Shown piece by piece: positions 1 through 64,000 of a DNA stretch of 64,000 nucleotides (position 1 is its first letter; each line of letters opens with the position of its first letter). Both the position numbers and the translations under genes were made by a program. The stretch is taken from positions 1 through 64,000 of the forward strand of contig CATKXE010000004.1 of assembly GCA_949840465.1 (NCBI GenBank). The letters run 5' to 3'. Origin of the DNA: an uncultured Lachnospiraceae bacterium (GTDB lineage Bacteria > Bacillota > Clostridia > Lachnospirales > Lachnospiraceae). Under the pieces are notes generated by a model that was not told the origin of the DNA, did not search any database, and saw only the letters and a list, made by a program, of their open reading frames with translations.

Positions 1-1306
1 TATTTTCAAACTCTTCTCTTTCCATAACACCTTTCAAATGATAATGAACCCCTTGATACTCAAAATTTGCCTCTTGTCTATTCATTGAGCCTTCCGGCTT
101 TTCATACTCCACTGCTTGAATCACAACCCCATTTGTAGAAATTGTATACTCATCAATTTTATAATCCTCTTTATTTCGTCCTAAAGAAGAATCCTCATCG
201 TTCATGTAGAGATAATATCTAATAATTTCATCTTTATACTTATATAGTAACTGCGCGCTTAAAATTTCTTCTTGAATTTTATAATCCGTCAATTTCATTT
301 CATCTGGTCTATACCTTATTCTAACCGGATCAATATTTAATTTTTTAACGATTTCACTATATGCTACTAATTCTTCTCCATCATCTGTGTCATAGCTTTT
401 TATATCAACCGAATCTATATACTGTATCGGTTCATTTCCAAGCAGACTATCCCAAAACACCTTCCAATGAGATTTACTTCCAACACTGGTGACGCCGAAT
501 CCCATTACAATAACAATCACTGCTGCCAGAGAAAACAGCCAATATTTTCTCTTCTTCCTCCGATAAAGAACCTTTCCTCCTCCGTGCTCTTCTTCCTGAC
601 CCACATAGATCAGCTCCGAACCAAACCGCCTGACGCCTGCATCCTTTGACACGCTTTTTGCCCCGGCCGCTTCCATTCTTTCACCGTATCCGGGCATGGC
701 ATCCTCTATATTCTCCCCATATTCAGATGCGGTTTCCTTCTCATTTTCCCCATATGCAGATACAACCTCCATATGCCCGGAATATCCGGATCCTGCTTCT
801 TCCATACTGCCCGCATATCCCGATACGCCTTCTTCCATATGCATCGTATATCCGGCTCTGCTCTCTTGTGTATGCCCAACATACCCTGACACAACATCCC
901 GGCTTCCTGCGCTGTTCCTGGCTTTCCCGGCATCCCCGCCGCCCAGGCCAAAACCTCTGGGAATCTCCGGCATGAGTTCCGCGGAAAATTCCACGGAATC
1001 CCCCGGGACCCTGAAATGCCTGACTGCATTCCCTGTGCCGGCACGGCTCCCGGCGTCTGCATCGGATGCAGAAAGATAGTGGTTCCTTCGAAGATTCTCT
1101 TCCACTTTTTTAACGGCCTCACGTTCTTCTTCCAGTTCTTCCTCATAAGCCTGAATTTTTTTCAGAAGCGCTGCATCCATCTCTTCTGTCACCTGAATAT
1201 CGTCAAGCTCCGGATGCCGCATCATTTCTTTTTCTATTTCCCGCGCTTCCCGCTCTATTTCCTCGTGCAGTGATAGTGATCTTGATGATCCTCTCTCTTT
1301 TTGCAT
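1..1306 (-). CDS. Membrane protein with C-terminal DUF4367-like domain (anti-sigma-like), partial, runs off left edge
   Basis: One open minus frame from ATG at 1306 (MQKERGSSRSLSLHEEIERE...) through TM segment YWLFSLAAVIVIVMGFGV to ...NFEYQGVHYHLKGVMEREEFEN at the edge. Absent from ORF track because no stop lies in the window. Confidence 0.75.
   Translation of the reverse strand, partial: MQKERGSSRSLSLHEEIEREAREIEKEMMRHPELDDIQVTEEMDAALLKKIQAYEEELEEEREAVKKVEENLRRNHYLSASDADAGSRAGTGNAVRHFRVPGDSVEFSAELMPEIPRGFGLGGGDAGKARNSAGSRDVVSGYVGHTQESRAGYTMHMEEGVSGYAGSMEEAGSGYSGHMEVVSAYGENEKETASEYGENIEDAMPGYGERMEAAGAKSVSKDAGVRRFGSELIYVGQEEEHGGGKVLYRRKKRKYWLFSLAAVIVIVMGFGVTSVGSKSHWKVFWDSLLGNEPIQYIDSVDIKSYDTDDGEELVAYSEIVKKLNIDPVRIRYRPDEMKLTDYKIQEEILSAQLLYKYKDEIIRYYLYMNDEDSSLGRNKEDYKIDEYTISTNGVVIQAVEYEKPEGSMNRQEANFEYQGVHYHLKGVMEREEFEN
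668..895 (-). repeat. Degenerate 33-bp (11-aa) coding tandem repeat, about 7 units
   Basis: VVSGYVGHTQE/SRAGYTMHMEE/GVSGYAGSMEE/AGSGYSGHME/VVSAYGENEKE/TASEYGENIED/AMPGYGERMEA; Tyr spacing 11,11,11,10,11,11. Confidence 0.8.
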
Positions 1307-1473
1307 ACTCTGGCCCCTTACTTTTAATCTAGTCTTAATACTCCTATGAATCAACTTCCGCAACGCACTTTCTACTTGACTTTTCTTTAAATATGGTTAA
1401 TATGAATCTATGGGCACTGCCTGCAGTACCATTCAGTTGTACGAAACATATTTAATCTGGAGGTAACTATAAC

Positions 1474-2538
1474 ATGAAACGAATCATACTCACCGGCGGT
1501 GGAACTGCCGGGCATGTCACTCCGAATATCGCCCTGATTCCCCGTCTGAAGGAAATGGGATATGACATTCAATATATCGGCTCCTACAACGGCATCGAAA
1601 AGGATCTTATCGAGCCTCTCCATATTCCCTATCACGGGATTTCTTCCGGGAAGCTGCGCCGATATTTCAGCGTCCAGAATTTCACCGATCCGTTCCGCGT
1701 ATTAAAAGGCCTTGGCGAGGCCAGGAAGCTGATCCGTGAATTGAAGCCCGATGTTATCTTTTCCAAGGGCGGTTTTGTCTCCGTCCCTGTTGTCCTTGCG
1801 GGAAAAAGAGCAAAAGTCCCCGTCATCATCCACGAATCGGACATGACGCCCGGACTGGCAAATAAAATTGCGCTCCCGTCTGCAACCAAAGTTTGCTGTA
1901 ACTTCCCGGAAACACTGGAACATCTCCCAAAAGAAAAAGCCATCCTGACAGGTTCCCCCATCCGGCAGGAATTATTATCCGGCAACAAGATTGCCGCCAT
2001 GGACTTATGCGGTTTTTCCGCAGACAAGCCTGTTATTCTGGTTATTGGAGGAAGCCTTGGCTCTGTGGCTGTCAATAATGCTGTCCGCTCTGCTTTGCCG
2101 GAACTTCTGGAACACTTTCAGGTAGTCCATCTCTGCGGCAAAGGAAAACTGGATGAATCCCTGGCCGACAGAAAAGGCTATAAACAGTTCGAATATATCA
2201 GCAATGAACTGCGGGATATCTTCGCACTGTCTGACCTGGTCATTTCCCGTGCCGGCGCCAACGCCATCTGCGAACTGCTGGCTCTGAGGAAACCGAACCT
2301 TCTCATCCCCCTCTCGGCAAACGCAAGCCGGGGCGACCAGATCCTGAATGCCCGCTCCTTTGAGCGTCAGGGCTTCAGCGTTGTGCTGGAAGAGGAAGCT
2401 GTGACAAAAGAATCCCTGTTAGATGCGGTAAACAGCCTGTACCAAAACCGTGCCGCCTACATGGACGCCATGCGGGATTCCGGCCAGCATGATTCCATCA
2501 ACACCATTGTCCGGCTGATTGAAGAATCACACGTTTAA
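1474..2538 (+). CDS. murG: UDP-N-acetylglucosamine--N-acetylmuramyl-(pentapeptide) pyrophosphoryl-undecaprenol GlcNAc transferase
   Basis: 354 aa; MKRIILTGGGTAGHVTPNIALIPRL, ISRAGANAICELLALRKPNLLIPL. Confidence 0.95.
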   Translation: MKRIILTGGGTAGHVTPNIALIPRLKEMGYDIQYIGSYNGIEKDLIEPLHIPYHGISSGKLRRYFSVQNFTDPFRVLKGLGEARKLIRELKPDVIFSKGGFVSVPVVLAGKRAKVPVIIHESDMTPGLANKIALPSATKVCCNFPETLEHLPKEKAILTGSPIRQELLSGNKIAAMDLCGFSADKPVILVIGGSLGSVAVNNAVRSALPELLEHFQVVHLCGKGKLDESLADRKGYKQFEYISNELRDIFALSDLVISRAGANAICELLALRKPNLLIPLSANASRGDQILNARSFERQGFSVVLEEEAVTKESLLDAVNSLYQNRAAYMDAMRDSGQHDSINTIVRLIEESHV

Positions 2539-2549
2539 ATTTAAAAAAT

Positions 2550-2610
2550 AAAACGTCCATATAACCCGAACCGCATAAATATGCATGGGAATGGGCGTTT
2601 TGTTTTTTGT
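2550..2610 (+). terminator. Rho-independent terminator after murG
   Basis: AAAACGTCCA ... TGGGCGTTTT stem then TGTTTTTTGT. Confidence 0.7.
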
Positions 2611-2699
2611 AATCCTGTCATAACGCTTCGCAATACAATACAAACCATACAGTACAAACCAATATTCGCTCTATCCTCCTGATTGATATACATCTTTTT

Positions 2700-3263
2700 T
2701 CAAAACCGATTCAATTCTTCATATTCTACACCAAATTCATTTTGTATCCAGTTTCTCGCTCTGTGCATCATCACGTACAATGCATTTTCCGTCATATGAA
2801 GTCTCTGGGCCGCTTCCGCCACTGGAATATCCATGTAGCATATCAGCATAATCGCTTCATGCCATCTCTCATTCTTTTCCATCAATGCCGCAAAGATACG
2901 CTCATGCAGATCTCCGCGCATTTTCTCCGTCATGTTACTCAGGTACTCAGATTCCAAACTTTCGCTTACTGGTTCTCTAATCACATCAGAGCATTCTGCC
3001 GCATCCGTGGAGAGGACTCTGGCTGTCTTTTTACGATAATTAATCGCACGATGCTTTGCCGTTGTATATAACCATGACTTGATATTGGGATATTCTGTTG
3101 TATTTTCAATCCCTTTCTCTGACATATCCCTGTACAATGCCAGAAATGTATCCTGCATAATATCTTCTGCCGTGTGCAGATCACCCGTATATGTGTGTGC
3201 AGCTTTCAGAACAAGATTCTTATAATCATTGTAAATCTTATTAAATCCTATGTTCTCAGTCAC
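2700..3263 (-). CDS. ECF-type RNA polymerase sigma factor
   Basis: 187 aa; AEDIMQDTFLALYRD, IKSWLYTTAKHRAINYRKK, sigma-4-like AEAAQRLHMTENALYVMMHRARNWI. Confidence 0.85.
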   Translation of the reverse strand: MTENIGFNKIYNDYKNLVLKAAHTYTGDLHTAEDIMQDTFLALYRDMSEKGIENTTEYPNIKSWLYTTAKHRAINYRKKTARVLSTDAAECSDVIREPVSESLESEYLSNMTEKMRGDLHERIFAALMEKNERWHEAIMLICYMDIPVAEAAQRLHMTENALYVMMHRARNWIQNEFGVEYEELNRF

Positions 3264-3281
3264 TGTTCTTTCTCCGGTTTA

Positions 3282-3692
3282 TTATTTCAGCTTATTCAGA
3301 ATCTCTTCCTTATCTTCCTCTTTCAGTTTTCCCATATGCCAGCCCAATCCAACCTTATCCCCCTGATACCGGGGAATCATATGCATATGGAAGTGAAACA
3401 CAGTCTGCCCTGCCGCTTCCTCATTATTCTGAACAATATTATAACCGTCGCATCCCAGGATCTCCTTTAGCCTGACCGTCATCCTCTTCGCCAGCACCAA
3501 CGCTTTTGACGCTAATCCATCGTCCAAATCATATAAATTCCGGTAATGTTCTTTCGGGATGATCAATGCATGCCCTTTTGATGCCGGCCCCAGATCCAGA
3601 ATCACCCGAAAGTCTTCGTCCTCGTATAAAGTCGCCGACGGAATCTCACCAGCCGCAATTTTACAAAAAATACAATTATCGTCTTTCATCAC
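3282..3692 (-). CDS. HIT family protein
   Basis: 136 aa; CIFCKIAAGEIPSATLYEDE, HFHMHMIPRY. Confidence 0.93.
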   Translation of the reverse strand: MMKDDNCIFCKIAAGEIPSATLYEDEDFRVILDLGPASKGHALIIPKEHYRNLYDLDDGLASKALVLAKRMTVRLKEILGCDGYNIVQNNEEAAGQTVFHFHMHMIPRYQGDKVGLGWHMGKLKEEDKEEILNKLK

Positions 3693-3816
3693 TTTTTCCT
3701 CTTTCTTTTTTCTTCTGTATACAATTTATTGTATGTAGTATAGCGCATTTTTATAGAAAAGAGAATAATAAAATGAAGTATTATCGATTTTTTTGCAATT
3801 ACTTCTTCCTATTATT

Positions 3817-3849
3817 AAAGGGTGCCAGTTGATCGACTATGCACCCTTT
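3817..3849. terminator. Hairpin between HIT gene and asparagine synthase gene
   Basis: AAAGGGTGC-N15-GCACCCTTT, 9-bp perfect stem. Confidence 0.5.
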
Positions 3850-3947
3850 CCGGTATTACTATTCCATTCTCTTCTTTCATATCGTCAATTTCTGTTACAT
3901 TAGCGCGGGAAACATTTAACAATCGCTTCCATGTCAGATTTTCTAAA

Positions 3948-5486
3948 TCACCGCTTCACAAAATATTCCTCATACCACACCAAAAATGTATAAATGGTCC
4001 ACACTTTCCTCCAGTTATCCGAATTTCCGCCGATATAATCATTGAAAATAGCCTGAATCTCATCTAAATTGAAAAATTCTGCCGCTGTCTCACTGTGGAA
4101 TTTTTCCCGCACATCCTGATTGTATCTTTCGTCGGCCATCCAGATACGGATTGGCACGATAAATCCCAGTTTCCTGCGGAATGCAACCTCATCTGGAAGC
4201 ACTTTTGCCGCCGCCGTGCGGAATGCGACCTTATTCTGCTCCTCATTCACCTTATATTTCGACGGCATCCGGGAAGCAATATCAAAAATCCTCCTGTCCG
4301 TCAGCGGCATCCGTATCTCCAATCCCGCCGCTGTGCTCATCTTATCTACATTCAGGTAAATATCGCCCTCCAGCCAGATCTGGATATCCACATCCGACAT
4401 TTTTGAAAGCGGATCTAAGCCTTCTGTCTCCTCATAAATTTCTTTTACCAGATTAATGGGCAGCACGTCCTCGTCATATCTTTTTAGAATCCGCTTTTTC
4501 TCGTCTTCCTTCATGATATTTGTATTGCCCACATAGAACGTCTTCAAATTCTCACCATAGCGCTCCGCGTTGCGGTACATATTGTAGCCGCCGAAAAATT
4601 CGTCCGCCCCTTCCCCTGAATAACAGAGCTTCGTATGCTTCGCCGTATCCTGGCACGCAATGGCAAATACAATCGCGGATGCATCCCCCAATGGCTGCTC
4701 CATATTGTACATTACATAAGGAACGCTTTCAAAATACTTTTCCGGCGTGATCAGGCTGCGCATACATTTCCTGTTCAAAATCTTTGCCGTCTCCGACGCC
4801 AGACGGGATTCGTCAAAACGTTCCTCCGCATAACCGCAGGTATCCGCCGTCCCCGCATCAGACATCGCCAGCACATAGGAGGAATCCACGCCGCCGGATA
4901 AGAACGACTCCGCCGTCTCGTCCGCCGCTTTCACTTCCGGCATGATTTCTTCCAGCGTAGCATGGATCTCATCCGCCCACTCTTCCAGAGATTTGCTCTC
5001 ATCTGGATGGAACTCGGGCGTCCAATAGCGCGTAATCTCTGTTTTCCCGTCCTTCCAGATCAGATACCGCCCCGGCAGAAGCTTTTTCAGCCCCTGAAAG
5101 AACGTATCCTCCCCTGCCACATACGTAAGGCTAAGGTACAACTGCAGCATCTCTTCATTCAATTCTTTCACAAATCCCGGCTGTCCCATGATACTGCGGA
5201 TGGATGTGCCGTACAGAAGCTGCCCGTCCGCCGTCCGGTAATAGTAGAACGGCTTCGTCCCGAACTGGTCCCGCAGGCAGAAAAGCTCCTGCTTCTCCTC
5301 GTCCCACAGGGCAAATGCAAACATCCCGTACATATGGCCTGCCATTTCATTGCCCCATGCTTCATACGCCTTTACTAAAATCTCCTGTTCCCTGGCCTCC
5401 CGGGATAAAGAAGAATCCACGCCCAGTTCATCGCAAAGCATTTCCCAATTCCTGATGTGTCCTTTGTATTCCTTTACACTTATCAT
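3948..5486 (-). CDS. Asparagine synthetase-like protein lacking the N-terminal Cys/GATase segment
   Basis: 512 aa; GMFAFALWDEEKQELFCLRDQFGTKPFYY and PP-loop SFLSGGVDSSYVL; starts MISVKEYKGHIRNW instead of MCGI. Confidence 0.85.
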   Translation of the reverse strand: MISVKEYKGHIRNWEMLCDELGVDSSLSREAREQEILVKAYEAWGNEMAGHMYGMFAFALWDEEKQELFCLRDQFGTKPFYYYRTADGQLLYGTSIRSIMGQPGFVKELNEEMLQLYLSLTYVAGEDTFFQGLKKLLPGRYLIWKDGKTEITRYWTPEFHPDESKSLEEWADEIHATLEEIMPEVKAADETAESFLSGGVDSSYVLAMSDAGTADTCGYAEERFDESRLASETAKILNRKCMRSLITPEKYFESVPYVMYNMEQPLGDASAIVFAIACQDTAKHTKLCYSGEGADEFFGGYNMYRNAERYGENLKTFYVGNTNIMKEDEKKRILKRYDEDVLPINLVKEIYEETEGLDPLSKMSDVDIQIWLEGDIYLNVDKMSTAAGLEIRMPLTDRRIFDIASRMPSKYKVNEEQNKVAFRTAAAKVLPDEVAFRRKLGFIVPIRIWMADERYNQDVREKFHSETAAEFFNLDEIQAIFNDYIGGNSDNWRKVWTIYTFLVWYEEYFVKR

Positions 5487-5612
5487 ATCCGTACCTCTCT
5501 GTTCTTAATCTATTTGTACTGTTGTTTATATGATATGCCGCATAATTCAGCATGCCGAAAATCTGCTTGCAGACCCGTATGCCCCATTTCCCCGATTCCC
5601 ATTCATTATCCG

Positions 5613-6455
5613 TCACACACTGTGGAATCCCTTCCCGATAATCTCACTTGTATTGGAAATCAGGATGAACGCGGACGGGTCTTCCTTCCTGATAAAATTC
5701 CTCAGCAGCACCGCCTGATGCCTGCTTAACACTGTAAAAATAATGTATTTTCTGGAACCGGAAAACGCCCCCTGCCCTTCGGCGACTGTCGCGCTCCGGT
5801 TCAGCTCATGAACGATAAAATCGCAGATCTCGTCCGGTTTGCTGCAAAATACATTAAAATACTTTGACAAGTTCAGGCTCTCAATAAAGCTGTCCACCAG
5901 TACCGATCGGAATGCCAGCCCCAGACAGGAGTACAGCCCTACCTTCACATCAAACACAAAGAACCCGGCAACCGTAATCGCCACATCCGAAAAAATCAAC
6001 GCACGCCCGATATCCACACTGGAATATTTCTTCAAAATCATCGCAACTATATCCGTACCGCCGCTGGACGTCCCGATGTTGAACAAAATCGCAGAACCGA
6101 ACGCGGGAAGCACGATGGCAAATATCACTTCCAAAAGCGGCTCATCCGTAAAAGGACGGCTCATGGGCCATACCCTCTCAAACAGGGACAAAAGGACAGA
6201 AAGCAGCACACTGCAATAAGCCGTCTTCGCCACAAATTTTCTGCCCAGAATCACGATCCCCACTGCCAGAAGTATCATATTCGCCGCAAAAGAAAAGTCA
6301 GACGCAGATATCACGCCCGATTTTGCAACCAGAACAGCAAGACCCGTAATGCCGCCAAAAGTAAAATGGTTGGTAAACTTGAAAAAATACACGCCTACAG
6401 CCATAATCAAAGTCGCAATGGTCATCATAAAGAAACTATGGAATTTCGTCTTCAT
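5613..6455 (-). CDS. YitT family (DUF161/DUF2179) membrane protein
   Basis: 280 aa; multi-TM, NIGTSSGGTDIVAMIL; C-terminal GSRKYIIFTVLSRHQAVLLRNFIRKEDPSAFILISNTSEIIGKGF. Confidence 0.9.
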   Translation of the reverse strand: MKTKFHSFFMMTIATLIMAVGVYFFKFTNHFTFGGITGLAVLVAKSGVISASDFSFAANMILLAVGIVILGRKFVAKTAYCSVLLSVLLSLFERVWPMSRPFTDEPLLEVIFAIVLPAFGSAILFNIGTSSGGTDIVAMILKKYSSVDIGRALIFSDVAITVAGFFVFDVKVGLYSCLGLAFRSVLVDSFIESLNLSKYFNVFCSKPDEICDFIVHELNRSATVAEGQGAFSGSRKYIIFTVLSRHQAVLLRNFIRKEDPSAFILISNTSEIIGKGFHSV

Positions 6456-6649
6456 TTGTTTTTTCCCCTTATAAAAAATACTCCGTTTTTATCTCTTCGG
6501 ATTGTAACGCCGCAGCTAATAAAAGTCAACTTATAAAAGGGGATTCGTAAAAGTATTTTGTTTGCTACCGCATTTCCTTTGCAGAACAACGGTTAGCCCC
6601 CGTCTTATCCACAACTTTAAAATTTTTTCCAAAAAATGCAAAAAAACTG

Positions 6650-6676
6650 TAAACTTTTCTTAACTTTGTACGATAG
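6650..6676 (+). promoter_or_regulatory. Sigma-28 (SigD/FliA)-type promoter
   Basis: TAAA-N15-TACGATAG versus consensus TAAA-N15-GCCGATAA, upstream of a flagellin-like gene. Confidence 0.7.
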
Positions 6677-6747
6677 TATATATATGAGATGAGTAATGCG
6701 TAATGTTTGAATAAATAGCATTTTAATTTCCGGAAGGAGGAAGAGAT

Positions 6748-7524
6748 ATGGGTGGTATTTCTGGAATCAGTACTACATCTCCTTATTTATATGGACATAT
6801 TGCAAGCGGGAACAGACTGATGTCTGCTGCCGACGGTGCCGCTGAACTGGCCATTACTAAGAATGAAGAAGCGCAGATTACAGGTTATAACACTGGTACG
6901 AAGAATCTTGGCGACGGGGTCAATCTGCTGAACACTTCCGATGGAGCTTTAGGCAGTGTGACAGACCATTTACAGAGGATGCGTGAATTAGCGCTCCGGG
7001 CTTCCAGCTCCATCCTGAACGATTCCAACCGTGCAGAGATCCAAAAAGAAATTGAACAGTTGAAAAAAGGGATTGACCAGATTGCCTCACAGACGAATTT
7101 TAATGGCCGCAGCTTATTGGACGGCAGTCAGGCGAAGGGCGTTCAGTTGGTGTCTGATGCAGGCGGCAGTTCTCTGACAGTCAACAATTCTCTGAATTCA
7201 ACGACTCAGGCGCTTGGAATCGCAGATTTTGACGTTACAAAGGGGAATTTTGATCTACAGGCTATTGACGACGCTTTAACCAGGGTTACCAGTAACCGCA
7301 GTACGTTAGGCGCTCAGTCCAATGCATTGGATCACGCAATTAATTATAATGAGTATGCATCCGTCAATCTGACCGCATCCATGAGCCGTATGGGGGATAC
7401 CGATATTGCAAAGACTTTGATGGAATTAAAGCACCAGCAGACATTGCAGAGTGTTTCCATGATGCTGCAGAAGCGCAAGATGGAACAGGATGGCAATAAG
7501 ATGACAGGCCTTCTTAGAATGTAA
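6748..7524 (+). CDS. Divergent flagellin-like protein
   Basis: 258 aa; DGALGSVTDHLQRMRELALRASSSILNDSNRAEIQKEIEQLKKGIDQIASQTNFNGRSLLDG; RBS GGAAGGAGG. Confidence 0.85.
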   Translation: MGGISGISTTSPYLYGHIASGNRLMSAADGAAELAITKNEEAQITGYNTGTKNLGDGVNLLNTSDGALGSVTDHLQRMRELALRASSSILNDSNRAEIQKEIEQLKKGIDQIASQTNFNGRSLLDGSQAKGVQLVSDAGGSSLTVNNSLNSTTQALGIADFDVTKGNFDLQAIDDALTRVTSNRSTLGAQSNALDHAINYNEYASVNLTASMSRMGDTDIAKTLMELKHQQTLQSVSMMLQKRKMEQDGNKMTGLLRM

Positions 7525-7578
7525 TTACGGAAAAACAGCCAGTTTTTCACTTCTTTCTGGGCTTTGGTATATTACTAA

Positions 7579-7614
7579 CAAAAAACAGATGCCGTAACGG
7601 GCATCTGTTTTTTG
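7579..7614. terminator. Bidirectional terminator
   Basis: CAAAAAACAGATGCC-GTAAC-GGGCATCTGTTTTTTG. Confidence 0.85.
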
Positions 7615-7723
7615 TTGCATTATTCATTAAAAAGCTCTTTATCCCCATTTTTGCGGCTGCCGGTTCCCCGCCGTCCACCGCCATGCTTTCGTAAAGGAAC
7701 TTATTTCAGCGCAGGAATTTTTA

Positions 7724-8551
7724 TCATAAGAATGGGTTCCAGTATCTTCCGCCATTCACTGCCTGCAGCCCGAGAGAAATTGCAATCAACGCAAATCCCA
7801 ACACAATCGTCCCATAATCCAGAGGAGTGAATTTTCTCTCTCTGTACCATGTCCGCTTCGGGTTCTTTCCAAAACAGCGCAGTTCCATTGCGTTGGACAC
7901 CACCTCGATCCGATCCATGCTGGACAGGATCAACGGCATCAGGATTGCGGTCGCTCCTTTCAGCCTCTTAATCAGGTTTTCTTTTCCTGACAGTTCCACG
8001 CCCCTTGCCTGCTGCGCCAGCGAGATGGAATGATATTCATCCACCACATCCGGGATATAGCGCAACGCCAGCGACACAGAATAAGAAATCTTATAGCTCA
8101 CCCCGATCTTATTCAGCGACGCGGCAAACTCACTGGGCTGCGTAGTCGATACGAACAGAATAACCACCGGAATAGTTGCGGTATATTTCAGTACCACATT
8201 TGCATGATAAAGCAGCTGCTGCGCCGTAATACTGTACCTGTTTGTGAACGTAAGAAGCACTGTCCTTGAACCATACAGGCTCACGCCGTGTTCCGGTGAA
8301 AACAGGTAGATCAGGAGGTTATTCATAAACAGAAATACGAGCGAAAAAATCAAAATCACTTTTACTTCACTTACTTTAATCCTGGATACCCTGAACAAAG
8401 CCAGCGCAAACACCGTGAGCGCAATCAGGTATCTGGTATCAAAGGTGACCATGGCCGCCAGCACCCAGCAAAGCATGCATGCCAGTTTCGATGCACCTGT
8501 GAGCCTGTGAATCGGAGAAACTCTGTCTATATAGTTAAATAACTGGATCAT
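7724..8551 (-). CDS. ECF transporter transmembrane (T) component
   Basis: 275 aa; multi-TM, EcfT signature SLAQQARGVELSG; overlaps start-stop with the ATPase gene. Confidence 0.9.
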   Translation of the reverse strand: MIQLFNYIDRVSPIHRLTGASKLACMLCWVLAAMVTFDTRYLIALTVFALALFRVSRIKVSEVKVILIFSLVFLFMNNLLIYLFSPEHGVSLYGSRTVLLTFTNRYSITAQQLLYHANVVLKYTATIPVVILFVSTTQPSEFAASLNKIGVSYKISYSVSLALRYIPDVVDEYHSISLAQQARGVELSGKENLIKRLKGATAILMPLILSSMDRIEVVSNAMELRCFGKNPKRTWYRERKFTPLDYGTIVLGFALIAISLGLQAVNGGRYWNPFL

Positions 8552-10257
8552 CCTCTTTTTTCCTCCTTTTCATAGTCTATAAAATGCTGGACGAACAGGT
8601 TCGCATCCTCAATCCCGCACAAAAGAGCCAGATCATAGAGGGACGTCTCTTTTAAATTCGCCTGCTCAATGATCTGCGGATTGGTCAGAATGTTGGCCGA
8701 AGTATCGTCGGCAATCACCTTTCCTCCCGAAAATACAACCGCACGCTGCGCATATTCCAGCATCAGATGCATATCATGGGTGATCATAACCACCGTGATC
8801 CCCCTCTCATGCAAATCCTGCAAAACTTCCATAATTTCTGTATAATGCCGGTAATCCTGCCCCGCCGTAGGTTCGTCCAGAATGATCATCTGAGGATCCA
8901 GCACCAGTATGGAAGCAATCGTCACCCTCTTTTTCTGTCCAAAACTAAGCGCGGACACAGGCCATTTCCTGAACGGGTACAGGCCGCATATTTTCAGGAC
9001 TTCCTCCACCTTAGCCTTGACAATGTTCTCCGGCACTTTTCTCTGGCGAAGCCCAAATGCCACCTCGTCAAATATCTGCGGCTTGGATATCATCTGGTTC
9101 GGATTCTGCATCACGTATCCGATCCGGTCGGCACGTTCCTTGATGCTGTAGTTTTTCATGTCCTCATCGTGGAAAGCGAGGCTTCCCACCTGCTGCTTTT
9201 CGAATCCGCATACCACTTTGGAAAATGTGGATTTCCCTGCCCCGTTCGTGCCTACGATAGCCAGAAGCTCTCCTTCCTGAATCTCGATATTGATATTTTT
9301 CAATGCATGGAAGCCATTCTCATATGTAAAATCAATCTTGTCCGCCTTTAAAAGGACCTTCCGTTCTTCTTTTGCTTCAGCCGTCTTTCTTGCATGGAAC
9401 CATTCCCGGACAAGATACTCATCCGCCTCGGAAAGTGTCAGGCTGTGGATACTCTGCGGCTTACTTTCCGGCTTGACCGTCACCCCTGCATATTTCAAAG
9501 CGGTCAGGTATAAAGGCTCGCGGATTCCGTTTTCCGGCAATACGTCCGTGGACAGCAGTTCATCAGGAGGCGCATCCGTGACGATCCGCCCGTCCTTCAT
9601 CAGAACGATTCTGTCCACATCACGCCACAGCACATCTTCCAGACGGTGCTCAATGATGATCACCGTCGCGCCTGACTCTGCCTGGATCTGGTCGATGATC
9701 TCGATGGCCTTCTTGCCGGTAGCCGGATCCAGATTCGCCAAAGGCTCGTCAAAGAGCAGGATGTCCACCTCATTCACCATGACGCCCGCCATGGACACCC
9801 GCTGCTTCTGCCCGCCCGACAATGCATCCGGCGCATGTTCGAGATGGCCGCCGATCCCGACCTTCTCCGCCACCTTCCTGACTTCTTTCTTCATGTCGTC
9901 CTGGCCCATACATGCATTTTCCAGGGCAAATGCAATATCCTCCGCCACTGTCAGACCGATAAACTGCCCGTCCAGATCCTGCAGAACCGTACCGACCATT
10001 TTCGAAATTTCAAAAATACTCAGCTTTTTTGCTTCCTTGTTCTGAATCGTCAGCTTTCCCGTAGATTCCCCCGGATAAGCAAATGGAATCAGTCCGTTCA
10101 TGCAATGCGTCAATGTAGACTTTCCGCAGCCGGACGGGCCTGCGATCAAAATCTTTTCTCCCGGAAATATCTCCAGATTAATGTTCTTCAATGTAGGCTC
10201 TGCCTGAGCATCATACTGAAAGCCAAAATCCTCAAATTTTATAATCGGTTCTTTCAC
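8548..10257 (-). CDS. ECF transporter ATPase with two fused ABC domains
   Basis: 569 aa; two Walker A motifs (GPSGCGKST, GTNGAGKST), two LSGGQ-like motifs (LSGGQKQR, LSFGQKKR). Confidence 0.93.
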   Translation of the reverse strand: MKEPIIKFEDFGFQYDAQAEPTLKNINLEIFPGEKILIAGPSGCGKSTLTHCMNGLIPFAYPGESTGKLTIQNKEAKKLSIFEISKMVGTVLQDLDGQFIGLTVAEDIAFALENACMGQDDMKKEVRKVAEKVGIGGHLEHAPDALSGGQKQRVSMAGVMVNEVDILLFDEPLANLDPATGKKAIEIIDQIQAESGATVIIIEHRLEDVLWRDVDRIVLMKDGRIVTDAPPDELLSTDVLPENGIREPLYLTALKYAGVTVKPESKPQSIHSLTLSEADEYLVREWFHARKTAEAKEERKVLLKADKIDFTYENGFHALKNINIEIQEGELLAIVGTNGAGKSTFSKVVCGFEKQQVGSLAFHDEDMKNYSIKERADRIGYVMQNPNQMISKPQIFDEVAFGLRQRKVPENIVKAKVEEVLKICGLYPFRKWPVSALSFGQKKRVTIASILVLDPQMIILDEPTAGQDYRHYTEIMEVLQDLHERGITVVMITHDMHLMLEYAQRAVVFSGGKVIADDTSANILTNPQIIEQANLKETSLYDLALLCGIEDANLFVQHFIDYEKEEKRG

Positions 10258-10431
10258 CTGTTGCTTCCTCCTGTCATTACCGAGATCGCCGTACCTTTTG
10301 AATACAGCCTGTTTCTGTAAAATCTCATAAAACGTGCCCCAGCGGCATATATCTGCGCTTCTGTATCAGATGCAGTCCTAAACACGGAAAAAAGGGCAGC
10401 TAAAAAAACCACCCTTCTCACCAGATCCTCT

Positions 10432-10983
10432 TTATTTTTCCATTTTCAATGAACCTTTTTTCGCTCTTGTCGCCGCATATGCAAAGCACAAAATTGTTCC
10501 TACGATTGCTGTGGAAACAATATTTCCAACACTTCCCACCGCGCCCTGAAGGAAAATCTTCTCTACAGGCTCGCTGTAAATCAAAATGTCAAGCGCCGGA
10601 GCGATCAGCCCCCATGCAATCAGATGCGCAATGACCTGTACCACATTAAAAATCACAGCTCCCTTGACGCCGAAATCCCCCTTTGCCAAATCAATCTTGA
10701 AGCCTACAAATCCCATTGCCAGGCCAAAAAATGCGGAACCTGCAACCCAGCTCCACCATACGCCCCAGCCGCTTGCCAGGTCGCTTAAAAAATGTCCGAT
10801 CAGTCCCATCAGGCACCCCGCCACAGGACCGAACAGCATCGCCATCACCGCAATGACCGGATAATGTACGCTTACCTTCAAGTTAGGGATAGGCGTGGGA
10901 ATTGCAACGTAAGTACTCAAAACGAAAAATAACGCCGCACCGATTCCGATTGCTACGATTGTCTTAACTGAAAAATTCTTCAT
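10432..10983 (-). CDS. ECF transporter S component, UPF0397-like
   Basis: MKNFSVKTIVAIGIGAALFFVLSTYVAIPTPIPN; start moved from 11025 to 10983, preceded by AGGAGGTTTTACAC. Confidence 0.85.
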   Translation of the reverse strand: MKNFSVKTIVAIGIGAALFFVLSTYVAIPTPIPNLKVSVHYPVIAVMAMLFGPVAGCLMGLIGHFLSDLASGWGVWWSWVAGSAFFGLAMGFVGFKIDLAKGDFGVKGAVIFNVVQVIAHLIAWGLIAPALDILIYSEPVEKIFLQGAVGSVGNIVSTAIVGTILCFAYAATRAKKGSLKMEK

Positions 10984-11234
10984 GTGTAAAACCTCCTCTT
11001 CTCTCGTAAGAACTCTCCCTTTCAATATCTTTTTGATAACCCTTTGATATTCTGTCGCTTTTTTATTTTATACGATTTCACCCCCGAAATTGACACTTAG
11101 TAAATGTCGTTTTCAGGGGCGTCCATAAAACATTCCCAGAAATCTTTTTTAAGCATTTGCCCAAAAGCCAAAGGCAATCACGGAGATAAGGCGTTCTTCG
11201 CTGTAAATCCGATCCGTCTTTCCTGATCGATATG

Positions 11235-12083
11235 CTATCTGTCTTTTCTGATGGCAATATGCCAGCTGTTTCCTGTGCCTACATTATAAGCCCTCGCAAA
11301 ACTCCCCTGGTTGATCGCTACTGCCATACAGTTCAGGGAATTCATATAAACCAGCGGTTCACCCACATAGACGTCGGCAAAAGAATGTGCATAGACCATG
11401 GTATTGCGGTACAGCGTCCTGGTGTCGTTGCTGATCATCACTTCGACACGTTCCCCGAACTCAATGCCAAGGCTCTTGAACAATTCGATCGGGATATTCG
11501 TCCACAGGCTTCCGAAACGTACATCCAACACGTCGATGGTTCCCTCCACGCCGCCGTCCTCTGTGGATCTGGCCGGAATTGTCGGCAGCTCCAATACCGT
11601 TTCAGGATCCACCTCCGGCCCCACTTCTTCAAATGTAATCTCTCCGGACGCCAGTCTGGCTCCTGTATATGCATATACGTCACGCCCGTGGAACGTATAA
11701 GACTCTTCCGATCCGGAACGGCGGTTGACAGATTCGTCAATGATCCTTGCCGCCTCTATCCCTGGATTACGCTTTACAAAGGTTAATGTGCCATTATCCG
11801 GGGTCACCACATACTGCCCCGTCTTCGTCCTGACCACAATACTCCTCCTTGTGGATCCGACGCCGGGATCTACCACGGATACAAACACCGTCCCTTCCGG
11901 CCAATAGCTTACTGTCTGTATCAAACGGTAGCTGGCTTCCCATGTATTGTAGGGTTCGATGCCGTGCGTCAGGTCATAAATCTTCAAATCCGGCGATACG
12001 CCGTATGCCACCCCGTACATAGCGCTCACAGCGCCGTCCTGCATGCCGAAATCCGTCTGAAATACTAAAGCTGCTTTTCCCAT
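11235..12083 (-). CDS. SAM hydrolase / SAM hydroxide adenosyltransferase family (DUF62)
   Basis: 282 aa; LVFQTDFGMQDGAVSAMYGVAYGV, SVVDPGVGSTRR, VTPDNGTLTFV. Confidence 0.9.
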   Translation of the reverse strand: MGKAALVFQTDFGMQDGAVSAMYGVAYGVSPDLKIYDLTHGIEPYNTWEASYRLIQTVSYWPEGTVFVSVVDPGVGSTRRSIVVRTKTGQYVVTPDNGTLTFVKRNPGIEAARIIDESVNRRSGSEESYTFHGRDVYAYTGARLASGEITFEEVGPEVDPETVLELPTIPARSTEDGGVEGTIDVLDVRFGSLWTNIPIELFKSLGIEFGERVEVMISNDTRTLYRNTMVYAHSFADVYVGEPLVYMNSLNCMAVAINQGSFARAYNVGTGNSWHIAIRKDR

Positions 12084-12204
12084 ATTTCCATCTCCTCCAT
12101 TTCATACTATACGCTCTTCTGCTCAGGAGCCGTAAAATATACCGCTGTACTGATTTAAAAAACTTGTCCGCTCCTGCTTTGGCGGCTGTTTTTACCAGGC
12201 GCCC

Positions 12205-13335
12205 CTAATCCTTACATAATTTTGTTATCAGGTCTGTCATCAGCGCATCCCGCTCTATACGGTATACATATTTCATAGAATGCCTTTTTTCTGAAAATAC
12301 ATGCCCTAAAGCCGTCCCGTAATCCCTGCCCCTGCGGGACAGGCGGACTCCGTCCGATAAGGTATACCCAAAGGGCATCCCGTAATTCTTGCCCCTGCGG
12401 GGCGGGCGGACTTCGTCCGATAAGGTATACCCAAAGGGCATCCCGTAATTCTTGCCCCTATGGGGCGGGCGGACTTCGTCCGATAAGGTATACTCTGATG
12501 CGCTGATGATCTTAGGACAGGGCATGATCCGTTCATTCATAAATCTCTGCCCGTCGTTCAAAAGCCATGCGACCGCAGTCACATCCCAGATTACCTTCGC
12601 CCAGGCCGTATCAGGCATCCATTCCTCCACTGCCCTGATCGCATATCCGGCCAGATAATCAGCCAGCTTATTTTTTCCCATCAAGTAAGCTTCCATCTCC
12701 GGCCTGCTAAGTGAAAAGCTCTCTACCACACCCCAGCAGGGAAGATGCACCAAAGGAACTCCGCTGTCAAAGAGGACGCGCGCCGCCAAAACATCTTCCG
12801 CCAGATTAAATTCCTCCATCCCCTGGCAGTGGAGCGCGCTGCCGCCCAGCCAGACCACTACCATCCGCTCCCGAATTGCGGGTTCCTGCAAAATCGCGGA
12901 AGCGATATTGGTGGCCGCCGCAATCCCAACCACATATAAAGGATTTTCCCCTGAATGCCCCATTGCCCGCCTGATCAAATCCTCTGACGCCGTGGAAATA
13001 ACCGGGGACTTCTCATCCTTCAAAAACCGCTCTGCCCCCTTGAATACAGGTATCTTCCCTTTTTCTACATCCGCCAGATTCAAAATATTCAGGATTTCCT
13101 GATAGCTTTTCTCCATACCGGCTTTGGGCGAATCCGCTTTTTCATTCAAAAAAGGCGCGGCATAAACTGCCTGAGTCCGAAGCTTATCCTTGTTCTTCAG
13201 CAGATATGCCAGCGCAAATTGGTCGTCCACTTCATTATAGGTATCCGTATCAAGCACTACATCCACCGGATGTTTTGGGCACTGCAGCATACGGATCCTC
13301 TGACTCTCTTCCAATACCACCACCTCCATAATCAT
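12205..13335 (-). CDS. Nucleoside hydrolase (IunH-like) with a 3x21-aa repeat insertion near the C-terminus; start likely a little downstream
   Basis: VDVVLDTDTYNEVDDQFALAYLL; insertion YTLSDEVRPPHRGKNYGMPFG x3. GGAGG then TTG suggests the real start is downstream of 13335. Confidence 0.85.
   Translation of the reverse strand: MIMEVVVLEESQRIRMLQCPKHPVDVVLDTDTYNEVDDQFALAYLLKNKDKLRTQAVYAAPFLNEKADSPKAGMEKSYQEILNILNLADVEKGKIPVFKGAERFLKDEKSPVISTASEDLIRRAMGHSGENPLYVVGIAAATNIASAILQEPAIRERMVVVWLGGSALHCQGMEEFNLAEDVLAARVLFDSGVPLVHLPCWGVVESFSLSRPEMEAYLMGKNKLADYLAGYAIRAVEEWMPDTAWAKVIWDVTAVAWLLNDGQRFMNERIMPCPKIISASEYTLSDEVRPPHRGKNYGMPFGYTLSDEVRPPRRGKNYGMPFGYTLSDGVRLSRRGRDYGTALGHVFSEKRHSMKYVYRIERDALMTDLITKLCKD
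12304..12492 (-). repeat. Family 1 palindromic element, three tandem 63-bp copies inside the nucleoside hydrolase gene
   Basis: 12304-12366, 12367-12429 and 12430-12492; last two nearly identical: CCCAAAGGGCATCCCGTAATTCTTGCCCCTRYGGGGCGGGCGGACTTCGTCCGATAAGGTATA (+ strand). Confidence 0.95.
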
Positions 13336-13336
13336 A

Positions 13337-13407
13337 CCTTAACGGACGAAGTCCGCCCGCCCCACAGGGGCATGCATTGCGGGACGTGCGGTATGCCCTT
13401 TGGGTAT
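13337..13407 (+). repeat. Family 1 palindromic element, between TraX and nucleoside hydrolase genes
   Basis: CTTAACGGACGAAGTCCGCCCGCCCCACAGGGGCATGCATTGCGGGACGTGCGGTATGCCCTTTGGGTATA. Confidence 0.92.
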
Positions 13408-13429
13408 AACAAAATGCCAACCGGACCTC

Positions 13430-14173
13430 TTAGAAGACAAAAATACGAAGCAATCCCAAGATCAATAAATGTACCGGATAGAACAGGTAAAAGAACCACT
13501 TGGAAAATGTGCGCCCATACTCCGCCCTCTTTCCATTGTAAAAACACAGCACCGTAACTCCGGCAGCCACTACGCCCAGGCTGCCGCAAATTGCCCGAAG
13601 CGCGGCCTCCGCCTCAGAATACAGGAACAGATTGTTTTGATAAAGAAAAAATACAAAGATCAACGCCGCCGCCCCAAAAGATACTGCCGCCTTTTTTTTC
13701 GATTGACAGGCATGGGAAAACATAATCGTATAAATGGCTGCCATGATCGGCCAATCACATATACTCGTCACCAAAACCAGCAGGATCTGCACAAGTATCC
13801 TTAAAAACAGGTTCTTTATTTTTTCCTGTGCCGCCAGAATCAAAAAACAGAAAAACAATGTAAAGAGCATATTCAGCCCCACAAAATAAAAGCCATCGCC
13901 ATATGAAAAGGCCAAACAAAACGGTATTTCTGATAAAACAGCAAACAAAAACAGACGAACCGCATAGTTCTTTTTGGAACGTGTATACTGATATCCCTCC
14001 ACCAGAAACCAACACATAACCGGCGCCGTGAAATATCCCACATCTTCAAACAGAGCCGCCAAAAACGTCCCGCTTTCCAAACATACATGGGAAATATGGT
14101 TCAGCAGCATTGTGAGCATTGCAATATATTTTATCACATCACGGTTCAGTCCATACGTTGTCTCTGTTTTCAT
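13430..14173 (-). CDS. TraX-family membrane protein
   Basis: 247 aa; LNRDVIKYIAMLTMLLNHISHV, PVMCWFLVEGYQYTRSKKNYAVRLFLFAVLSEIPF. Confidence 0.85.
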   Translation of the reverse strand: MKTETTYGLNRDVIKYIAMLTMLLNHISHVCLESGTFLAALFEDVGYFTAPVMCWFLVEGYQYTRSKKNYAVRLFLFAVLSEIPFCLAFSYGDGFYFVGLNMLFTLFFCFLILAAQEKIKNLFLRILVQILLVLVTSICDWPIMAAIYTIMFSHACQSKKKAAVSFGAAALIFVFFLYQNNLFLYSEAEAALRAICGSLGVVAAGVTVLCFYNGKRAEYGRTFSKWFFYLFYPVHLLILGLLRIFVF

Positions 14174-14352
14174 AGCAAGGCGCCTCCCTGATTTCGTTTA
14201 GGCAACTCAAAAAATCTTTTGCCCGCATCTTAATTGACGGCTGTCCATGGGCGCTGCGTTCACACTTTCTTTGCCCCTGCGGAACAGTAAAAAACTCGTC
14301 AGAATTTATTGTAACGCCTTTCTTCCCATATGTCAAAGATTCTTCCGCTTCT

Positions 14353-15072
14353 TCAATAATGATTTTCCTCCTCCACGCTTATCCTGTACCCCACTCCCAG
14401 TTCATTGTGTATAAATCTTGCATCTCCGGGACGCTCCCCAATCTTTTTCCTGATATTCGCCATATTCACCTGTAGCTTTTTGATGCTTCCCGGGCCGTTC
14501 CATCCCCAAATTTCCTGTATGATTTCGGCATAGGTCATGACTTTTCCTGTTTTCCCGACCAAAAACACCACAATATTGTACTCTGTCTGGGTCAGCTTTA
14601 CCTCCCTGCCTTCCACAAAAACCCTTCTTGCATCATAATCAATTTCCAGTTTTCCTTTGCTGCCCCTTCCCGGCTGAACGCTGCCGGGATTTCCATATCG
14701 GCTGCTGTTTCGCAGGGCGCTGCGTATCCTTGCCTCCAGTTCCGCCGTGCCGAAAGGCTTAGTCACATAATCATTTGCCCCCAGATCCAACGCCTGCACT
14801 TTGTCCATTTCGTTGGAGCGCGCGGAGAGTACAAGGATGGGCGCCTTTGATTTTTCTCTTACATCCTTTATAAACTGGATTCCGTCCATATCCGGAAGCC
14901 CCAGATCCAGTATAACCAGATCCGGGCCGTGGGATTCAAAAAGCATCCTGCCGTCCTCCCCTTTTTCGGCGCACAAGACCTGATATCCATGAGCCTGCAG
15001 CACCGCCCTCACAAAATTACGTATATTCTCTTCATCCTCAATGATCAATATTTTATATTTATTCCTATTCAT
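14353..15072 (-). CDS. KdpE-like response regulator
   Basis: 239 aa; receiver (LVILDLGLPDMDGIQ, KPFGTAELEARIRSALR) plus OmpR-type winged helix. Confidence 0.9.
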   Translation of the reverse strand: MNRNKYKILIIEDEENIRNFVRAVLQAHGYQVLCAEKGEDGRMLFESHGPDLVILDLGLPDMDGIQFIKDVREKSKAPILVLSARSNEMDKVQALDLGANDYVTKPFGTAELEARIRSALRNSSRYGNPGSVQPGRGSKGKLEIDYDARRVFVEGREVKLTQTEYNIVVFLVGKTGKVMTYAEIIQEIWGWNGPGSIKKLQVNMANIRKKIGERPGDARFIHNELGVGYRISVEEENHY

Positions 15073-15094
15073 GATGATTATCTTCTCCTATCCG

Positions 15095-15154
15095 TTGTGG
15101 GACAAAGTCCGCCCGCCCTGCAGGGGCATGTATTACGGATGCCCTTTGGGTATT
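15095..15154 (+). repeat. Family 1 palindromic element between kinase stop and regulator start
   Basis: TTGTGGGACAAAGTCCGCCCGCCCTGCAGGGGCATGTATTACGGATGCCCTTTGGGTATT. Confidence 0.92.
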
Positions 15155-15167
15155 ACTTTCTAAATTT

Positions 15168-16271
15168 TCATCCGCACTCTTCAACCGCAAAACGAAACAG
15201 CGCCCCTCCTTTTGGAAGGTTTTCTACAGTGATCTCGCCGCCGTGCGCCTTAATAATCGTAGCACACACTGACAATCCGATGCCCATACTTTTTTTCTGG
15301 TTGTCAACCGGCACATCCCTTTTCTCATACCCAAAAGGCATCCCGTAATACATCCCGGAATTCATACCCCTTTGGGAATGATATCCCGTAAAAATATTGC
15401 CGAGCAATTCCGGCGGGATTCCTATGCCGTTGTCCGCCACTTCAAATATGACCTGTCCATCTTTTCTATATATGTTCAATGAAAGCCGGGTCATACCTTT
15501 TGCATGGAGTACTGCATTTTCCAAAAGGTTCCCCAGCACCTGCTGGATCAATACCGGATCCACTAAAATGCATACAAACTCTTCGGGAAGACTGACCTCG
15601 ACAGCCTGATTCGGAAACCCTTTTCGGAATTTCACCAGAACACTGTCCACCAATTCCTCCAATACCACGGAAGTCGTAATCAGTTTTACATCCGCCCCGC
15701 CGATACGGGTAATGGACAAAAGATTTTCCACCATACGGATGAGCCACTGCGCATCCTCCCGTATTCCCTCCAGAAGCTCTATGTGCTGCTCTTCTGTCAG
15801 TTTCCCGTAATCTTCAATCAGTGCAGAACTGGAACCATATATCGTAGTCAGAGGCGTACGCAGGTCATGGGACACGGCCCTCAGCAGATTTGCGCGCATC
15901 CTCTCCTTCTCAATTTCGGCTCGTTCCTTTTCCTGCCGCCTCAATTTTACAGTGAGCGTACTGGTGATCAAAGTCAGACTCAACATCAAAACCGCGGAAA
16001 ACATATTTTCCGGGATGCTGAAATTGAATCGGAAAAATGGGAAAGTAAACGCATAATTCAGGCATAATACACTGCACAGGGACGAGACGATCCCGTACAC
16101 ATATCCTTGTGTCAACAGCGAAACCAAAATCACTGCCAGCGCAAGTATCATAGGAATCAAAAACTGCGTCTTAAACTGCTTCTGTATAAACAGGCTGCTT
16201 CCCAAAGCCCCCACCATAAGAATGCTCGTTTTTAAAATATCACAGCCCCGTTCTTTCCATTCCATGTCCAT
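15168..16271 (-). CDS. KdpD-like sensor histidine kinase (DUF4118 + HisKA + HATPase), without N-terminal KdpD/USP domains
   Basis: LRAVSHDLRTPLTTIYGSSSALIEDYG, DNGIGIPPELLGNIFTGYHS, GIGLSVCATIIKAHGG. ORF reaches 16328, but MDMEWKERG at 16271 follows AGAGAGAGGCAG; the extension is repeat-derived. Confidence 0.88.
   Translation of the reverse strand: MDMEWKERGCDILKTSILMVGALGSSLFIQKQFKTQFLIPMILALAVILVSLLTQGYVYGIVSSLCSVLCLNYAFTFPFFRFNFSIPENMFSAVLMLSLTLITSTLTVKLRRQEKERAEIEKERMRANLLRAVSHDLRTPLTTIYGSSSALIEDYGKLTEEQHIELLEGIREDAQWLIRMVENLLSITRIGGADVKLITTSVVLEELVDSVLVKFRKGFPNQAVEVSLPEEFVCILVDPVLIQQVLGNLLENAVLHAKGMTRLSLNIYRKDGQVIFEVADNGIGIPPELLGNIFTGYHSQRGMNSGMYYGMPFGYEKRDVPVDNQKKSMGIGLSVCATIIKAHGGEITVENLPKGGALFRFAVEECG
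15325..15360 (-). repeat. Family 1 element, 3-prime half only, in frame inside the kinase HATPase domain
   Basis: Minus strand ...ATGTATTACGGGATGCCTTTTGGGTATGAGA encodes MYYGMPFGYE. Confidence 0.8.
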
Positions 16272-16283
16272 CTGCCTCTCTCT

Positions 16284-16318
16284 TATACATTGTCGGACGA
16301 AGTCCGCCCGCCCCATAG
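16284..16318 (+). repeat. Family 1 element, 5-prime half only, upstream of the kinase start
   Basis: TTATACATTGTCGGACGAAGTCCGCCCGCCCCATA. Confidence 0.85.
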
Positions 16319-16617
16319 AATGTTCCATATTTCCTCAGAATATGTAATCTAAAATCCCAATTTTATCATACCATGTATTCAGCTAAGATGCAGATAAGAT
16401 TCCAGTATATCTATTGATATGCACATTTTGCTCTGCTAAAATACGCAAAGCGGCATACAAAATGCTCCTGAATATTTTGAAACACAAAATTTTCAGGAGA
16501 TTTCTTACAACCACTCGAAATCTGAGACCCGACGAACAGAGTTTTACGGCACTGCCTGAAACTTTGCGTACAGTCCCATAAAGATTAAGAGAATTCATAT
16601 TTACACAGGAGGTTCTT

Positions 16618-16761
16618 ATGAATATTGCAACTTTGCTCATACTCGGAATCTATATTTTGCTCGGCGGCGGTTCTACCATCATATTGGTAGGCTATCTGTT
16701 TGTTGTCATTGCGCAGAAAATCATGAATAAAATAAAATATGGCGCTTCCCTGTTCTCTTAG
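16618..16761 (+). CDS. Small single-pass membrane protein, 47 aa, unknown function
   Basis: MNIATLLILGIYILLGGGSTIILVGYLFVVIAQKIMNKIKYGASLFS; strong SD CAGGAGG 6 nt before ATG; below ORF-track length cutoff. Confidence 0.7.
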   Translation: MNIATLLILGIYILLGGGSTIILVGYLFVVIAQKIMNKIKYGASLFS

Positions 16762-16825
16762 GCATACGGGCGAAGTCCGCCCGTCCCTCAGGGACATGCC
16801 ATGCGGGACGCCCTTTGGGTATAAG
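16760..16825 (+). repeat. Family 1 palindromic element immediately after the small ORF
   Basis: AGGCATACGGGCGAAGTCCGCCCGTCCCTCAGGGACATGCCATGCGGGACGCCCTTTGGGTATAAG. Confidence 0.9.
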
Positions 16826-16831
16826 ATGTCT

Positions 16832-16942
16832 CTACAAAACCATTCCGCTTTTCCTATACTCCCCCGGCGTCACACCACTATGCTTTTTAAACATCTTCAT
16901 AAAAAACTCAGATCCCTTTCCAATTCCCGACTTTCTATCCTG
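16832..16942 (-). pseudogene. C-terminal remnant of an AraC-family regulator
   Basis: Minus frame QDRKSGIGKGSEFFMKMFKKHSGVTPGEYRKSGMVL*; matches the last helix region of AraC HTH domains, no start or upstream domain. Confidence 0.6.
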
Positions 16943-17067
16943 TAAATATTGACAAGATTTTACCACAATTCACAAGATTTTGCTATAGAATCCTCCGTAT
17001 AAATGCTACACTAAACCTATAAAAATACTAACGTTTTAATACAAACTATGGAAAAGAGGTATGATCT

Positions 17068-19329
17068 ATGGACAGAGATTTCAAATCACTCATCAGCCAG
17101 ATGACCCTGGAAGAAAAAGCCGGTATGTGCTCCGGCCTTGACTTCTGGCATTTAAAAGGAATTGAACGTCTGGGGATCCCCGGCGTTATGGTCAGCGACG
17201 GCCCTCATGGACTCCGCAAGCAGGATGACAAAGCCGACCATCTGGGCATCAACGACAGCATCAAGGCAGTCTGTTTCCCACCGGCCTGCTTAAGCGCCTG
17301 CTCCTTTGACCGGGAACTGCTGCATACATTTGGCTCCGCCATCGGAAAAGAAGCACAGGCAACGGACGTATCCATAGTCCTTGGCCCCGCGGTCAATATC
17401 AAGCGTTCCCCCCTATGCGGCAGGAATTTCGAGTACTACTCCGAAGACCCTTATCTGGCAGGCGAGATCGCCGCTGCATTTATCCAGGGCGTCCAGTCAC
17501 AGAATGCAGGAACTTCTATCAAACATTTTGCTGCAAACAATCAGGAATTTAACCGCATGAGCAATTCTTCCGAGGTGGATGAGCGGACGCTGCGCGAAAT
17601 CTATTTTCCTGCGTTTGAAACGGCTGTAAAAAAAGCGCAGCCGCAGACCGTAATGTGCTCCTACAACCAGATAAACGGCACTTATGCTTCGGAACATCCC
17701 TGGCTTCTTACGGACGTCCTGCGGGGTGAATGGGGTTTTGAAGGATATGTGATGTCCGACTGGGGCGCAGTCAATGACCGCGTTGCTGCCCTAAAGGCAG
17801 GCCTGGAGCTGGAAATGCCTTCCTCCAACGGAGCAAATGATGCAGAGATCATAAAAGCAGTCAAAGAGGGCGCGCTGGACGAGTCTGTACTTGACCTTGC
17901 GGTAGAACGGATTCTGCGCATCATATTCCACTGGACGGAGCATCGTGAAGAACAGCCATTTACTATGGAAGAAGACCATCTTCTCGCGCAGCATATTGCA
18001 GAGGAATCCATGGTGCTTTTAAAAAATGAAAATATTCTTCCTCTTGGCGCAGATGAAAAAATCGCTTTCATCGGCGGCTTCGCAAAAAATCCACGTTTCC
18101 AGGGAGGCGGCAGCTCCCATATCAACAGTTTCCGTGTTGATAACGCCTTAGACTTTGCTTCCCAAATTGGAAATGTAGACTATGCAGAAGGCTTTCCGTC
18201 CGACCGTGACTTGTACGACGAGGCGTTGGCAAAGGAAGCTGTCGCGAAGGCCGCAGATGCGGACAAGGCAGTGATCTTCGCGGGGCTTCCGGACAGCTTC
18301 GAATCGGAAGGCTATGACAGGCGGCATATGAAACTGCCGGACTGCCAGAACCGGCTGATTGCAGAAATTCTCCGGGTTCAGCCCAACACCGTAATCGTCC
18401 TGCACAACGGCTCCCCGGTGGAAATGCCCTGGCTTTCAGAGGTAAAGGGCGTATTGGAAGCATACCTTGGCGGTCAGGCCGGAGGAAGCGCTGTGGCAAA
18501 TCTTCTGTTCGGCAAGGCCAACCCGTCCGGGAAGCTGGCGGAAACCATGCCAATCAAACTCGCCGATAATCCGTCGCACCTGAATTTCGGAGACGGAGAC
18601 AAAACCTTTTATCAGGAAGGGATTTACGTCGGATACCGCTACTACGATGCGAAAGAAATGGAAGTCGCCTTTCCATTCGGACACGGACTGTCTTATACCA
18701 CATTTGCCTACAGCAATGTGGCCGCAGACAAAACAGAGATAACCGGTTCCAATACGCTCTCCGTATCCGTTGACGTCACCAATACCGGGCGCATTGCCGG
18801 TAAAGAAACCGTACAGCTTTATGTCCGCGACCTGACAGGCTCTTGCCGCCGGCCGGATAAGGAACTAAAGGGCTTTGGTAAAATTGCGCTGGAACCGGGC
18901 GAAACAAAAACCATTACCTTCACGTTGGACAAAAGAAGCTTTGCATGGTATAACACAGAGATCAAAGACTGGTATGCCGCAAACGGGACTTATGAACTCC
19001 TGATCGGCGCCTCTTCAAGGGATATCCGCTTAAAAACGCAGATCCAAATGACCGGAAGCCGCCTGCTCCCATTGAATCTACACCTGAACACCACACTGGG
19101 AGAGCTTCTGGCTGATCAACGGACAAAAGAATACGGCGTCCGTCTGATCAATAAAATGACTCAATTTTTCGGCGGTTCCTCTAAAGACGAAACGGCGGAT
19201 TCCGCAATTTCGGATGAAATGAACCAGGCAATGGCTTTGTCCATGCCGCTGCGCAATCTGGCAAGTTTTGGACTGTGCAGTAAAGAAGAAATCCAAAAGA
19301 CCCTGGATGAGTTGAAAAAAATCAGATAA
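17068..19329 (+). CDS. Glycoside hydrolase family 3 beta-glucosidase
   Basis: 753 aa; GIPGVMVSDGPHGLR, GRNFEYYSEDPYLAGEIAAAFIQGVQS, GFEGYVMSDWGA; fibronectin III-like C-terminal region. Confidence 0.95.
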   Translation: MDRDFKSLISQMTLEEKAGMCSGLDFWHLKGIERLGIPGVMVSDGPHGLRKQDDKADHLGINDSIKAVCFPPACLSACSFDRELLHTFGSAIGKEAQATDVSIVLGPAVNIKRSPLCGRNFEYYSEDPYLAGEIAAAFIQGVQSQNAGTSIKHFAANNQEFNRMSNSSEVDERTLREIYFPAFETAVKKAQPQTVMCSYNQINGTYASEHPWLLTDVLRGEWGFEGYVMSDWGAVNDRVAALKAGLELEMPSSNGANDAEIIKAVKEGALDESVLDLAVERILRIIFHWTEHREEQPFTMEEDHLLAQHIAEESMVLLKNENILPLGADEKIAFIGGFAKNPRFQGGGSSHINSFRVDNALDFASQIGNVDYAEGFPSDRDLYDEALAKEAVAKAADADKAVIFAGLPDSFESEGYDRRHMKLPDCQNRLIAEILRVQPNTVIVLHNGSPVEMPWLSEVKGVLEAYLGGQAGGSAVANLLFGKANPSGKLAETMPIKLADNPSHLNFGDGDKTFYQEGIYVGYRYYDAKEMEVAFPFGHGLSYTTFAYSNVAADKTEITGSNTLSVSVDVTNTGRIAGKETVQLYVRDLTGSCRRPDKELKGFGKIALEPGETKTITFTLDKRSFAWYNTEIKDWYAANGTYELLIGASSRDIRLKTQIQMTGSRLLPLNLHLNTTLGELLADQRTKEYGVRLINKMTQFFGGSSKDETADSAISDEMNQAMALSMPLRNLASFGLCSKEEIQKTLDELKKIR

Positions 19330-19337
19330 ATTGCCCT

Positions 19338-19383
19338 CACGGACACTGCCTATCCTGTATGTTGGACAGGACGGGCGGTGTCG
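19338..19383 (+). terminator. Hairpin downstream of GH3 gene, no T-tract
   Basis: GGACACTGCCTATCCTG...CAGGACGGGCGGTGTC. Confidence 0.4.
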
Positions 19384-19768
19384 GAAAGGGATCTAAACGC
19401 GTCAGAACATCAGAGCCCTTGAGTCAAAATATGTTTTATCCTGACCCGCATATCCATTCCCAGTATGGCAATTCCATCCCGTACAGCGTCTATTTCTACC
19501 ATCAATGCAATCTGCCATATTCTGAAAATCAACAAAGAGCGGCTTCGTCTTTCAAAATATTTTCAAACAAATCCCCAAACCGTAAACCCAATTTTATTTT
19601 TAGCCGGTAGCCGCCCTAAATTTTCTGTAGAAGATTTGCAACATTTTCAAGAAGAAATCACAGGAAATTGTTTATCATCTATGCTATGCTGTATTTAAAC
19701 CAGGGAACAAAGATACAGTTCCTAAACTGAAAACAATTTAAGGATTATTAAGGAAGGAAGGATTTACC

Positions 19769-20632
19769 ATGGAATTAAGGACAGCAGCATCCCCAAAAGA
19801 CGTAAAGCATTACACGACACAGAGGCTGAGGGAAGAATTTTTGATCCCACGGCTTTTCTTTGAGGATGAAATCAAACTGGTGTACAGCCACATTGACCGG
19901 ATCATCACAGGCGGGGTCATGCCGGTGAAAGAACAGATGACGCTGAAAGCAGGCGATGAACTGCGTGCAACATACTTTCTGGAGAGACGCGAGATGGGTA
20001 TCATCAATATCGGCGGAACGGGAAAAGTCCTTGCAGACGGCAGGGAATACACCGTTGGACCGAAAGAAGGGATGTATCTGGGCATGGGTGTGAAGGATAT
20101 TGCTTTTACCAGCATTGATCCTGCTGCCCCGGCAAAATTTTATCTGAACAGCGCCCCGGCGCACACCAGTTATCCTACCGTACTGATCAGGCCGGAGGGA
20201 CACTCTGAGGACGGCGTAGTGATCGTGAAGGACGAAAACAAGGTGGAACTCGGTTCACTGGAAGATTCCAACCACCGTACCATCTGTAAATATATCCTCC
20301 CCGGACAGGTGGAAAGCTGCCAATTAGTCATGGGCATGACAAGCCTGGAGCCGGGCAGCGTATGGAACACCATGCCATGCCACACCCATGACCGGAGGAT
20401 GGAAGTATATCTTTATTTTGAAATGCCGGATGATGCTTTCGTCATGCATTATATGGGCGAACCTGCCGAGACAAGGCACATCGTTGTCCGCAATGAGCAG
20501 GCTGTGATTTCCCCAAGCTGGTCAATCCATGCAGGAAGCGGCTCCAGAAATTATACCTTTATCTGGGGAATGGTCGGTGAAAATCAGGCTTTTGATGATA
20601 TGGACGCCGTAGCGAATCAGGAACTGCTGTAA
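19769..20632 (+). CDS. kduI: 5-dehydro-4-deoxy-D-glucuronate isomerase
   Basis: 287 aa; ELRTAASPKDVKHYTTQRLREEFLI, GSVWNTMPCHTHDRRMEVYLYFEM. Confidence 0.95.
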   Translation: MELRTAASPKDVKHYTTQRLREEFLIPRLFFEDEIKLVYSHIDRIITGGVMPVKEQMTLKAGDELRATYFLERREMGIINIGGTGKVLADGREYTVGPKEGMYLGMGVKDIAFTSIDPAAPAKFYLNSAPAHTSYPTVLIRPEGHSEDGVVIVKDENKVELGSLEDSNHRTICKYILPGQVESCQLVMGMTSLEPGSVWNTMPCHTHDRRMEVYLYFEMPDDAFVMHYMGEPAETRHIVVRNEQAVISPSWSIHAGSGSRNYTFIWGMVGENQAFDDMDAVANQELL

Positions 20633-20648
20633 TATTGTAAGAAACTGT

Positions 20649-20682
20649 AAAAACCGGGCTGTTCCGCGGAACGGCCCTTTTT
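20649..20682 (+). terminator. Rho-independent terminator after kduI
   Basis: AAACCGGGCTGTTCC-GC-GGAACGGCCCTTTTT. Confidence 0.8.
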
Positions 20683-20745
20683 CCATAAGGAACTTTACAT
20701 AAATCACAGTACCTGAATACCCACATGGAGAAAAAGGAGGACGGA

Positions 20746-21558
20746 ATGAAAATTGGTGTTCGCGCCCATGACTATGGGCGGATGGAAATTGAAAAACTGG
20801 CAGAAGTTCTACACACAGAGGGCTATGACGCAGCGCAGCTTGCCCTGCCGAAAGCCTTTACCGGAATCCAGCGGTACGAGGACATCACGTCCTCGCATCT
20901 GGAACGGATCCGGCGGTCTTTCGAGGAAAACAACCTCGAGATCCCTGTCTTCGGATGCTATATGGATCTGGGCAACCCTGACCCGGTCATCCGCCACAAA
21001 GCAGTCCGTACTTTGAAAAAATGTCTCTCTTACAGCAAAGAAGCCGGCGCGAAGGTGGTAGGCACAGAGACGGCCTACCCCCATCTGAACCACAGTGAAA
21101 AGACACAGTGGCGCCCTTATATGCTGGACAGCATAAAGCGCGTCACCGAGGAAGCCGTCCGTCTGGATGTGAAGCTTGCCATTGAGCCGGTTTACTGGCA
21201 TCCTCTGGAAAATCTGGAAACCGTTTTGGAGGTCATGGACAAAGTCGGGGCGCCAAAGCATCTCAGGATGATTTTTGATGCATCTAATCTTCTGGAATTT
21301 CCGGACACAACAGACCAGAACGCTTATTGGGGAAAATGGCTCGAATATGCCGGAACTTATATCGAAGCTATGCATATCAAAGACTTTTACTTTGATCAAA
21401 ACGGCGGATATTGTCCTACTCTTTTAGGCAAAGGAGTGATCCAATACGACGCGATCTCCCAATGGCTGCATACAAACCAGCCGGAGATGTACCTGCTGCG
21501 GGAAGAAATGAATCCCGAAACGGCGCAGGCTGATATAAAATTTATGAGACAATTATAA
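20746..21558 (+). CDS. Sugar phosphate isomerase/epimerase (xylose isomerase-like TIM barrel)
   Basis: MKIGVRAHDYGRMEIEKLAEVLHTEGYDAAQL; AGGAGG 5 nt before ATG at 20746, so the 20725 start is too long. Confidence 0.85.
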   Translation: MKIGVRAHDYGRMEIEKLAEVLHTEGYDAAQLALPKAFTGIQRYEDITSSHLERIRRSFEENNLEIPVFGCYMDLGNPDPVIRHKAVRTLKKCLSYSKEAGAKVVGTETAYPHLNHSEKTQWRPYMLDSIKRVTEEAVRLDVKLAIEPVYWHPLENLETVLEVMDKVGAPKHLRMIFDASNLLEFPDTTDQNAYWGKWLEYAGTYIEAMHIKDFYFDQNGGYCPTLLGKGVIQYDAISQWLHTNQPEMYLLREEMNPETAQADIKFMRQL

Positions 21559-21624
21559 GCATTTTCACCAAAACATTTTTCTTTTTGAGGCCAAAGCCAG
21601 ACAAAACAGACCATAAAACAAGAG

Positions 21625-21693
21625 CAATATAGTTGTAAAATATGCAAATCACAACAATATGGTTGAAAAATCCCATTTTTTTTGTGCTAGAAT
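21625..21693 (+). promoter_or_regulatory. Direct repeats overlapping a weak promoter ahead of the TRAP operon
   Basis: CAATATAGTTGTAAAAT (21625-21641) and CAATATGGTTGAAAAAT (21655-21671), 15/17 identical, start-to-start 30 bp; TAGAAT at 21688. Confidence 0.5.
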
Positions 21694-21813
21694 AACATCA
21701 TAAAGTGCACGAGATACAAATTAACCAGGAAGAAACACGATACACCTGACAACGAAAAGCGGCCGCAAAAAAGCGCCGGGTTATCTAACGTTTTTTCACA
21801 CAAAAGATTGGAA

Positions 21814-21917
21814 TTGCCCGCATTAAAAACCTGCTTCGCAGACGGCGGGCAAGCAACCACTTGCCATGCAAGTGGTTGCATCCAGCAGGTAACCACTTTG
21901 CTGCGCAAATTGGTTAC
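21814..21917 (+). repeat. Multi-hairpin leader of the TRAP transporter operon
   Basis: GCAACCACTTGC-CAT-GCAAGTGGTTGC (21853-21879), GTAACCACTTTGC-TGC-GCAAATTGGTTAC (21889-21917), outer TTGCCCGC/GCGGGCAA (21814-21852), inner CTGC-TTC-GCAG. Confidence 0.75.
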
Positions 21918-21941
21918 AAATTAGAAAAGGAGAGTAAAAAA

Positions 21942-22964
21942 ATGGGAAGCTTGAAGAAAAAGATTGGGATTGCGGTCTCCGCGGCCGGTCTGCTGGCAGT
22001 CGCCGTTACCTTTGTCACTGTGGTAAGCGCAAACAGCACCGACAAAGTGGAAATCCGCCTGGCGCACAATCAGTCCGCCGGGTCGGAAATTGCAGATTCC
22101 ATCGCGATGTTCGCAGATTTTGCGGCGGAGGATGAATCAAAGAACCTGAACGTCAACATTTATGCAAGCGGCGTATTGGGGACAGAAAAGGAAGAGATTG
22201 AAATGGTACAGGCGGGGATTCTGGATATGGCAAAAGTCAGCTCCAACACCCTTGGGCAGTTTGCCGACGAATACGCCATATTTGCGGTTCCGTATTTGTT
22301 CGTAGACCAGGATCACTATTACACGGCTATGGAAAAAAGCGAAAAAGTCAGGGAACTGTTCCGCTCCACAGCGGACGACGGATTTATCGCCATCGGATAT
22401 TATGCCAACGGCTCCCGCAATTTCTATCTGAAAGAGGATGCTGCCTGCACAAGCCCTTCTGTACTAAAAGGGAAAAAAATCCGTTCCATGCCCAGTTCCA
22501 CGTCCATGGATATGATTTCCTGCATGGGCGGTTCCCCGGTGCCCATGGCGGCAAGCGAGACTTACACATCGCTGCAGCAGGGGATTGTGGACGGAGCGGA
22601 AAATACCGAACTCGCGCTGACAGTAGACGGCCATCAGGATCTGGTAAAATCTTATACATACACAGAGCACCAGTATTCACCGGATATTTATATCATCAGC
22701 ACCAAAACATGGGAAAAGCTGTCTGAGGAACAGCAGGACTATCTGGTAGAATGTCTGGAGAAGACCAACGATAATTTTAAAAAACTTTACAACGGCATGA
22801 TGGAAGAAGCAATGCAGGAAGCCCAGTCCCATGGCGTTACGGTTTATCGGGATATTGACAAGTCTGAATTTATCGAAGCCGTTTCCCCCATTCACGATGA
22901 ATTTTGCGAACGCGGGGACAGCTACCGGGAACTTTATGAAGATATCCAGAAATACGCTAATTAA
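21942..22964 (+). CDS. TRAP transporter substrate-binding protein (DctP family)
   Basis: MGSLKKKIGIAVSAAGLLAVAVTFVTVVSA signal peptide, IRLAHNQSAGSEIADS; start moved from 21861 to 21942 (SD AAAGGAGAG). Confidence 0.92.
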   Translation: MGSLKKKIGIAVSAAGLLAVAVTFVTVVSANSTDKVEIRLAHNQSAGSEIADSIAMFADFAAEDESKNLNVNIYASGVLGTEKEEIEMVQAGILDMAKVSSNTLGQFADEYAIFAVPYLFVDQDHYYTAMEKSEKVRELFRSTADDGFIAIGYYANGSRNFYLKEDAACTSPSVLKGKKIRSMPSSTSMDMISCMGGSPVPMAASETYTSLQQGIVDGAENTELALTVDGHQDLVKSYTYTEHQYSPDIYIISTKTWEKLSEEQQDYLVECLEKTNDNFKKLYNGMMEEAMQEAQSHGVTVYRDIDKSEFIEAVSPIHDEFCERGDSYRELYEDIQKYAN

Positions 22965-22979
22965 GGGGGGGCACAGAGG

Positions 22980-23459
22980 ATGAAGCTTTTAAATAAGATG
23001 ATTGAGTATATACTGGCGTTTCTTGTAATCGTCATGGTAGCCGGCTGCTTCTGGCAGATTTTTACGAGATTTATTTTAAATAACCCAAGCAAATGGACAG
23101 AGGAATTGCTGCGGTACGCGCTGATCTGGCTGACCATGCTGGGAGTCCCCTATGCATATGGGAAAGGGCAGCACATTTCCATCGGGTTTATCACAAATAC
23201 ATTTACCAAAAAGGGCGCTTTAAAAGACCAGATTTTTATTGAGATCCTTGTTTTATTCCTAAGCGTATTCGTTATGATCGCAGGCGGGATTATGGTGTCC
23301 ATGAACGCAGCCGGACAGGTTTCCCCGGCCATGCAGATTCCCATGCAGTTCTATTATATCGGCGTGCCCATCTGCGGCGTGCTGATGGTAGCCTACTCTG
23401 TGGAACGGCTCATCAGATTTTTTAAAGAATACTCAGAAATGAAAAAGGAGGGGAAATAA
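22980..23459 (+). CDS. TRAP transporter small permease (DctQ)
   Basis: 159 aa; NNPSKWTEELLRYALIWLTMLGVPYAYGKGQHI. Confidence 0.93.
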   Translation: MKLLNKMIEYILAFLVIVMVAGCFWQIFTRFILNNPSKWTEELLRYALIWLTMLGVPYAYGKGQHISIGFITNTFTKKGALKDQIFIEILVLFLSVFVMIAGGIMVSMNAAGQVSPAMQIPMQFYYIGVPICGVLMVAYSVERLIRFFKEYSEMKKEGK

Positions 23460-24764
23460 ATGCAGTTACAAGCGGCTCTGGTATTGATCATATTATTCTT
23501 TTTCCTGCTGGCAATGAGCGTGCCTGTGTCATTCAGCATCATTACGTCAGCGCTGATCACCATTATCATGTTTTTGACGCCTCAGTTTGGAATGTTTATT
23601 TCCGCACAAAAACTGGTCAGCGGCATTGATAGTTTTACACTGCTTGCCGTCCCGTTCTTCATACTGGCAGGGCAGCTTATGAGCAGCGGCGGCATTGCCA
23701 GGAGGCTTATCAACCTGGCGATGCTCTTCCTCGGAAAAGTGCCCGGTTCCCTTGCTTTGACCAATATCGCCGGAAATGCCATGTTCGGTTCCCTGTCCGG
23801 CTCCGGGATTGCAGCTGCAACTGCCATCGGCGGCGTCATGAATCCGTTAGAGAAAGAGCAGGGATATGACGAGGGCTTTTCTGCTGCTACCAATATCGCT
23901 ACCGCGCCGGTCGGGCAGCTCATCCCTCCGACCAATGCATTTATCGTGTATTCCGCGGCAAGCGGCGGCGCTTCTGTCGCTACATTGTTCATGGCAGGAT
24001 GGATCCCTGGTCTTTTGTGGGCTTTCCTCTGTATGCTGGTTGCATTTTTATACGCCAGGAAACAAGGCTATGTAGTAAAGCGTGAAAAGCTGACCGGTGC
24101 GGAAGCGGCAAAGGTCGTCTGGGACGCCATCCCAAGCCTCCTGCTGATCGTTATCATCATCGGCGGAATCCTGTCAGGGTATTTTACTCCCACAGAAGCA
24201 TCCGGTGTTGCGGTGATTTACGCATTTATCCTGTCCGCCTTCGTATATAAAAGCATTCAGCTAAAAGACCTGAAAAGCATCCTTGTGGATGCGGCAGTCA
24301 TGACGACCATCGTTATGCTCATCATCGGCGCTTCCTCCGTATTGTCCTTCGTGCTGTCCTTCACGGGGCTGCCACAGGCAATCAGCAGCCTTATGCTGGG
24401 CGTATCGGATAACAAAATCGTCATCCTCCTGCTCATCAATGTAATCCTGCTCATCGTAGGGACATTTATGGATATGGCGCCTGCGTTGTTGATCTTCACC
24501 CCCATCTTCCTGCCGGTGATCACCAATATTGGTATGGATCCCATCCAGTTCGGTGTTATGATGGTCATGAACCTGTCCATCGGAACCGTAACGCCGCCTG
24601 TGGGAAGCGTCCTGTTTGTTGGATGCAGCGTAGCAAAACTGAAGGTCGAAGACGTGGTGTCCAAGCTGATTCCTTATTTCGCGGCAATATTGGCAGCTCT
24701 CTTATTTGTAACCTTTGTGCCTGCATTTAGCACATGGCTGCCGACTGTGCTCGGCCTCATGTAA
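23460..24764 (+). CDS. TRAP transporter large permease (DctM)
   Basis: 434 aa; SGSGIAAATAIGGVMNPLEKEQGY, GTVTPPVGSVLFVGC. Confidence 0.95.
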   Translation: MQLQAALVLIILFFFLLAMSVPVSFSIITSALITIIMFLTPQFGMFISAQKLVSGIDSFTLLAVPFFILAGQLMSSGGIARRLINLAMLFLGKVPGSLALTNIAGNAMFGSLSGSGIAAATAIGGVMNPLEKEQGYDEGFSAATNIATAPVGQLIPPTNAFIVYSAASGGASVATLFMAGWIPGLLWAFLCMLVAFLYARKQGYVVKREKLTGAEAAKVVWDAIPSLLLIVIIIGGILSGYFTPTEASGVAVIYAFILSAFVYKSIQLKDLKSILVDAAVMTTIVMLIIGASSVLSFVLSFTGLPQAISSLMLGVSDNKIVILLLINVILLIVGTFMDMAPALLIFTPIFLPVITNIGMDPIQFGVMMVMNLSIGTVTPPVGSVLFVGCSVAKLKVEDVVSKLIPYFAAILAALLFVTFVPAFSTWLPTVLGLM

Positions 24765-24834
24765 AGCCGGCCTCACAGTGGCGATACTACGGTGGTTGCT
24801 TCCGAAAACGGTGCGTCTGTAAAACGATTTTATA

Positions 24835-24867
24835 TCCGGGGGGCATGAGATACAGGATGCCCCCGGA
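24835..24867. terminator. Hairpin in the convergent DctM / AraC intergenic region
   Basis: TCCGGGGGGCAT-GAGATACAGG-ATGCCCCCGGA. Confidence 0.6.
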
Positions 24868-24874
24868 AGCCCTT

Positions 24875-25762
24875 TCATGGATTTGCAGGCAGATTGGTAT
24901 GGGTCACTATATTCAGTGTCTTGCGGTATTTCAGGGGTGAAACGGTCATGTACGTCTTAAATGTTTTTTCAAAATGAGTCATGGTGCCATAACCCACCTG
25001 ATCGGCGATCTCCGCCACGCTCATATCGGTTTCTTCCAGATAACGTTTGGCTTTCTGGATACGGTGGATGTTGGTATACTCGCTGATCGTATAGCCGGTA
25101 ACTTCCTTGAACACTCGGCAGGCATAATATTTGCTCAGAAAAAATTTTGCCGCAAGCTCTTCCAGGGAAAGCGCATCTTCACAATGCTCGGACAAGTAAT
25201 CGGCAATCTCATATACATGCCGGTACTTCCCGTTGTCAGGGGCTAAAGGGCTTTCCTGCGCATGGTAGTCCAGTTCCCGTGTAAGCCTGAGGAAATACGA
25301 TGTCACGGCCAATTCTACCGCCTGCTTGTAATTGTGCTCCTTCTCCTTGCATTCCTGCTTGAACAGGTAGTACAAATCCATGAACTGTTCCTGCTGCCGC
25401 GGCGTCAAATGGTACACGCCATAGTGCTGATGGAAAAAGCGTACAAGCTGCAGGGTCGGGTACTTTCTGTCCAGATCCTGCATGCGTTCACTGCTCACAT
25501 AGAGGATAATGCGGTTATGCCCGGTGTCGTCCTCGGAAACCGATTTGGTCATATGGATCAGGTTCGTATCCACGAGGATCAGATCCCCTTTCGCGGCAAC
25601 AAAATTGCGGTTATTAAAGAAAAAGAGACGTTCGCCTTCGAGGATATAAAAAATTTCATATTCATTGTGAAAATGCTTCACACGCATATCGAACTTTCCG
25701 TAGCGGACCATATGCTCAAGGGAAATGCCGTCAACAGACGCATAATAGGTTACTTTTTCCAA
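24875..25762 (-). CDS. AraC family transcriptional regulator
   Basis: 295 aa; C-terminal KRYLEETDMSVAEIADQVGYGTMTHFEKTFKTYMTVSPLKYRK. Confidence 0.92.
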   Translation of the reverse strand: MEKVTYYASVDGISLEHMVRYGKFDMRVKHFHNEYEIFYILEGERLFFFNNRNFVAAKGDLILVDTNLIHMTKSVSEDDTGHNRIILYVSSERMQDLDRKYPTLQLVRFFHQHYGVYHLTPRQQEQFMDLYYLFKQECKEKEHNYKQAVELAVTSYFLRLTRELDYHAQESPLAPDNGKYRHVYEIADYLSEHCEDALSLEELAAKFFLSKYYACRVFKEVTGYTISEYTNIHRIQKAKRYLEETDMSVAEIADQVGYGTMTHFEKTFKTYMTVSPLKYRKTLNIVTHTNLPANP

Positions 25763-25928
25763 AATGCCACCTGCTTTCTATCTAAAGATGTGCTTTAATA
25801 AATTTGAAACGCTGCCATAAAAAAATTATATAATATGAACTAAAAATTTGCAAATTGAATGCGGTTACAATTCACGGCCTGACCGGGCATGTACTGTAAC
25901 TGTACACATACTTTTGAAAGGAGAGAAC

Positions 25929-27047
25929 ATGAATATCAATGAAACAGAGCTCAGGAGGAAACTGGATCTTGTGATCCAGAAGCTTTTAAATCTGGGCGGA
26001 CCGGAAAATGAGAAAGAATTGGAAGAAACCGGTGGAGAATCGATCGGATTTTTCAAACGGGATTTCGGCATCCGCGAATGGGACTGGCCTCAGGGGGTCG
26101 GGCTTTACGGGCTTCTCAGGATCATGCAGTATGACAAAAATGAAAAATACAAAGAATTCCTCCACAACTGGTTTGTCGGGAACATGGAGTTGGGGCTGCC
26201 CTCCCGGAACATCAACACCACCACCCCTCTCCTGACACTGGCAGAACTGAATGAATATTACCATGACCCAAAGTTCGAGGAACTCTGTCTGAACTGGGCT
26301 GACTGGCTCATGAATTGCATTCCCAGAACCAAAGAGGGAGGCTTCCAGCATGTAACCAGCGCCAACGGCGACCGCCAGGGCGTGCGGCTGAATGAAAATG
26401 AGATGTGGATCGACACATTATTTATGACGGTACTGTTCTTAAACAAGATGGGACAGAAATTCGGTCGGGAAGAATGGGTTAATGAAGGCATCCACCAAAT
26501 GCTGATGCATATCAAATATCTGTATGACAAAAAATCCGGGCTTTTCTATCATGGATGGACTTTCAACGGGAATCATAATTTCGGGGGCGTTTTCTGGTGC
26601 CGTGGGAACAGCTGGTTTACTCTGGGGAGCATGGAATACATCGAAATGTCCAGAGGCGGCCTGAATCCGGGAGTCAAGACGCTGATCGTTGACACCTATA
26701 AGGCGCAGGCTGCGGCGCTGAAAAAACTTCAGGGAAGAAACGGCCTCTGGCACACGGTGCTGACCGATGCTGACAGTTATGAAGAGGTATCCGGCACAGC
26801 TGCAATCGCAGCTGGAATCCTGAAAGGAATCCGTTTTGGAATTCTCGATGATTCTTACCTTCCATGCGCCGAAAAAGCAATCCAGGGTATTTTGGACAAC
26901 ATCGACGAGGACGGCACGGTTCTGAAAGTCTCCGGCGGCACAGGGATGGGCATGGACGCAGAACACTATAAAAATATCCTCATCGCGCCGATGGCATATG
27001 GCCAGGCGCTGGCCATCCTTGCGCTGGCTGAGGCGCTGCGCCACTAA
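25929..27047 (+). CDS. Unsaturated uronyl hydrolase, GH105/GH88 family
   Basis: DWPQGVGLYGLLRIM, GVRLNENEMWIDTLFMTVLFL, FWCRGNSWFTLG; start at 25929 behind AAAGGAGAGA. Confidence 0.9.
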   Translation: MNINETELRRKLDLVIQKLLNLGGPENEKELEETGGESIGFFKRDFGIREWDWPQGVGLYGLLRIMQYDKNEKYKEFLHNWFVGNMELGLPSRNINTTTPLLTLAELNEYYHDPKFEELCLNWADWLMNCIPRTKEGGFQHVTSANGDRQGVRLNENEMWIDTLFMTVLFLNKMGQKFGREEWVNEGIHQMLMHIKYLYDKKSGLFYHGWTFNGNHNFGGVFWCRGNSWFTLGSMEYIEMSRGGLNPGVKTLIVDTYKAQAAALKKLQGRNGLWHTVLTDADSYEEVSGTAAIAAGILKGIRFGILDDSYLPCAEKAIQGILDNIDEDGTVLKVSGGTGMGMDAEHYKNILIAPMAYGQALAILALAEALRH

Positions 27048-27053
27048 AAAAGT

Positions 27054-27121
27054 GAAGGAAGGCAAATGCACTGCTTTTCTTTAAATGCCTTCCTCCCACT
27101 TGCCCTCCAACGCATGTGAGG
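27054..27121 (+). repeat. Family 2 intercistronic palindromic element, copy 1
   Basis: GAAGGAAGGCAAATGCACTGCTTTTCTTTAAATGCCTTCCTCCCACTTGCCCTCCAACGCATGTGAGG; 55/68 ungapped match to 51671-51738 (-). Confidence 0.85.
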
Positions 27122-27159
27122 GGGGGCGCGCAACATTATAAAAAAGGAGAACACATAAA

Positions 27160-27960
27160 ATGAACATTTTAGACACTTTTTCATTGAAAGGCAAGATAGC
27201 CCTTGTCACAGGAGGGGCTTACGGAATCGGGTTTGCAATCGCGGAAGCCTATGCCAAGGCAGGAGCCAAAATCGCATTCAACTGCCGTGGGCAGGAGCAC
27301 CTTGACAAGGCGCTTGCAGATTACAGTGCAAAGGGCATTGAAGCAAAAGGGTATCTCTGTGACGTGACCGATGAAGGCCAGGTACAGAAGATGGTGACGG
27401 ACATCAAAAAGGATCTCGGTGTAATTGATATTCTTGTAAATAACGCAGGAATCATCAAACGGATTCCCATGACCGAGATGAGCGCAGCGGAATTTCGGCA
27501 GGTCGTAGATATTGACCTGAACGCACCGTTTATTATGTCTAAAGCCGTACTGCCGGATATGATTGAAAAAGGGCACGGAAAAATCATTAACATCTGCTCC
27601 ATGATGAGTGAACTGGGACGTGAAACCGTGTCCGCTTATGCGGCGGCAAAGGGCGGGCTCAAGATGCTGACCAAAAATATCTGCTCCGAGTATGGGGAAT
27701 ACAACATCCAGTGCAATGGCATCGGCCCCGGATATATTGCCACACCACAGACAGCGCCCTTGCGTGAGATGCAGGCAGACGGAAGCAGGCATCCCTTTGA
27801 CCGGTTCATCATCTCCAAGACGCCCGCTGCCCGGTGGGGCAATCCGGAAGACCTGATGGGACCTGCGGTATTCCTTGCATCAGATGCATCCGATTTTGTA
27901 AACGGACAGATTTTGTATGTGGACGGCGGAATCCTAGCTTATATCGGAAAGCAGCCGTAA
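27160..27960 (+). CDS. SDR family oxidoreductase (gluconate 5-dehydrogenase / KduD-like)
   Basis: 266 aa; SLKGKIALVTGGAYGIGFAIAEAYAKAGA, SAYAAAKGGLKMLTKN. Confidence 0.9.
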   Translation: MNILDTFSLKGKIALVTGGAYGIGFAIAEAYAKAGAKIAFNCRGQEHLDKALADYSAKGIEAKGYLCDVTDEGQVQKMVTDIKKDLGVIDILVNNAGIIKRIPMTEMSAAEFRQVVDIDLNAPFIMSKAVLPDMIEKGHGKIINICSMMSELGRETVSAYAAAKGGLKMLTKNICSEYGEYNIQCNGIGPGYIATPQTAPLREMQADGSRHPFDRFIISKTPAARWGNPEDLMGPAVFLASDASDFVNGQILYVDGGILAYIGKQP

Positions 27961-27998
27961 AGGCGGCAAAGCCTTTCAACACCAGTATTTTATAAGGA

Positions 27999-28024
27999 GC
28001 TGCCGCAAAATGATTTGCGGCAGC
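27999..28024. terminator. Convergent hairpin
   Basis: GCTGCCGCAAA-ATGA-TTTGCGGCAGC, 11-bp perfect stem. Confidence 0.65.
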
Positions 28025-28026
28025 CC

Positions 28027-28905
28027 CTACTGTTCAAACATGGCATATTTCTTCGGCGGGATTCCCACAGCCTTTGTAAATGATTTTAAAAAATTACTGT
28101 AATCCTGAAACCCGCACATAGCATACGTGTCTGTGACAGAATACCCTTCTGCAAGCAGTTCCTTGGCCCGCGAGATCCGTTTTGCGGTGATATACCGGTT
28201 GATCGTAGTCCCGGTCTCATCCTTAAAAATCTTACACAGATAGGAACTGCTCAGATAAAAATGGGATGCCAGCCTCTGAATTGTCAATTCTTCTGTCAGA
28301 TTCTGATTCACGTAGGACAAAAGCGCATCAATCTGCCCGTGGTACGCCCCAGTTGTTTTTTCTTCCCCGGCGGCATCCCCTGTCTCTTCTTCTTCACAGC
28401 GCAACAGAAAAATCCTGTTCAGGCAAGCCATCAATTCCAAAAACGCAGCCTGATCCAGAATGTCCTGCCCAAATTCTTTTCTCTCTGACAGTTTATGCAT
28501 ATAATACAGAAAACGCTTCTGCTCCTCAGAAGACAAGCTCAGTTTATGCCCAAATGCTGCGTCCCTGTATGTAAAACAGTGGTTTAAATCCGTCTTCTCC
28601 GTAGAAAGCCGCTTCAGATAATCTGGATAGATGGACAGCACGATCCGCTCGTGCTTTACATCGTCAATCTGCGACAGATAATGGCTTTCATATTGATTAA
28701 TAAAAAAAATATCCCCCGGCTTAAAATCATAGAACCGGTTATCGATCAAAAACTGCTTCCCGCCTGAGATAGAATAATAGATCTCATAACAGTCATGAAT
28801 ATGGATGCTCATGGTTTTTTCATCATTGTACAAATGTGCCGCCGCAAAGGTCCTGGAATCCAGACAGGATTGGATTGCTGCCCTGCAGGAATTATGGATA
28901 AGCAT
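28027..28905 (-). CDS. AraC family transcriptional regulator
   Basis: 292 aa; AKRISRAKELLAEGYSVTDTYAMCGFQDYSNFLKSFTKAVGIPPKKY. Confidence 0.92.
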   Translation of the reverse strand: MLIHNSCRAAIQSCLDSRTFAAAHLYNDEKTMSIHIHDCYEIYYSISGGKQFLIDNRFYDFKPGDIFFINQYESHYLSQIDDVKHERIVLSIYPDYLKRLSTEKTDLNHCFTYRDAAFGHKLSLSSEEQKRFLYYMHKLSERKEFGQDILDQAAFLELMACLNRIFLLRCEEEETGDAAGEEKTTGAYHGQIDALLSYVNQNLTEELTIQRLASHFYLSSSYLCKIFKDETGTTINRYITAKRISRAKELLAEGYSVTDTYAMCGFQDYSNFLKSFTKAVGIPPKKYAMFEQ

Positions 28906-29680
28906 GATATACCTCCGCTTGTATCTGATCCGCTTCCTCCTGAGTGATCACCTGATGCCTGACCATGCTTTGAAGCACCTGCCTCACACGCTGGTTTGCC
29001 AGTTCAAGATTAACGTCCGGTGAATAAACCGACGGGGCATTAGGTACCCCCGCCAGCATAGCCGCTTCATAATCCGTCAGCTCGGACGGAAATTTTCCGA
29101 AATATCCTGTAGCCGCGTCAAAGACCCCCTCATAACCACTGCCAAAGCAATTCGTATTGACATATAATTCAAATATTTCTTCCTTACTATATTTTTCTTC
29201 TATATCAAATGCCGCAAAAACCTCCGCTGCTTTGCGCTCAATTTTTTTATCTTCTGTAAAAAGCAGGTTTTTTGCAAGCTGCTGCGTGATTGTACTGCCG
29301 CCTTCCATGAAAGCCCTTTCCCGGATATCCGTCCATGCGGCGCGCATGATCGCGATCGGATCAATTCCGGGATGCTTCATGAACCGATGATCCTCCACGG
29401 ATATAACGGCGTCTATATAGAATTGGGGCATCTCGGAATAGCCCGTAAAATCCGACCTTCCACGGACGGCATCCACCCGTTCCTCAACAGTCGCCTGCGA
29501 GAGTGCATCCTGATACATCCGGTATCCCTTTACTCCAAAAAAGGCGCCGACTGCCGCCACCATGCCCAGTACAAGCAGGAACATGAAAAATATAAAATTG
29601 CGAACAGGATGTCTTCTCCTCACTCTCTTCACTGTCCAGTCAGCTCCTCTCTGTTCTTTTGTTTCATCAGATCGTCTCAT
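28892..29680 (-). CDS. Monofunctional peptidoglycan glycosyltransferase (GT51)
   Basis: 262 aa; N-terminal TM; AVISVEDHRFMKHPGIDPIAIMRA, EGGSTITQQLAKNLLF. Confidence 0.92.
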   Translation of the reverse strand: MRRSDETKEQRGADWTVKRVRRRHPVRNFIFFMFLLVLGMVAAVGAFFGVKGYRMYQDALSQATVEERVDAVRGRSDFTGYSEMPQFYIDAVISVEDHRFMKHPGIDPIAIMRAAWTDIRERAFMEGGSTITQQLAKNLLFTEDKKIERKAAEVFAAFDIEEKYSKEEIFELYVNTNCFGSGYEGVFDAATGYFGKFPSELTDYEAAMLAGVPNAPSVYSPDVNLELANQRVRQVLQSMVRHQVITQEEADQIQAEVYHAYP

Positions 29681-30335
29681 CCCTCAGCGCGTCCATCATG
29701 TTTTCTTTCCTGATCTTACTTACAGCATACATCATTGTGACGAATATTACAAGGAATACGCTCAAAGTACTGATTTCGACACTGGCCCAGGGCAAACGGA
29801 ACCCTGCCTCGTCCACAGTCACGACGTTCACACTCAGGGCTGAAAGAACCAACGACAGGAGAATCCTGATCCATAAGCGCCCTTATGCCGTAAAACGCGC
29901 ACTCAAAGCACATCATATTATTCGTCAGCCCCACCGAATGCAGCATGGCAATCCCCCAATCGATATCCCATCCCAGGGGCATGCAAAATAATGACCGGTT
30001 TTTCCGGGTCTCCTTTAATCTTTTCCCGCAGGCGCTTGATAGATACATTCAGCGTATTGTTGGTGACAAATTCTCCTGCAGCGTCCCACACTTCATGCAG
30101 CAGCCTGTCCCTCGTGGTAATTGCCTTCTGGTTGCTGATAAACATCAATAGCAGCCTGTATTCCAGTACGGAAAGAAAAATCTCCCTGTCGGTTCGCGGC
30201 GTATTCCACCGCGAACCCTTCCGAACAAAGCAGCCGTGTCAGGTTTCTGGCGGTCGCCAGAGCATCTTCCACTAAAATATCGTTTTCATCATTCTTCTCC
30301 TGAACTGTTACCTGCTTTTTTCTGCTTTCTCCCAC
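29667..30335 (-). pseudogene. Decayed response regulator fused by deletion to the C-terminus of an FtsX-like ABC permease
   Basis: RR pieces (NDILVEDALATARNLTRLLCSEGFAVEYAAN; TTRDRLLHEVWDAAGEFVTNNTLNVSIKRLREKIKGDPEKPVIILHAPGMGYRLG), then another frame AMLHSVGLTNNMMCFECAFYGIRAL, then a third LSALSVNVVTVDEAGFRLPWASVEISTLSVFLVIFVTMMYAVSKIRKENMMDALRDETI. Confidence 0.75.
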
Positions 30336-32242
30336 TTCACTTCCGCCTGTTTTCCAAAATGTGCCAGCCCAATATAATACACGGTCCCAGTCATTTCGGC
30401 GTCATATTTTTTTTCCTTAATCTGATCAACAGCTTCCTGTGCCAGCTCCGCCAGATTCTGCGATTCATCCCTGGTATACTTAAATTCCAGAATCATATGA
30501 GGATATTTTGGACTCTTTGCGCGAATAAGGATATCGCTCCTCCCCAAACCGCTTTCCCTGTTGCTTTTCACATCATAGTACTGATACATAAAAGCGCACA
30601 TCCCCAGCATCATCATATGATAGCTGTTTTCATTCTTCAGGTCATGGTACGAAGGAAGTTTCAGCAAAATCCGTTTATACTGTTCCGTGAATCTTTCCAT
30701 CGTCTCCATCCGCAGGCATCTCAGCATCTCGGATATATGCCCTTCCTCCAATTTCAGACAGAAGGCTGTGAGTTCCCGAAACGCTTCCCTTACTTCGTAA
30801 TTTGGTATTCGGAGTTTATAGATTCCTTTTTCTACTTTTTCCCGGATGGTCACCATACCGGCATTGAGCAAAAGCCCCCAGAGGGAGGCATCATCCTGCT
30901 CCTCATAATAAGATACCAGCAGTTCCACCTCCGTATCCGTTGTTCCCTTTTCAATCAATTCATTATAATTCTGCGCAAATGACTCTCCGCGCTGTGAGAA
31001 CGCATCTTTTATGATGCTGTTCTCACTGGTATTCACCCAATAGGGCTCCAGTTTTTTTCTCGCCGCATAGCAGGAAACAGACCAGGGGTTATAGACTTCT
31101 GTCTCCCCAAATCGATAGCCGTCATACATCGTCCTGACTTCGTCCGTAAGTTCTACTCCGCAATATTCCAGAAGGGACTCCGTTTCTTCTTCTGTAAAAC
31201 CAAAACATTCTGAATACTCCGGATCTTTCACCGTGCATACAATGAGGTTGTTGAGGTCGGAAAAGATATTTTCTTTTGCAACCCGTTGAATCCCCGTCAA
31301 CACCGCTCTTTCCAGCGCCGGATTCCCCTTCAGGGAGGCGCTTAACATTTCTGCCAGAATATCCCGCACCTCTGCGTAATACCCCTTGGCGTTCGCAGAA
31401 ATAAAGGGGGTGTCGTACTCATCCAGAAGAAGATATACTTTTTTTCCGTAATAGGATTCCAGAATCCGGCAAAGAGAGGTAATGGAATTTACAAAATATC
31501 CTTCTGCCTCTTTCCTGTCCTTTACAGGCCACAGGCTGTTATAAATATGGTTAAACTCATCCCTCTGTGCATCCGGCAAGGTTCCGTCATTTATGATCCC
31601 GTAGTATCTCTTGTACTCTTCTCGTATTGTGGAACCCAGCTGATCCAGCATCCTCTCTGCGCGTTCTCCTTTCACATTAAGAAATGAAAGGAAGATCACC
31701 GGATGTCCGTTCATCTCCTGCATCACATAGCTGCTGCTGATCTTCGTACCCGCGAACACATCTCCAGAGTCCTTCGTACAGTCCAAAAATTCTGCCAGCA
31801 TGGACATATTCAATGTCTTTCCAAAGCGCCTCGGCCTGGTAATCAATGTCACTTCATACCATGATTCGAGAAATTCTTCTATCATAAGGGTCTTGTCCAC
31901 ATAATATGCTTTTCTTTCACGCAGTTTACGGAAATCCTGCGTTCCGATCGCCAATCTCCTGACCGTTCCTCCGTGAGATATTTTTAAATCGGCTTTATAC
32001 GGCGCCGTCTCTTCGCAAATCAAACCAGGAACCCCTGCTCGCGCCCTTCCGAATAATTCGTCCAGAGAACAGTCCAGTATCTCACTGATACGTTCTAACC
32101 CCTCCAGATCAGGAGACCGGTTCCCCGTCTCATAATTCGTATAAGAAGAGCGCGAAATCTCCAGCTTTTCAGCCATCTGCGCCTGCGTATACCCTTTTTG
32201 CTTGCGAAACATTGTCAAGTATTTATGAAATTTTGTTTTCAT
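30308..32242 (-). CDS. HTH (XRE) fused to AAA-ATPase-like / PD-(D/E)XK nuclease-like protein (DUF1703 type)
   Basis: QKGYTQAQMAEKLEISRSSYTNYETGNRSPDLEGLERI; AIGTQDFRKLRERKAYYVDKTLMIEEFLESWYEVTLITRPRRFGKTLNMSML; C-terminal MILEFKYTRDESQNLAELAQEAVDQI. Start at 32242 behind GGAAGAGG. Confidence 0.88.
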   Translation of the reverse strand: MKTKFHKYLTMFRKQKGYTQAQMAEKLEISRSSYTNYETGNRSPDLEGLERISEILDCSLDELFGRARAGVPGLICEETAPYKADLKISHGGTVRRLAIGTQDFRKLRERKAYYVDKTLMIEEFLESWYEVTLITRPRRFGKTLNMSMLAEFLDCTKDSGDVFAGTKISSSYVMQEMNGHPVIFLSFLNVKGERAERMLDQLGSTIREEYKRYYGIINDGTLPDAQRDEFNHIYNSLWPVKDRKEAEGYFVNSITSLCRILESYYGKKVYLLLDEYDTPFISANAKGYYAEVRDILAEMLSASLKGNPALERAVLTGIQRVAKENIFSDLNNLIVCTVKDPEYSECFGFTEEETESLLEYCGVELTDEVRTMYDGYRFGETEVYNPWSVSCYAARKKLEPYWVNTSENSIIKDAFSQRGESFAQNYNELIEKGTTDTEVELLVSYYEEQDDASLWGLLLNAGMVTIREKVEKGIYKLRIPNYEVREAFRELTAFCLKLEEGHISEMLRCLRMETMERFTEQYKRILLKLPSYHDLKNENSYHMMMLGMCAFMYQYYDVKSNRESGLGRSDILIRAKSPKYPHMILEFKYTRDESQNLAELAQEAVDQIKEKKYDAEMTGTVYYIGLAHFGKQAEVKWEKAEKSR

Positions 32243-32538
32243 TTCCGCACCTCTTCCTTTCTTTTTATATATTATAACGGATAAAGTTTCAAAAAGCAAC
32301 CACATGTTCTGTTTCTTTTCGAAACTTTTTTATAATAATTCCCTTATACAACGTCAAAGCCCTCGCAGCAAGCTGACGAGGCAGCATTTTCTTGGCATCC
32401 GCCTGTTCTCTGTGTATAATACAGGAAAGAGCACCGGACACCCGGTGTCTGGTCAGAAAAAATCCGGCATTTCTCACTTTATGTCGTGGTTTTTTTTGCA
32501 GCATGCCGCTATGCTCAAAGTGAAAGGAGGACATCACA

Positions 32539-33045
32539 ATGGACCAGAAAAAGATTGGGGCATTTATGAAGAACCTGCGCAAAGAAAAGGGAGTCACGCA
32601 GGAAACTCTTGCCGAAACCCTCGGAGTCACCGGCAGAACCATCTCGCGGTGGGAGACCGGCTCCAATATGCCTGATCTGGATATCCTGATCCAGATTGCA
32701 GACTATTATAATGTAGAAATCAAAGAAATCCTCGACGGAGAAAGGAAAAGTGAGACTATGAACAAAGAAATGGAAGAAACCGTATTGAAGGTAGCAGATT
32801 ACAGCAACGAAGAGAAAATGAGGCTTTTTAAAAAATTACACGTTTTTTCGTGGATCGGTACAGCGGCATTCATTCTATTTTTGTTATTGGAAGGCATGGG
32901 GCTGGCAGACAGCGGATATACAGAAGCCATTGCTGACTTTTGCGCCGGATTGGCTTTCGGTATCATGCTGATCGCGGTCATCTATACAAGCAGATATGTT
33001 TCCAGATTTCAGGCGTTTAAAAGACGGCTGCTAAAACGGCAATAA
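32539..33045 (+). CDS. XRE family transcriptional regulator with C-terminal TM segments
   Basis: 168 aa; MKNLRKEKGVTQETLAETLGVTGRTISRWETGSNMPDLDILIQIADYYNVEIKEIL; two hydrophobic segments. Confidence 0.9.
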   Translation: MDQKKIGAFMKNLRKEKGVTQETLAETLGVTGRTISRWETGSNMPDLDILIQIADYYNVEIKEILDGERKSETMNKEMEETVLKVADYSNEEKMRLFKKLHVFSWIGTAAFILFLLLEGMGLADSGYTEAIADFCAGLAFGIMLIAVIYTSRYVSRFQAFKRRLLKRQ

Positions 33046-33071
33046 CTCTTTGATAAGACTGATTTATGATA

Positions 33072-33130
33072 CCCAAAGGGCATCCCATTATACCTGCTTC
33101 GCAGCTCTGGTATTACGGGATGCCCTTTTT
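33072..33130 (+). repeat. Long hairpin with family 1-like ends; possible terminator
   Basis: CCCAAAGGGCATCCCATTATACC-TGCTTCGCAGCTCT-GGTATTACGGGATGCCCTTTTT. Confidence 0.75.
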
Positions 33131-33266
33131 CTCTACTTTGATGGGGCGAGAAAATCTTTTCGGATTCTCTTTCAGAACACTTCTAAGCCGCTCTCTCCGC
33201 ACGCTCCTTTTCAGCCGGCTCTGCTTTCCCAACCAGATATTCCTGGCTTTCATGGAACCCTATTAT

Positions 33267-34295
33267 TTAATCCGCTATTTTGACCATCACTTTTCCTTCC
33301 CTGCGGTACTCCGGTTTTATAAATACGTCTGCGATATCATCCAGCGGGACGATTTTTGTAATCAGGCTTTTCAGTTCAATGGCGCCGGATTCCAACACGC
33401 GAATCGCACGTTCAAAGGTATAGGGATTGATAAAGGAGGATGTGATCGTCAGCTCTTTTTTGAATACAACATCCGGTTTCAGAGGATAGGCTTCCTCCGG
33501 CGCAGCCAGGCCGAAATACATAACGGTCGCTCCCCTGCCCGCAAACCTGACCGCATCTGCCTGTGTACGGATATTGCCTACACACTCAATGACAACATCC
33601 ACATTTTCACAATAACCTGCCAGAACGGCTTCTACATCCTCTTTAATCGGGTCAATGGTTTTTGTAGCGCCAAGTTTCAGGGCAAGCTCCCGCTTCTCTT
33701 CCACCGGCTCGGACAGGATCACTCTCGATGCCCCCGCATTTTTCGCAAGCTGCATCATAATCATCCCGATAGGGCCTCCGCCCATGACAAGAACCGTACA
33801 TCCCGCCTTAATATTGCACAGGTCGATCCCATGGAGACAACAGGAGATTGGCTCCGCCATTGCCGCCTCCATGAAACTCAGACTATCAGAAAATTTATAC
33901 ACCTGTTTTTCACGCATGATTACATACTCCGCAAACCCGCCGTCAACCGTTGTTCCCACCCCAACGTTATTCGTACAGAAATGCTGCATTGCATTTTTAC
34001 AGAAATAGCACTCGCCGCACATGTCGTTGGGATCGCCGCTTACCCTGTCGCCCTCTTTTACCGCCGTCACTGCCGAACCCACTTTTGCCACGACCCCGGA
34101 AAACTCATGCCCGGGAATCAGCGGCGGATTGACCTCAAAAGAACCGCCGTCCCCGTTAAAGATGTGCATATCCGTGCCGCACACTCCACAATATTTTACC
34201 TGTATCATTACTTCATTCTCTTTTAACTCCCTTACAGGCACTTCCTCTACCCTCAGGTCACGGACTCCGTGATATACTGCTGCTTTCATACCCAT
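33267..34295 (-). CDS. Zinc-dependent medium-chain alcohol/polyol dehydrogenase
   Basis: 342 aa; KYCGVCGTDMHIFNGDGGSFEVNPPLIPGHEFSGVV, GDPNDMCGECYFCKNAMQHFC, VMGGGPIGMIMMQLAK. Confidence 0.92.
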   Translation of the reverse strand: MGMKAAVYHGVRDLRVEEVPVRELKENEVMIQVKYCGVCGTDMHIFNGDGGSFEVNPPLIPGHEFSGVVAKVGSAVTAVKEGDRVSGDPNDMCGECYFCKNAMQHFCTNNVGVGTTVDGGFAEYVIMREKQVYKFSDSLSFMEAAMAEPISCCLHGIDLCNIKAGCTVLVMGGGPIGMIMMQLAKNAGASRVILSEPVEEKRELALKLGATKTIDPIKEDVEAVLAGYCENVDVVIECVGNIRTQADAVRFAGRGATVMYFGLAAPEEAYPLKPDVVFKKELTITSSFINPYTFERAIRVLESGAIELKSLITKIVPLDDIADVFIKPEYRREGKVMVKIAD

Positions 34296-34316
34296 GTCTC
34301 CTTATTTTTAGAAATA

Positions 34317-34389
34317 GCCGCCATGAAATAATCTTGATTTGGCGCTTACCTTCATCCTGCACGCAAATGCAAAATTATTTCATGGCAGC
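34317..34389 (-). repeat. Inverted repeat inside the sugar ABC operon (between permease and dehydrogenase genes)
   Basis: GCCGCCATGAAATAAT (34317-34332) versus ATTATTTCATGGCAGC (34374-34389), 13-bp perfect core, 41-nt loop. Confidence 0.8.
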
Positions 34390-34436
34390 TCCTGTCCTGC
34401 ATGGCAAATTAACTGCCTGCACTTGATTCCTTACAC

Positions 34437-35387
34437 TTAATTCGCCTGCTTTTTCTTCTGCAAACAGTCAAATCCAACGGCGAGGACAAGTACGATTCCC
34501 AGGACAATATCCTGAATCCAGGTGTTCAGGTTCATAAGCACCATACCATTCTGCAGAGCGCCGATGATAAAGGTTCCGGCTACCACTCCTGATATTTTTC
34601 CATAACCTCCGGATACAGACACACCGCCCAGAACCACGCAGGTAATCACCTTAAACTCATATCCAAGCCCTGCGTTTCCCATGCCGGAATTGGTACGGGA
34701 CAGAAGGACAAGCCCTGCCAGGCCTGCAAAAAATCCTGACAATGCAAAAACCAGATATTTTACTCTTCCCGTGCGGATGCCGGAAAGCCTTGCGGCCTCA
34801 ATATTTCCTCCTACCGCATAGAAATAGCGTCCAAAATATGTTTTGTTCAGAATAAACGCACCCAGTGCAAAACAGAGGATCATAATGATGACAGGCACTG
34901 GTATCGGGCCCACCTTGCCCTGCCCGAATACCTTAAAGACTTCCGTAAATCCATTGATCGGCTGCCCGTCACAGATAATCAGCGCAATTCCTGAAAACGC
35001 AGTCTGCGTTGCAAATGTGGCGATCAATGCCGGAATGCCGATCGTAGATACCATAAACCCATTCAGCAGGCCGATTGCCGTAGATGCCGCCAGTGTAATA
35101 ATAATCGCCACACCCATTGGCACTCCCATATTGACCATCAGATAGGAGCACAGGACATTCACAAATGTAATTATGGAACCGGTTGCAAGATCGATATCGC
35201 CCAACAGGATTACAAATGTCATACCTACAGAGGCGATGCCCCACACAGCTACCTGGCGCAGCATGATCAGCAGGTTGGACGGATTGATAAATCTTGGATT
35301 TGCAACTGTAAATGCCAGAACAAGTACAATAAACACAACCCAGATTGCCTGGCTTTTTATAATATTTGTCACTTTCTTTTCTTTCAT
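34437..35387 (-). CDS. Ribose/sugar ABC transporter permease (RbsC-like)
   Basis: 316 aa; LLGDIDLATGSIITFVNVL; GGVSVSGGYGKISGVVAGTFIIGALQNGMVLM. Confidence 0.92.
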   Translation of the reverse strand: MKEKKVTNIIKSQAIWVVFIVLVLAFTVANPRFINPSNLLIMLRQVAVWGIASVGMTFVILLGDIDLATGSIITFVNVLCSYLMVNMGVPMGVAIIITLAASTAIGLLNGFMVSTIGIPALIATFATQTAFSGIALIICDGQPINGFTEVFKVFGQGKVGPIPVPVIIMILCFALGAFILNKTYFGRYFYAVGGNIEAARLSGIRTGRVKYLVFALSGFFAGLAGLVLLSRTNSGMGNAGLGYEFKVITCVVLGGVSVSGGYGKISGVVAGTFIIGALQNGMVLMNLNTWIQDIVLGIVLVLAVGFDCLQKKKQAN

Positions 35388-36898
35388 TGGATTTCCTCCT
35401 CTTTTGCCGCTGCGGATGCATACGTCATAATCGATTCCTGGGTGAACTCTTCTTTTGACAGTTCGCCTGTCACCTCGCCTTCCGCCAGTACAATGATCCT
35501 GTCAGACATGCCCATCAATTCTTCCATCTCGGAAGAAATCATAATGATTGACTTTCCTTCTTTTTCTACCAGATCATTCATCAGTTTATAAATCTCATAT
35601 TTCGCGCCTACGTCGATTCCCCTGGTAGGCTCGTCAAAGATGATCAGCTCGGATTTTGCTGCCATCCATCTTCCCAGGATGACCTTCTGCTGATTACCGC
35701 CGCTTAAGTTCTTAATAAGCTGGTGCAGATTCGGAGTTTTGATCGCCATGCTGTCCCGGTATTTTTCAGCGGTACTCATCTCCAGCTTTTCGTCAACCAC
35801 ACTGAGATGAGAATCCCTTTCGTAGATCGGCATATTGATATTGTTCTTGATTGAGATTCCCAGCATAGCGCCATGGCGCTTTCTGTCCTCCGGCACAAGC
35901 GCGATCCCAAGGTCGATCGCCTCTCTGGGACTCTTAGGTTCAATATCCCGGCCCTTATAGACCATCTGGCCGGACTTCTTCGGCACAGCTCCAAAAATCA
36001 TTTCTACCAGTTCCGTCCGCCCGGCGCCGACCAGTCCGCCCAGCCCGAGGATTTCACCCTTATGGAGCTTGAGGCTGATGTTCTTGTCGCCGTTTCCGGT
36101 CAGGTTTTTTAATTCCAGTATCACTTCATTCTCATCTATACAGTTCCCGCGCGGAGGATATGTCTCTGTCAGTTCACGTCCCACCATCAACTGGATCAGT
36201 TCTTCCACCTGGCTGTCCTTTGTGATCAGTGTCTTTACATATTCGCCGTCCCGGATTACAACGATCCGGTCGGAAAGGCGGTAGATTTCCTCCAGCCTGT
36301 GGGAAATATAGATGATGGAGACTCCCTGGCTTCTCAATAGCTCCACGACCTCAAACATGCTCTCTACCTCTGCACTGGTCAACGGTGCGGAAGGTTCGTC
36401 CATGATCAGGATTCTGGCATTTTGCTGGATTGCCTTGGCGATCTCCACCATCTGCTGGTATCCGACCGTCAGGTCTTTCATCAATGCTTTCGGGTTTATC
36501 CTGATATGCAACTGTTCAAAAGCCCTTGCCGCCTCGGCCTCCATTGCCTTTTTATCGACGATGATCCCTTTTCTGATCGGATGGCCGAGAAACAGATTCT
36601 CTGCTGCCGACAGTTCCTTTACATTATTAAATTCCTGATAAATAATCGCAATCCCATTTTCGGATGCAAGCTGGGGGGTCATGCTGGAAAATTCCTTTCC
36701 ATTCACAATAATCTTTCCGGAGGTCGGAATGACTGCTCCTGAACAGCACTTGATCAGGGTGGACTTTCCCGCGCCGTTTTCTCCGATCAGGGCAAGAATC
36801 TCCCCTGCCTTTAGTTCCAGCGTAACATCCTTCAACGCAACAACACCTGGATATTCTTTCCTGATATGCTGTAATTGCAATACATAATTTTCGCTCAT
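35384..36898 (-). CDS. Sugar ABC transporter ATPase (RbsA-like, two ABC domains)
   Basis: 504 aa; GENGAGKSTLIKCCSG; LSGGNQQKVILGRWMAAKSELIIFDEPTRGIDVGAKYEIYKL. Confidence 0.95.
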   Translation of the reverse strand: MSENYVLQLQHIRKEYPGVVALKDVTLELKAGEILALIGENGAGKSTLIKCCSGAVIPTSGKIIVNGKEFSSMTPQLASENGIAIIYQEFNNVKELSAAENLFLGHPIRKGIIVDKKAMEAEAARAFEQLHIRINPKALMKDLTVGYQQMVEIAKAIQQNARILIMDEPSAPLTSAEVESMFEVVELLRSQGVSIIYISHRLEEIYRLSDRIVVIRDGEYVKTLITKDSQVEELIQLMVGRELTETYPPRGNCIDENEVILELKNLTGNGDKNISLKLHKGEILGLGGLVGAGRTELVEMIFGAVPKKSGQMVYKGRDIEPKSPREAIDLGIALVPEDRKRHGAMLGISIKNNINMPIYERDSHLSVVDEKLEMSTAEKYRDSMAIKTPNLHQLIKNLSGGNQQKVILGRWMAAKSELIIFDEPTRGIDVGAKYEIYKLMNDLVEKEGKSIIMISSEMEELMGMSDRIIVLAEGEVTGELSKEEFTQESIMTYASAAAKEEEIQ

Positions 36899-36913
36899 AT
36901 TTTTCTCCTGTGA

Positions 36914-37921
36914 TCACATTCCCTTTAGAATCTCATCAATGTTGTCTACAGTGATAGGCCCGATGATACGCACAATGTTTTTATCGGAAGAAAAATCTTC
37001 CCCGGACAGGATTCTCTCATACATCTCAAGACACGCCGTCGCCGTATCCAGATTCGAGCCTTCAAAACCTACGATCGCCCTGACAGCCTCGTCCCCTGAT
37101 TTCAGGGAATCTAACTGCTGCTGCGTAACGTCTGTGGTGATCACGCCGTAGTTTTCCGGAATGTTTCCTTTTCCAAATTCCGCAAGGAGCGCCTCGTTGG
37201 CTCCGATCATAGCCCCTGCGCCGACTCCTACAAATACATTCGCATCTGGATGTGCAGACATGACAGTCTCCACATTTGTCTGTGCCTCCGGCGCTTCCAG
37301 GCCGTCTACTTCCGCAATGATCTCATAGTTATCTTTGCAGTTCTCTTCCAGTCCCTTTTTAATTCCATCCGCCCGGTCTTTGAGCACTTTTGTGGAAGGA
37401 TACCCGATGACCGTAACCTGCGCTTTATTGTCTGATGTATAATGTTCATTGATAAATTCTGCCGCGGTCTTGCCGATTTCCTGTCCCAGCACTTCATTAT
37501 CCAGAATCCAGTTTGCAGTCGTATTCTCCATCGGGTCATCCCAGCACATCACCTTGATCCCGGCATCCAGCGCCTCCCCGCAGATACCTTCCACCGCCTG
37601 CGCATCGGCCGGATGAACCATGATCAGATCACATCCTGATGTAATGAAATTCTCAATCTGCCCTACCTGGGTGCCGGAGTTGTTTTCACAGTCAACCAGT
37701 GTATAATCCCAGCCCTTTTCCTCCAACAGCTCCTCCAACTTACTCATAACGCCCGCCCAATAAGCATTGGACAGGGACTGGATCGTAATCCCTACCTTGT
37801 AAGATTCCCCGTCTCCTGAACTGCCGCCCGAACTGCTGTCTGAGTTTCCGCCTGTACATCCCATCAGCATGGCTCCCACCATTGCAACGCTCACGATCAA
37901 TGCTAAAATCCTTTTCTTCAT
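36914..37921 (-). CDS. Sugar ABC transporter substrate-binding protein (RbsB-like)
   Basis: Lipoprotein signal MKKRILALIVSVAMVGAMLMGCTGG; start moved to 37921 (SD AAGGAG). Confidence 0.93.
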   Translation of the reverse strand: MKKRILALIVSVAMVGAMLMGCTGGNSDSSSGGSSGDGESYKVGITIQSLSNAYWAGVMSKLEELLEEKGWDYTLVDCENNSGTQVGQIENFITSGCDLIMVHPADAQAVEGICGEALDAGIKVMCWDDPMENTTANWILDNEVLGQEIGKTAAEFINEHYTSDNKAQVTVIGYPSTKVLKDRADGIKKGLEENCKDNYEIIAEVDGLEAPEAQTNVETVMSAHPDANVFVGVGAGAMIGANEALLAEFGKGNIPENYGVITTDVTQQQLDSLKSGDEAVRAIVGFEGSNLDTATACLEMYERILSGEDFSSDKNIVRIIGPITVDNIDEILKGM

Positions 37922-37981
37922 ACCTGTTTTCTCCTTATTGAATTGTCTTGAATCATTATAAATTGTTTCTGGCATCATTTT

Positions 37982-39577
37982 TTACCAGTCCATGGCTTCG
38001 ATGGCCGCCTTTTCAACCGCAAGCCCTGATTGATAACGTTTCATAAAAAGCTGAAATCCAGCCACATCCTTCGCATAAGGCGTCATGGTTTCTCCCGACA
38101 GTTCTTTAAAAATTCTGTTTTCCAGATAATCCTCCAGCTTTTCCCCCGGTTTCTTATCCGTCAGATAGGCCGCCAGCAATGCGATTCCCCATGCCCCGCC
38201 TTCACTTGCCGTGTCCATCACCGTAACCGGGGCATTGAATGCCGCTGCCAGATACCGCTGTCCGACGCCTTTCGTTTTAAAAAATCCTCCATGCCCCATA
38301 ACGCGGTCTATTTCTACCTTCTCATCCTCTTTCAGAATATCCAGCCCCAGTTTCACGGCGCCAAGGGACGTATAAAGATGAACCTTCATAAAATTGGCAA
38401 GGTTAAATTTACTTTCAGGAGTCCGCAGGAACGCAAGCCTGCCTTCGTTGATCATCGTGATATTTTCTCCTGAATAATAACCATAGGCCAGAAGCCCGCC
38501 GCAGATTGGGTCGCCTTTCAGAGATTGTGTGTACAACTTTTCAAACAGCTCCCCGGGTTCTGTATGTATCCCCATCAACTCCGCAAATTCCCCAAACAGC
38601 CCTACCCAGGCATTCAGATCCGAGGTCCCGTTATTTGCATGGGACATGGCGCAGGGAAATCCTGTGGGCGTGGTAACCATATCGATCTCGCGGTACACTC
38701 TGCCAAGCTTCCTTTCCAATACAATCATGGCAAATGTGCTGGTGCCTGCCGAAACATTTCCTGTACGGGGAGCAACCGAATTGGTTGCCGTCATCCCGGT
38801 TCCGGCATCCCCTTCCGGCGGGCAAAGCGGGATTCCCGGCTTTAAGCTGCCTGTCTCGTCAAGGAAAGCCGCGCCCTCCTGTGTCAGCGCTCCGGCATTC
38901 TCTCCGGCCACGAGCACCTCCGGGAAAATATCTTTCAATTTCCAGGAAAACCCGTAAGGTTCTATCAGCCTGTTAAATTTTTCTACCATGGACGCATCGT
39001 AATCACATGTATCCGAATCAATCGGGAACATTCCGGATGCGTCGCCAATGCCGATCGCTTTTCGTCCCGTCAGTTTCCAGTGGATGTATGCGCTTAAAGT
39101 TCCTACATAATCCAGATTTATCACATGCTCTTCTCCGTCGAGAATCCTCTGGTACAGGTGGGCCACACTCCAGCGAAGCGGTATATTAAAATGAAACAGT
39201 TCTGTCAGCTCGTCCGCCGCCTGCTGTGTATTTGTATTTCTCCAGGTCTGGAAGGGAGCGATCTGATTTCCGTCCTTATCCAGCGCCATGTAGCCGTGCA
39301 TCATAGCGCTGACACCAATGGCGCCGTATGTTTCCGGGACAACACCGTATGTTTTTTTTACATTTTCCCTCAAAGAGCTGTAACAATTCCGTATCCCTGC
39401 GTGGATCTCTTCCAGACTATAGGTCCAGATATTGTCAATGAAAGAATTTTCCCAGTCGTGGATGCCCACCGCAAGGACCTGTCCCTGGAAATCCACCAGC
39501 ACTCCTTTGATCCTGGTAGAGCCAAGTTCAATTCCCAGCGCTGTTTTTCCACTTATAATTGCTTCTTTTTTCTCCAT
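37982..39577 (-). CDS. FGGY-family carbohydrate kinase
   Basis: ALGIELGSTRIKGVLVDFQGQVLA; GAIGVSAMMHGYMALDKDGNQIAPFQTWRNTNT; start MEKKEA at 39577 (SD GAGGAG). Confidence 0.92.
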   Translation of the reverse strand: MEKKEAIISGKTALGIELGSTRIKGVLVDFQGQVLAVGIHDWENSFIDNIWTYSLEEIHAGIRNCYSSLRENVKKTYGVVPETYGAIGVSAMMHGYMALDKDGNQIAPFQTWRNTNTQQAADELTELFHFNIPLRWSVAHLYQRILDGEEHVINLDYVGTLSAYIHWKLTGRKAIGIGDASGMFPIDSDTCDYDASMVEKFNRLIEPYGFSWKLKDIFPEVLVAGENAGALTQEGAAFLDETGSLKPGIPLCPPEGDAGTGMTATNSVAPRTGNVSAGTSTFAMIVLERKLGRVYREIDMVTTPTGFPCAMSHANNGTSDLNAWVGLFGEFAELMGIHTEPGELFEKLYTQSLKGDPICGGLLAYGYYSGENITMINEGRLAFLRTPESKFNLANFMKVHLYTSLGAVKLGLDILKEDEKVEIDRVMGHGGFFKTKGVGQRYLAAAFNAPVTVMDTASEGGAWGIALLAAYLTDKKPGEKLEDYLENRIFKELSGETMTPYAKDVAGFQLFMKRYQSGLAVEKAAIEAMDW

Positions 39578-39601
39578 GTTTCTCCTCACTCTCCGCTTCT
39601 T

Positions 39602-40378
39602 TTAGAAACAGGTAAACGCTCCGTCAATGATGAAATCAGATCCTGTCGTAAAGGTGCTGGTGTCGCCTGCCAGATATACACAGACTGACTGCAATTCCTC
39701 CGGCGTGCCCATTCTTCCAAGAGGAGCCATCTCATTCCATTTTTCAATCAGAGGGATTAATGTCGGAGAATTTAAAGTCAGTTCTGTCCCAATATATCCC
39801 GGGCTGATGCTGTTGACGCGGACTCCCCGCTTTGCCCATTCAATGGCAAGGGATTTGGTGAGCTGGATCACGCCTGCCTTGGAAGCATTGTATGCGCACT
39901 GCGGCTGCGGCACATTGACAATGTGGGCGGACATGGAAGCCGTATTGATGATAGAACCGCCGCCATGTGCCAACATGTATTTTCCCGCCGCTATATCTGT
40001 CAGAAAAATACCGTTCAGGTTAATGTTGATCACCTTACTCCACTGCTCATATGTCATTTCTTCAGCCGGCGCATTAATACAGATCCCCGCATTGTTATGG
40101 CAGAAATCCAGGCCCCCTAATTCACTCACGACCTGCGCCACCATCGCATCCACCTGTTCCGGATCCGTACAGTCTGTGCTGATCGCAATAACCTTCCTGC
40201 CTGTCTTCCCGGCAAGCTCTGCCGCGGTCTTTTCTGCCTCTGCAAAGTCCAAATCGACAATCGCCACATCGGCGCCTGCCTCTGCAAATGCTGTTGCCGT
40301 GCTTTTTCCAATCCCCCTGGCTGCTCCTGTTACAAATCCTTTTTTTCCGTCCAGTCTCATTTTTTCAATAATTCCCAT
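39602..40378 (-). CDS. SDR family oxidoreductase
   Basis: 258 aa; LDGKKGFVTGAARGIGKSTATAFAEAGA; YNASKAGVIQLTKSLA. Confidence 0.92.
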   Translation of the reverse strand: MGIIEKMRLDGKKGFVTGAARGIGKSTATAFAEAGADVAIVDLDFAEAEKTAAELAGKTGRKVIAISTDCTDPEQVDAMVAQVVSELGGLDFCHNNAGICINAPAEEMTYEQWSKVININLNGIFLTDIAAGKYMLAHGGGSIINTASMSAHIVNVPQPQCAYNASKAGVIQLTKSLAIEWAKRGVRVNSISPGYIGTELTLNSPTLIPLIEKWNEMAPLGRMGTPEELQSVCVYLAGDTSTFTTGSDFIIDGAFTCF

Positions 40379-40402
40379 GACGTTCTCCTTTCTTTAATTT
40401 GA

Positions 40403-40463
40403 TTTTGTAAAATGATTTATCAAATTATGATTACATAATAATCCTCATTTTTCAAGAAGTCAA
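40403..40463 (-). promoter_or_regulatory. Promoter plus operator of the sugar ABC operon
   Basis: Minus strand TTGACT-N17-TATTAT, then TTTGATAAATCATTTTACAAAA. Confidence 0.75.
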
Positions 40464-40537
40464 CATGTAATAATTCACAACATTTTTATTTCAAAATCAT
40501 GCAACATGCACAATAGCTTTTTCAAAAGAATCCATGT

Positions 40538-40569
40538 TATAATATATATTTACAAAATCAATTTACAAT
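40538..40569 (+). promoter_or_regulatory. -10 element and operator-like site of the ROK gene
   Basis: TATAAT at 40538; ATTTACAAAATCAATTTACAAT at 40548-40569 shares TTTACAAAAT with the flanking operators. Confidence 0.5.
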
Positions 40570-40589
40570 TCTGGAGATAGAATTACAGC

Positions 40590-41726
40590 ATGAGAAAAAG
40601 CATAACTCCCAATCTGATCAAACAAAATAACCGAAGCCTGATCTATCATTATATTTATAAAAATAAAAAGGTTTCCCAGCAGGATATTTCCTATGACCTG
40701 CGCCTGAGCCGCCCTACTGTCACCACGAACCTGACTGCCATGGAGCAGGAAGGCCTGATTAAAAAAAACGGCCAGATCGATACCGAATTTGTCGGAAGGA
40801 AGGCGGCCGCCTATTCCATTGTGGCCGGATACCGTATGGGCATCGGGGTGGAAATTTTAAAAAATGAAGTAAAAATGATCGCTGTGGATCTGTATGGTGA
40901 AGAAATTGACCGGATGGCCTGTGAGATTGACTATGAATATAAAGAATCTTATTTTAAAGCTGTCTGTGAGAAAATACTGGAATTTAAAGACTCGCTTGGC
41001 GGCTCAGACGGGCAGCTTCTGGGAATCGGTTTCGCCATGCAGGGGCTGGTCTCACCAGACAGAAAGTCTGTACTCTATGGCAAGATCATGGACTGTACCG
41101 GGCTTTCCACCCGGGAATTTACCCGGTATCTTCCCTATCCCTGTTCCTTTATCCACGATGCATACAGTGCGGCATTCTCCGAAATATGGGTGTCCCCGGG
41201 GCTTACGGACGCATTTTATCTTTCCCTGAGCAAACATCTCGGCGCTGCTATCATTTCCAGGGGGGAGATTCTGGCAGGGAAGCACGGCCACAGTTCTACA
41301 ATAGAACATATCCAGATGGATTCCGACGGGGAGCTTTGCTACTGCGGCAAGCGCGGATGTCTGGAAACACTCTGTTCTTTAAACGTACTTCTCAGGGAAC
41401 AGGAAACTTTAGATGCATTTTTTGAAAAAGTACGGAATGGGGAGCCGGCTTTTTTAAGCCGATGGAATCTGTTTCTCACAAACCTTGCCAGAGCAATTAA
41501 TCTGCTCCACCTGATCTACGATACCGATTTTATCCTTGGGGGTTATCTCGCCCCATACCTGTGTGATGGAGATATCTCGTTTTTGTATAAACGGATTCAG
41601 GATCTGACGCCCTTTACTGAGACACAGGATTTTATCCGGATCAGCAAGATGCCCAGGCATAACATTACGATCGGAGCCGCGCTCCCTTATATCCAGGAGT
41701 TCCTAAACGGGATGGACGGCCAATAA
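40590..41726 (+). CDS. ROK family transcriptional regulator (NagC/XylR-like)
   Basis: 378 aa; SQQDISYDLRLSRPTVTTNLTAMEQEGLI; GKHGHSSTIEHIQMDSDGELCYCGKRGCLETLCS. Confidence 0.93.
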   Translation: MRKSITPNLIKQNNRSLIYHYIYKNKKVSQQDISYDLRLSRPTVTTNLTAMEQEGLIKKNGQIDTEFVGRKAAAYSIVAGYRMGIGVEILKNEVKMIAVDLYGEEIDRMACEIDYEYKESYFKAVCEKILEFKDSLGGSDGQLLGIGFAMQGLVSPDRKSVLYGKIMDCTGLSTREFTRYLPYPCSFIHDAYSAAFSEIWVSPGLTDAFYLSLSKHLGAAIISRGEILAGKHGHSSTIEHIQMDSDGELCYCGKRGCLETLCSLNVLLREQETLDAFFEKVRNGEPAFLSRWNLFLTNLARAINLLHLIYDTDFILGGYLAPYLCDGDISFLYKRIQDLTPFTETQDFIRISKMPRHNITIGAALPYIQEFLNGMDGQ

Positions 41727-41775
41727 TAAGGAACCGTATGTAAGCAGCTACAGCCGGCTGTTTTCGTACGGTTCC
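41727..41775 (+). terminator. Hairpin after the ROK gene
   Basis: GGAACCGTA...TACGGTTCC 9-bp stem with inner CAGC/GCTG. Confidence 0.5.
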
Positions 41776-41846
41776 CTGTATTCTGCAGTTCTTAAGCAGT
41801 TACAGCTGTTTTATATTCTTCCAGAATTTTCATAAACTCCTGTACA

Positions 41847-42566
41847 TTATGTTCTGCATTTTCCGGAAAAGCAGAACCGGCTATCAGAATCTTTGCTCCT
41901 GCATCCGGGAACTCCCATCCACCTCTCTTTTATCTCTTCCTCCGCCTGCAGAAGGTCAGAGTATACTTCGGTACAATATGGCCGTATGTCAAAAGATGCT
42001 TCCACCAGATCAGGAATCATAATGGTCATACATCCGGCTGCATGTCCTGCTTTTATTCCGTTTTCGCTGTCCTCAAACACAAAGCATTCCCCCGGCGCGC
42101 ATCCAATCCGTTCTGCGGCACGAAGAAAAATATCCGGCGACGGTTTCCCGCGTCTGACCTCTGCACCGCTGACAACAGCAGAAAAATATCCGCGTATGCC
42201 CGCTGTTTCCAGATTTGATTCAATCTGTTCTGCCGCGCTGCTGCTTGCTACTGCCATCCTGATGCCACTTTTACGGAAAAATTCTAATATTTCATGTACT
42301 CCCTTCTTCACAGGTACATAAACAGACAGCTTATCTCTGACCCGTCCCATGCATTCCTCCATAATTTCGTGCGCATCGTTTACCTGATAACAGGTTTCGA
42401 TAACACGGCACATATATACCCCGTTTGTGCCGGATATCGCCTTTGGAAAGTCTCCGCCCAACTCGATCCCCCTCTCCCTGGCTATCTCCTGCCATGTCTG
42501 CTGATAAATGCGCTCCGTGTCAAAAAGCAGCCCGTCCATGTCAAAAATCGCGCCTTTACATTTCAT
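41847..42566 (-). CDS. HAD family hydrolase, beta-phosphoglucomutase-like
   Basis: 239 aa; GAIFDMDGLLFDTERIYQQTW; VASSSAAEQIESNLETAGI; CFVFEDSENGIKAGHAAGC. Confidence 0.92.
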   Translation of the reverse strand: MKCKGAIFDMDGLLFDTERIYQQTWQEIARERGIELGGDFPKAISGTNGVYMCRVIETCYQVNDAHEIMEECMGRVRDKLSVYVPVKKGVHEILEFFRKSGIRMAVASSSAAEQIESNLETAGIRGYFSAVVSGAEVRRGKPSPDIFLRAAERIGCAPGECFVFEDSENGIKAGHAAGCMTIMIPDLVEASFDIRPYCTEVYSDLLQAEEEIKERWMGVPGCRSKDSDSRFCFSGKCRT

Positions 42567-42600
42567 CTGCCTGATTCCCCTTTCTAAATTTCGCTTTTTA

Positions 42601-42661
42601 TTTTGTAAATATATTTATCAAAATATAATTACATAATACTGTTTAAATGCTGATAAGTCAA
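42601..42661 (-). promoter_or_regulatory. Promoter plus operator of the HAD gene, paralogous to 40403-40463
   Basis: Minus strand TTGACT-N17-TATTAT (42661-42633), then TTTTGATAAATATATTTACAAAA. Confidence 0.75.
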
Positions 42662-42880
42662 CAACTAATTGTGCAAAACATTTTTATTCTAAAATCATGT
42701 AAACTGTACGGCAACTTTGTGTGATAAAATATCATGATTTTCCCATTCTACCGGCCAACATACGCACACAAAAAATACGGCCTGTAATTTTTCACTTTTC
42801 ACAGCCCGTATTTTCTCAATTTTCCATTTCCCCCAATAATACTTCTCCTGCTTCGTTATCCGCGTTTTTATCCATAGCGG

Positions 42881-43906
42881 CTACAGCGCTTCATCCAATG
42901 CCTCCAGGTCTTTCTTTGTCGTAGACCAGCTTGTGGCAAACCGCACTACCGTATATTTTTCCTCATACTTCTCCCAAAAGCTGAACATCACTTTCTTTTT
43001 CAGTTCTCTGATCCGCTCGTTTTCCAAAATGACAAACTGCTGGTTGGTAGGGGATTCCAGATAAAACGGTATCTGCTTCCTGCGTAGGATGTCTTTTAAT
43101 TCCTCCGCCATATCAATCGCATGGCGGCTGATCTCAAAATACAGGTTGTCCGTAAAAAGCGTGTCGAACTGGATGCCCAGAAGCCTTCCCTTTGCAAGAA
43201 GGGCGCCGCGCTTTTTCACGGAATTCATAAAATGGGGCGGACGGTTTTGTTTTGTGAAAACCACGGCCTCCCCACATAATGCGCCTACTTTTGTGCCTCC
43301 GATATAAAAAACATCACACAGCCGGGCAATATCCTTAAGCGTCAGGTCTGTCCGGCGGCTCGTCAGCCCATAGCCGAGCCGCGCCCCGTCCAGGAAAAGA
43401 GGGATTTCATAGGAACGGCAGATTTTTGCGATTTCCTCCATCTCCAAGCGGGTATAAAGCGTACCGTATTCCGTTGGATGGGAAATATAGACCATCCCCG
43501 GAAATACCATATGCTCATGATTTTCATCAGCGTAAAAAAGCGCCAGATACTCCCGGAGCACAGACGGCACAATCTTCCCCTCTTTATGAGGAAGCTCCAA
43601 TACTTTATGCCCGGCATACTCAACCGCACCTGCCTCATGGACGCTTACATGGCCGGTCTGCGCCGCAAGCACCCCTTCATAATCCCGTAACACGGAAGAT
43701 ATGACAGCCGCATTGGTCTGCGTTCCTCCAACCAAAAAATCTACTTCCGCCTCCGGGCAAACGCAGGCCTCGCGTATTTTTTTCTTCGCACTTTCACAAT
43801 AGGGATCTGTGCCGTAGCCGGAAAGCGGCTCCATATTCGTCTCCATAAGACGTTTCAAAATCAGCGGATGCGCTCCGGCAATATAATCGTTTTCAAAAGA
43901 AACCAT
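42881..43906 (-). CDS. Low-specificity threonine aldolase family protein
   Basis: MVSFENDYIAGAHPLILKRLMETNMEPLSGYGTDPY; PLFLDGARLGYGL; start at 43906 behind AGGAGGAAGAG. Confidence 0.92.
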   Translation of the reverse strand: MVSFENDYIAGAHPLILKRLMETNMEPLSGYGTDPYCESAKKKIREACVCPEAEVDFLVGGTQTNAAVISSVLRDYEGVLAAQTGHVSVHEAGAVEYAGHKVLELPHKEGKIVPSVLREYLALFYADENHEHMVFPGMVYISHPTEYGTLYTRLEMEEIAKICRSYEIPLFLDGARLGYGLTSRRTDLTLKDIARLCDVFYIGGTKVGALCGEAVVFTKQNRPPHFMNSVKKRGALLAKGRLLGIQFDTLFTDNLYFEISRHAIDMAEELKDILRRKQIPFYLESPTNQQFVILENERIRELKKKVMFSFWEKYEEKYTVVRFATSWSTTKKDLEALDEAL

Positions 43907-44008
43907 ATCTCTTCCTCCTGTTTTGCGTTCCATTTGCATACCAAATCGATTGCCTGTCCTTTTCATATAAAATGTTACGCTGCCCTGTCGCTTCATTGTT
44001 CTCAACAT

Positions 44009-45361
44009 CTACACCAACGCTTTCTGTCTCCAATGCCCCTTAAAATACCGTATCCAAAAACAAAGCGCGCGGAATGCCCAATCGATCACCATTGCCACCC
44101 AGATGCCGAACACGCCCATTCCCATATATTTCCCAAGCAGGAAACTGAATGCGACCCGGAATAACCACATGGAAATCATGGAAATGTACATACATGCCTT
44201 TACATCTCCGGACGCCCGGAACGTGGTAGGCAGCGTAAAGGAGGACGGCCAGATGATCATCGCGCTGATTCCATGGAAATAGATAATCTGGCGGGTCGTT
44301 TCCGCCGTCACATCTGACAAATGGTATGCATGGAGGATAACCGGAAGAAGTGTAAATACACACAGGCTCATAGCCATCTGGCTTACATGTACGATCAGTA
44401 TCAGCTTTTTATTGTAGTACCGCACCTGATCATAATCCCCTGCGCCGACACATCGGGCTATGACCGTTGTGACCGCCAGGTTGATCGACATGCCCGGAAG
44501 GATCTGGAACATAGCGATGGCGTTTCCTACCGCATTAGCGGCAATGGCATATGTCCCGAATGAGGACACAAGGCTCAGCACCATAATTTTTCCCAGTTGG
44601 AACATGCTGTTCTCCAATCCGTTTGGCACGCCGACCATCAATATTTTCTTCACATGCGGCCAGTCCATCCGGTAACGCCATGTCCTTTTCATATGGATTT
44701 CCTGCTTTTCATCACATAAAAGCACAATGATAATCACTGCCGCCACAATTCTGGAAATCAGGGTGGGAATGGCTACGCCTTCCGTCCCCATATGGAAACC
44801 GTAGATCAGCAAGGCATTTCCGCCCACATTGATGGCATTCATGATCAGGGATACGCCCATGGGCACTTTGGAATTGCCCATCGTACGAAATACAGCAGCC
44901 CCTGCGTTGTACATGGCTATGAAGGGAATCGACAGGGACACGATCACCAGGTAAATATCTGCATGGCGCATGACGTCCGCGTCAATCTGCCCGAATACCC
45001 CGTGCAGGATCACATATTTCCCTGCATATACAATCCCCGTGATCACCAGCGCACAAAGCGTGGAAAACCAGACAAGCTGGTTGGCAGACTCGCAGGCCGC
45101 CTCCCGTTTCCTGTGCCCCAGATACTGCCCGGCAATCACCGCTCCTCCGGTAGCCAGCGCCGCAAAGATGTTGATTAACAGCACCATGACCTGATCTACC
45201 AGAGATACTCCCGACACGGCAGCTTCCCCCACGCTGGCAATCATGATGGAATCCGCCATCCCCACCAGCACAGCCAATAACTGCTCAACGACCAATGGGA
45301 TAATCAGAGAAACCAGCGCCCGGTTATCAAATAAATATTGATTTTTATTTCTGTTCTTCAT
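44009..45361 (-). CDS. MATE family efflux transporter
   Basis: 450 aa; two MatE-like halves; LIIPLVVEQLLAVLVGMADSIMIASVGEAAVSGVSL. Confidence 0.93.
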   Translation of the reverse strand: MKNRNKNQYLFDNRALVSLIIPLVVEQLLAVLVGMADSIMIASVGEAAVSGVSLVDQVMVLLINIFAALATGGAVIAGQYLGHRKREAACESANQLVWFSTLCALVITGIVYAGKYVILHGVFGQIDADVMRHADIYLVIVSLSIPFIAMYNAGAAVFRTMGNSKVPMGVSLIMNAINVGGNALLIYGFHMGTEGVAIPTLISRIVAAVIIIVLLCDEKQEIHMKRTWRYRMDWPHVKKILMVGVPNGLENSMFQLGKIMVLSLVSSFGTYAIAANAVGNAIAMFQILPGMSINLAVTTVIARCVGAGDYDQVRYYNKKLILIVHVSQMAMSLCVFTLLPVILHAYHLSDVTAETTRQIIYFHGISAMIIWPSSFTLPTTFRASGDVKACMYISMISMWLFRVAFSFLLGKYMGMGVFGIWVAMVIDWAFRALCFWIRYFKGHWRQKALV

Positions 45362-45379
45362 AATGCCCCTTCTGTATGC

Positions 45380-45455
45380 TTAGGAACTGTATGGAAATAA
45401 CTTATACATCATATCCCGCGCAATCTGCACAAGTTATTTTCCTACAGTTCCTTAG
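45380..45455 (-). repeat. Family 3 palindromic element, copy A
   Basis: Minus: CTAAGGAACTGTAGGAAAATAACTT...AAGTTATTTCCATACAGTTCCTAAG. Confidence 0.85.
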
Positions 45456-45582
45456 CTTGTTATCTGCCTGATATTGTCATTATATGCAGGGAACGTTCTC
45501 ATGTCAACGACATTATTTCTTTATTTATAGCGTTTATCTTATAGCGTTAGGATCTGAAAAATCGATTTCCGAAAATATAGAA

Positions 45583-45629
45583 ATGCCTGCAGGATGCAGC
45601 GGATATACCGTGCTGCATCCTGCAGGCAT
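45583..45629. repeat. 18-bp perfect inverted repeat, 11-nt loop
   Basis: ATGCCTGCAGGATGCAGC-GGATATACCGT-GCTGCATCCTGCAGGCAT. Confidence 0.9.
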
Positions 45630-45643
45630 CAAAACATTGTCCC

Positions 45644-45706
45644 TTAGGAATTGTATGGAAATAACCTATGCATCAAATATCCTGGTATTTTCCTACGATT
45701 CCTTAC
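45644..45706 (-). repeat. Family 3 palindromic element, copy B, overlapping the OppF stop codon
   Basis: Minus: TAAGGAATCGTAGGAAAATACC...GGTTATTTCCATACAATTCCTAA. Confidence 0.85.
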
Positions 45707-46683
45707 AGATTATGGCAGGCAGCAAGATGGTTGCCGCCCTGATCCTTCAGGGACGGCGCCTGCGTTTTACACAACTCCGTAGCAAACTGACAGCGCGGAT
45801 GAAAGGGACATCCGGAAGGCGCATGGATGGGGCTCGGCACCTCCCCTTCCAATACAATACGGCTTCTTTTTTGTTCCGTATAATAGTCCGTAATCGGCAC
45901 GGCTGAAAGCAGCGCTTTCGTATAGGGATGCATGGGATTGGCATAAAGCTCCCCTGCATCCATCATTTCCACGATATGCCCTAGATACATCACGGCAACC
46001 GTATCTGCAATGTGACGCACCACGGCCAGATCATGGGCAATAAACAGATACGTCAGTCCCAGTTTTTTCTGGAGGCTTTCAAACAGGTTAATGATCTGCG
46101 CCTGAATCGAAACGTCCAGAGCTGAAACAGGTTCGTCACACACGATCAGTTTGGGATCGCATGCCAATGCCCTGGCTATGCCAAGACGCTGCCGCTGCCC
46201 TCCGCTCATTTCGTGAGGATAACGCCCCGCCATGGAAGGATCCAGTTCCACCAGCGTCAAAAGTTCCTCCACACGCGCTTTTACGTCCAAATCTAACCGC
46301 TTTTTCCCGTCGGCCAAAACCGCTTCCCGCACGATGGATCCCACTGACTGCCTGGGATCCAACGACCCGTAAGGATCCTGAAAAATGAGCTGGATATTTC
46401 TCCGATAGGGCTTTAGCTGGCTGTCGGTCAGCCGGGAAATATCGGTTCCCTGATAATAAATCTTACCTTCCGTCGGTTCAAAGATCCGAAGCACACATTT
46501 TCCCGCCGTAGTTTTTCCACACCCGGATTCCCCCACCAGCCCGAAAGTTTTCCCGGCCTCGATCTGGAAATCAAGCCCGTCCACAGCTTTGACAAAGCGC
46601 GTAGGTTTTCCGAACCATGTGCTCTCAGCAGGAAAGTGCATTTTCAGATTTTCCACTTTTAAAAGAATATTTGGCTCGCTCAT
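45703..46683 (-). CDS. Oligopeptide-type ABC transporter ATPase (OppF/DppF-like)
   Basis: GLVGESGCGKTTAGKCVLRIFEPTEG; MSGGQRQRLGIARAL; SGCPFHPRCQFA. Start at 46683. Confidence 0.93.
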   Translation of the reverse strand: MSEPNILLKVENLKMHFPAESTWFGKPTRFVKAVDGLDFQIEAGKTFGLVGESGCGKTTAGKCVLRIFEPTEGKIYYQGTDISRLTDSQLKPYRRNIQLIFQDPYGSLDPRQSVGSIVREAVLADGKKRLDLDVKARVEELLTLVELDPSMAGRYPHEMSGGQRQRLGIARALACDPKLIVCDEPVSALDVSIQAQIINLFESLQKKLGLTYLFIAHDLAVVRHIADTVAVMYLGHIVEMMDAGELYANPMHPYTKALLSAVPITDYYTEQKRSRIVLEGEVPSPIHAPSGCPFHPRCQFATELCKTQAPSLKDQGGNHLAACHNL

Positions 46684-47684
46684 GTATCTTCCCTCCTGAT
46701 CTTGAGATGGCAGGCGGAAAAATGACCGTGTTCTCCTACCTGCTGAAGTTCCGGGCACGGCAGCTTTCTACAGCTTTCAGCCGCATAAGGGCAGCGCGGA
46801 AGAAACGCACATGTATCCGGAAGATTTGCCAGATCCGGCGGCGCGCCTTCAATCGTCGTCAGCTGCTCATGCTCGTTTGCATCCAGCTTTGGCACCGCGT
46901 TAAGCAGGCCGATGGTGTAAGGATGGCAGGGCTTTGTTATCAAATCCTCTGTGGTGCCTGATTCGATGATCCTTCCCGCGTACATGACATAGATACGGTC
47001 TGCATAACGAGTCACCAGTCCCAGATTATGGGTCACAACAATCAGGGACGTTTTCATTTTATCCACCACATCTAAAAGAAGCTCCATCACCTGCGCCTGG
47101 GTCGTCACATCCAGAGCCGTAGTCGGCTCGTCCGCTATGATCAGCCTGGAATTACACGCCACGGCCACGGCGATCATCACACGCTGCCGCATCCCGCCGC
47201 TCATTTCAAAGGGATAGTTTTTCATGCGCGCTTCCGGTTCCGGGATCCCCACATTTGCAAGCGCATCCACCCCCATCTGCCATGCTTCTTTCCTGCTTAC
47301 CTTTTTATGCGTCCGGATAACCTCTGTAAGCTGCTTTCCCACGGTAATAACGGGGTTCAGGCTCGTCATGGGTTCCTGAAAGATCATGGAGATCTTTTCC
47401 CCACGCACGGCACGCATCTCTTTGGAGGTTGCACGAAATTTTAAAATATCCCGGCCTTCCAGAATCGCCTCCCCACCGAGAATCTTCCCCGGCGGAGACT
47501 GGATCAGCTGCATGACCGACATCTGCGTGACGGATTTTCCGCAGCCGCTCTCCCCTACAACGGCGACGATCTCCTGTTCATCAATATAATAAGAAACATC
47601 ATTGACTGCCTTTACTTCCCCTGAATCCGTATAAAAAGACGTTTTCAGATGGTTCACCTCTAACAAATGCTTTTTTTCAGCCAT
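46680..47684 (-). CDS. Oligopeptide-type ABC transporter ATPase (OppD/DppD-like)
   Basis: 334 aa; VVGESGCGKSVTQMSVMQLI; MSGGMRQRVMIAVAVACNSRLIIADEPTTALDVTTQAQ. Confidence 0.93.
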   Translation of the reverse strand: MAEKKHLLEVNHLKTSFYTDSGEVKAVNDVSYYIDEQEIVAVVGESGCGKSVTQMSVMQLIQSPPGKILGGEAILEGRDILKFRATSKEMRAVRGEKISMIFQEPMTSLNPVITVGKQLTEVIRTHKKVSRKEAWQMGVDALANVGIPEPEARMKNYPFEMSGGMRQRVMIAVAVACNSRLIIADEPTTALDVTTQAQVMELLLDVVDKMKTSLIVVTHNLGLVTRYADRIYVMYAGRIIESGTTEDLITKPCHPYTIGLLNAVPKLDANEHEQLTTIEGAPPDLANLPDTCAFLPRCPYAAESCRKLPCPELQQVGEHGHFSACHLKIRREDT

Positions 47685-47685
47685 A

Positions 47686-48525
47686 TTACAGTTTCCCCCT
47701 TAATCTGGGATCCAATGCATCCCGCAGTCCATCCCCTACCACATTAAACGCAACCACTACCAGAATAATACAGATACCGGGCAGGATCGAAAGCAACGGA
47801 GCCGTAGTCAGATAGGAATATCCGTCAGATACCATAGCTCCCCATGTGGCAGTCGGCGGCGCGATGCCCACGCCCAAATAACTCATGGTAGCCTCCAACA
47901 TAATGCCCTGCCCCAGATTCATAGTAAACAATACGATCAGGGACGGGAAACAGTTCGGAAGCAGGTGCTTCAGCAAAATCCTGATATTTTTAAGCCCGAT
48001 CAGTTTTCCGGCCGTCACATAATCGCTTTCCTTTATGGAAAGCACCTGGCCGTTGACCATCCTGATATAAGTGGGCACCAGGCTGACGCCGATCGATATC
48101 ACAATGCTTAACACGCCCCCGCCTAAAGCAGATGCCAGAACCAGCGTAAAAATCAGTGCGGGAATCGCCAGAATCGCATCCGTCATACGCATAATCGTCT
48201 GGTTCAGGATCCCGCCAAAATACCCCGCAACCAATCCAAGCAGGATACCCAGCACCGCGCTGAGCGCTCCTGCCAGGATACTGGTGTACAAGGAAATCCT
48301 TGCCCCGTATAAAATCCGGCTCAGGACGTCGCGCCCCAGATAATCCGTACCAAGCAGATGTTCGCCGGAAATCCCCTTCACAACATTCCTCAGGTCGTTT
48401 ACATTCGGGTCGCAGGGGGCTAAAACCGGTGCAAATACCGCCACAAAAATCAACAGAACCACAATAACAAAACAAATTCCAGATAAAATGCCGCGGTTGA
48501 AAAAGACCTTCATTTTTCTCTTCAT
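47686..48525 (-). CDS. Oligopeptide-type ABC transporter permease (OppC/DppC-like)
   Basis: 279 aa; HLLGTDYLGRDVLSRILYGARISL; LGVGIAPPTATWGAMVSDG. Confidence 0.93.
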   Translation of the reverse strand: MKRKMKVFFNRGILSGICFVIVVLLIFVAVFAPVLAPCDPNVNDLRNVVKGISGEHLLGTDYLGRDVLSRILYGARISLYTSILAGALSAVLGILLGLVAGYFGGILNQTIMRMTDAILAIPALIFTLVLASALGGGVLSIVISIGVSLVPTYIRMVNGQVLSIKESDYVTAGKLIGLKNIRILLKHLLPNCFPSLIVLFTMNLGQGIMLEATMSYLGVGIAPPTATWGAMVSDGYSYLTTAPLLSILPGICIILVVVAFNVVGDGLRDALDPRLRGKL

Positions 48526-48530
48526 GACAT

Positions 48531-49481
48531 TTACCTCCAGGATTTTCTGACGCGGGGATCCACCACGCCGTACAGCAGATCCACAATAAAGTTACAGCCT
48601 ACCGTTACCAGGGAAATCACCAGTACGCAGGCCTGGATGATAAAATAGTCTCTCTCTGTAATCGCCCGTATCAAAAGCGCGCCGATGCCTGGAATATTAA
48701 AAATACGTTCTATGACTACAGACCCCCCTACAATGATGCGTACCTGCAAGCCGATGATCGTTATCACCGGGATCAGCGCATTTTTCAATGCGTGCCGGAA
48801 GATCACGCTCCCCTCGGAAATTCCGTTTGCCCGGGCAGTACGCACATAATCCTGATTGATCACTTCCAGCATATTCGAACGGGTCTGTCTGGTAATCGTC
48901 GCAATAAAGCCAAACGACAGACACAGCACCGGCAGAAATGCCATATAAACATATTTCCCAAAATCCTCAGACGGAGCGGTATATCCCTGTATGGGAAGGA
49001 CATGTAACTTTAAACCAAACAGGAAGATACATAATATGGCAATCCAAAACTGCGGAACACCAATACCGATATTTGCGATCGAAGTGATCACCTGATCGAT
49101 CCATGTTCCCCGTTTTACGGCAGTCACTACGCCAAACAGAATGCCGAAAACAGCTGAGATCAGTACAACAGGAATTCCAATCGCCATGGTTACGGGTAAT
49201 TTTGTTTTTATCAACGTGGTAACATCCTCGCCGTAAAGAAGAGACTTGCCAAAATCACCATGTAAAATCCCTTCCACCCAAAGACCATACTGCTGAATGA
49301 TCGGCTTATCCAAATGATACTTTGCACGGTATTCTGCAATGGTCTCCTCTGATACAGATTCCCCCAGGGCGATCCGAATGGGATCACCCGGAAGAATATG
49401 CATTAAGGAAAACGCAAATACAGAAACCAGGAAAATGATCAAAATAGACATCGCCAGTCGTTTTATAATGTATTTTCCCAT
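48531..49481 (-). CDS. Oligopeptide-type ABC transporter permease (OppB/DppB-like)
   Basis: 316 aa; YIIKRLAMSILIIFLVSVFAFSLMHILPGDP; TRQTRSNMLEVINQDYVRTARANGI. Confidence 0.93.
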   Translation of the reverse strand: MGKYIIKRLAMSILIIFLVSVFAFSLMHILPGDPIRIALGESVSEETIAEYRAKYHLDKPIIQQYGLWVEGILHGDFGKSLLYGEDVTTLIKTKLPVTMAIGIPVVLISAVFGILFGVVTAVKRGTWIDQVITSIANIGIGVPQFWIAILCIFLFGLKLHVLPIQGYTAPSEDFGKYVYMAFLPVLCLSFGFIATITRQTRSNMLEVINQDYVRTARANGISEGSVIFRHALKNALIPVITIIGLQVRIIVGGSVVIERIFNIPGIGALLIRAITERDYFIIQACVLVISLVTVGCNFIVDLLYGVVDPRVRKSWR

Positions 49482-49495
49482 AATTCATACTCCTT

Positions 49496-50185
49496 TTAGT
49501 AGCCTCTTGTATCTCTCCTCACCCCATAGCCGTCCCATGTCCCATAAGGCGCAGGAGGTTCAGGCAGAAATCTGTTCGCCTCATCCGGTTTGTAATAATC
49601 AACAAAACAGTCGGATGGCCTTACAAGCTCCTCCGCCCTGCATGCTTCATCCAAAAGCGGATATTCACATTCCTTCAGATAGCTTCTGTTCTGCGCCAGC
49701 CATCCATAGCAGGTATCGCCTTCGACCACTACGATCCATTGGAGATGCCAGAATTTCCATCCTTCTTCCGTATGGAGCAATTCCACATAGTAGCGCCCCA
49801 TATCCCATGCTTCCGACTCTGCCTGGGGCAGGCATTTAAAACCGGGTGAAATCAGGGCTGCCCTGGCAGTCTTTCTGTCCCCGGCAATTTCCATGCACAG
49901 AGCCGCCGCGCCGTGTTCCACCATAGCGCCTCCCATGCGGCCGATCTCCACTCTCTGGTCATAAAAATCCATGATCTCTTTTTTGCCCTGATATTTCCCG
50001 CGTCCCAGTTCCAGAGACACTTCCGGGTCTTCCATGGCAAAGCAGGAGGCAATCCCTTTTACGTCTCCATTTTCCAGACAGAACAAATACCGGTTGATCA
50101 GATTACGAATCTCAGCCTGGCTTAAAGCATGGTCGATTTTTTCTTCCAGCGCATCCAGCCTGCTGATGCTGTCTTTTTCGGTCAT
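49496..50185 (-). CDS. SnoaL/NTF2-like protein, paralog 1
   Basis: 229 aa; LDALEEKIDHALSQAEIRNLINRYLFCLENGDV; GWKFWHLQWIVVVEG; PEPPAPYGTWDGYGVRRDTRGY. Confidence 0.8.
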   Translation of the reverse strand: MTEKDSISRLDALEEKIDHALSQAEIRNLINRYLFCLENGDVKGIASCFAMEDPEVSLELGRGKYQGKKEIMDFYDQRVEIGRMGGAMVEHGAAALCMEIAGDRKTARAALISPGFKCLPQAESEAWDMGRYYVELLHTEEGWKFWHLQWIVVVEGDTCYGWLAQNRSYLKECEYPLLDEACRAEELVRPSDCFVDYYKPDEANRFLPEPPAPYGTWDGYGVRRDTRGY

Positions 50186-50199
50186 CGAAGTTCCCTCCT

Positions 50200-50898
50200 T
50201 TACTGCTTTCTGGTTATATCCATTGACGTCTTGCCGTTCCAGATATCGTAACTCTTCGGAGGTTCCGGCATCAGGTAATTTACTTTTTCAGGGTCATAGT
50301 GTTTCGGCCACGGGTAATCCGAAGGATAACTGCCGGGAGCTCCTTTGGGCATATCTGCGTATACATCCGCCAGCTCCGGGTGTATTAATTCCTTATCATG
50401 CGCTGTCTGTTCTTTCAGCCATCCTACGGTCATCGGCGTCTCGAAGGTGCGGAAATACTGCACATGCCACAGTTTCCATACCCCGTCCTCTTTCATAAGG
50501 TCTACATGGTATTTGCCGTAAATCCAGTTCTGGACTAATGCTTTTGCCGCTGCATCCAGCCCCGACGCCAGACAGGTAAGCTTTGCTGTTTTTCCGTCGC
50601 CGGCAATTTCTACCACAGGGGTGTCCACGTAATGGTAGATCATAATACCGGGCTTCCTGGCAAGCTTCGGCATAAAGCTGAAATATTCTTTAATCCTTTC
50701 GTACCCTTCAAAAATCCCCTCCTCCGCAATTTCCAATGAAACGTCATCCCTTGTAGAAAACTGTTCCATCGTGCCGTTGATATGGAGTTCGCCATAGTAG
50801 TGTATATAACGGTAGAACCGGTTCAATATGGCGTCCATATCCGACAGGCCTTCCGCAAAAAGCTCTAACTGTTCCAAATCCCTTTCCAATGCTTCCAT
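50200..50898 (-). CDS. SnoaL/NTF2-like protein, paralog 2
   Basis: 232 aa; VEIAGDGKTAKLTCLA; GVWKLWHVQYF; PEPPKSYDIWNG. Confidence 0.8.
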   Translation of the reverse strand: MEALERDLEQLELFAEGLSDMDAILNRFYRYIHYYGELHINGTMEQFSTRDDVSLEIAEEGIFEGYERIKEYFSFMPKLARKPGIMIYHYVDTPVVEIAGDGKTAKLTCLASGLDAAAKALVQNWIYGKYHVDLMKEDGVWKLWHVQYFRTFETPMTVGWLKEQTAHDKELIHPELADVYADMPKGAPGSYPSDYPWPKHYDPEKVNYLMPEPPKSYDIWNGKTSMDITRKQ

Positions 50899-50913
50899 AT
50901 TGATGAACCTCCC

Positions 50914-51636
50914 TTAATATCTCTCTCTGTCCCAAAAATGCTGCAAAATACGGGTTCGTTTTAATGCAGTAATGCCGTCGTAGGTCTCATAAGGATCCGG
51001 CGCCTCAGGAATGTAATCATAGGGCGCTTTCGGGTTAAAGATCACAGGCCAATAGGTACTCGGCTTATTTGCCCTTGCAGTAAATACATCGGAAAGCTCC
51101 GGGTGTTTCCACTCTTCATTGTTTGTCGTCTGTGAATACATGAATCCTTTCTTCACTTCCGAATCATAGATCAGGAACCAATGCAGATGCCAGATCTTCC
51201 ATGTCCCGTCCTCTCCCCTGATAAAGTCTACATAATAGCGTCCCGCGAGATATGTCTGGAGCTTTGCGGCCGCCACTGCTTTAACCCCTCTGGCAAAGCA
51301 TACCAGCTTGGCCGTTTTTCCGTCGCCCGCCAGTTCGATCACAGGGCAGACACAGTGCTGTTCTACCAGAATACCGGGCTTTTGGGACAGCCTTCTAAAA
51401 CAATCGAAATAACTCTCCACTGCTTCCTTTCCCTCATACACCTCAGAATATCCTTCCTCGATGGAAACATCACTCTGATCCAGGGCCAGCGTGGACAGAA
51501 TGCCTTCCACATGCTGCAGGTTGTAATACTGCAGGTATGTGTTGAATAATTTTTCAACTGTCTGGATATCCGATACTCTCTGCGCCCTTCTCTTTAAATC
51601 CTCATATCTTGCACGAAGTTTTTCTTCCCTTTCCAC
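50914..51636 (-). CDS. SnoaL/NTF2-like protein, paralog 3
   Basis: 240 aa; IELAGDGKTAKLVCFA; GTWKIWHLHWF; PEAPDPYETYDG. Confidence 0.8.
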   Translation of the reverse strand: MEREEKLRARYEDLKRRAQRVSDIQTVEKLFNTYLQYYNLQHVEGILSTLALDQSDVSIEEGYSEVYEGKEAVESYFDCFRRLSQKPGILVEQHCVCPVIELAGDGKTAKLVCFARGVKAVAAAKLQTYLAGRYYVDFIRGEDGTWKIWHLHWFLIYDSEVKKGFMYSQTTNNEEWKHPELSDVFTARANKPSTYWPVIFNPKAPYDYIPEAPDPYETYDGITALKRTRILQHFWDRERY

Positions 51637-51670
51637 GGTCGTTTCCTCCTTGTAAATAATGTAATACCCA

Positions 51671-51738
51671 CCTCACGTTCATTCGAGGGCAGGCCGGAGG
51701 AAGGCATTTAGAGAAATGCTTCGCATTTGCCTTCCTCC
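51671..51738 (-). repeat. Family 2 intercistronic palindromic element, copy 2
   Basis: Minus: GGAGGAAGGCAAATGCGAAGCATTTCTCTAAATGCCTTCCTCCGGCCTGCCCTCGAATGAACGTGAGG, starting right at the paralog 4 stop codon. Confidence 0.85.
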
Positions 51739-52433
51739 TAATATCCTCTTGTTCTTATCAAATCATCTGCTTCTTTCCAGGTGTCATAGGGTACCGGCGG
51801 CTCCGGATACACGTACATATGGCCATCCTGCCGGTAATTATCCTCATACGGACACGGCTCCGGCTCAACCGTAATATTCCCGTTATGGATGCTGTCCAGT
51901 TCATCAAACATACATTCTTTCCAATAGCTTCTGTTCTGATACAGCCACCCAAAGGCCGCGTCAGCCTCCACAAAAATGAACCAGTGCCAGTGCCAGATCT
52001 TCCACACGCCATCCTCCTTGATCAGATCATGATAATACTTCCCTTCCGACCACACCTGGGAGCGCCCCAATGCAAGACATTTGTATCCCGGAGAAAACTC
52101 CGCTACTTTTGCAGTTTTCCCGTCTTCTGCAATTTCAATAACTTTCGCCACAGATTCATGCTCCACAAGCGCCCCTGGCATACGCGCCAGGGCGGGACGC
52201 TGGTCGAAAAATTCCAGATTCGGCCTGGAACCCACCATACGCCCGCCCATTCCTGCGTCCGACCAGACACGCGGCGCATCCCAGTTAATGGCACTCGTAA
52301 TCCCATTACAATCCGCGCCCTGAAAATAGGAAAGATACTTATTGATCTCCTTGGTGATGGCAATCACATCTTCCGCATGGGTAATCTTTTTTTCCAGTGC
52401 ATCCAGACGTTTTTCCATCTCATCTAAATTCAT
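51738..52433 (-). CDS. SnoaL/NTF2-like protein, paralog 4
   Basis: 231 aa; LDALEKKITHAEDVIAITKEINKYLSYFQGAD; GVWKIWHWHWFIFVE; PEPPVPYDTWKEADDLIRTRGY. Confidence 0.8.
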   Translation of the reverse strand: MNLDEMEKRLDALEKKITHAEDVIAITKEINKYLSYFQGADCNGITSAINWDAPRVWSDAGMGGRMVGSRPNLEFFDQRPALARMPGALVEHESVAKVIEIAEDGKTAKVAEFSPGYKCLALGRSQVWSEGKYYHDLIKEDGVWKIWHWHWFIFVEADAAFGWLYQNRSYWKECMFDELDSIHNGNITVEPEPCPYEDNYRQDGHMYVYPEPPVPYDTWKEADDLIRTRGY

Positions 52434-52540
52434 CCCTGTCCCTCCTTAGAAAATGTTGAATCATCCCTTGTAAACTTTGTATCCGGCGGCCCCATTTGTC
52501 ATATGGAGCCGCCGGCTTTGGATACATATAGATGCCGGGC

Positions 52541-54157
52541 TTATTCCTCTATCCACGCTTTGTACAGTGTGCCGGCTGAGTATTCCGCATCATTTACTCC
52601 GTCGTCATGGAGTTTTTCGCTCTTGATGATCGGCTGGTACACAGTTACCACCGGATTCAGGTCGCAGATATCATCGATCAGGATCGTCTGCGCTTCCCGT
52701 ATGGACGCCTGTGCCTCCTCCGGAGTCTTTGCCCCTACGGCATCTGCAATCGCAGCATCCAGTTCATCCGGGCGCAGCAGGGAATCCAGTCCAAGCACAA
52801 TGCCGCTCAGCCCCTGACGGAACATCGAGGACATCTGGTTGGTCACATCAACAGGAAGGGAAGATGTATGGAAAAACATCCCGGTACTCCACTTCGTCAG
52901 ATTCTGGGAAAAATCTCCCGTATCCTGAACATCCACTTCCATTTCAATGCCGATCTCTGCAAGCATAGCCTGAATCGCCGTTACACAATTTACCTGCATA
53001 ATATCATTCCGAACGATACATGTGGTCTTGAAACCATTTTCGTATCCGGCTTCCTTTAAAAGTTCTTTTGCTTTCTCCACATCATATTCATACCCTTTTG
53101 TCTCCGTATTGTAGAATACAGAGCCGTCAGGCGCAAATTGGTTGGTCACGGAAGCATAGCCGCTGTAAATACTGTCAACCAGAGCCTCCTTGTCGATCGC
53201 GTAGGATACGGCCTGACGCACCTTCACATCGTAGAAAGGATTATTCTCTTCATCCAGGCAATTAAAGCAGAGCAGCGCGATCTGGGACGGCACGCCCAGG
53301 GCAGCCGTGCAGCCTGAAGCCTTCAGCTCATCCACCAGTTTATAATCTGTACAATACATCATCTGAGCGTCGTCATTCTGCATTGCAGCCTGTGCAACCA
53401 ATGAATCCGAATAAATCTTGACCGTGACAGAATCCAGATACGGCGCTCCCTGCCAGTAATCGTCAAATCTTGCAAATACTTTCTCCGTGTCGCGGCTCAT
53501 ACTCTCAAATGCAAACGGTCCCGTGCCCACCGGTTTTGCTTCGCAGCCTTCTTCTCCACCTTCTTCATAGGCTTTTTGCGACGTCATGATACCGCATTCT
53601 CTTGCCAGAGAATAGGGGATCGTCGCATCCCACTGGGACAGTTTAATCTCAAATGTATAATCCCCTGTTGATTCGATGGATTCAATATTGCTGAAAAATG
53701 CACCGCTCTTGATACCCTTCTCTTTATATACCCCCAGGCACCATGCAGCAACCTCTCCGGTCAGCTCCGTGCCGTCATGGAACTTGACGCCTTCATTTAA
53801 AGTGACGGTATATTTCAGGTTCTCCTGATCCGCTTCATAGGACTTTGCCAGCCAGGGAACCACATTGCCTGCATCGTCTACACGGAACAGCGTCTCATAT
53901 ACGGTAAGCATATACTGAAACTTGTCGTTATAGGACTGTAGGTTGTACCACACGGTATGGGTCACCTCGGCAGTATCAATAATGACAAGATCCCCGCCCT
54001 TCTGCGATTCATCCGCGGAAGTTTCCTCTTTGGAATCCTGGGTTTCTTCTTTTTGCGTATCCTCGGCGGGCTTCGCCTGATCTGCGTTATTTCCGCATGC
54101 ACACAGCCCCATAGCCAGCGTCAGCACGAGCAGAAAGCTTACAAAACGTTTTTTCAT
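52541..54157 (-). CDS. Family 5 (peptide/nickel-type) ABC substrate-binding lipoprotein
   Basis: 538 aa; signal MKKRFVSFLLVLTLAMGLCACGNN; NEGVKFHDGTELTGEVAAW; VRQAVSYAIDKEALVDSIY. Confidence 0.93.
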   Translation of the reverse strand: MKKRFVSFLLVLTLAMGLCACGNNADQAKPAEDTQKEETQDSKEETSADESQKGGDLVIIDTAEVTHTVWYNLQSYNDKFQYMLTVYETLFRVDDAGNVVPWLAKSYEADQENLKYTVTLNEGVKFHDGTELTGEVAAWCLGVYKEKGIKSGAFFSNIESIESTGDYTFEIKLSQWDATIPYSLARECGIMTSQKAYEEGGEEGCEAKPVGTGPFAFESMSRDTEKVFARFDDYWQGAPYLDSVTVKIYSDSLVAQAAMQNDDAQMMYCTDYKLVDELKASGCTAALGVPSQIALLCFNCLDEENNPFYDVKVRQAVSYAIDKEALVDSIYSGYASVTNQFAPDGSVFYNTETKGYEYDVEKAKELLKEAGYENGFKTTCIVRNDIMQVNCVTAIQAMLAEIGIEMEVDVQDTGDFSQNLTKWSTGMFFHTSSLPVDVTNQMSSMFRQGLSGIVLGLDSLLRPDELDAAIADAVGAKTPEEAQASIREAQTILIDDICDLNPVVTVYQPIIKSEKLHDDGVNDAEYSAGTLYKAWIEE

Positions 54158-54184
54158 AGTATTTTCCTCCTGTTTTTTTATTCG

Positions 54185-55126
54185 TTATTTCATATGAGTT
54201 TCCATGTGGCAGAAGAAATCAGACTTTTGTCCTGATATCGTATTCTCCGGCCGTTCTTCCCAATTCATCTCAATATCCTGCCAGTAATGGTCCTGCAGGC
54301 CGAACAGCTCGCAGGGGCATACAAAATGCGGGTCGGGAGTCAGGGTTTTATTAAAATAGGTATTGTTGCGGTCTTTAAAAATATGATGCCCATAGTCCAG
54401 CATCCCTTCCAGTGCGGCATACATCAGATAATGGATCCCCACAAACTTAAATCCCAGAGGCGTCAGATCATCAATATCCACATCACTCTTACCATCCTTA
54501 GAACCCAGATCCGGATACATTTTCCATCCCGGAACCCGTCTGGAAATCTCCCGGCAAAGCTCCATCTTCTTATCTGCCGGAGCCTTATTCAGTTCCACCA
54601 GAAGCGTCATCTCCGCCCCTGCCTCCCGATAGGAATTACACCTCCTGCAAGCCTCGTCCAGATTCTTGTATGGATCCACATCACACCGGGCGATCAGCAT
54701 ACAATCCGTATCCTTTAATGCAGCGTGGGCGGCAGTAAAACGCTTAACCGCGTCTTCTTCGGAGATCAGCTTTCCTTCCGCGTCCAGATCCGTGATCAAA
54801 ATACCGGATGCCCCGGCCCTTGCCATACGTACACAGGCATGATAGGTATTGATCGGTTTGCCGAACCCGTCGTCTGCATCGATCACCAACGGCAGCGGTG
54901 AAAACGCGGCAATCCTTTCCGTAGCCCCCACCACATCATCCAATGTGATCAGTCCCATATCTGGATTGCCCATGATGCTGCAGGAGAATTCTGCACTGCT
55001 TAAAAGGATTGCCTGGAATCCACAGAGTTCCACACATTTGGCTGAGGAACAGTCAAAAATCTCCGGACACATTACAATTTCCTCAGATTCTGTCAGCAGC
55101 TGCCTTAAACTTCTTTTACACGCCAT
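54185..55126 (-). CDS. Isocitrate lyase/PEP mutase superfamily protein, atypical
   Basis: 313 aa; LPLVIDADDGFGKPINTYHACVRMARAGASGILITDLD; MLIARCDVDPYKNLDEACRRCNSYREAGAE. Confidence 0.8.
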   Translation of the reverse strand: MACKRSLRQLLTESEEIVMCPEIFDCSSAKCVELCGFQAILLSSAEFSCSIMGNPDMGLITLDDVVGATERIAAFSPLPLVIDADDGFGKPINTYHACVRMARAGASGILITDLDAEGKLISEEDAVKRFTAAHAALKDTDCMLIARCDVDPYKNLDEACRRCNSYREAGAEMTLLVELNKAPADKKMELCREISRRVPGWKMYPDLGSKDGKSDVDIDDLTPLGFKFVGIHYLMYAALEGMLDYGHHIFKDRNNTYFNKTLTPDPHFVCPCELFGLQDHYWQDIEMNWEERPENTISGQKSDFFCHMETHMK

Positions 55127-55150
55127 TACAAAGACCTCCTTTAATATATT

Positions 55151-56107
55151 TTAAAATCGATCCGTATCTCTTACGAAGAACGGAGTGATTCTCTTAGCCA
55201 GCGCATCCTCCTGATCCACCACATATTTGCCCTCCAGTTCTGCCCAGTAGCCGTCCCGCAGGTAGAATGTCATAGGCGAGAAACATTTAAATCCTGTATA
55301 ATCGTAATGGTTTTCCACGTATACATTATCGCGGGATTCCATAACATGTTTCCCTGTATCCAGCATGGCAAGCATGGCGGCGTGCATTGAATAGTGGACG
55401 CCGGTAAATTTATATCTGTATTTTGCAATCTCTTCCAGATTCACGTCGCTCTGGCCACTGTGGGACATCAGGTCAGGATACCAGTGCCAACCGGGAATTG
55501 CATCGGAAAGCTGAATCGCAAGCGGCAGGCGCATTTCTGCCGGCGCACTGTTGAGGCCAAGCACACAGATGCAGTCTGCGCCTGCTTCCACGTACCTGTT
55601 GCAGCGGCTGATCACTTCCTCCAGATGTTCCACCGGGCTCACATCGCAGCGGGCAATCAGTATCGCGCCTGTATCCGCCTCATCCAGCCCGTCTCTGGCC
55701 GCCTTAAACCTGAGTACCGCTTCCTCCACAGGCAGCACGCCTGCCCTGGACTGGGCCGCCGCATCTGTAATCAGCACCCCGGCTGCTCCGGCCTTGGCAA
55801 GGCGCCTGCAGGCATACCATGTATTCAATGCCCTGCCGAAACCAAAACCGTCATCTGCGTCGATTAAAAGCGGCATGCTTACTGCATTTGTGATCCTGTC
55901 CGTGATCCATACAAACTCATCCAGAGACAAAAGCTGCAGATCCGGCACTCCGGTCATGGCGCAGGCGAAATCTCCGCTGCTTAACATAATGCATTCAAAA
56001 CCGTTGATCTCCGCTGCCCGGGCGGACGCACAGTCGTGCAGCTCCGGGACAATGATGATCTCTTCTCTGGACATCAGTTCTTTCAGGTCAATTTTCTTTT
56101 GTTTCAT
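55151..56107 (-). CDS. Isocitrate lyase/PEP mutase superfamily protein, atypical, paralog of the previous
   Basis: 318 aa; MPLLIDADDGFGFGRALNTWYACRRLAKAGAAGVLITDAA; ILIARCDVSPVEHLEEVISRCNRYVEAGAD. Confidence 0.8.
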   Translation of the reverse strand: MKQKKIDLKELMSREEIIIVPELHDCASARAAEINGFECIMLSSGDFACAMTGVPDLQLLSLDEFVWITDRITNAVSMPLLIDADDGFGFGRALNTWYACRRLAKAGAAGVLITDAAAQSRAGVLPVEEAVLRFKAARDGLDEADTGAILIARCDVSPVEHLEEVISRCNRYVEAGADCICVLGLNSAPAEMRLPLAIQLSDAIPGWHWYPDLMSHSGQSDVNLEEIAKYRYKFTGVHYSMHAAMLAMLDTGKHVMESRDNVYVENHYDYTGFKCFSPMTFYLRDGYWAELEGKYVVDQEDALAKRITPFFVRDTDRF

Positions 56108-56224
56108 GAAACACCTCCTTGTTTTCTCTCTGCCTCCATCCTTTTTTCGGCTCCCCTGTTGGAATCCATTGTTCCCTTTTTTCGGCTCCCTGTCAGGATT
56201 CTTTGCGCCCCTTTTTCGCTCCCC

Positions 56225-56905
56225 TTACCGGAATTCTTTGATCCCCTCTATGGCGTATGCCCTGACCGGACAGGAATCCAGCCCCATGATCGGCAGGGGC
56301 GAATAGGACATAAAAAAGATTTCCTGCTCCAGTTGTTCCAGATTTTTCAACACCTCCAGAAATACAATATTTTTTGCCATGCAGACGTCATGGAAGGGCT
56401 TTACATCTTCATTCCTGTTTTCAATCGACACACCGTCGCCAAACCCTACGCACTTGATCTTGTGTTCCACCATCCACTCCGCTGTTTCCCCATTTACAAA
56501 AAGCCGCCTGTCCTTCTTTGTATTCGTATCCGGCGTAAACGGGGGCAGCTTATAGGCTGAGTCCAAAATCAAGATATCCCCTTCCTTCACCTTCCCCTCA
56601 CATGCCTTGTCCAAAAGCCCCGCCGTGATATAGCTGTTGGGTTCCGCTTCCAGAGTCAGGTAGACCGCCCGTCCCATAAAACAGTCCAGGGGAAGTTCCG
56701 CCGCAGACGGCCAGTTGTCGTCATGGTGATATGGGCACTCTACATGCGTCCCCAGATGGCTGGTCAAATCCATGATCGTATGGAAATCCGGAATCGGGCC
56801 GCCGGTATTAAAGCGGAACAAATGGCATCTTCTCGTTTCTGTTGCCGGATCCAGCGGTTTTGTAAGATCCACAACCCTTAAATCCCCTAGTTTAAATACA
56901 CACAT
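56225..56905 (-). CDS. Cyclase family protein (kynurenine formamidase-like)
   Basis: 226 aa; RVVDLTKPLDP; SHLGTHVECPYHHDDNWPSAAELPLDCFMGRAVYL. Confidence 0.87.
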   Translation of the reverse strand: MCVFKLGDLRVVDLTKPLDPATETRRCHLFRFNTGGPIPDFHTIMDLTSHLGTHVECPYHHDDNWPSAAELPLDCFMGRAVYLTLEAEPNSYITAGLLDKACEGKVKEGDILILDSAYKLPPFTPDTNTKKDRRLFVNGETAEWMVEHKIKCVGFGDGVSIENRNEDVKPFHDVCMAKNIVFLEVLKNLEQLEQEIFFMSYSPLPIMGLDSCPVRAYAIEGIKEFR

Positions 56906-56948
56906 CGCTTATTCCCTTCCTCTCCTTGTAGTTGAATCGCCCTGTCCT

Positions 56949-57875
56949 TCACTGCGCTTCATACATCAACGCTTTATCCTCCAGGGCATGTACCAATTCC
57001 ATAACAAATTCATGGGCAGGCACCGGAACTTTCAAACGCTTTGCTTCTGTTATAACCGTTCCGTTTATCGTATCTATCTCGGTGCGGGTGCCGTTATGCA
57101 GATCCGCATAAATGGATGTATAACCATTATGTGCATTCTCGACTAAAGTACGCACATCTCTTATCACTTCTTCCTCATCAAATTCCATTCCGTCCGCATC
57201 CGCCACAGCCACGGCTTCCCTGATCAGACGCTCCACCAGCCGCCATGCATGTATGCTGTCTTTCAGGAAATCCAGATCCGTCTGCAGAATCCCCGTCATA
57301 ACACTGGCGGAAACATTGATAAACAGCTTCTTCCAGATGGATTTCCTCACGCTGTCCGACACATCCGTCTCAAATCCACACAGGGAAAAGTTATCCGCGA
57401 TGTTTTGGATCCTGTCACTTTTTCCGTCCAGAAGCCCGATGCTGCTGCTCCCCCCGCCCCCGTGATTGATATGCCCCACGTCAATGATGGAGCTGTTGTG
57501 TTTCGTTGTGCCGATAATCACATGGCTTCTATCTGCAAATTTTAAAATTGTGCGCTCATGACCCGCTCCGTTCTGTAATGTCATAACATATGTATTCGCT
57601 CCGATCAGGCGCCTGTTTCTCTCAAGGGCGCTTACGGAATACATTGCTTTCACAAAAACAATCACCAGATCCATCTCCCCCAGCCCGTCCGTATCAGACA
57701 CTGCCGTTGGGTAAAATACCTTTTCGCCCTCCGGCTCCCGTATCCTGATACCGTCCCGATTAATCTTATCTACTTTTTTCTGGTCGATCTCCACAAGCCA
57801 GACATCATTATGTAAAGACAAATATCCGCCAAACAAAGAGCCCATGGCGCCTGCGCCGAGTATCGTAATTTTCAT
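56949..57875 (-). CDS. Ketopantoate reductase family (ApbA/PanE-like)
   Basis: 308 aa; MKITILGAGAMGSLFGGYLS; VMTLQNGAGHERTIL; C-terminal 6PGDH-like domain. Confidence 0.9.
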   Translation of the reverse strand: MKITILGAGAMGSLFGGYLSLHNDVWLVEIDQKKVDKINRDGIRIREPEGEKVFYPTAVSDTDGLGEMDLVIVFVKAMYSVSALERNRRLIGANTYVMTLQNGAGHERTILKFADRSHVIIGTTKHNSSIIDVGHINHGGGGSSSIGLLDGKSDRIQNIADNFSLCGFETDVSDSVRKSIWKKLFINVSASVMTGILQTDLDFLKDSIHAWRLVERLIREAVAVADADGMEFDEEEVIRDVRTLVENAHNGYTSIYADLHNGTRTEIDTINGTVITEAKRLKVPVPAHEFVMELVHALEDKALMYEAQ

Positions 57876-57890
57876 CCCGCTCTCTCCTTC

Positions 57891-57926
57891 TTTGATATCG
57901 ATTGCAACTTTGGTATCGATTGCAAT
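57891..57926 (-). promoter_or_regulatory. Tandem LacI-type operators
   Basis: TTTGATATCGATTGCAAC and TTTGGTATCGATTGCAAT, adjacent 18-bp units with imperfect dyad TTG..ATCGAT..CAA. Confidence 0.75.
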
Positions 57927-57929
57927 ATC

Positions 57930-57958
57930 ATATTATCATTTTTTGGAGAACGCGTCAA
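57930..57958 (-). promoter_or_regulatory. Sigma-A promoter of the SnoaL/Opp operon
   Basis: Minus TTGACG-N17-TAATAT, immediately upstream of the tandem operators. Confidence 0.75.
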
Positions 57959-58094
57959 TATTTTTTATATAATTTGTTTATTTTTCCAGTTTTAGACTTC
58001 ATATTTTGTGCATTCTGACATAGCTATTTCTACTTTGTTCTAAAACTATGGTCTTTTTTATGAAATCCATTGCCATCCAGGGGAATCTTTCCCC

Positions 58095-58140
58095 AAAAAA
58101 GGACAGCCCCGGCAGAGAACCCTGCGCAGGCTGTCCTTTT
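58095..58140 (-). terminator. Terminator of the LacI gene
   Basis: AAAAGGACAGCC...GGCTGTCCTTTTTT on minus strand, 12-bp stem. Confidence 0.85.
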
Positions 58141-58259
58141 CCATTCCTGCCTCCATGCCGCCATGGCATAGAGAATCTAAAAAGCTGTTTCTGTACTTTT
58201 CTTTCACATTTATTCCCGCGAAGCAACGCGCCAGGCGCCCGGCTTCCATATCCTGACGG

Positions 58260-59246
58260 CTATGTAGTCTCCCTCTCCACGATCGCGGAAAAAACCATCA
58301 CCTTTTTTGTGGCCTTCCCTCCACCCAGCAGATCTACTAAAAAACGAGCCGCCATCATACTTAATTCCAACAGTTTATTATCTAAAGAAGTGATTTTGGG
58401 TGTGCTGAATTCTGCATAAACCGAATTATCTATACCTGTATATGCAATCTGATCCGGCACATGATATCCCATATCGAGAAGAGCCCTCCCCCCGCCGGAA
58501 GCCAGAAGATCCACGCTGTATATGATCCCGTCGATCTCCGGATGCTCCCTCAGCAGTTTTTTCGTTACCTCATAAGCCCCTTCCAATGTCGTCTCCGCAT
58601 CATAGACTACCGCCTTTTCTTTAACGCCCTGTCTTTCTAATCCCTCTTCAAACCCTTTTATTTTTAACAGGTTACTGGGAGTATAACAATTATTCACAAA
58701 TGCCAGACGGGTATGGCCTTTTGAAAACAGCAGATCCACCAGCGTGGAAACCCCTGCGCACTCATCCGCCAGAACCCCGTACACATTAGGAAGCTCCAGA
58801 TATCCATTGACGATCACGATCGGGATCTCCGACATAAACTGGGAGACCGCCTCCTCCACTTCCTTTGTCTGGAATGTGGAGCCTATCATCACAACCCCTT
58901 CTACACGTCGCTTACTCAACACTTGTATGTATTCTGTCTTTTCCGCGGAGCCTGAACCCGTATTAAAAATAATACAGCAATATCCCAACTTAGCAAACTC
59001 CTTTTCCACCGTATATGCCCCGTCCGTATAGTGGACGTTCCGGATATCCGCAACCAGGATCCCGATCATATGATTGCTCTGCTTAATTAATCCTCTTGCC
59101 ATCTCATTAGGAGAGTAGTGATATTTTTTCAGCAGCTTCTCTATCTTCTCCTTTGTAGAGGGATGAACCCCCGGCTTGTTATTTACCACTCTGGATACGG
59201 TGCTGGCCGATACGCCGGCCTCCTTTGCAATATCGTAAATTGTCAT
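58260..59246 (-). CDS. LacI family transcriptional regulator
   Basis: MTIYDIAKEAGVSASTVSRVVNNKPGVHPSTKEKIEKLLKKYHYSPNEMARGL; start at 59246 behind GGAGGG. Confidence 0.95.
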   Translation of the reverse strand: MTIYDIAKEAGVSASTVSRVVNNKPGVHPSTKEKIEKLLKKYHYSPNEMARGLIKQSNHMIGILVADIRNVHYTDGAYTVEKEFAKLGYCCIIFNTGSGSAEKTEYIQVLSKRRVEGVVMIGSTFQTKEVEEAVSQFMSEIPIVIVNGYLELPNVYGVLADECAGVSTLVDLLFSKGHTRLAFVNNCYTPSNLLKIKGFEEGLERQGVKEKAVVYDAETTLEGAYEVTKKLLREHPEIDGIIYSVDLLASGGGRALLDMGYHVPDQIAYTGIDNSVYAEFSTPKITSLDNKLLELSMMAARFLVDLLGGGKATKKVMVFSAIVERETT

Positions 59247-59573
59247 ACTCTCTTCCCTCCGCAAGTTTCTATTTGGGCGCGCTTACAATGTACAGCAAGG
59301 CCGGCCGCAAATTGTAACGCATCCATCCCCGTGAATAGTAACTTCTATTTTCAATTATTCACAGATTTCCCCTCCTTGTCAACAGAAATCCTTATAATTC
59401 TACCTTTGAAAAAATCGGCGGCTCATGATATAATGCCGATGACACAGTAAAGCCAAATTTACAGTTTACTTATTATTGGAGGTTTTCCACAGGAAAGACG
59501 TTTTTCTTCTCTGATTACTATTAAAAGAAAAACATCGCATGAACTCATGAATATCAACGAAAGGAATCTTAAG

Positions 59574-60986
59574 ATGAGGAATGAAAAAATCAGCTGGGGA
59601 AGTTTTTTCAAAATAGTGCTTACCATTGCATTGCCCATCGCTTTCCAGAATTTTCTGTCTACCACGGCAAGCATGGTCGATACCATCATGATTGGAAGCC
59701 AGGGGGAATTATCGGTAGCAGCAGTCGGAATCTGTTCCCAGATTACCTCTTTATTTTTTTCCTGCTATTTCGGATTTGCAAGCGGCGGACTATTGTTTTT
59801 TTCACAATATTGGGGCGCCCGCAATGAGAGGGGCATCAATCAGGCCTTTGGGCTTGCGCTTATCTGTATGCTGGCCGTATCCCTGCTCTTTGGCGGTGCG
59901 GCGGTCGCCAACCCCGCTTTCATATTGGGCATCTATACGGATAAGGCAACTATCATTGCCATCGGCGCGCCCTATATCCGCATTGTAGGCTTTGCCTATC
60001 CTCTGCAGGTGCTTGCCGTGATCATAAGCTTCCTGCTGCGTTCTACAGAGAGGGTAAAACCGCCTCTGATCAGTTCCATCCTGGCGCTGATTACGAATTT
60101 CATCCTGAACTGGATCCTGATCTACGGGCGCTTTGGCATGCCGAAAATGGGGGCGGCAGGCGCGGCAGTGGGTACTTTCGTATCCGGTATCGTAAATGTA
60201 TTTGTACTGCTCCTTTTTCTTTTGAAGGATAAACAGACCGTTGTACTCCGGCTAAAAGACATGTTTTCCTGGAACGACGGTTTTCTTAAGGAATATATGG
60301 GGAAATGTTTCCCTATCATCTTCAACGAATTGTTCTACGGGATCGGGCAGATGCTGATCAATATCGTCATCGGGCATCAATCCGAATCCGCCATCGCTGC
60401 CATGGCTGCGTTCCGTGTCCTGGAGGGCTTTGTATTTGCTTTCTTTGCGGGCCTCGCAGACGCATCCTCTGTGGTGGTCGGGAAGGAAGTCGGATCCGGC
60501 CACCTGATGAGCGGTTATCAGTATATGAAAAAATTCGCCGTACTGTGTCCGGCGATCACTTTCTGCATCTGTTTGATCGGCCTGCTGCTAAACGGGCCTC
60601 TGCTTTCGCTCTTCGGTCTTGGCGCGGAAGCCCTGTTTTTCGGCAAATACATGATTCTCATCTACCTGGCTGCCGGAACCATCCGCACCTGCAACTATAT
60701 TATGAATAGCTGCTACCGCGCCGGAGGGGAAGCGGTATTTGGGACACTGCTTGAGATCATCTGCCTGTTTACCGTAAGCGTCCCGGCAACATGGGCCGCG
60801 GGCATGATATGGCATCTCCCGTTTCTTGCCGTTTTCTCATTCCTGTACACAGACGAATTGATTCGGCTGGCCTTTGAATTGTGGTATACAAAAAGCGGAA
60901 AATGGGTCAAGCCAGTGACCGAAGCCGGGCGGGCCGCGCTTCCGGAATTTAAGGCTGCGCTCAAGATCAAAAAAAGTCCGTCATAA
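59574..60986 (+). CDS. MATE family efflux transporter
   Basis: FKIVLTIALPIAFQNFLSTTASMVDTIMIGSQGELSVAAVG; AAAGGA upstream of MRNEKISWG at 59574. Confidence 0.92.
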   Translation: MRNEKISWGSFFKIVLTIALPIAFQNFLSTTASMVDTIMIGSQGELSVAAVGICSQITSLFFSCYFGFASGGLLFFSQYWGARNERGINQAFGLALICMLAVSLLFGGAAVANPAFILGIYTDKATIIAIGAPYIRIVGFAYPLQVLAVIISFLLRSTERVKPPLISSILALITNFILNWILIYGRFGMPKMGAAGAAVGTFVSGIVNVFVLLLFLLKDKQTVVLRLKDMFSWNDGFLKEYMGKCFPIIFNELFYGIGQMLINIVIGHQSESAIAAMAAFRVLEGFVFAFFAGLADASSVVVGKEVGSGHLMSGYQYMKKFAVLCPAITFCICLIGLLLNGPLLSLFGLGAEALFFGKYMILIYLAAGTIRTCNYIMNSCYRAGGEAVFGTLLEIICLFTVSVPATWAAGMIWHLPFLAVFSFLYTDELIRLAFELWYTKSGKWVKPVTEAGRAALPEFKAALKIKKSPS

Positions 60987-61060
60987 CCGGACTTCTATAA
61001 TCAATCCTCAGGCGGCCGGCGGCGGAATTGAATCCCTCAGAGGTTGACAGGAATATCCGG

Positions 61061-61420
61061 CTACTCTTTTTCCGGATATTCCTTATCCTTCCAATACCAC
61101 CACTTTAATTTCTCTGCTTCATGCTGTTCATGCTCCGCAAAATACACCGCGCAGCGGTAGACATACAATACACATTTATCATCCTGAAACCCCTTTTTCA
61201 GGCAGTCCAGATGATACAGATCTTCGGGTTTCTTTCCTTTTAAATCGTCAATACAGTGGATTCCGATATTCTGCAGATGTTTCTGCATATTTGCACCCAC
61301 GCCCGGTATCTTCTGCAGATCGCCGGCAGTGCCTTTTGGCGGTTCTTTTTCTTTTTTACAAATAAAATCCTCTTCAGATTTTTCTCTTTTTTCATCTTCA
61401 TGCATTTCCCCTGCCCTCAC
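61061..61420 (-). CDS. Helix-hairpin-helix protein, Cdd1-like
   Basis: 119 aa; LQKIPGVGANMQKHLQNIGIHCIDDLKGKKPEDLYHLDCLKKGFQDDKCVLYVYRCAVYFAEHEQHEAEKLKWWYWKD. Confidence 0.85.
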   Translation of the reverse strand: MRAGEMHEDEKREKSEEDFICKKEKEPPKGTAGDLQKIPGVGANMQKHLQNIGIHCIDDLKGKKPEDLYHLDCLKKGFQDDKCVLYVYRCAVYFAEHEQHEAEKLKWWYWKDKEYPEKE

Positions 61421-62174
61421 TTTCAGGTTCTTCCAGAAATTTCAAGACTCTTTCATTAAACGCTGCCGCCATCTTATTTGCAATAAAATGATCCCCCTTC
61501 AGAATTGCCAGTTCTGAATCAGGAATCTCCAATGCAATGAGCCTCGTGTGTTTCTCCTTTATCATATCCCTTGTCCCTGCAATGACCAAAGTCCTTGCCT
61601 GAATACCGGACAATTCCTCCACGGACACATTCGGTTCATGAACCATCAGTCCCAGAAGTTCCATATTCCGTTTTGCCCCGTCGCTTTTACCCGAAAACAT
61701 CCTTGCTATCCGGTACCCCAGTTCTATGGGAATCTGTATAGAGCGTTTTACCCCTTGTGCATTCAAATTGGCCCCATTCAGAATCAGTTTATCCACCCGT
61801 TCAGGATACTTGACTGCAAATACCAGCGCAATATTCCCACCGTCCGAAAAGCCCAGCAAATGTGCCTTAGCGATCCCATGCCCATCCATAAAACCAAGCA
61901 GATCCTCAGCAAACTGCCTGATCGTAAACGGTTTTTCTCCCCGGGGTGTTTTTCCATGCCCCCTTGTATCCATTGCATACACATGATAGCGCCGGGAAAA
62001 TTCCTCGATTTGACTCTGAAAATAACCGCTGTCTTCCCCATTTCCATGGAGCAGAATAATCGGTGCTCCCTGTCCCTTTTCCATATAAAAATGCCTGATG
62101 TCCACTTCTCTTCTCCCTCTGTACGGTATACGCCGCACTTTTTCAAAATCCCCCGCCGAAACTTTATAACCCAT
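61398..62174 (-). CDS. Alpha/beta fold hydrolase
   Basis: IILLHGNGEDSGYFQSQIEEFSRRYHVYAMDTRGHGKT; AHLLGFSDGGNIAL; start MGYKVS at 62174 behind AGGAGG. Confidence 0.9.
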   Translation of the reverse strand: MGYKVSAGDFEKVRRIPYRGRREVDIRHFYMEKGQGAPIILLHGNGEDSGYFQSQIEEFSRRYHVYAMDTRGHGKTPRGEKPFTIRQFAEDLLGFMDGHGIAKAHLLGFSDGGNIALVFAVKYPERVDKLILNGANLNAQGVKRSIQIPIELGYRIARMFSGKSDGAKRNMELLGLMVHEPNVSVEELSGIQARTLVIAGTRDMIKEKHTRLIALEIPDSELAILKGDHFIANKMAAAFNERVLKFLEEPESEGRGNA

Positions 62175-62306
62175 CGGAATATTTCCTCCTACTATTAGCA
62201 CATCCATACTGTAATGTCAATAGTTACAATATCTTTTTAATGATGCAATGTTGAGGCAATTATCAATTATAGTTGAAAAATATTGGTAAAATTTTAAAAA
62301 ATTTTA

Positions 62307-62335
62307 TTGTAGAAATATATGGGATATGGTAATAT
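62307..62335 (+). promoter_or_regulatory. Candidate sigma-A promoter for the flagellin transcript
   Basis: TTGTAG-N17-TAATAT. Confidence 0.5.
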
Positions 62336-62364
62336 CTTGATGTGGCGATAGACTCTGAGGTACA

Positions 62365-62418
62365 GGTAATAGATTCCTGTAAGGGGATCTATTGCCTTTT
62401 TTCATGAAAAAAAGGCAA
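62365..62418 (+). promoter_or_regulatory. Mutually exclusive terminator/anti-terminator-like hairpins in flagellin leader
   Basis: Hairpin 1 GGTAATAGATTCCT-GTAA-GGGGATCTATTGCC then TTTTTT (62365-62402); hairpin 2 TTGCCTTTTTT-CATGA-AAAAAAGGCAA (62392-62418) shares TTGCC and the T-tract. Confidence 0.7.
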
Positions 62419-62509
62419 ATGTTACATATGTAAGGATCATTTCATCTACAGTATTTTCGTGCGGTTTTTACAAAAATCAAAAAAAGCAGAAAGGAAGGTT
62501 TCAATCAAA

Positions 62510-64000
62510 ATGATAATTCAAACCAACATACCGGCTTTGTATGCACTGCGTGAAAAGAAGAATACTGACAGTGCAATTGCAAAGAACTTACAGAAGCTGT
62601 CCTCAGGCCTCCGGATCCAGCAGGCAGCGGATGACGCGGCAGGCCTTGCCATATCGGAAAAGATGCGCGCCCAGATTACCGAGCTTGAACGCTGCGAACT
62701 CAATGTTTCCGAGGGAATCGACATTACGCAGACTGCGGACGGCGCGCTGGATGAGGTCGGAGGGATGCTGCGCCGTGCCAGAGAACTCTGCCTGCAGGCA
62801 AGCAACGGCACCTACAGCGACCAGGAACGTCTCTACATGAGCGAGGAGATCAACCAGATCTTTAGCGAGATCGACCGGATCACGTCAACCAGCCGGTACA
62901 ATACCATTCCGCTCTTCCGCAGCGCCCCCAATGACTCCGACGATCCTGTTTATCTCTACGTGGAAGAGTTCGGCAAAGTTCCGGATCAGCAATTATGGGG
63001 CGAGATGGATTTTGTGAAAAGCGAAGACTTTGCCCCGCCCGCCGAGGCCAGACCCGCCACTGCCACATTCCAGCTTTCAGATAACGTGGTAATGAACTAT
63101 GCGGATTTGCTGGACAAAAAATCGCTTATGATCGGCAGCTATACCTATACTTTTCGGAAAGACGCCGACCGGAACAACACTTCCTCAAATCCGCGTATCG
63201 TTTCCATCAAAAATATCCAGACGGTCAAGGAAGCCATGGAACAGCTTGCCAAATTTCCCGATATCGACAAAGTAGACGTAGATGAAACCGCTAAAACGGT
63301 AACCCTGACGGCGAGCCTGGATAACTACACTTATCCGGTTGAGGCAAACGGAACCATTTCCCATTATACCGCGCCAAACGGAACCGGAGAATACAAAAAC
63401 AACTTAATATTGAAAAATCCGGAGGGAAAGGAAACGATCGGACAAGTGGACGGCAGCGGCGTCACAAACAACCAGCCGGTATATGGAACGGACCTGTCCT
63501 TTTCCTTCGATCTGTCCCGTATCAAAGAGCCGATTGACGTTGCAAATCTGAGAAGGAATTCACTGAAAATCCACATAGACGGATTAAGTCCGTCCGAGAT
63601 CACGATCCCTTACAGCAGCATTTTTGGCGCCTCCCCAGGTACGATTACCAAAGACGCGTTTGCCAACGCTGTTATAAACAAGCTTAAGAACACGAGCCCC
63701 CTCAACGGCAGCAATACGAAGATAGAGTATACGGCTCCCAATCTGGTGATCCACACCAGCCTTCCCGCCTCTGCTTCTTCCGGTACACAGCATAGCGCGT
63801 ATATCTCGGAATTAACCGCGCCAAAGCGGGAGGATACTTCCAAGCCGAAATGGACGACGAACCGGCTTGATTTCACCACGAGTACCACTCCTCCCTCTGC
63901 GGAGGTAGGCGGTACATACACCGTACAGATACCCGATGCAAGTTCTTTCCAGGTGCCGTTCTCCTTCAAGCTGGGCTCCTATACGCACATTTTCTATAAC
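62510..64000 (+). CDS. Flagellin with a long variable central region, partial, runs off right edge
   Basis: MIIQTNIPALYALREKKNTDSAIAKNLQKLSSGLRIQQAADDAAGLAISEKMRAQITELERCELNVSEGIDITQTADGALDEVGGMLRRARELCLQASNGTYSDQER; open for 497 codons; missing from ORF track because it has no in-window stop. Confidence 0.93.
   Translation, partial: MIIQTNIPALYALREKKNTDSAIAKNLQKLSSGLRIQQAADDAAGLAISEKMRAQITELERCELNVSEGIDITQTADGALDEVGGMLRRARELCLQASNGTYSDQERLYMSEEINQIFSEIDRITSTSRYNTIPLFRSAPNDSDDPVYLYVEEFGKVPDQQLWGEMDFVKSEDFAPPAEARPATATFQLSDNVVMNYADLLDKKSLMIGSYTYTFRKDADRNNTSSNPRIVSIKNIQTVKEAMEQLAKFPDIDKVDVDETAKTVTLTASLDNYTYPVEANGTISHYTAPNGTGEYKNNLILKNPEGKETIGQVDGSGVTNNQPVYGTDLSFSFDLSRIKEPIDVANLRRNSLKIHIDGLSPSEITIPYSSIFGASPGTITKDAFANAVINKLKNTSPLNGSNTKIEYTAPNLVIHTSLPASASSGTQHSAYISELTAPKREDTSKPKWTTNRLDFTTSTTPPSAEVGGTYTVQIPDASSFQVPFSFKLGSYTHIFYN

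Follow-up and report, generated by a model that had tools for sequence, protein, structure and literature searches.

Positions 62301-62404 of the window, the 64,000-nucleotide contig stretch of an uncultured Lachnospiraceae bacterium analysed here, are one of 23 aligned copies of a cassette of ~105 bp, which is likely a dispersed and transplanted promoter-attenuator limiting the expression of the gene behind it by premature termination. According to the proposed mechanism, RNA polymerase would initiate from an extended -10 promoter, at G62342 or beside it, to give a short leader, an A/U-rich hairpin followed by a U-tract would release an RNA of ~60 nt in most rounds, and only read-through transcripts would reach the flagellin gene that follows. 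Most cassette transcripts would probably stop in this way after ~60 bases, the terminated RNA predicted for each copy being 45-75 nt long, so that premature termination would set, and possibly regulate, the expression of the accessory gene behind the cassette.

Promoter, +1 box and terminator hairpin of the window copy

The elements of the cassette are ordered as a -35 element (TTGTAGAA), ~17 bp, an extended -10 (TATGnTAnnAT), 6-7 bp and a box (GTGGCGATA), followed by a short spacer, the terminator stem and the U-tract. Conservation between unrelated loci extends from the -35 through the U-tract. In the extended -10 of the 23 copies, the T-G is kept in 96/91%, the TA in 96/96% and the final A-T in 87/100%, and the predicted +1 falls in the same box across the alignment. 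The promoter call rests on conservation, since a sigma-70 consensus scan, for which the -35 of the window copy agrees with TTGACA at 3/6 positions, doesn't list this promoter. An invertible promoter was rejected, no inverted repeats being found on the flanks of the promoter of the window copy. The same promoter was also seen without box and terminator in Schaedlerella arabinosiphila DSM 106076 (G006:C1:3287240-3287355, locus L093), where it follows the Uma2 gene that also precedes the AbiH copy in genome G007 and where the similarity ends just past the predicted start site.

Table 1. Features of the cassette copy at 62301-62404 and of its neighbours (window positions).
Feature	Coordinates	Strand	Basis or remark
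Upstream gene, alpha/beta hydrolase	61398-62207	-	Divergent from the cassette
-35 element TTGTAG	62307-62312	+	First conserved block; TTG in 96-100% of 23 copies
Extended -10 region TATGG-TAATAT (consensus TATGnTAnnAT)	62325-62335	+	Conservation, 23 copies
-10 TAATAT	62330-62335	+	Window copy
+1 box GTGGCGATA; predicted start at or next to G62342	62342-62350	+	6-7 bp past the -10 in the copies
Terminator stem-loop	62365-62396	+	Folds; covariation in 19 copies
U6 tract ending the intrinsic terminator; final conserved block	62397-62402	+	T-run kept in all copies
Copy-specific 11-bp palindrome, outside the conserved cassette	62392-62418	+	Exact repeat
Atypical flagellin, 1032 aa, running past the window end	62510-64000, to G000:C4:65605	+	PF00669, E 2e-34

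The first-pass annotation had described, upstream of the flagellin ORF, a 14-bp hairpin with a GTAA loop and a T6 run lying ~30 nt after a candidate promoter and not serving as the terminator of the preceding gene. All of this was confirmed: arm B (GGTAATAGATTCCT) occupies 62365-62378, the GTAA loop 62379-62382, arm C (GGGGATCTATTGCC) 62383-62396 and T6 62397-62402, the stem begins 30 nt past the -10 and the upstream gene is on the minus strand, so that the hairpin isn't its terminator. The 62355-62405 segment folds at -23.5 kcal/mol (z -5.8), with none of 200 shuffles as good. As a class, terminator-like sites occur at chance frequency in the surrounding 4-kb region (5 found vs 3.8 expected) and, therefore, the significance of the 62365-62402 site rests on its fold, conservation and covariation. 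A stable hairpin with a U-tract, as in an attenuator, stands between promoter and gene and is conserved in the copies. Termination may be weak because the stem is A/U-rich.

Copies, covariation of the stem and two copy classes

A DNA search of relatives matched approximately the first 105 bases, promoter through U-tract, in three Schaedlerella genomes. A covariance model built on five copies then gave more copies in the genus, a second one built on 19 copies gave further ones, including one in another Lachnospiraceae genus, and a third, run after the alignment, gave one more in this second genus, the 24th copy. Among the 23 aligned copies, 22 are from Schaedlerella, a genus of gut bacteria, in 7 of its 12 genomes, and one is from the second genus. 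Five are carried by the genome of the window (contigs C4, which holds the window, C10, C22, C51 and C76) and S. arabinosiphila DSM 106076 has copies as well, at C1:3480781 and C3:139252. An exact-pattern search of 85,462 species returned copies in Schaedlerella only, plus chance matches, and no copies were found in the viral contigs, phages and plasmids searched. Weak model matches in other families of the order, viewed by eye, were mostly different sequences and were mostly set aside. The Rfam comparison proposed by the first-pass annotation gave no match at or above the gathering score for the window element or in 20 loci, the latter with chance-level matches only.

The covariation that had been called for in relatives was observed. 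In 19 copies, 95.1% of the cells of the stem are paired and changes on both sides occur at 10 of the 14 pairs, while 0/500 shuffles reach any of these measures and sliding the stem partners by 1-3 columns lowers pairing to 44-60%. The alignment was fitted to a model holding the stem structure, which favours that structure; the slid controls are nevertheless far off. The stem is real across copies, its base usually reading AGGTRAT with RTTGCC in the 23 aligned copies, and an RNA secondary structure conserved through covariation is a further attenuator feature. Together, the hairpin with its U-tract and the covariation in relatives support the premature intrinsic termination of a ~60-nt leader before the flagellin ORF, as predicted from the sequence by the earlier reading.

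That reading had also proposed a second 11-bp hairpin around CATGA as an antiterminator mutually exclusive with the first. The inverted repeat TTGCCTTTTTT/CATGA/AAAAAAGGCAA is indeed exact at 62392-62418, a perfect arm of at least 11 is reached in only 0.45% of local Markov shuffles, and the palindrome overlaps the 3' arm and the U-tract of the terminator, all of which would be in line with a flagellin-specific terminator/antiterminator switch. However, the palindrome is absent from all other cassette copies and, for the stems alone, the second hairpin is weaker (-9.6 vs -16.7 kcal/mol). Furthermore, the polymerase is already beyond the termination point by the time the 3' arm of this hairpin is made, so that the hairpin cannot prevent termination. 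As to mutual exclusion, the two sequences do overlap but a shortened terminator stem, comprising most of the original, and the second hairpin stand side by side in the minimum-energy fold of the read-through RNA. Considering also that the cassette is missing before 25 other flagellins of the genus, such a switch is hardly credible and the palindrome is best regarded as a peculiarity of the read-through mRNA of this one copy.

Two classes of copies were distinguished by their stems. In class I (single-arm) copies the stem starts from +3 and the box itself is its 5' arm (arm A with arm C), A pairing with its own C at -19.4 kcal/mol vs -13.2 with the C of other copies. In class II (two-arm) copies, to which the window copy belongs, the stem is built from C and a second arm, B; for the class as a group, A shows no preference (-9.2 with its own C vs -9.1 with that of other copies). 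The stem next to the U-tract is thereby kept in both classes through different pairings, and stem pairing doesn't seem to be the reason why class II copies retain the box, since their arm A shows no preference for its own C. In the window copy, the box doubles as arm A and is able to pair with 62388-62396; this A:C fold, with an inner UACAGG/CCUGUA hairpin, is the minimum at -23.2 kcal/mol when the RNA is cut in the U-tract (62343-62400), and the B:C fold has -24.2 kcal/mol (62342-62404). Because either pairing leaves a stem adjoining the U-tract, the two modelled folds look more like terminators than like a switch. Arms A and B as a switch were rejected for this reason and for the lack of own-C preference of A in class II.

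The conserved +1 box RTGG[CT][GA] would be the best candidate for an element that is recognised or that controls the rate. In this regard, an antitermination switch responding to phage or stress was considered, whereby a factor, or a change of RNA polymerase on infection, would act at the box, allow read-through and turn on dispersed defence and surface genes including the alternative giant flagellin; we regard it as speculative and rather unlikely. Processive antitermination by a NusG paralog of the LoaP or RfaH type would agree with the position of the box upstream of the terminator and with its sequence, GGCGATAG, which resembles the ops element, GGCGGTAG. In the 93%-complete genome, however, the only NusG found is the housekeeping one, between secE and rplK. 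LoaP leaders depend on a NusG paralog and have an RNA hairpin of the UNCG type (PMC12691694); the cassette resembles them as a leader from Bacillota whose terminator allows read-through but differs in that neither the paralog nor such a hairpin upstream of the terminator was found, which makes this reading very improbable.

A device without regulation, in which a strong promoter and a leaky terminator would give a fixed low level of costly products, is a tenable reading to which we give less than even weight. Promoter and terminator explain everything conserved, and between +1 and the stem, which in single-arm copies starts from +3, there is no room for a sensor domain. On the other hand, two-arm copies retain the box even though it doesn't covary with their stem, pointing to an additional role, and a weaker promoter would be a simpler route to low expression.

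Coupling between translation and termination through a leaderless GTG micro-ORF that begins at +1 is very improbable. The predicted +1 does fall on GTG or ATG in nearly all copies, and frame 0 is open through the element in 9/22 copies vs 2 and 4 for the other frames; length and stop position, however, are unconserved, the conserved CGATAG alone places a stop in frame 1 and there is no proper coding signal. A leaderless peptide was rejected, as the reading frame isn't conserved across copies.

Genes downstream of the cassette

All 22 copies whose downstream sequence is readable have the orientation of the next gene, which lies 0-490 nt downstream; two others are at contig ends, and several copies have a divergent upstream gene. 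Such an orientation, with a chance of ~2^-22, bears on whether the cassette is a stand-alone small RNA gene acting in trans, its terminator merely ending the RNA. The 45-75-nt RNA predicted for each copy would suit such a gene, but all readable copies point at the next gene, and the hairpin sequence itself varies. The cassette was consequently taken as a leader, the small RNA gene being quite improbable.

The genes that follow are unrelated to each other. The first copies found in relatives precede AbiH, a NACHT-like STAND NTPase, a membrane protein and NTPase pair, and a secreted protein. Overall, the genes directly behind the cassette or sharing an operon with the first gene include AbiH, two ThsB-type TIR proteins with the PADLOC candidate PDC-M50A, a SIR2 protein (PDC-S25), nSTAND3 and nSTAND5 NTPases, a KAP/ATPase_2 NTPase, two SLATT/DUF4231 proteins (one with an HD-CE partner and the other with a weakly nitrilase-like one), a weakly DrmC-like PLD protein, DUF6765/DUF4474, DUF2589, a PLP enzyme, a secreted protein, the giant flagellin and several unknowns. 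Ten arbitrary window genes gave one spurious match. Clear defence genes follow about one third of the copies, and 3/10 of the upstream neighbours are also defence genes. For this reason a defence-specific regulon was rejected: the cassette is located in defence-rich islands, a context that accounts in part for the apparent preference for defence genes. If the proposed premature termination is correct, one genus uses a transplantable promoter-attenuator to place an early terminator before many unrelated accessory genes, among them defence genes of the TIR, SIR2, STAND and AbiH types, which would provide a concrete and testable answer to how costly defence genes stay quiet yet ready, as well as a defined set of copies for seeking the factor controlling read-through.

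The earlier description of the element as a flagellin leader doesn't hold, the same cassette standing before unrelated genes and upstream of only one of the 26 flagellins examined in the genus. None of the 25 other Schaedlerella flagellins coincides with a cassette model match and, in the 260-bp stretches upstream of them, three have a terminator-like hairpin of unrelated sequence, one of these in the genome of the window. Upstream of the window flagellin no strict sigma-28 match was found, and no sigma-70-like promoter is listed between 62403 and the start codon; the flagellin would therefore probably depend on read-through, a promoter missed by the scans being possible. The giant protein itself has an insertion of ~700 aa between conserved ends and no close full-length relative in the 11 other Schaedlerella genomes.

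Other flagellins were noted in passing. A second one in the same genome, of 642 aa (L013 2881-4809, on G000:C3, minus strand), resembles protease-bearing flagellins in that its variable region contains an HExxH motif (HELMHSVMQY). A short flagellin-like gene of 258 aa lies at 6748-7524 of the window, with TAAA-N17-CGATAG just 5' of it, possibly a sigma-28 promoter, and soon after it a perfect 16-17-bp inverted repeat (7577-7616) that is probably its terminator. Ordinary flagellin leaders of the genus (L143, L145, L151 and L165; 330 bp upstream) have a GGAAAAGGAATTCC hairpin resembling a CsrA site and a GCCGGCA element.

Relation to known systems

Related attenuators upstream of unrelated genes are an already published concept, the 'mobile attenuators' of Naville and Gautheret (2010), where related terminators before unrelated genes were ascribed to near-identical IS ends (PMC2965389). 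In the cassette, too, premature terminators related to one another stand directly before unrelated genes of Bacillota. It differs in having its own promoter and +1 box and a covarying stem, with no transposable element found at the copies inspected. Hairpins that are relics of the end of an insertion sequence or mobile element near unrelated genes would fit this published pattern, the accessory islands in which copies are found and the two second-genus copies, both directly 3' of a tyrosine-recombinase-like gene (L103 458-1387; L172 ~400-1400). They are nonetheless unlikely, given that the promoter belongs to the conserved unit, every readable copy points towards the next gene, the stem has diverged with compensatory changes instead of being near-identical and no transposase gene was seen beside the copies inspected. 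A transposon end had been the first idea, as copies in relatives showed either contig orientation, and was weakened once the re-oriented copies all proved codirectional with the next gene. In the open-access subset of the literature, no description was found of such a family, equipped with a promoter and a +1 box of its own, before accessory or defence genes and, apparently, the promoter-plus-early-terminator cassette is undescribed so far.

Promoter-proximal attenuation without a large sensor domain is similar in having a terminator within ~30 nt of the start and a short terminated RNA; the cassette, unlike it, has no known box, ligand or protein and is common to unrelated genes instead of one pathway. 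Type III toxin-antitoxin loci consist of a promoter, a short RNA and a terminator followed by an anti-phage gene. The cassette shares this order but not the run of antitoxin repeats, and no ToxN-family nuclease was found among the downstream proteins scanned.

Two further RNA features were observed. The sole Rfam match in the window is a GA-cis RNA (RF02987, 46.5 bits) at 51656-51742 on the minus strand. In another family of the order (L181, L182, L183, L185, L189, L191 and L192, near position 1501), a conserved promoter is followed at once by an A/T-rich hairpin and a U-tract, without a GTGGCG box. These loci precede a secreted-protein gene (YabE/Rpf-like by eye), mostly adjoining a TatD-like gene, and form a second family of promoter-proximal terminators.
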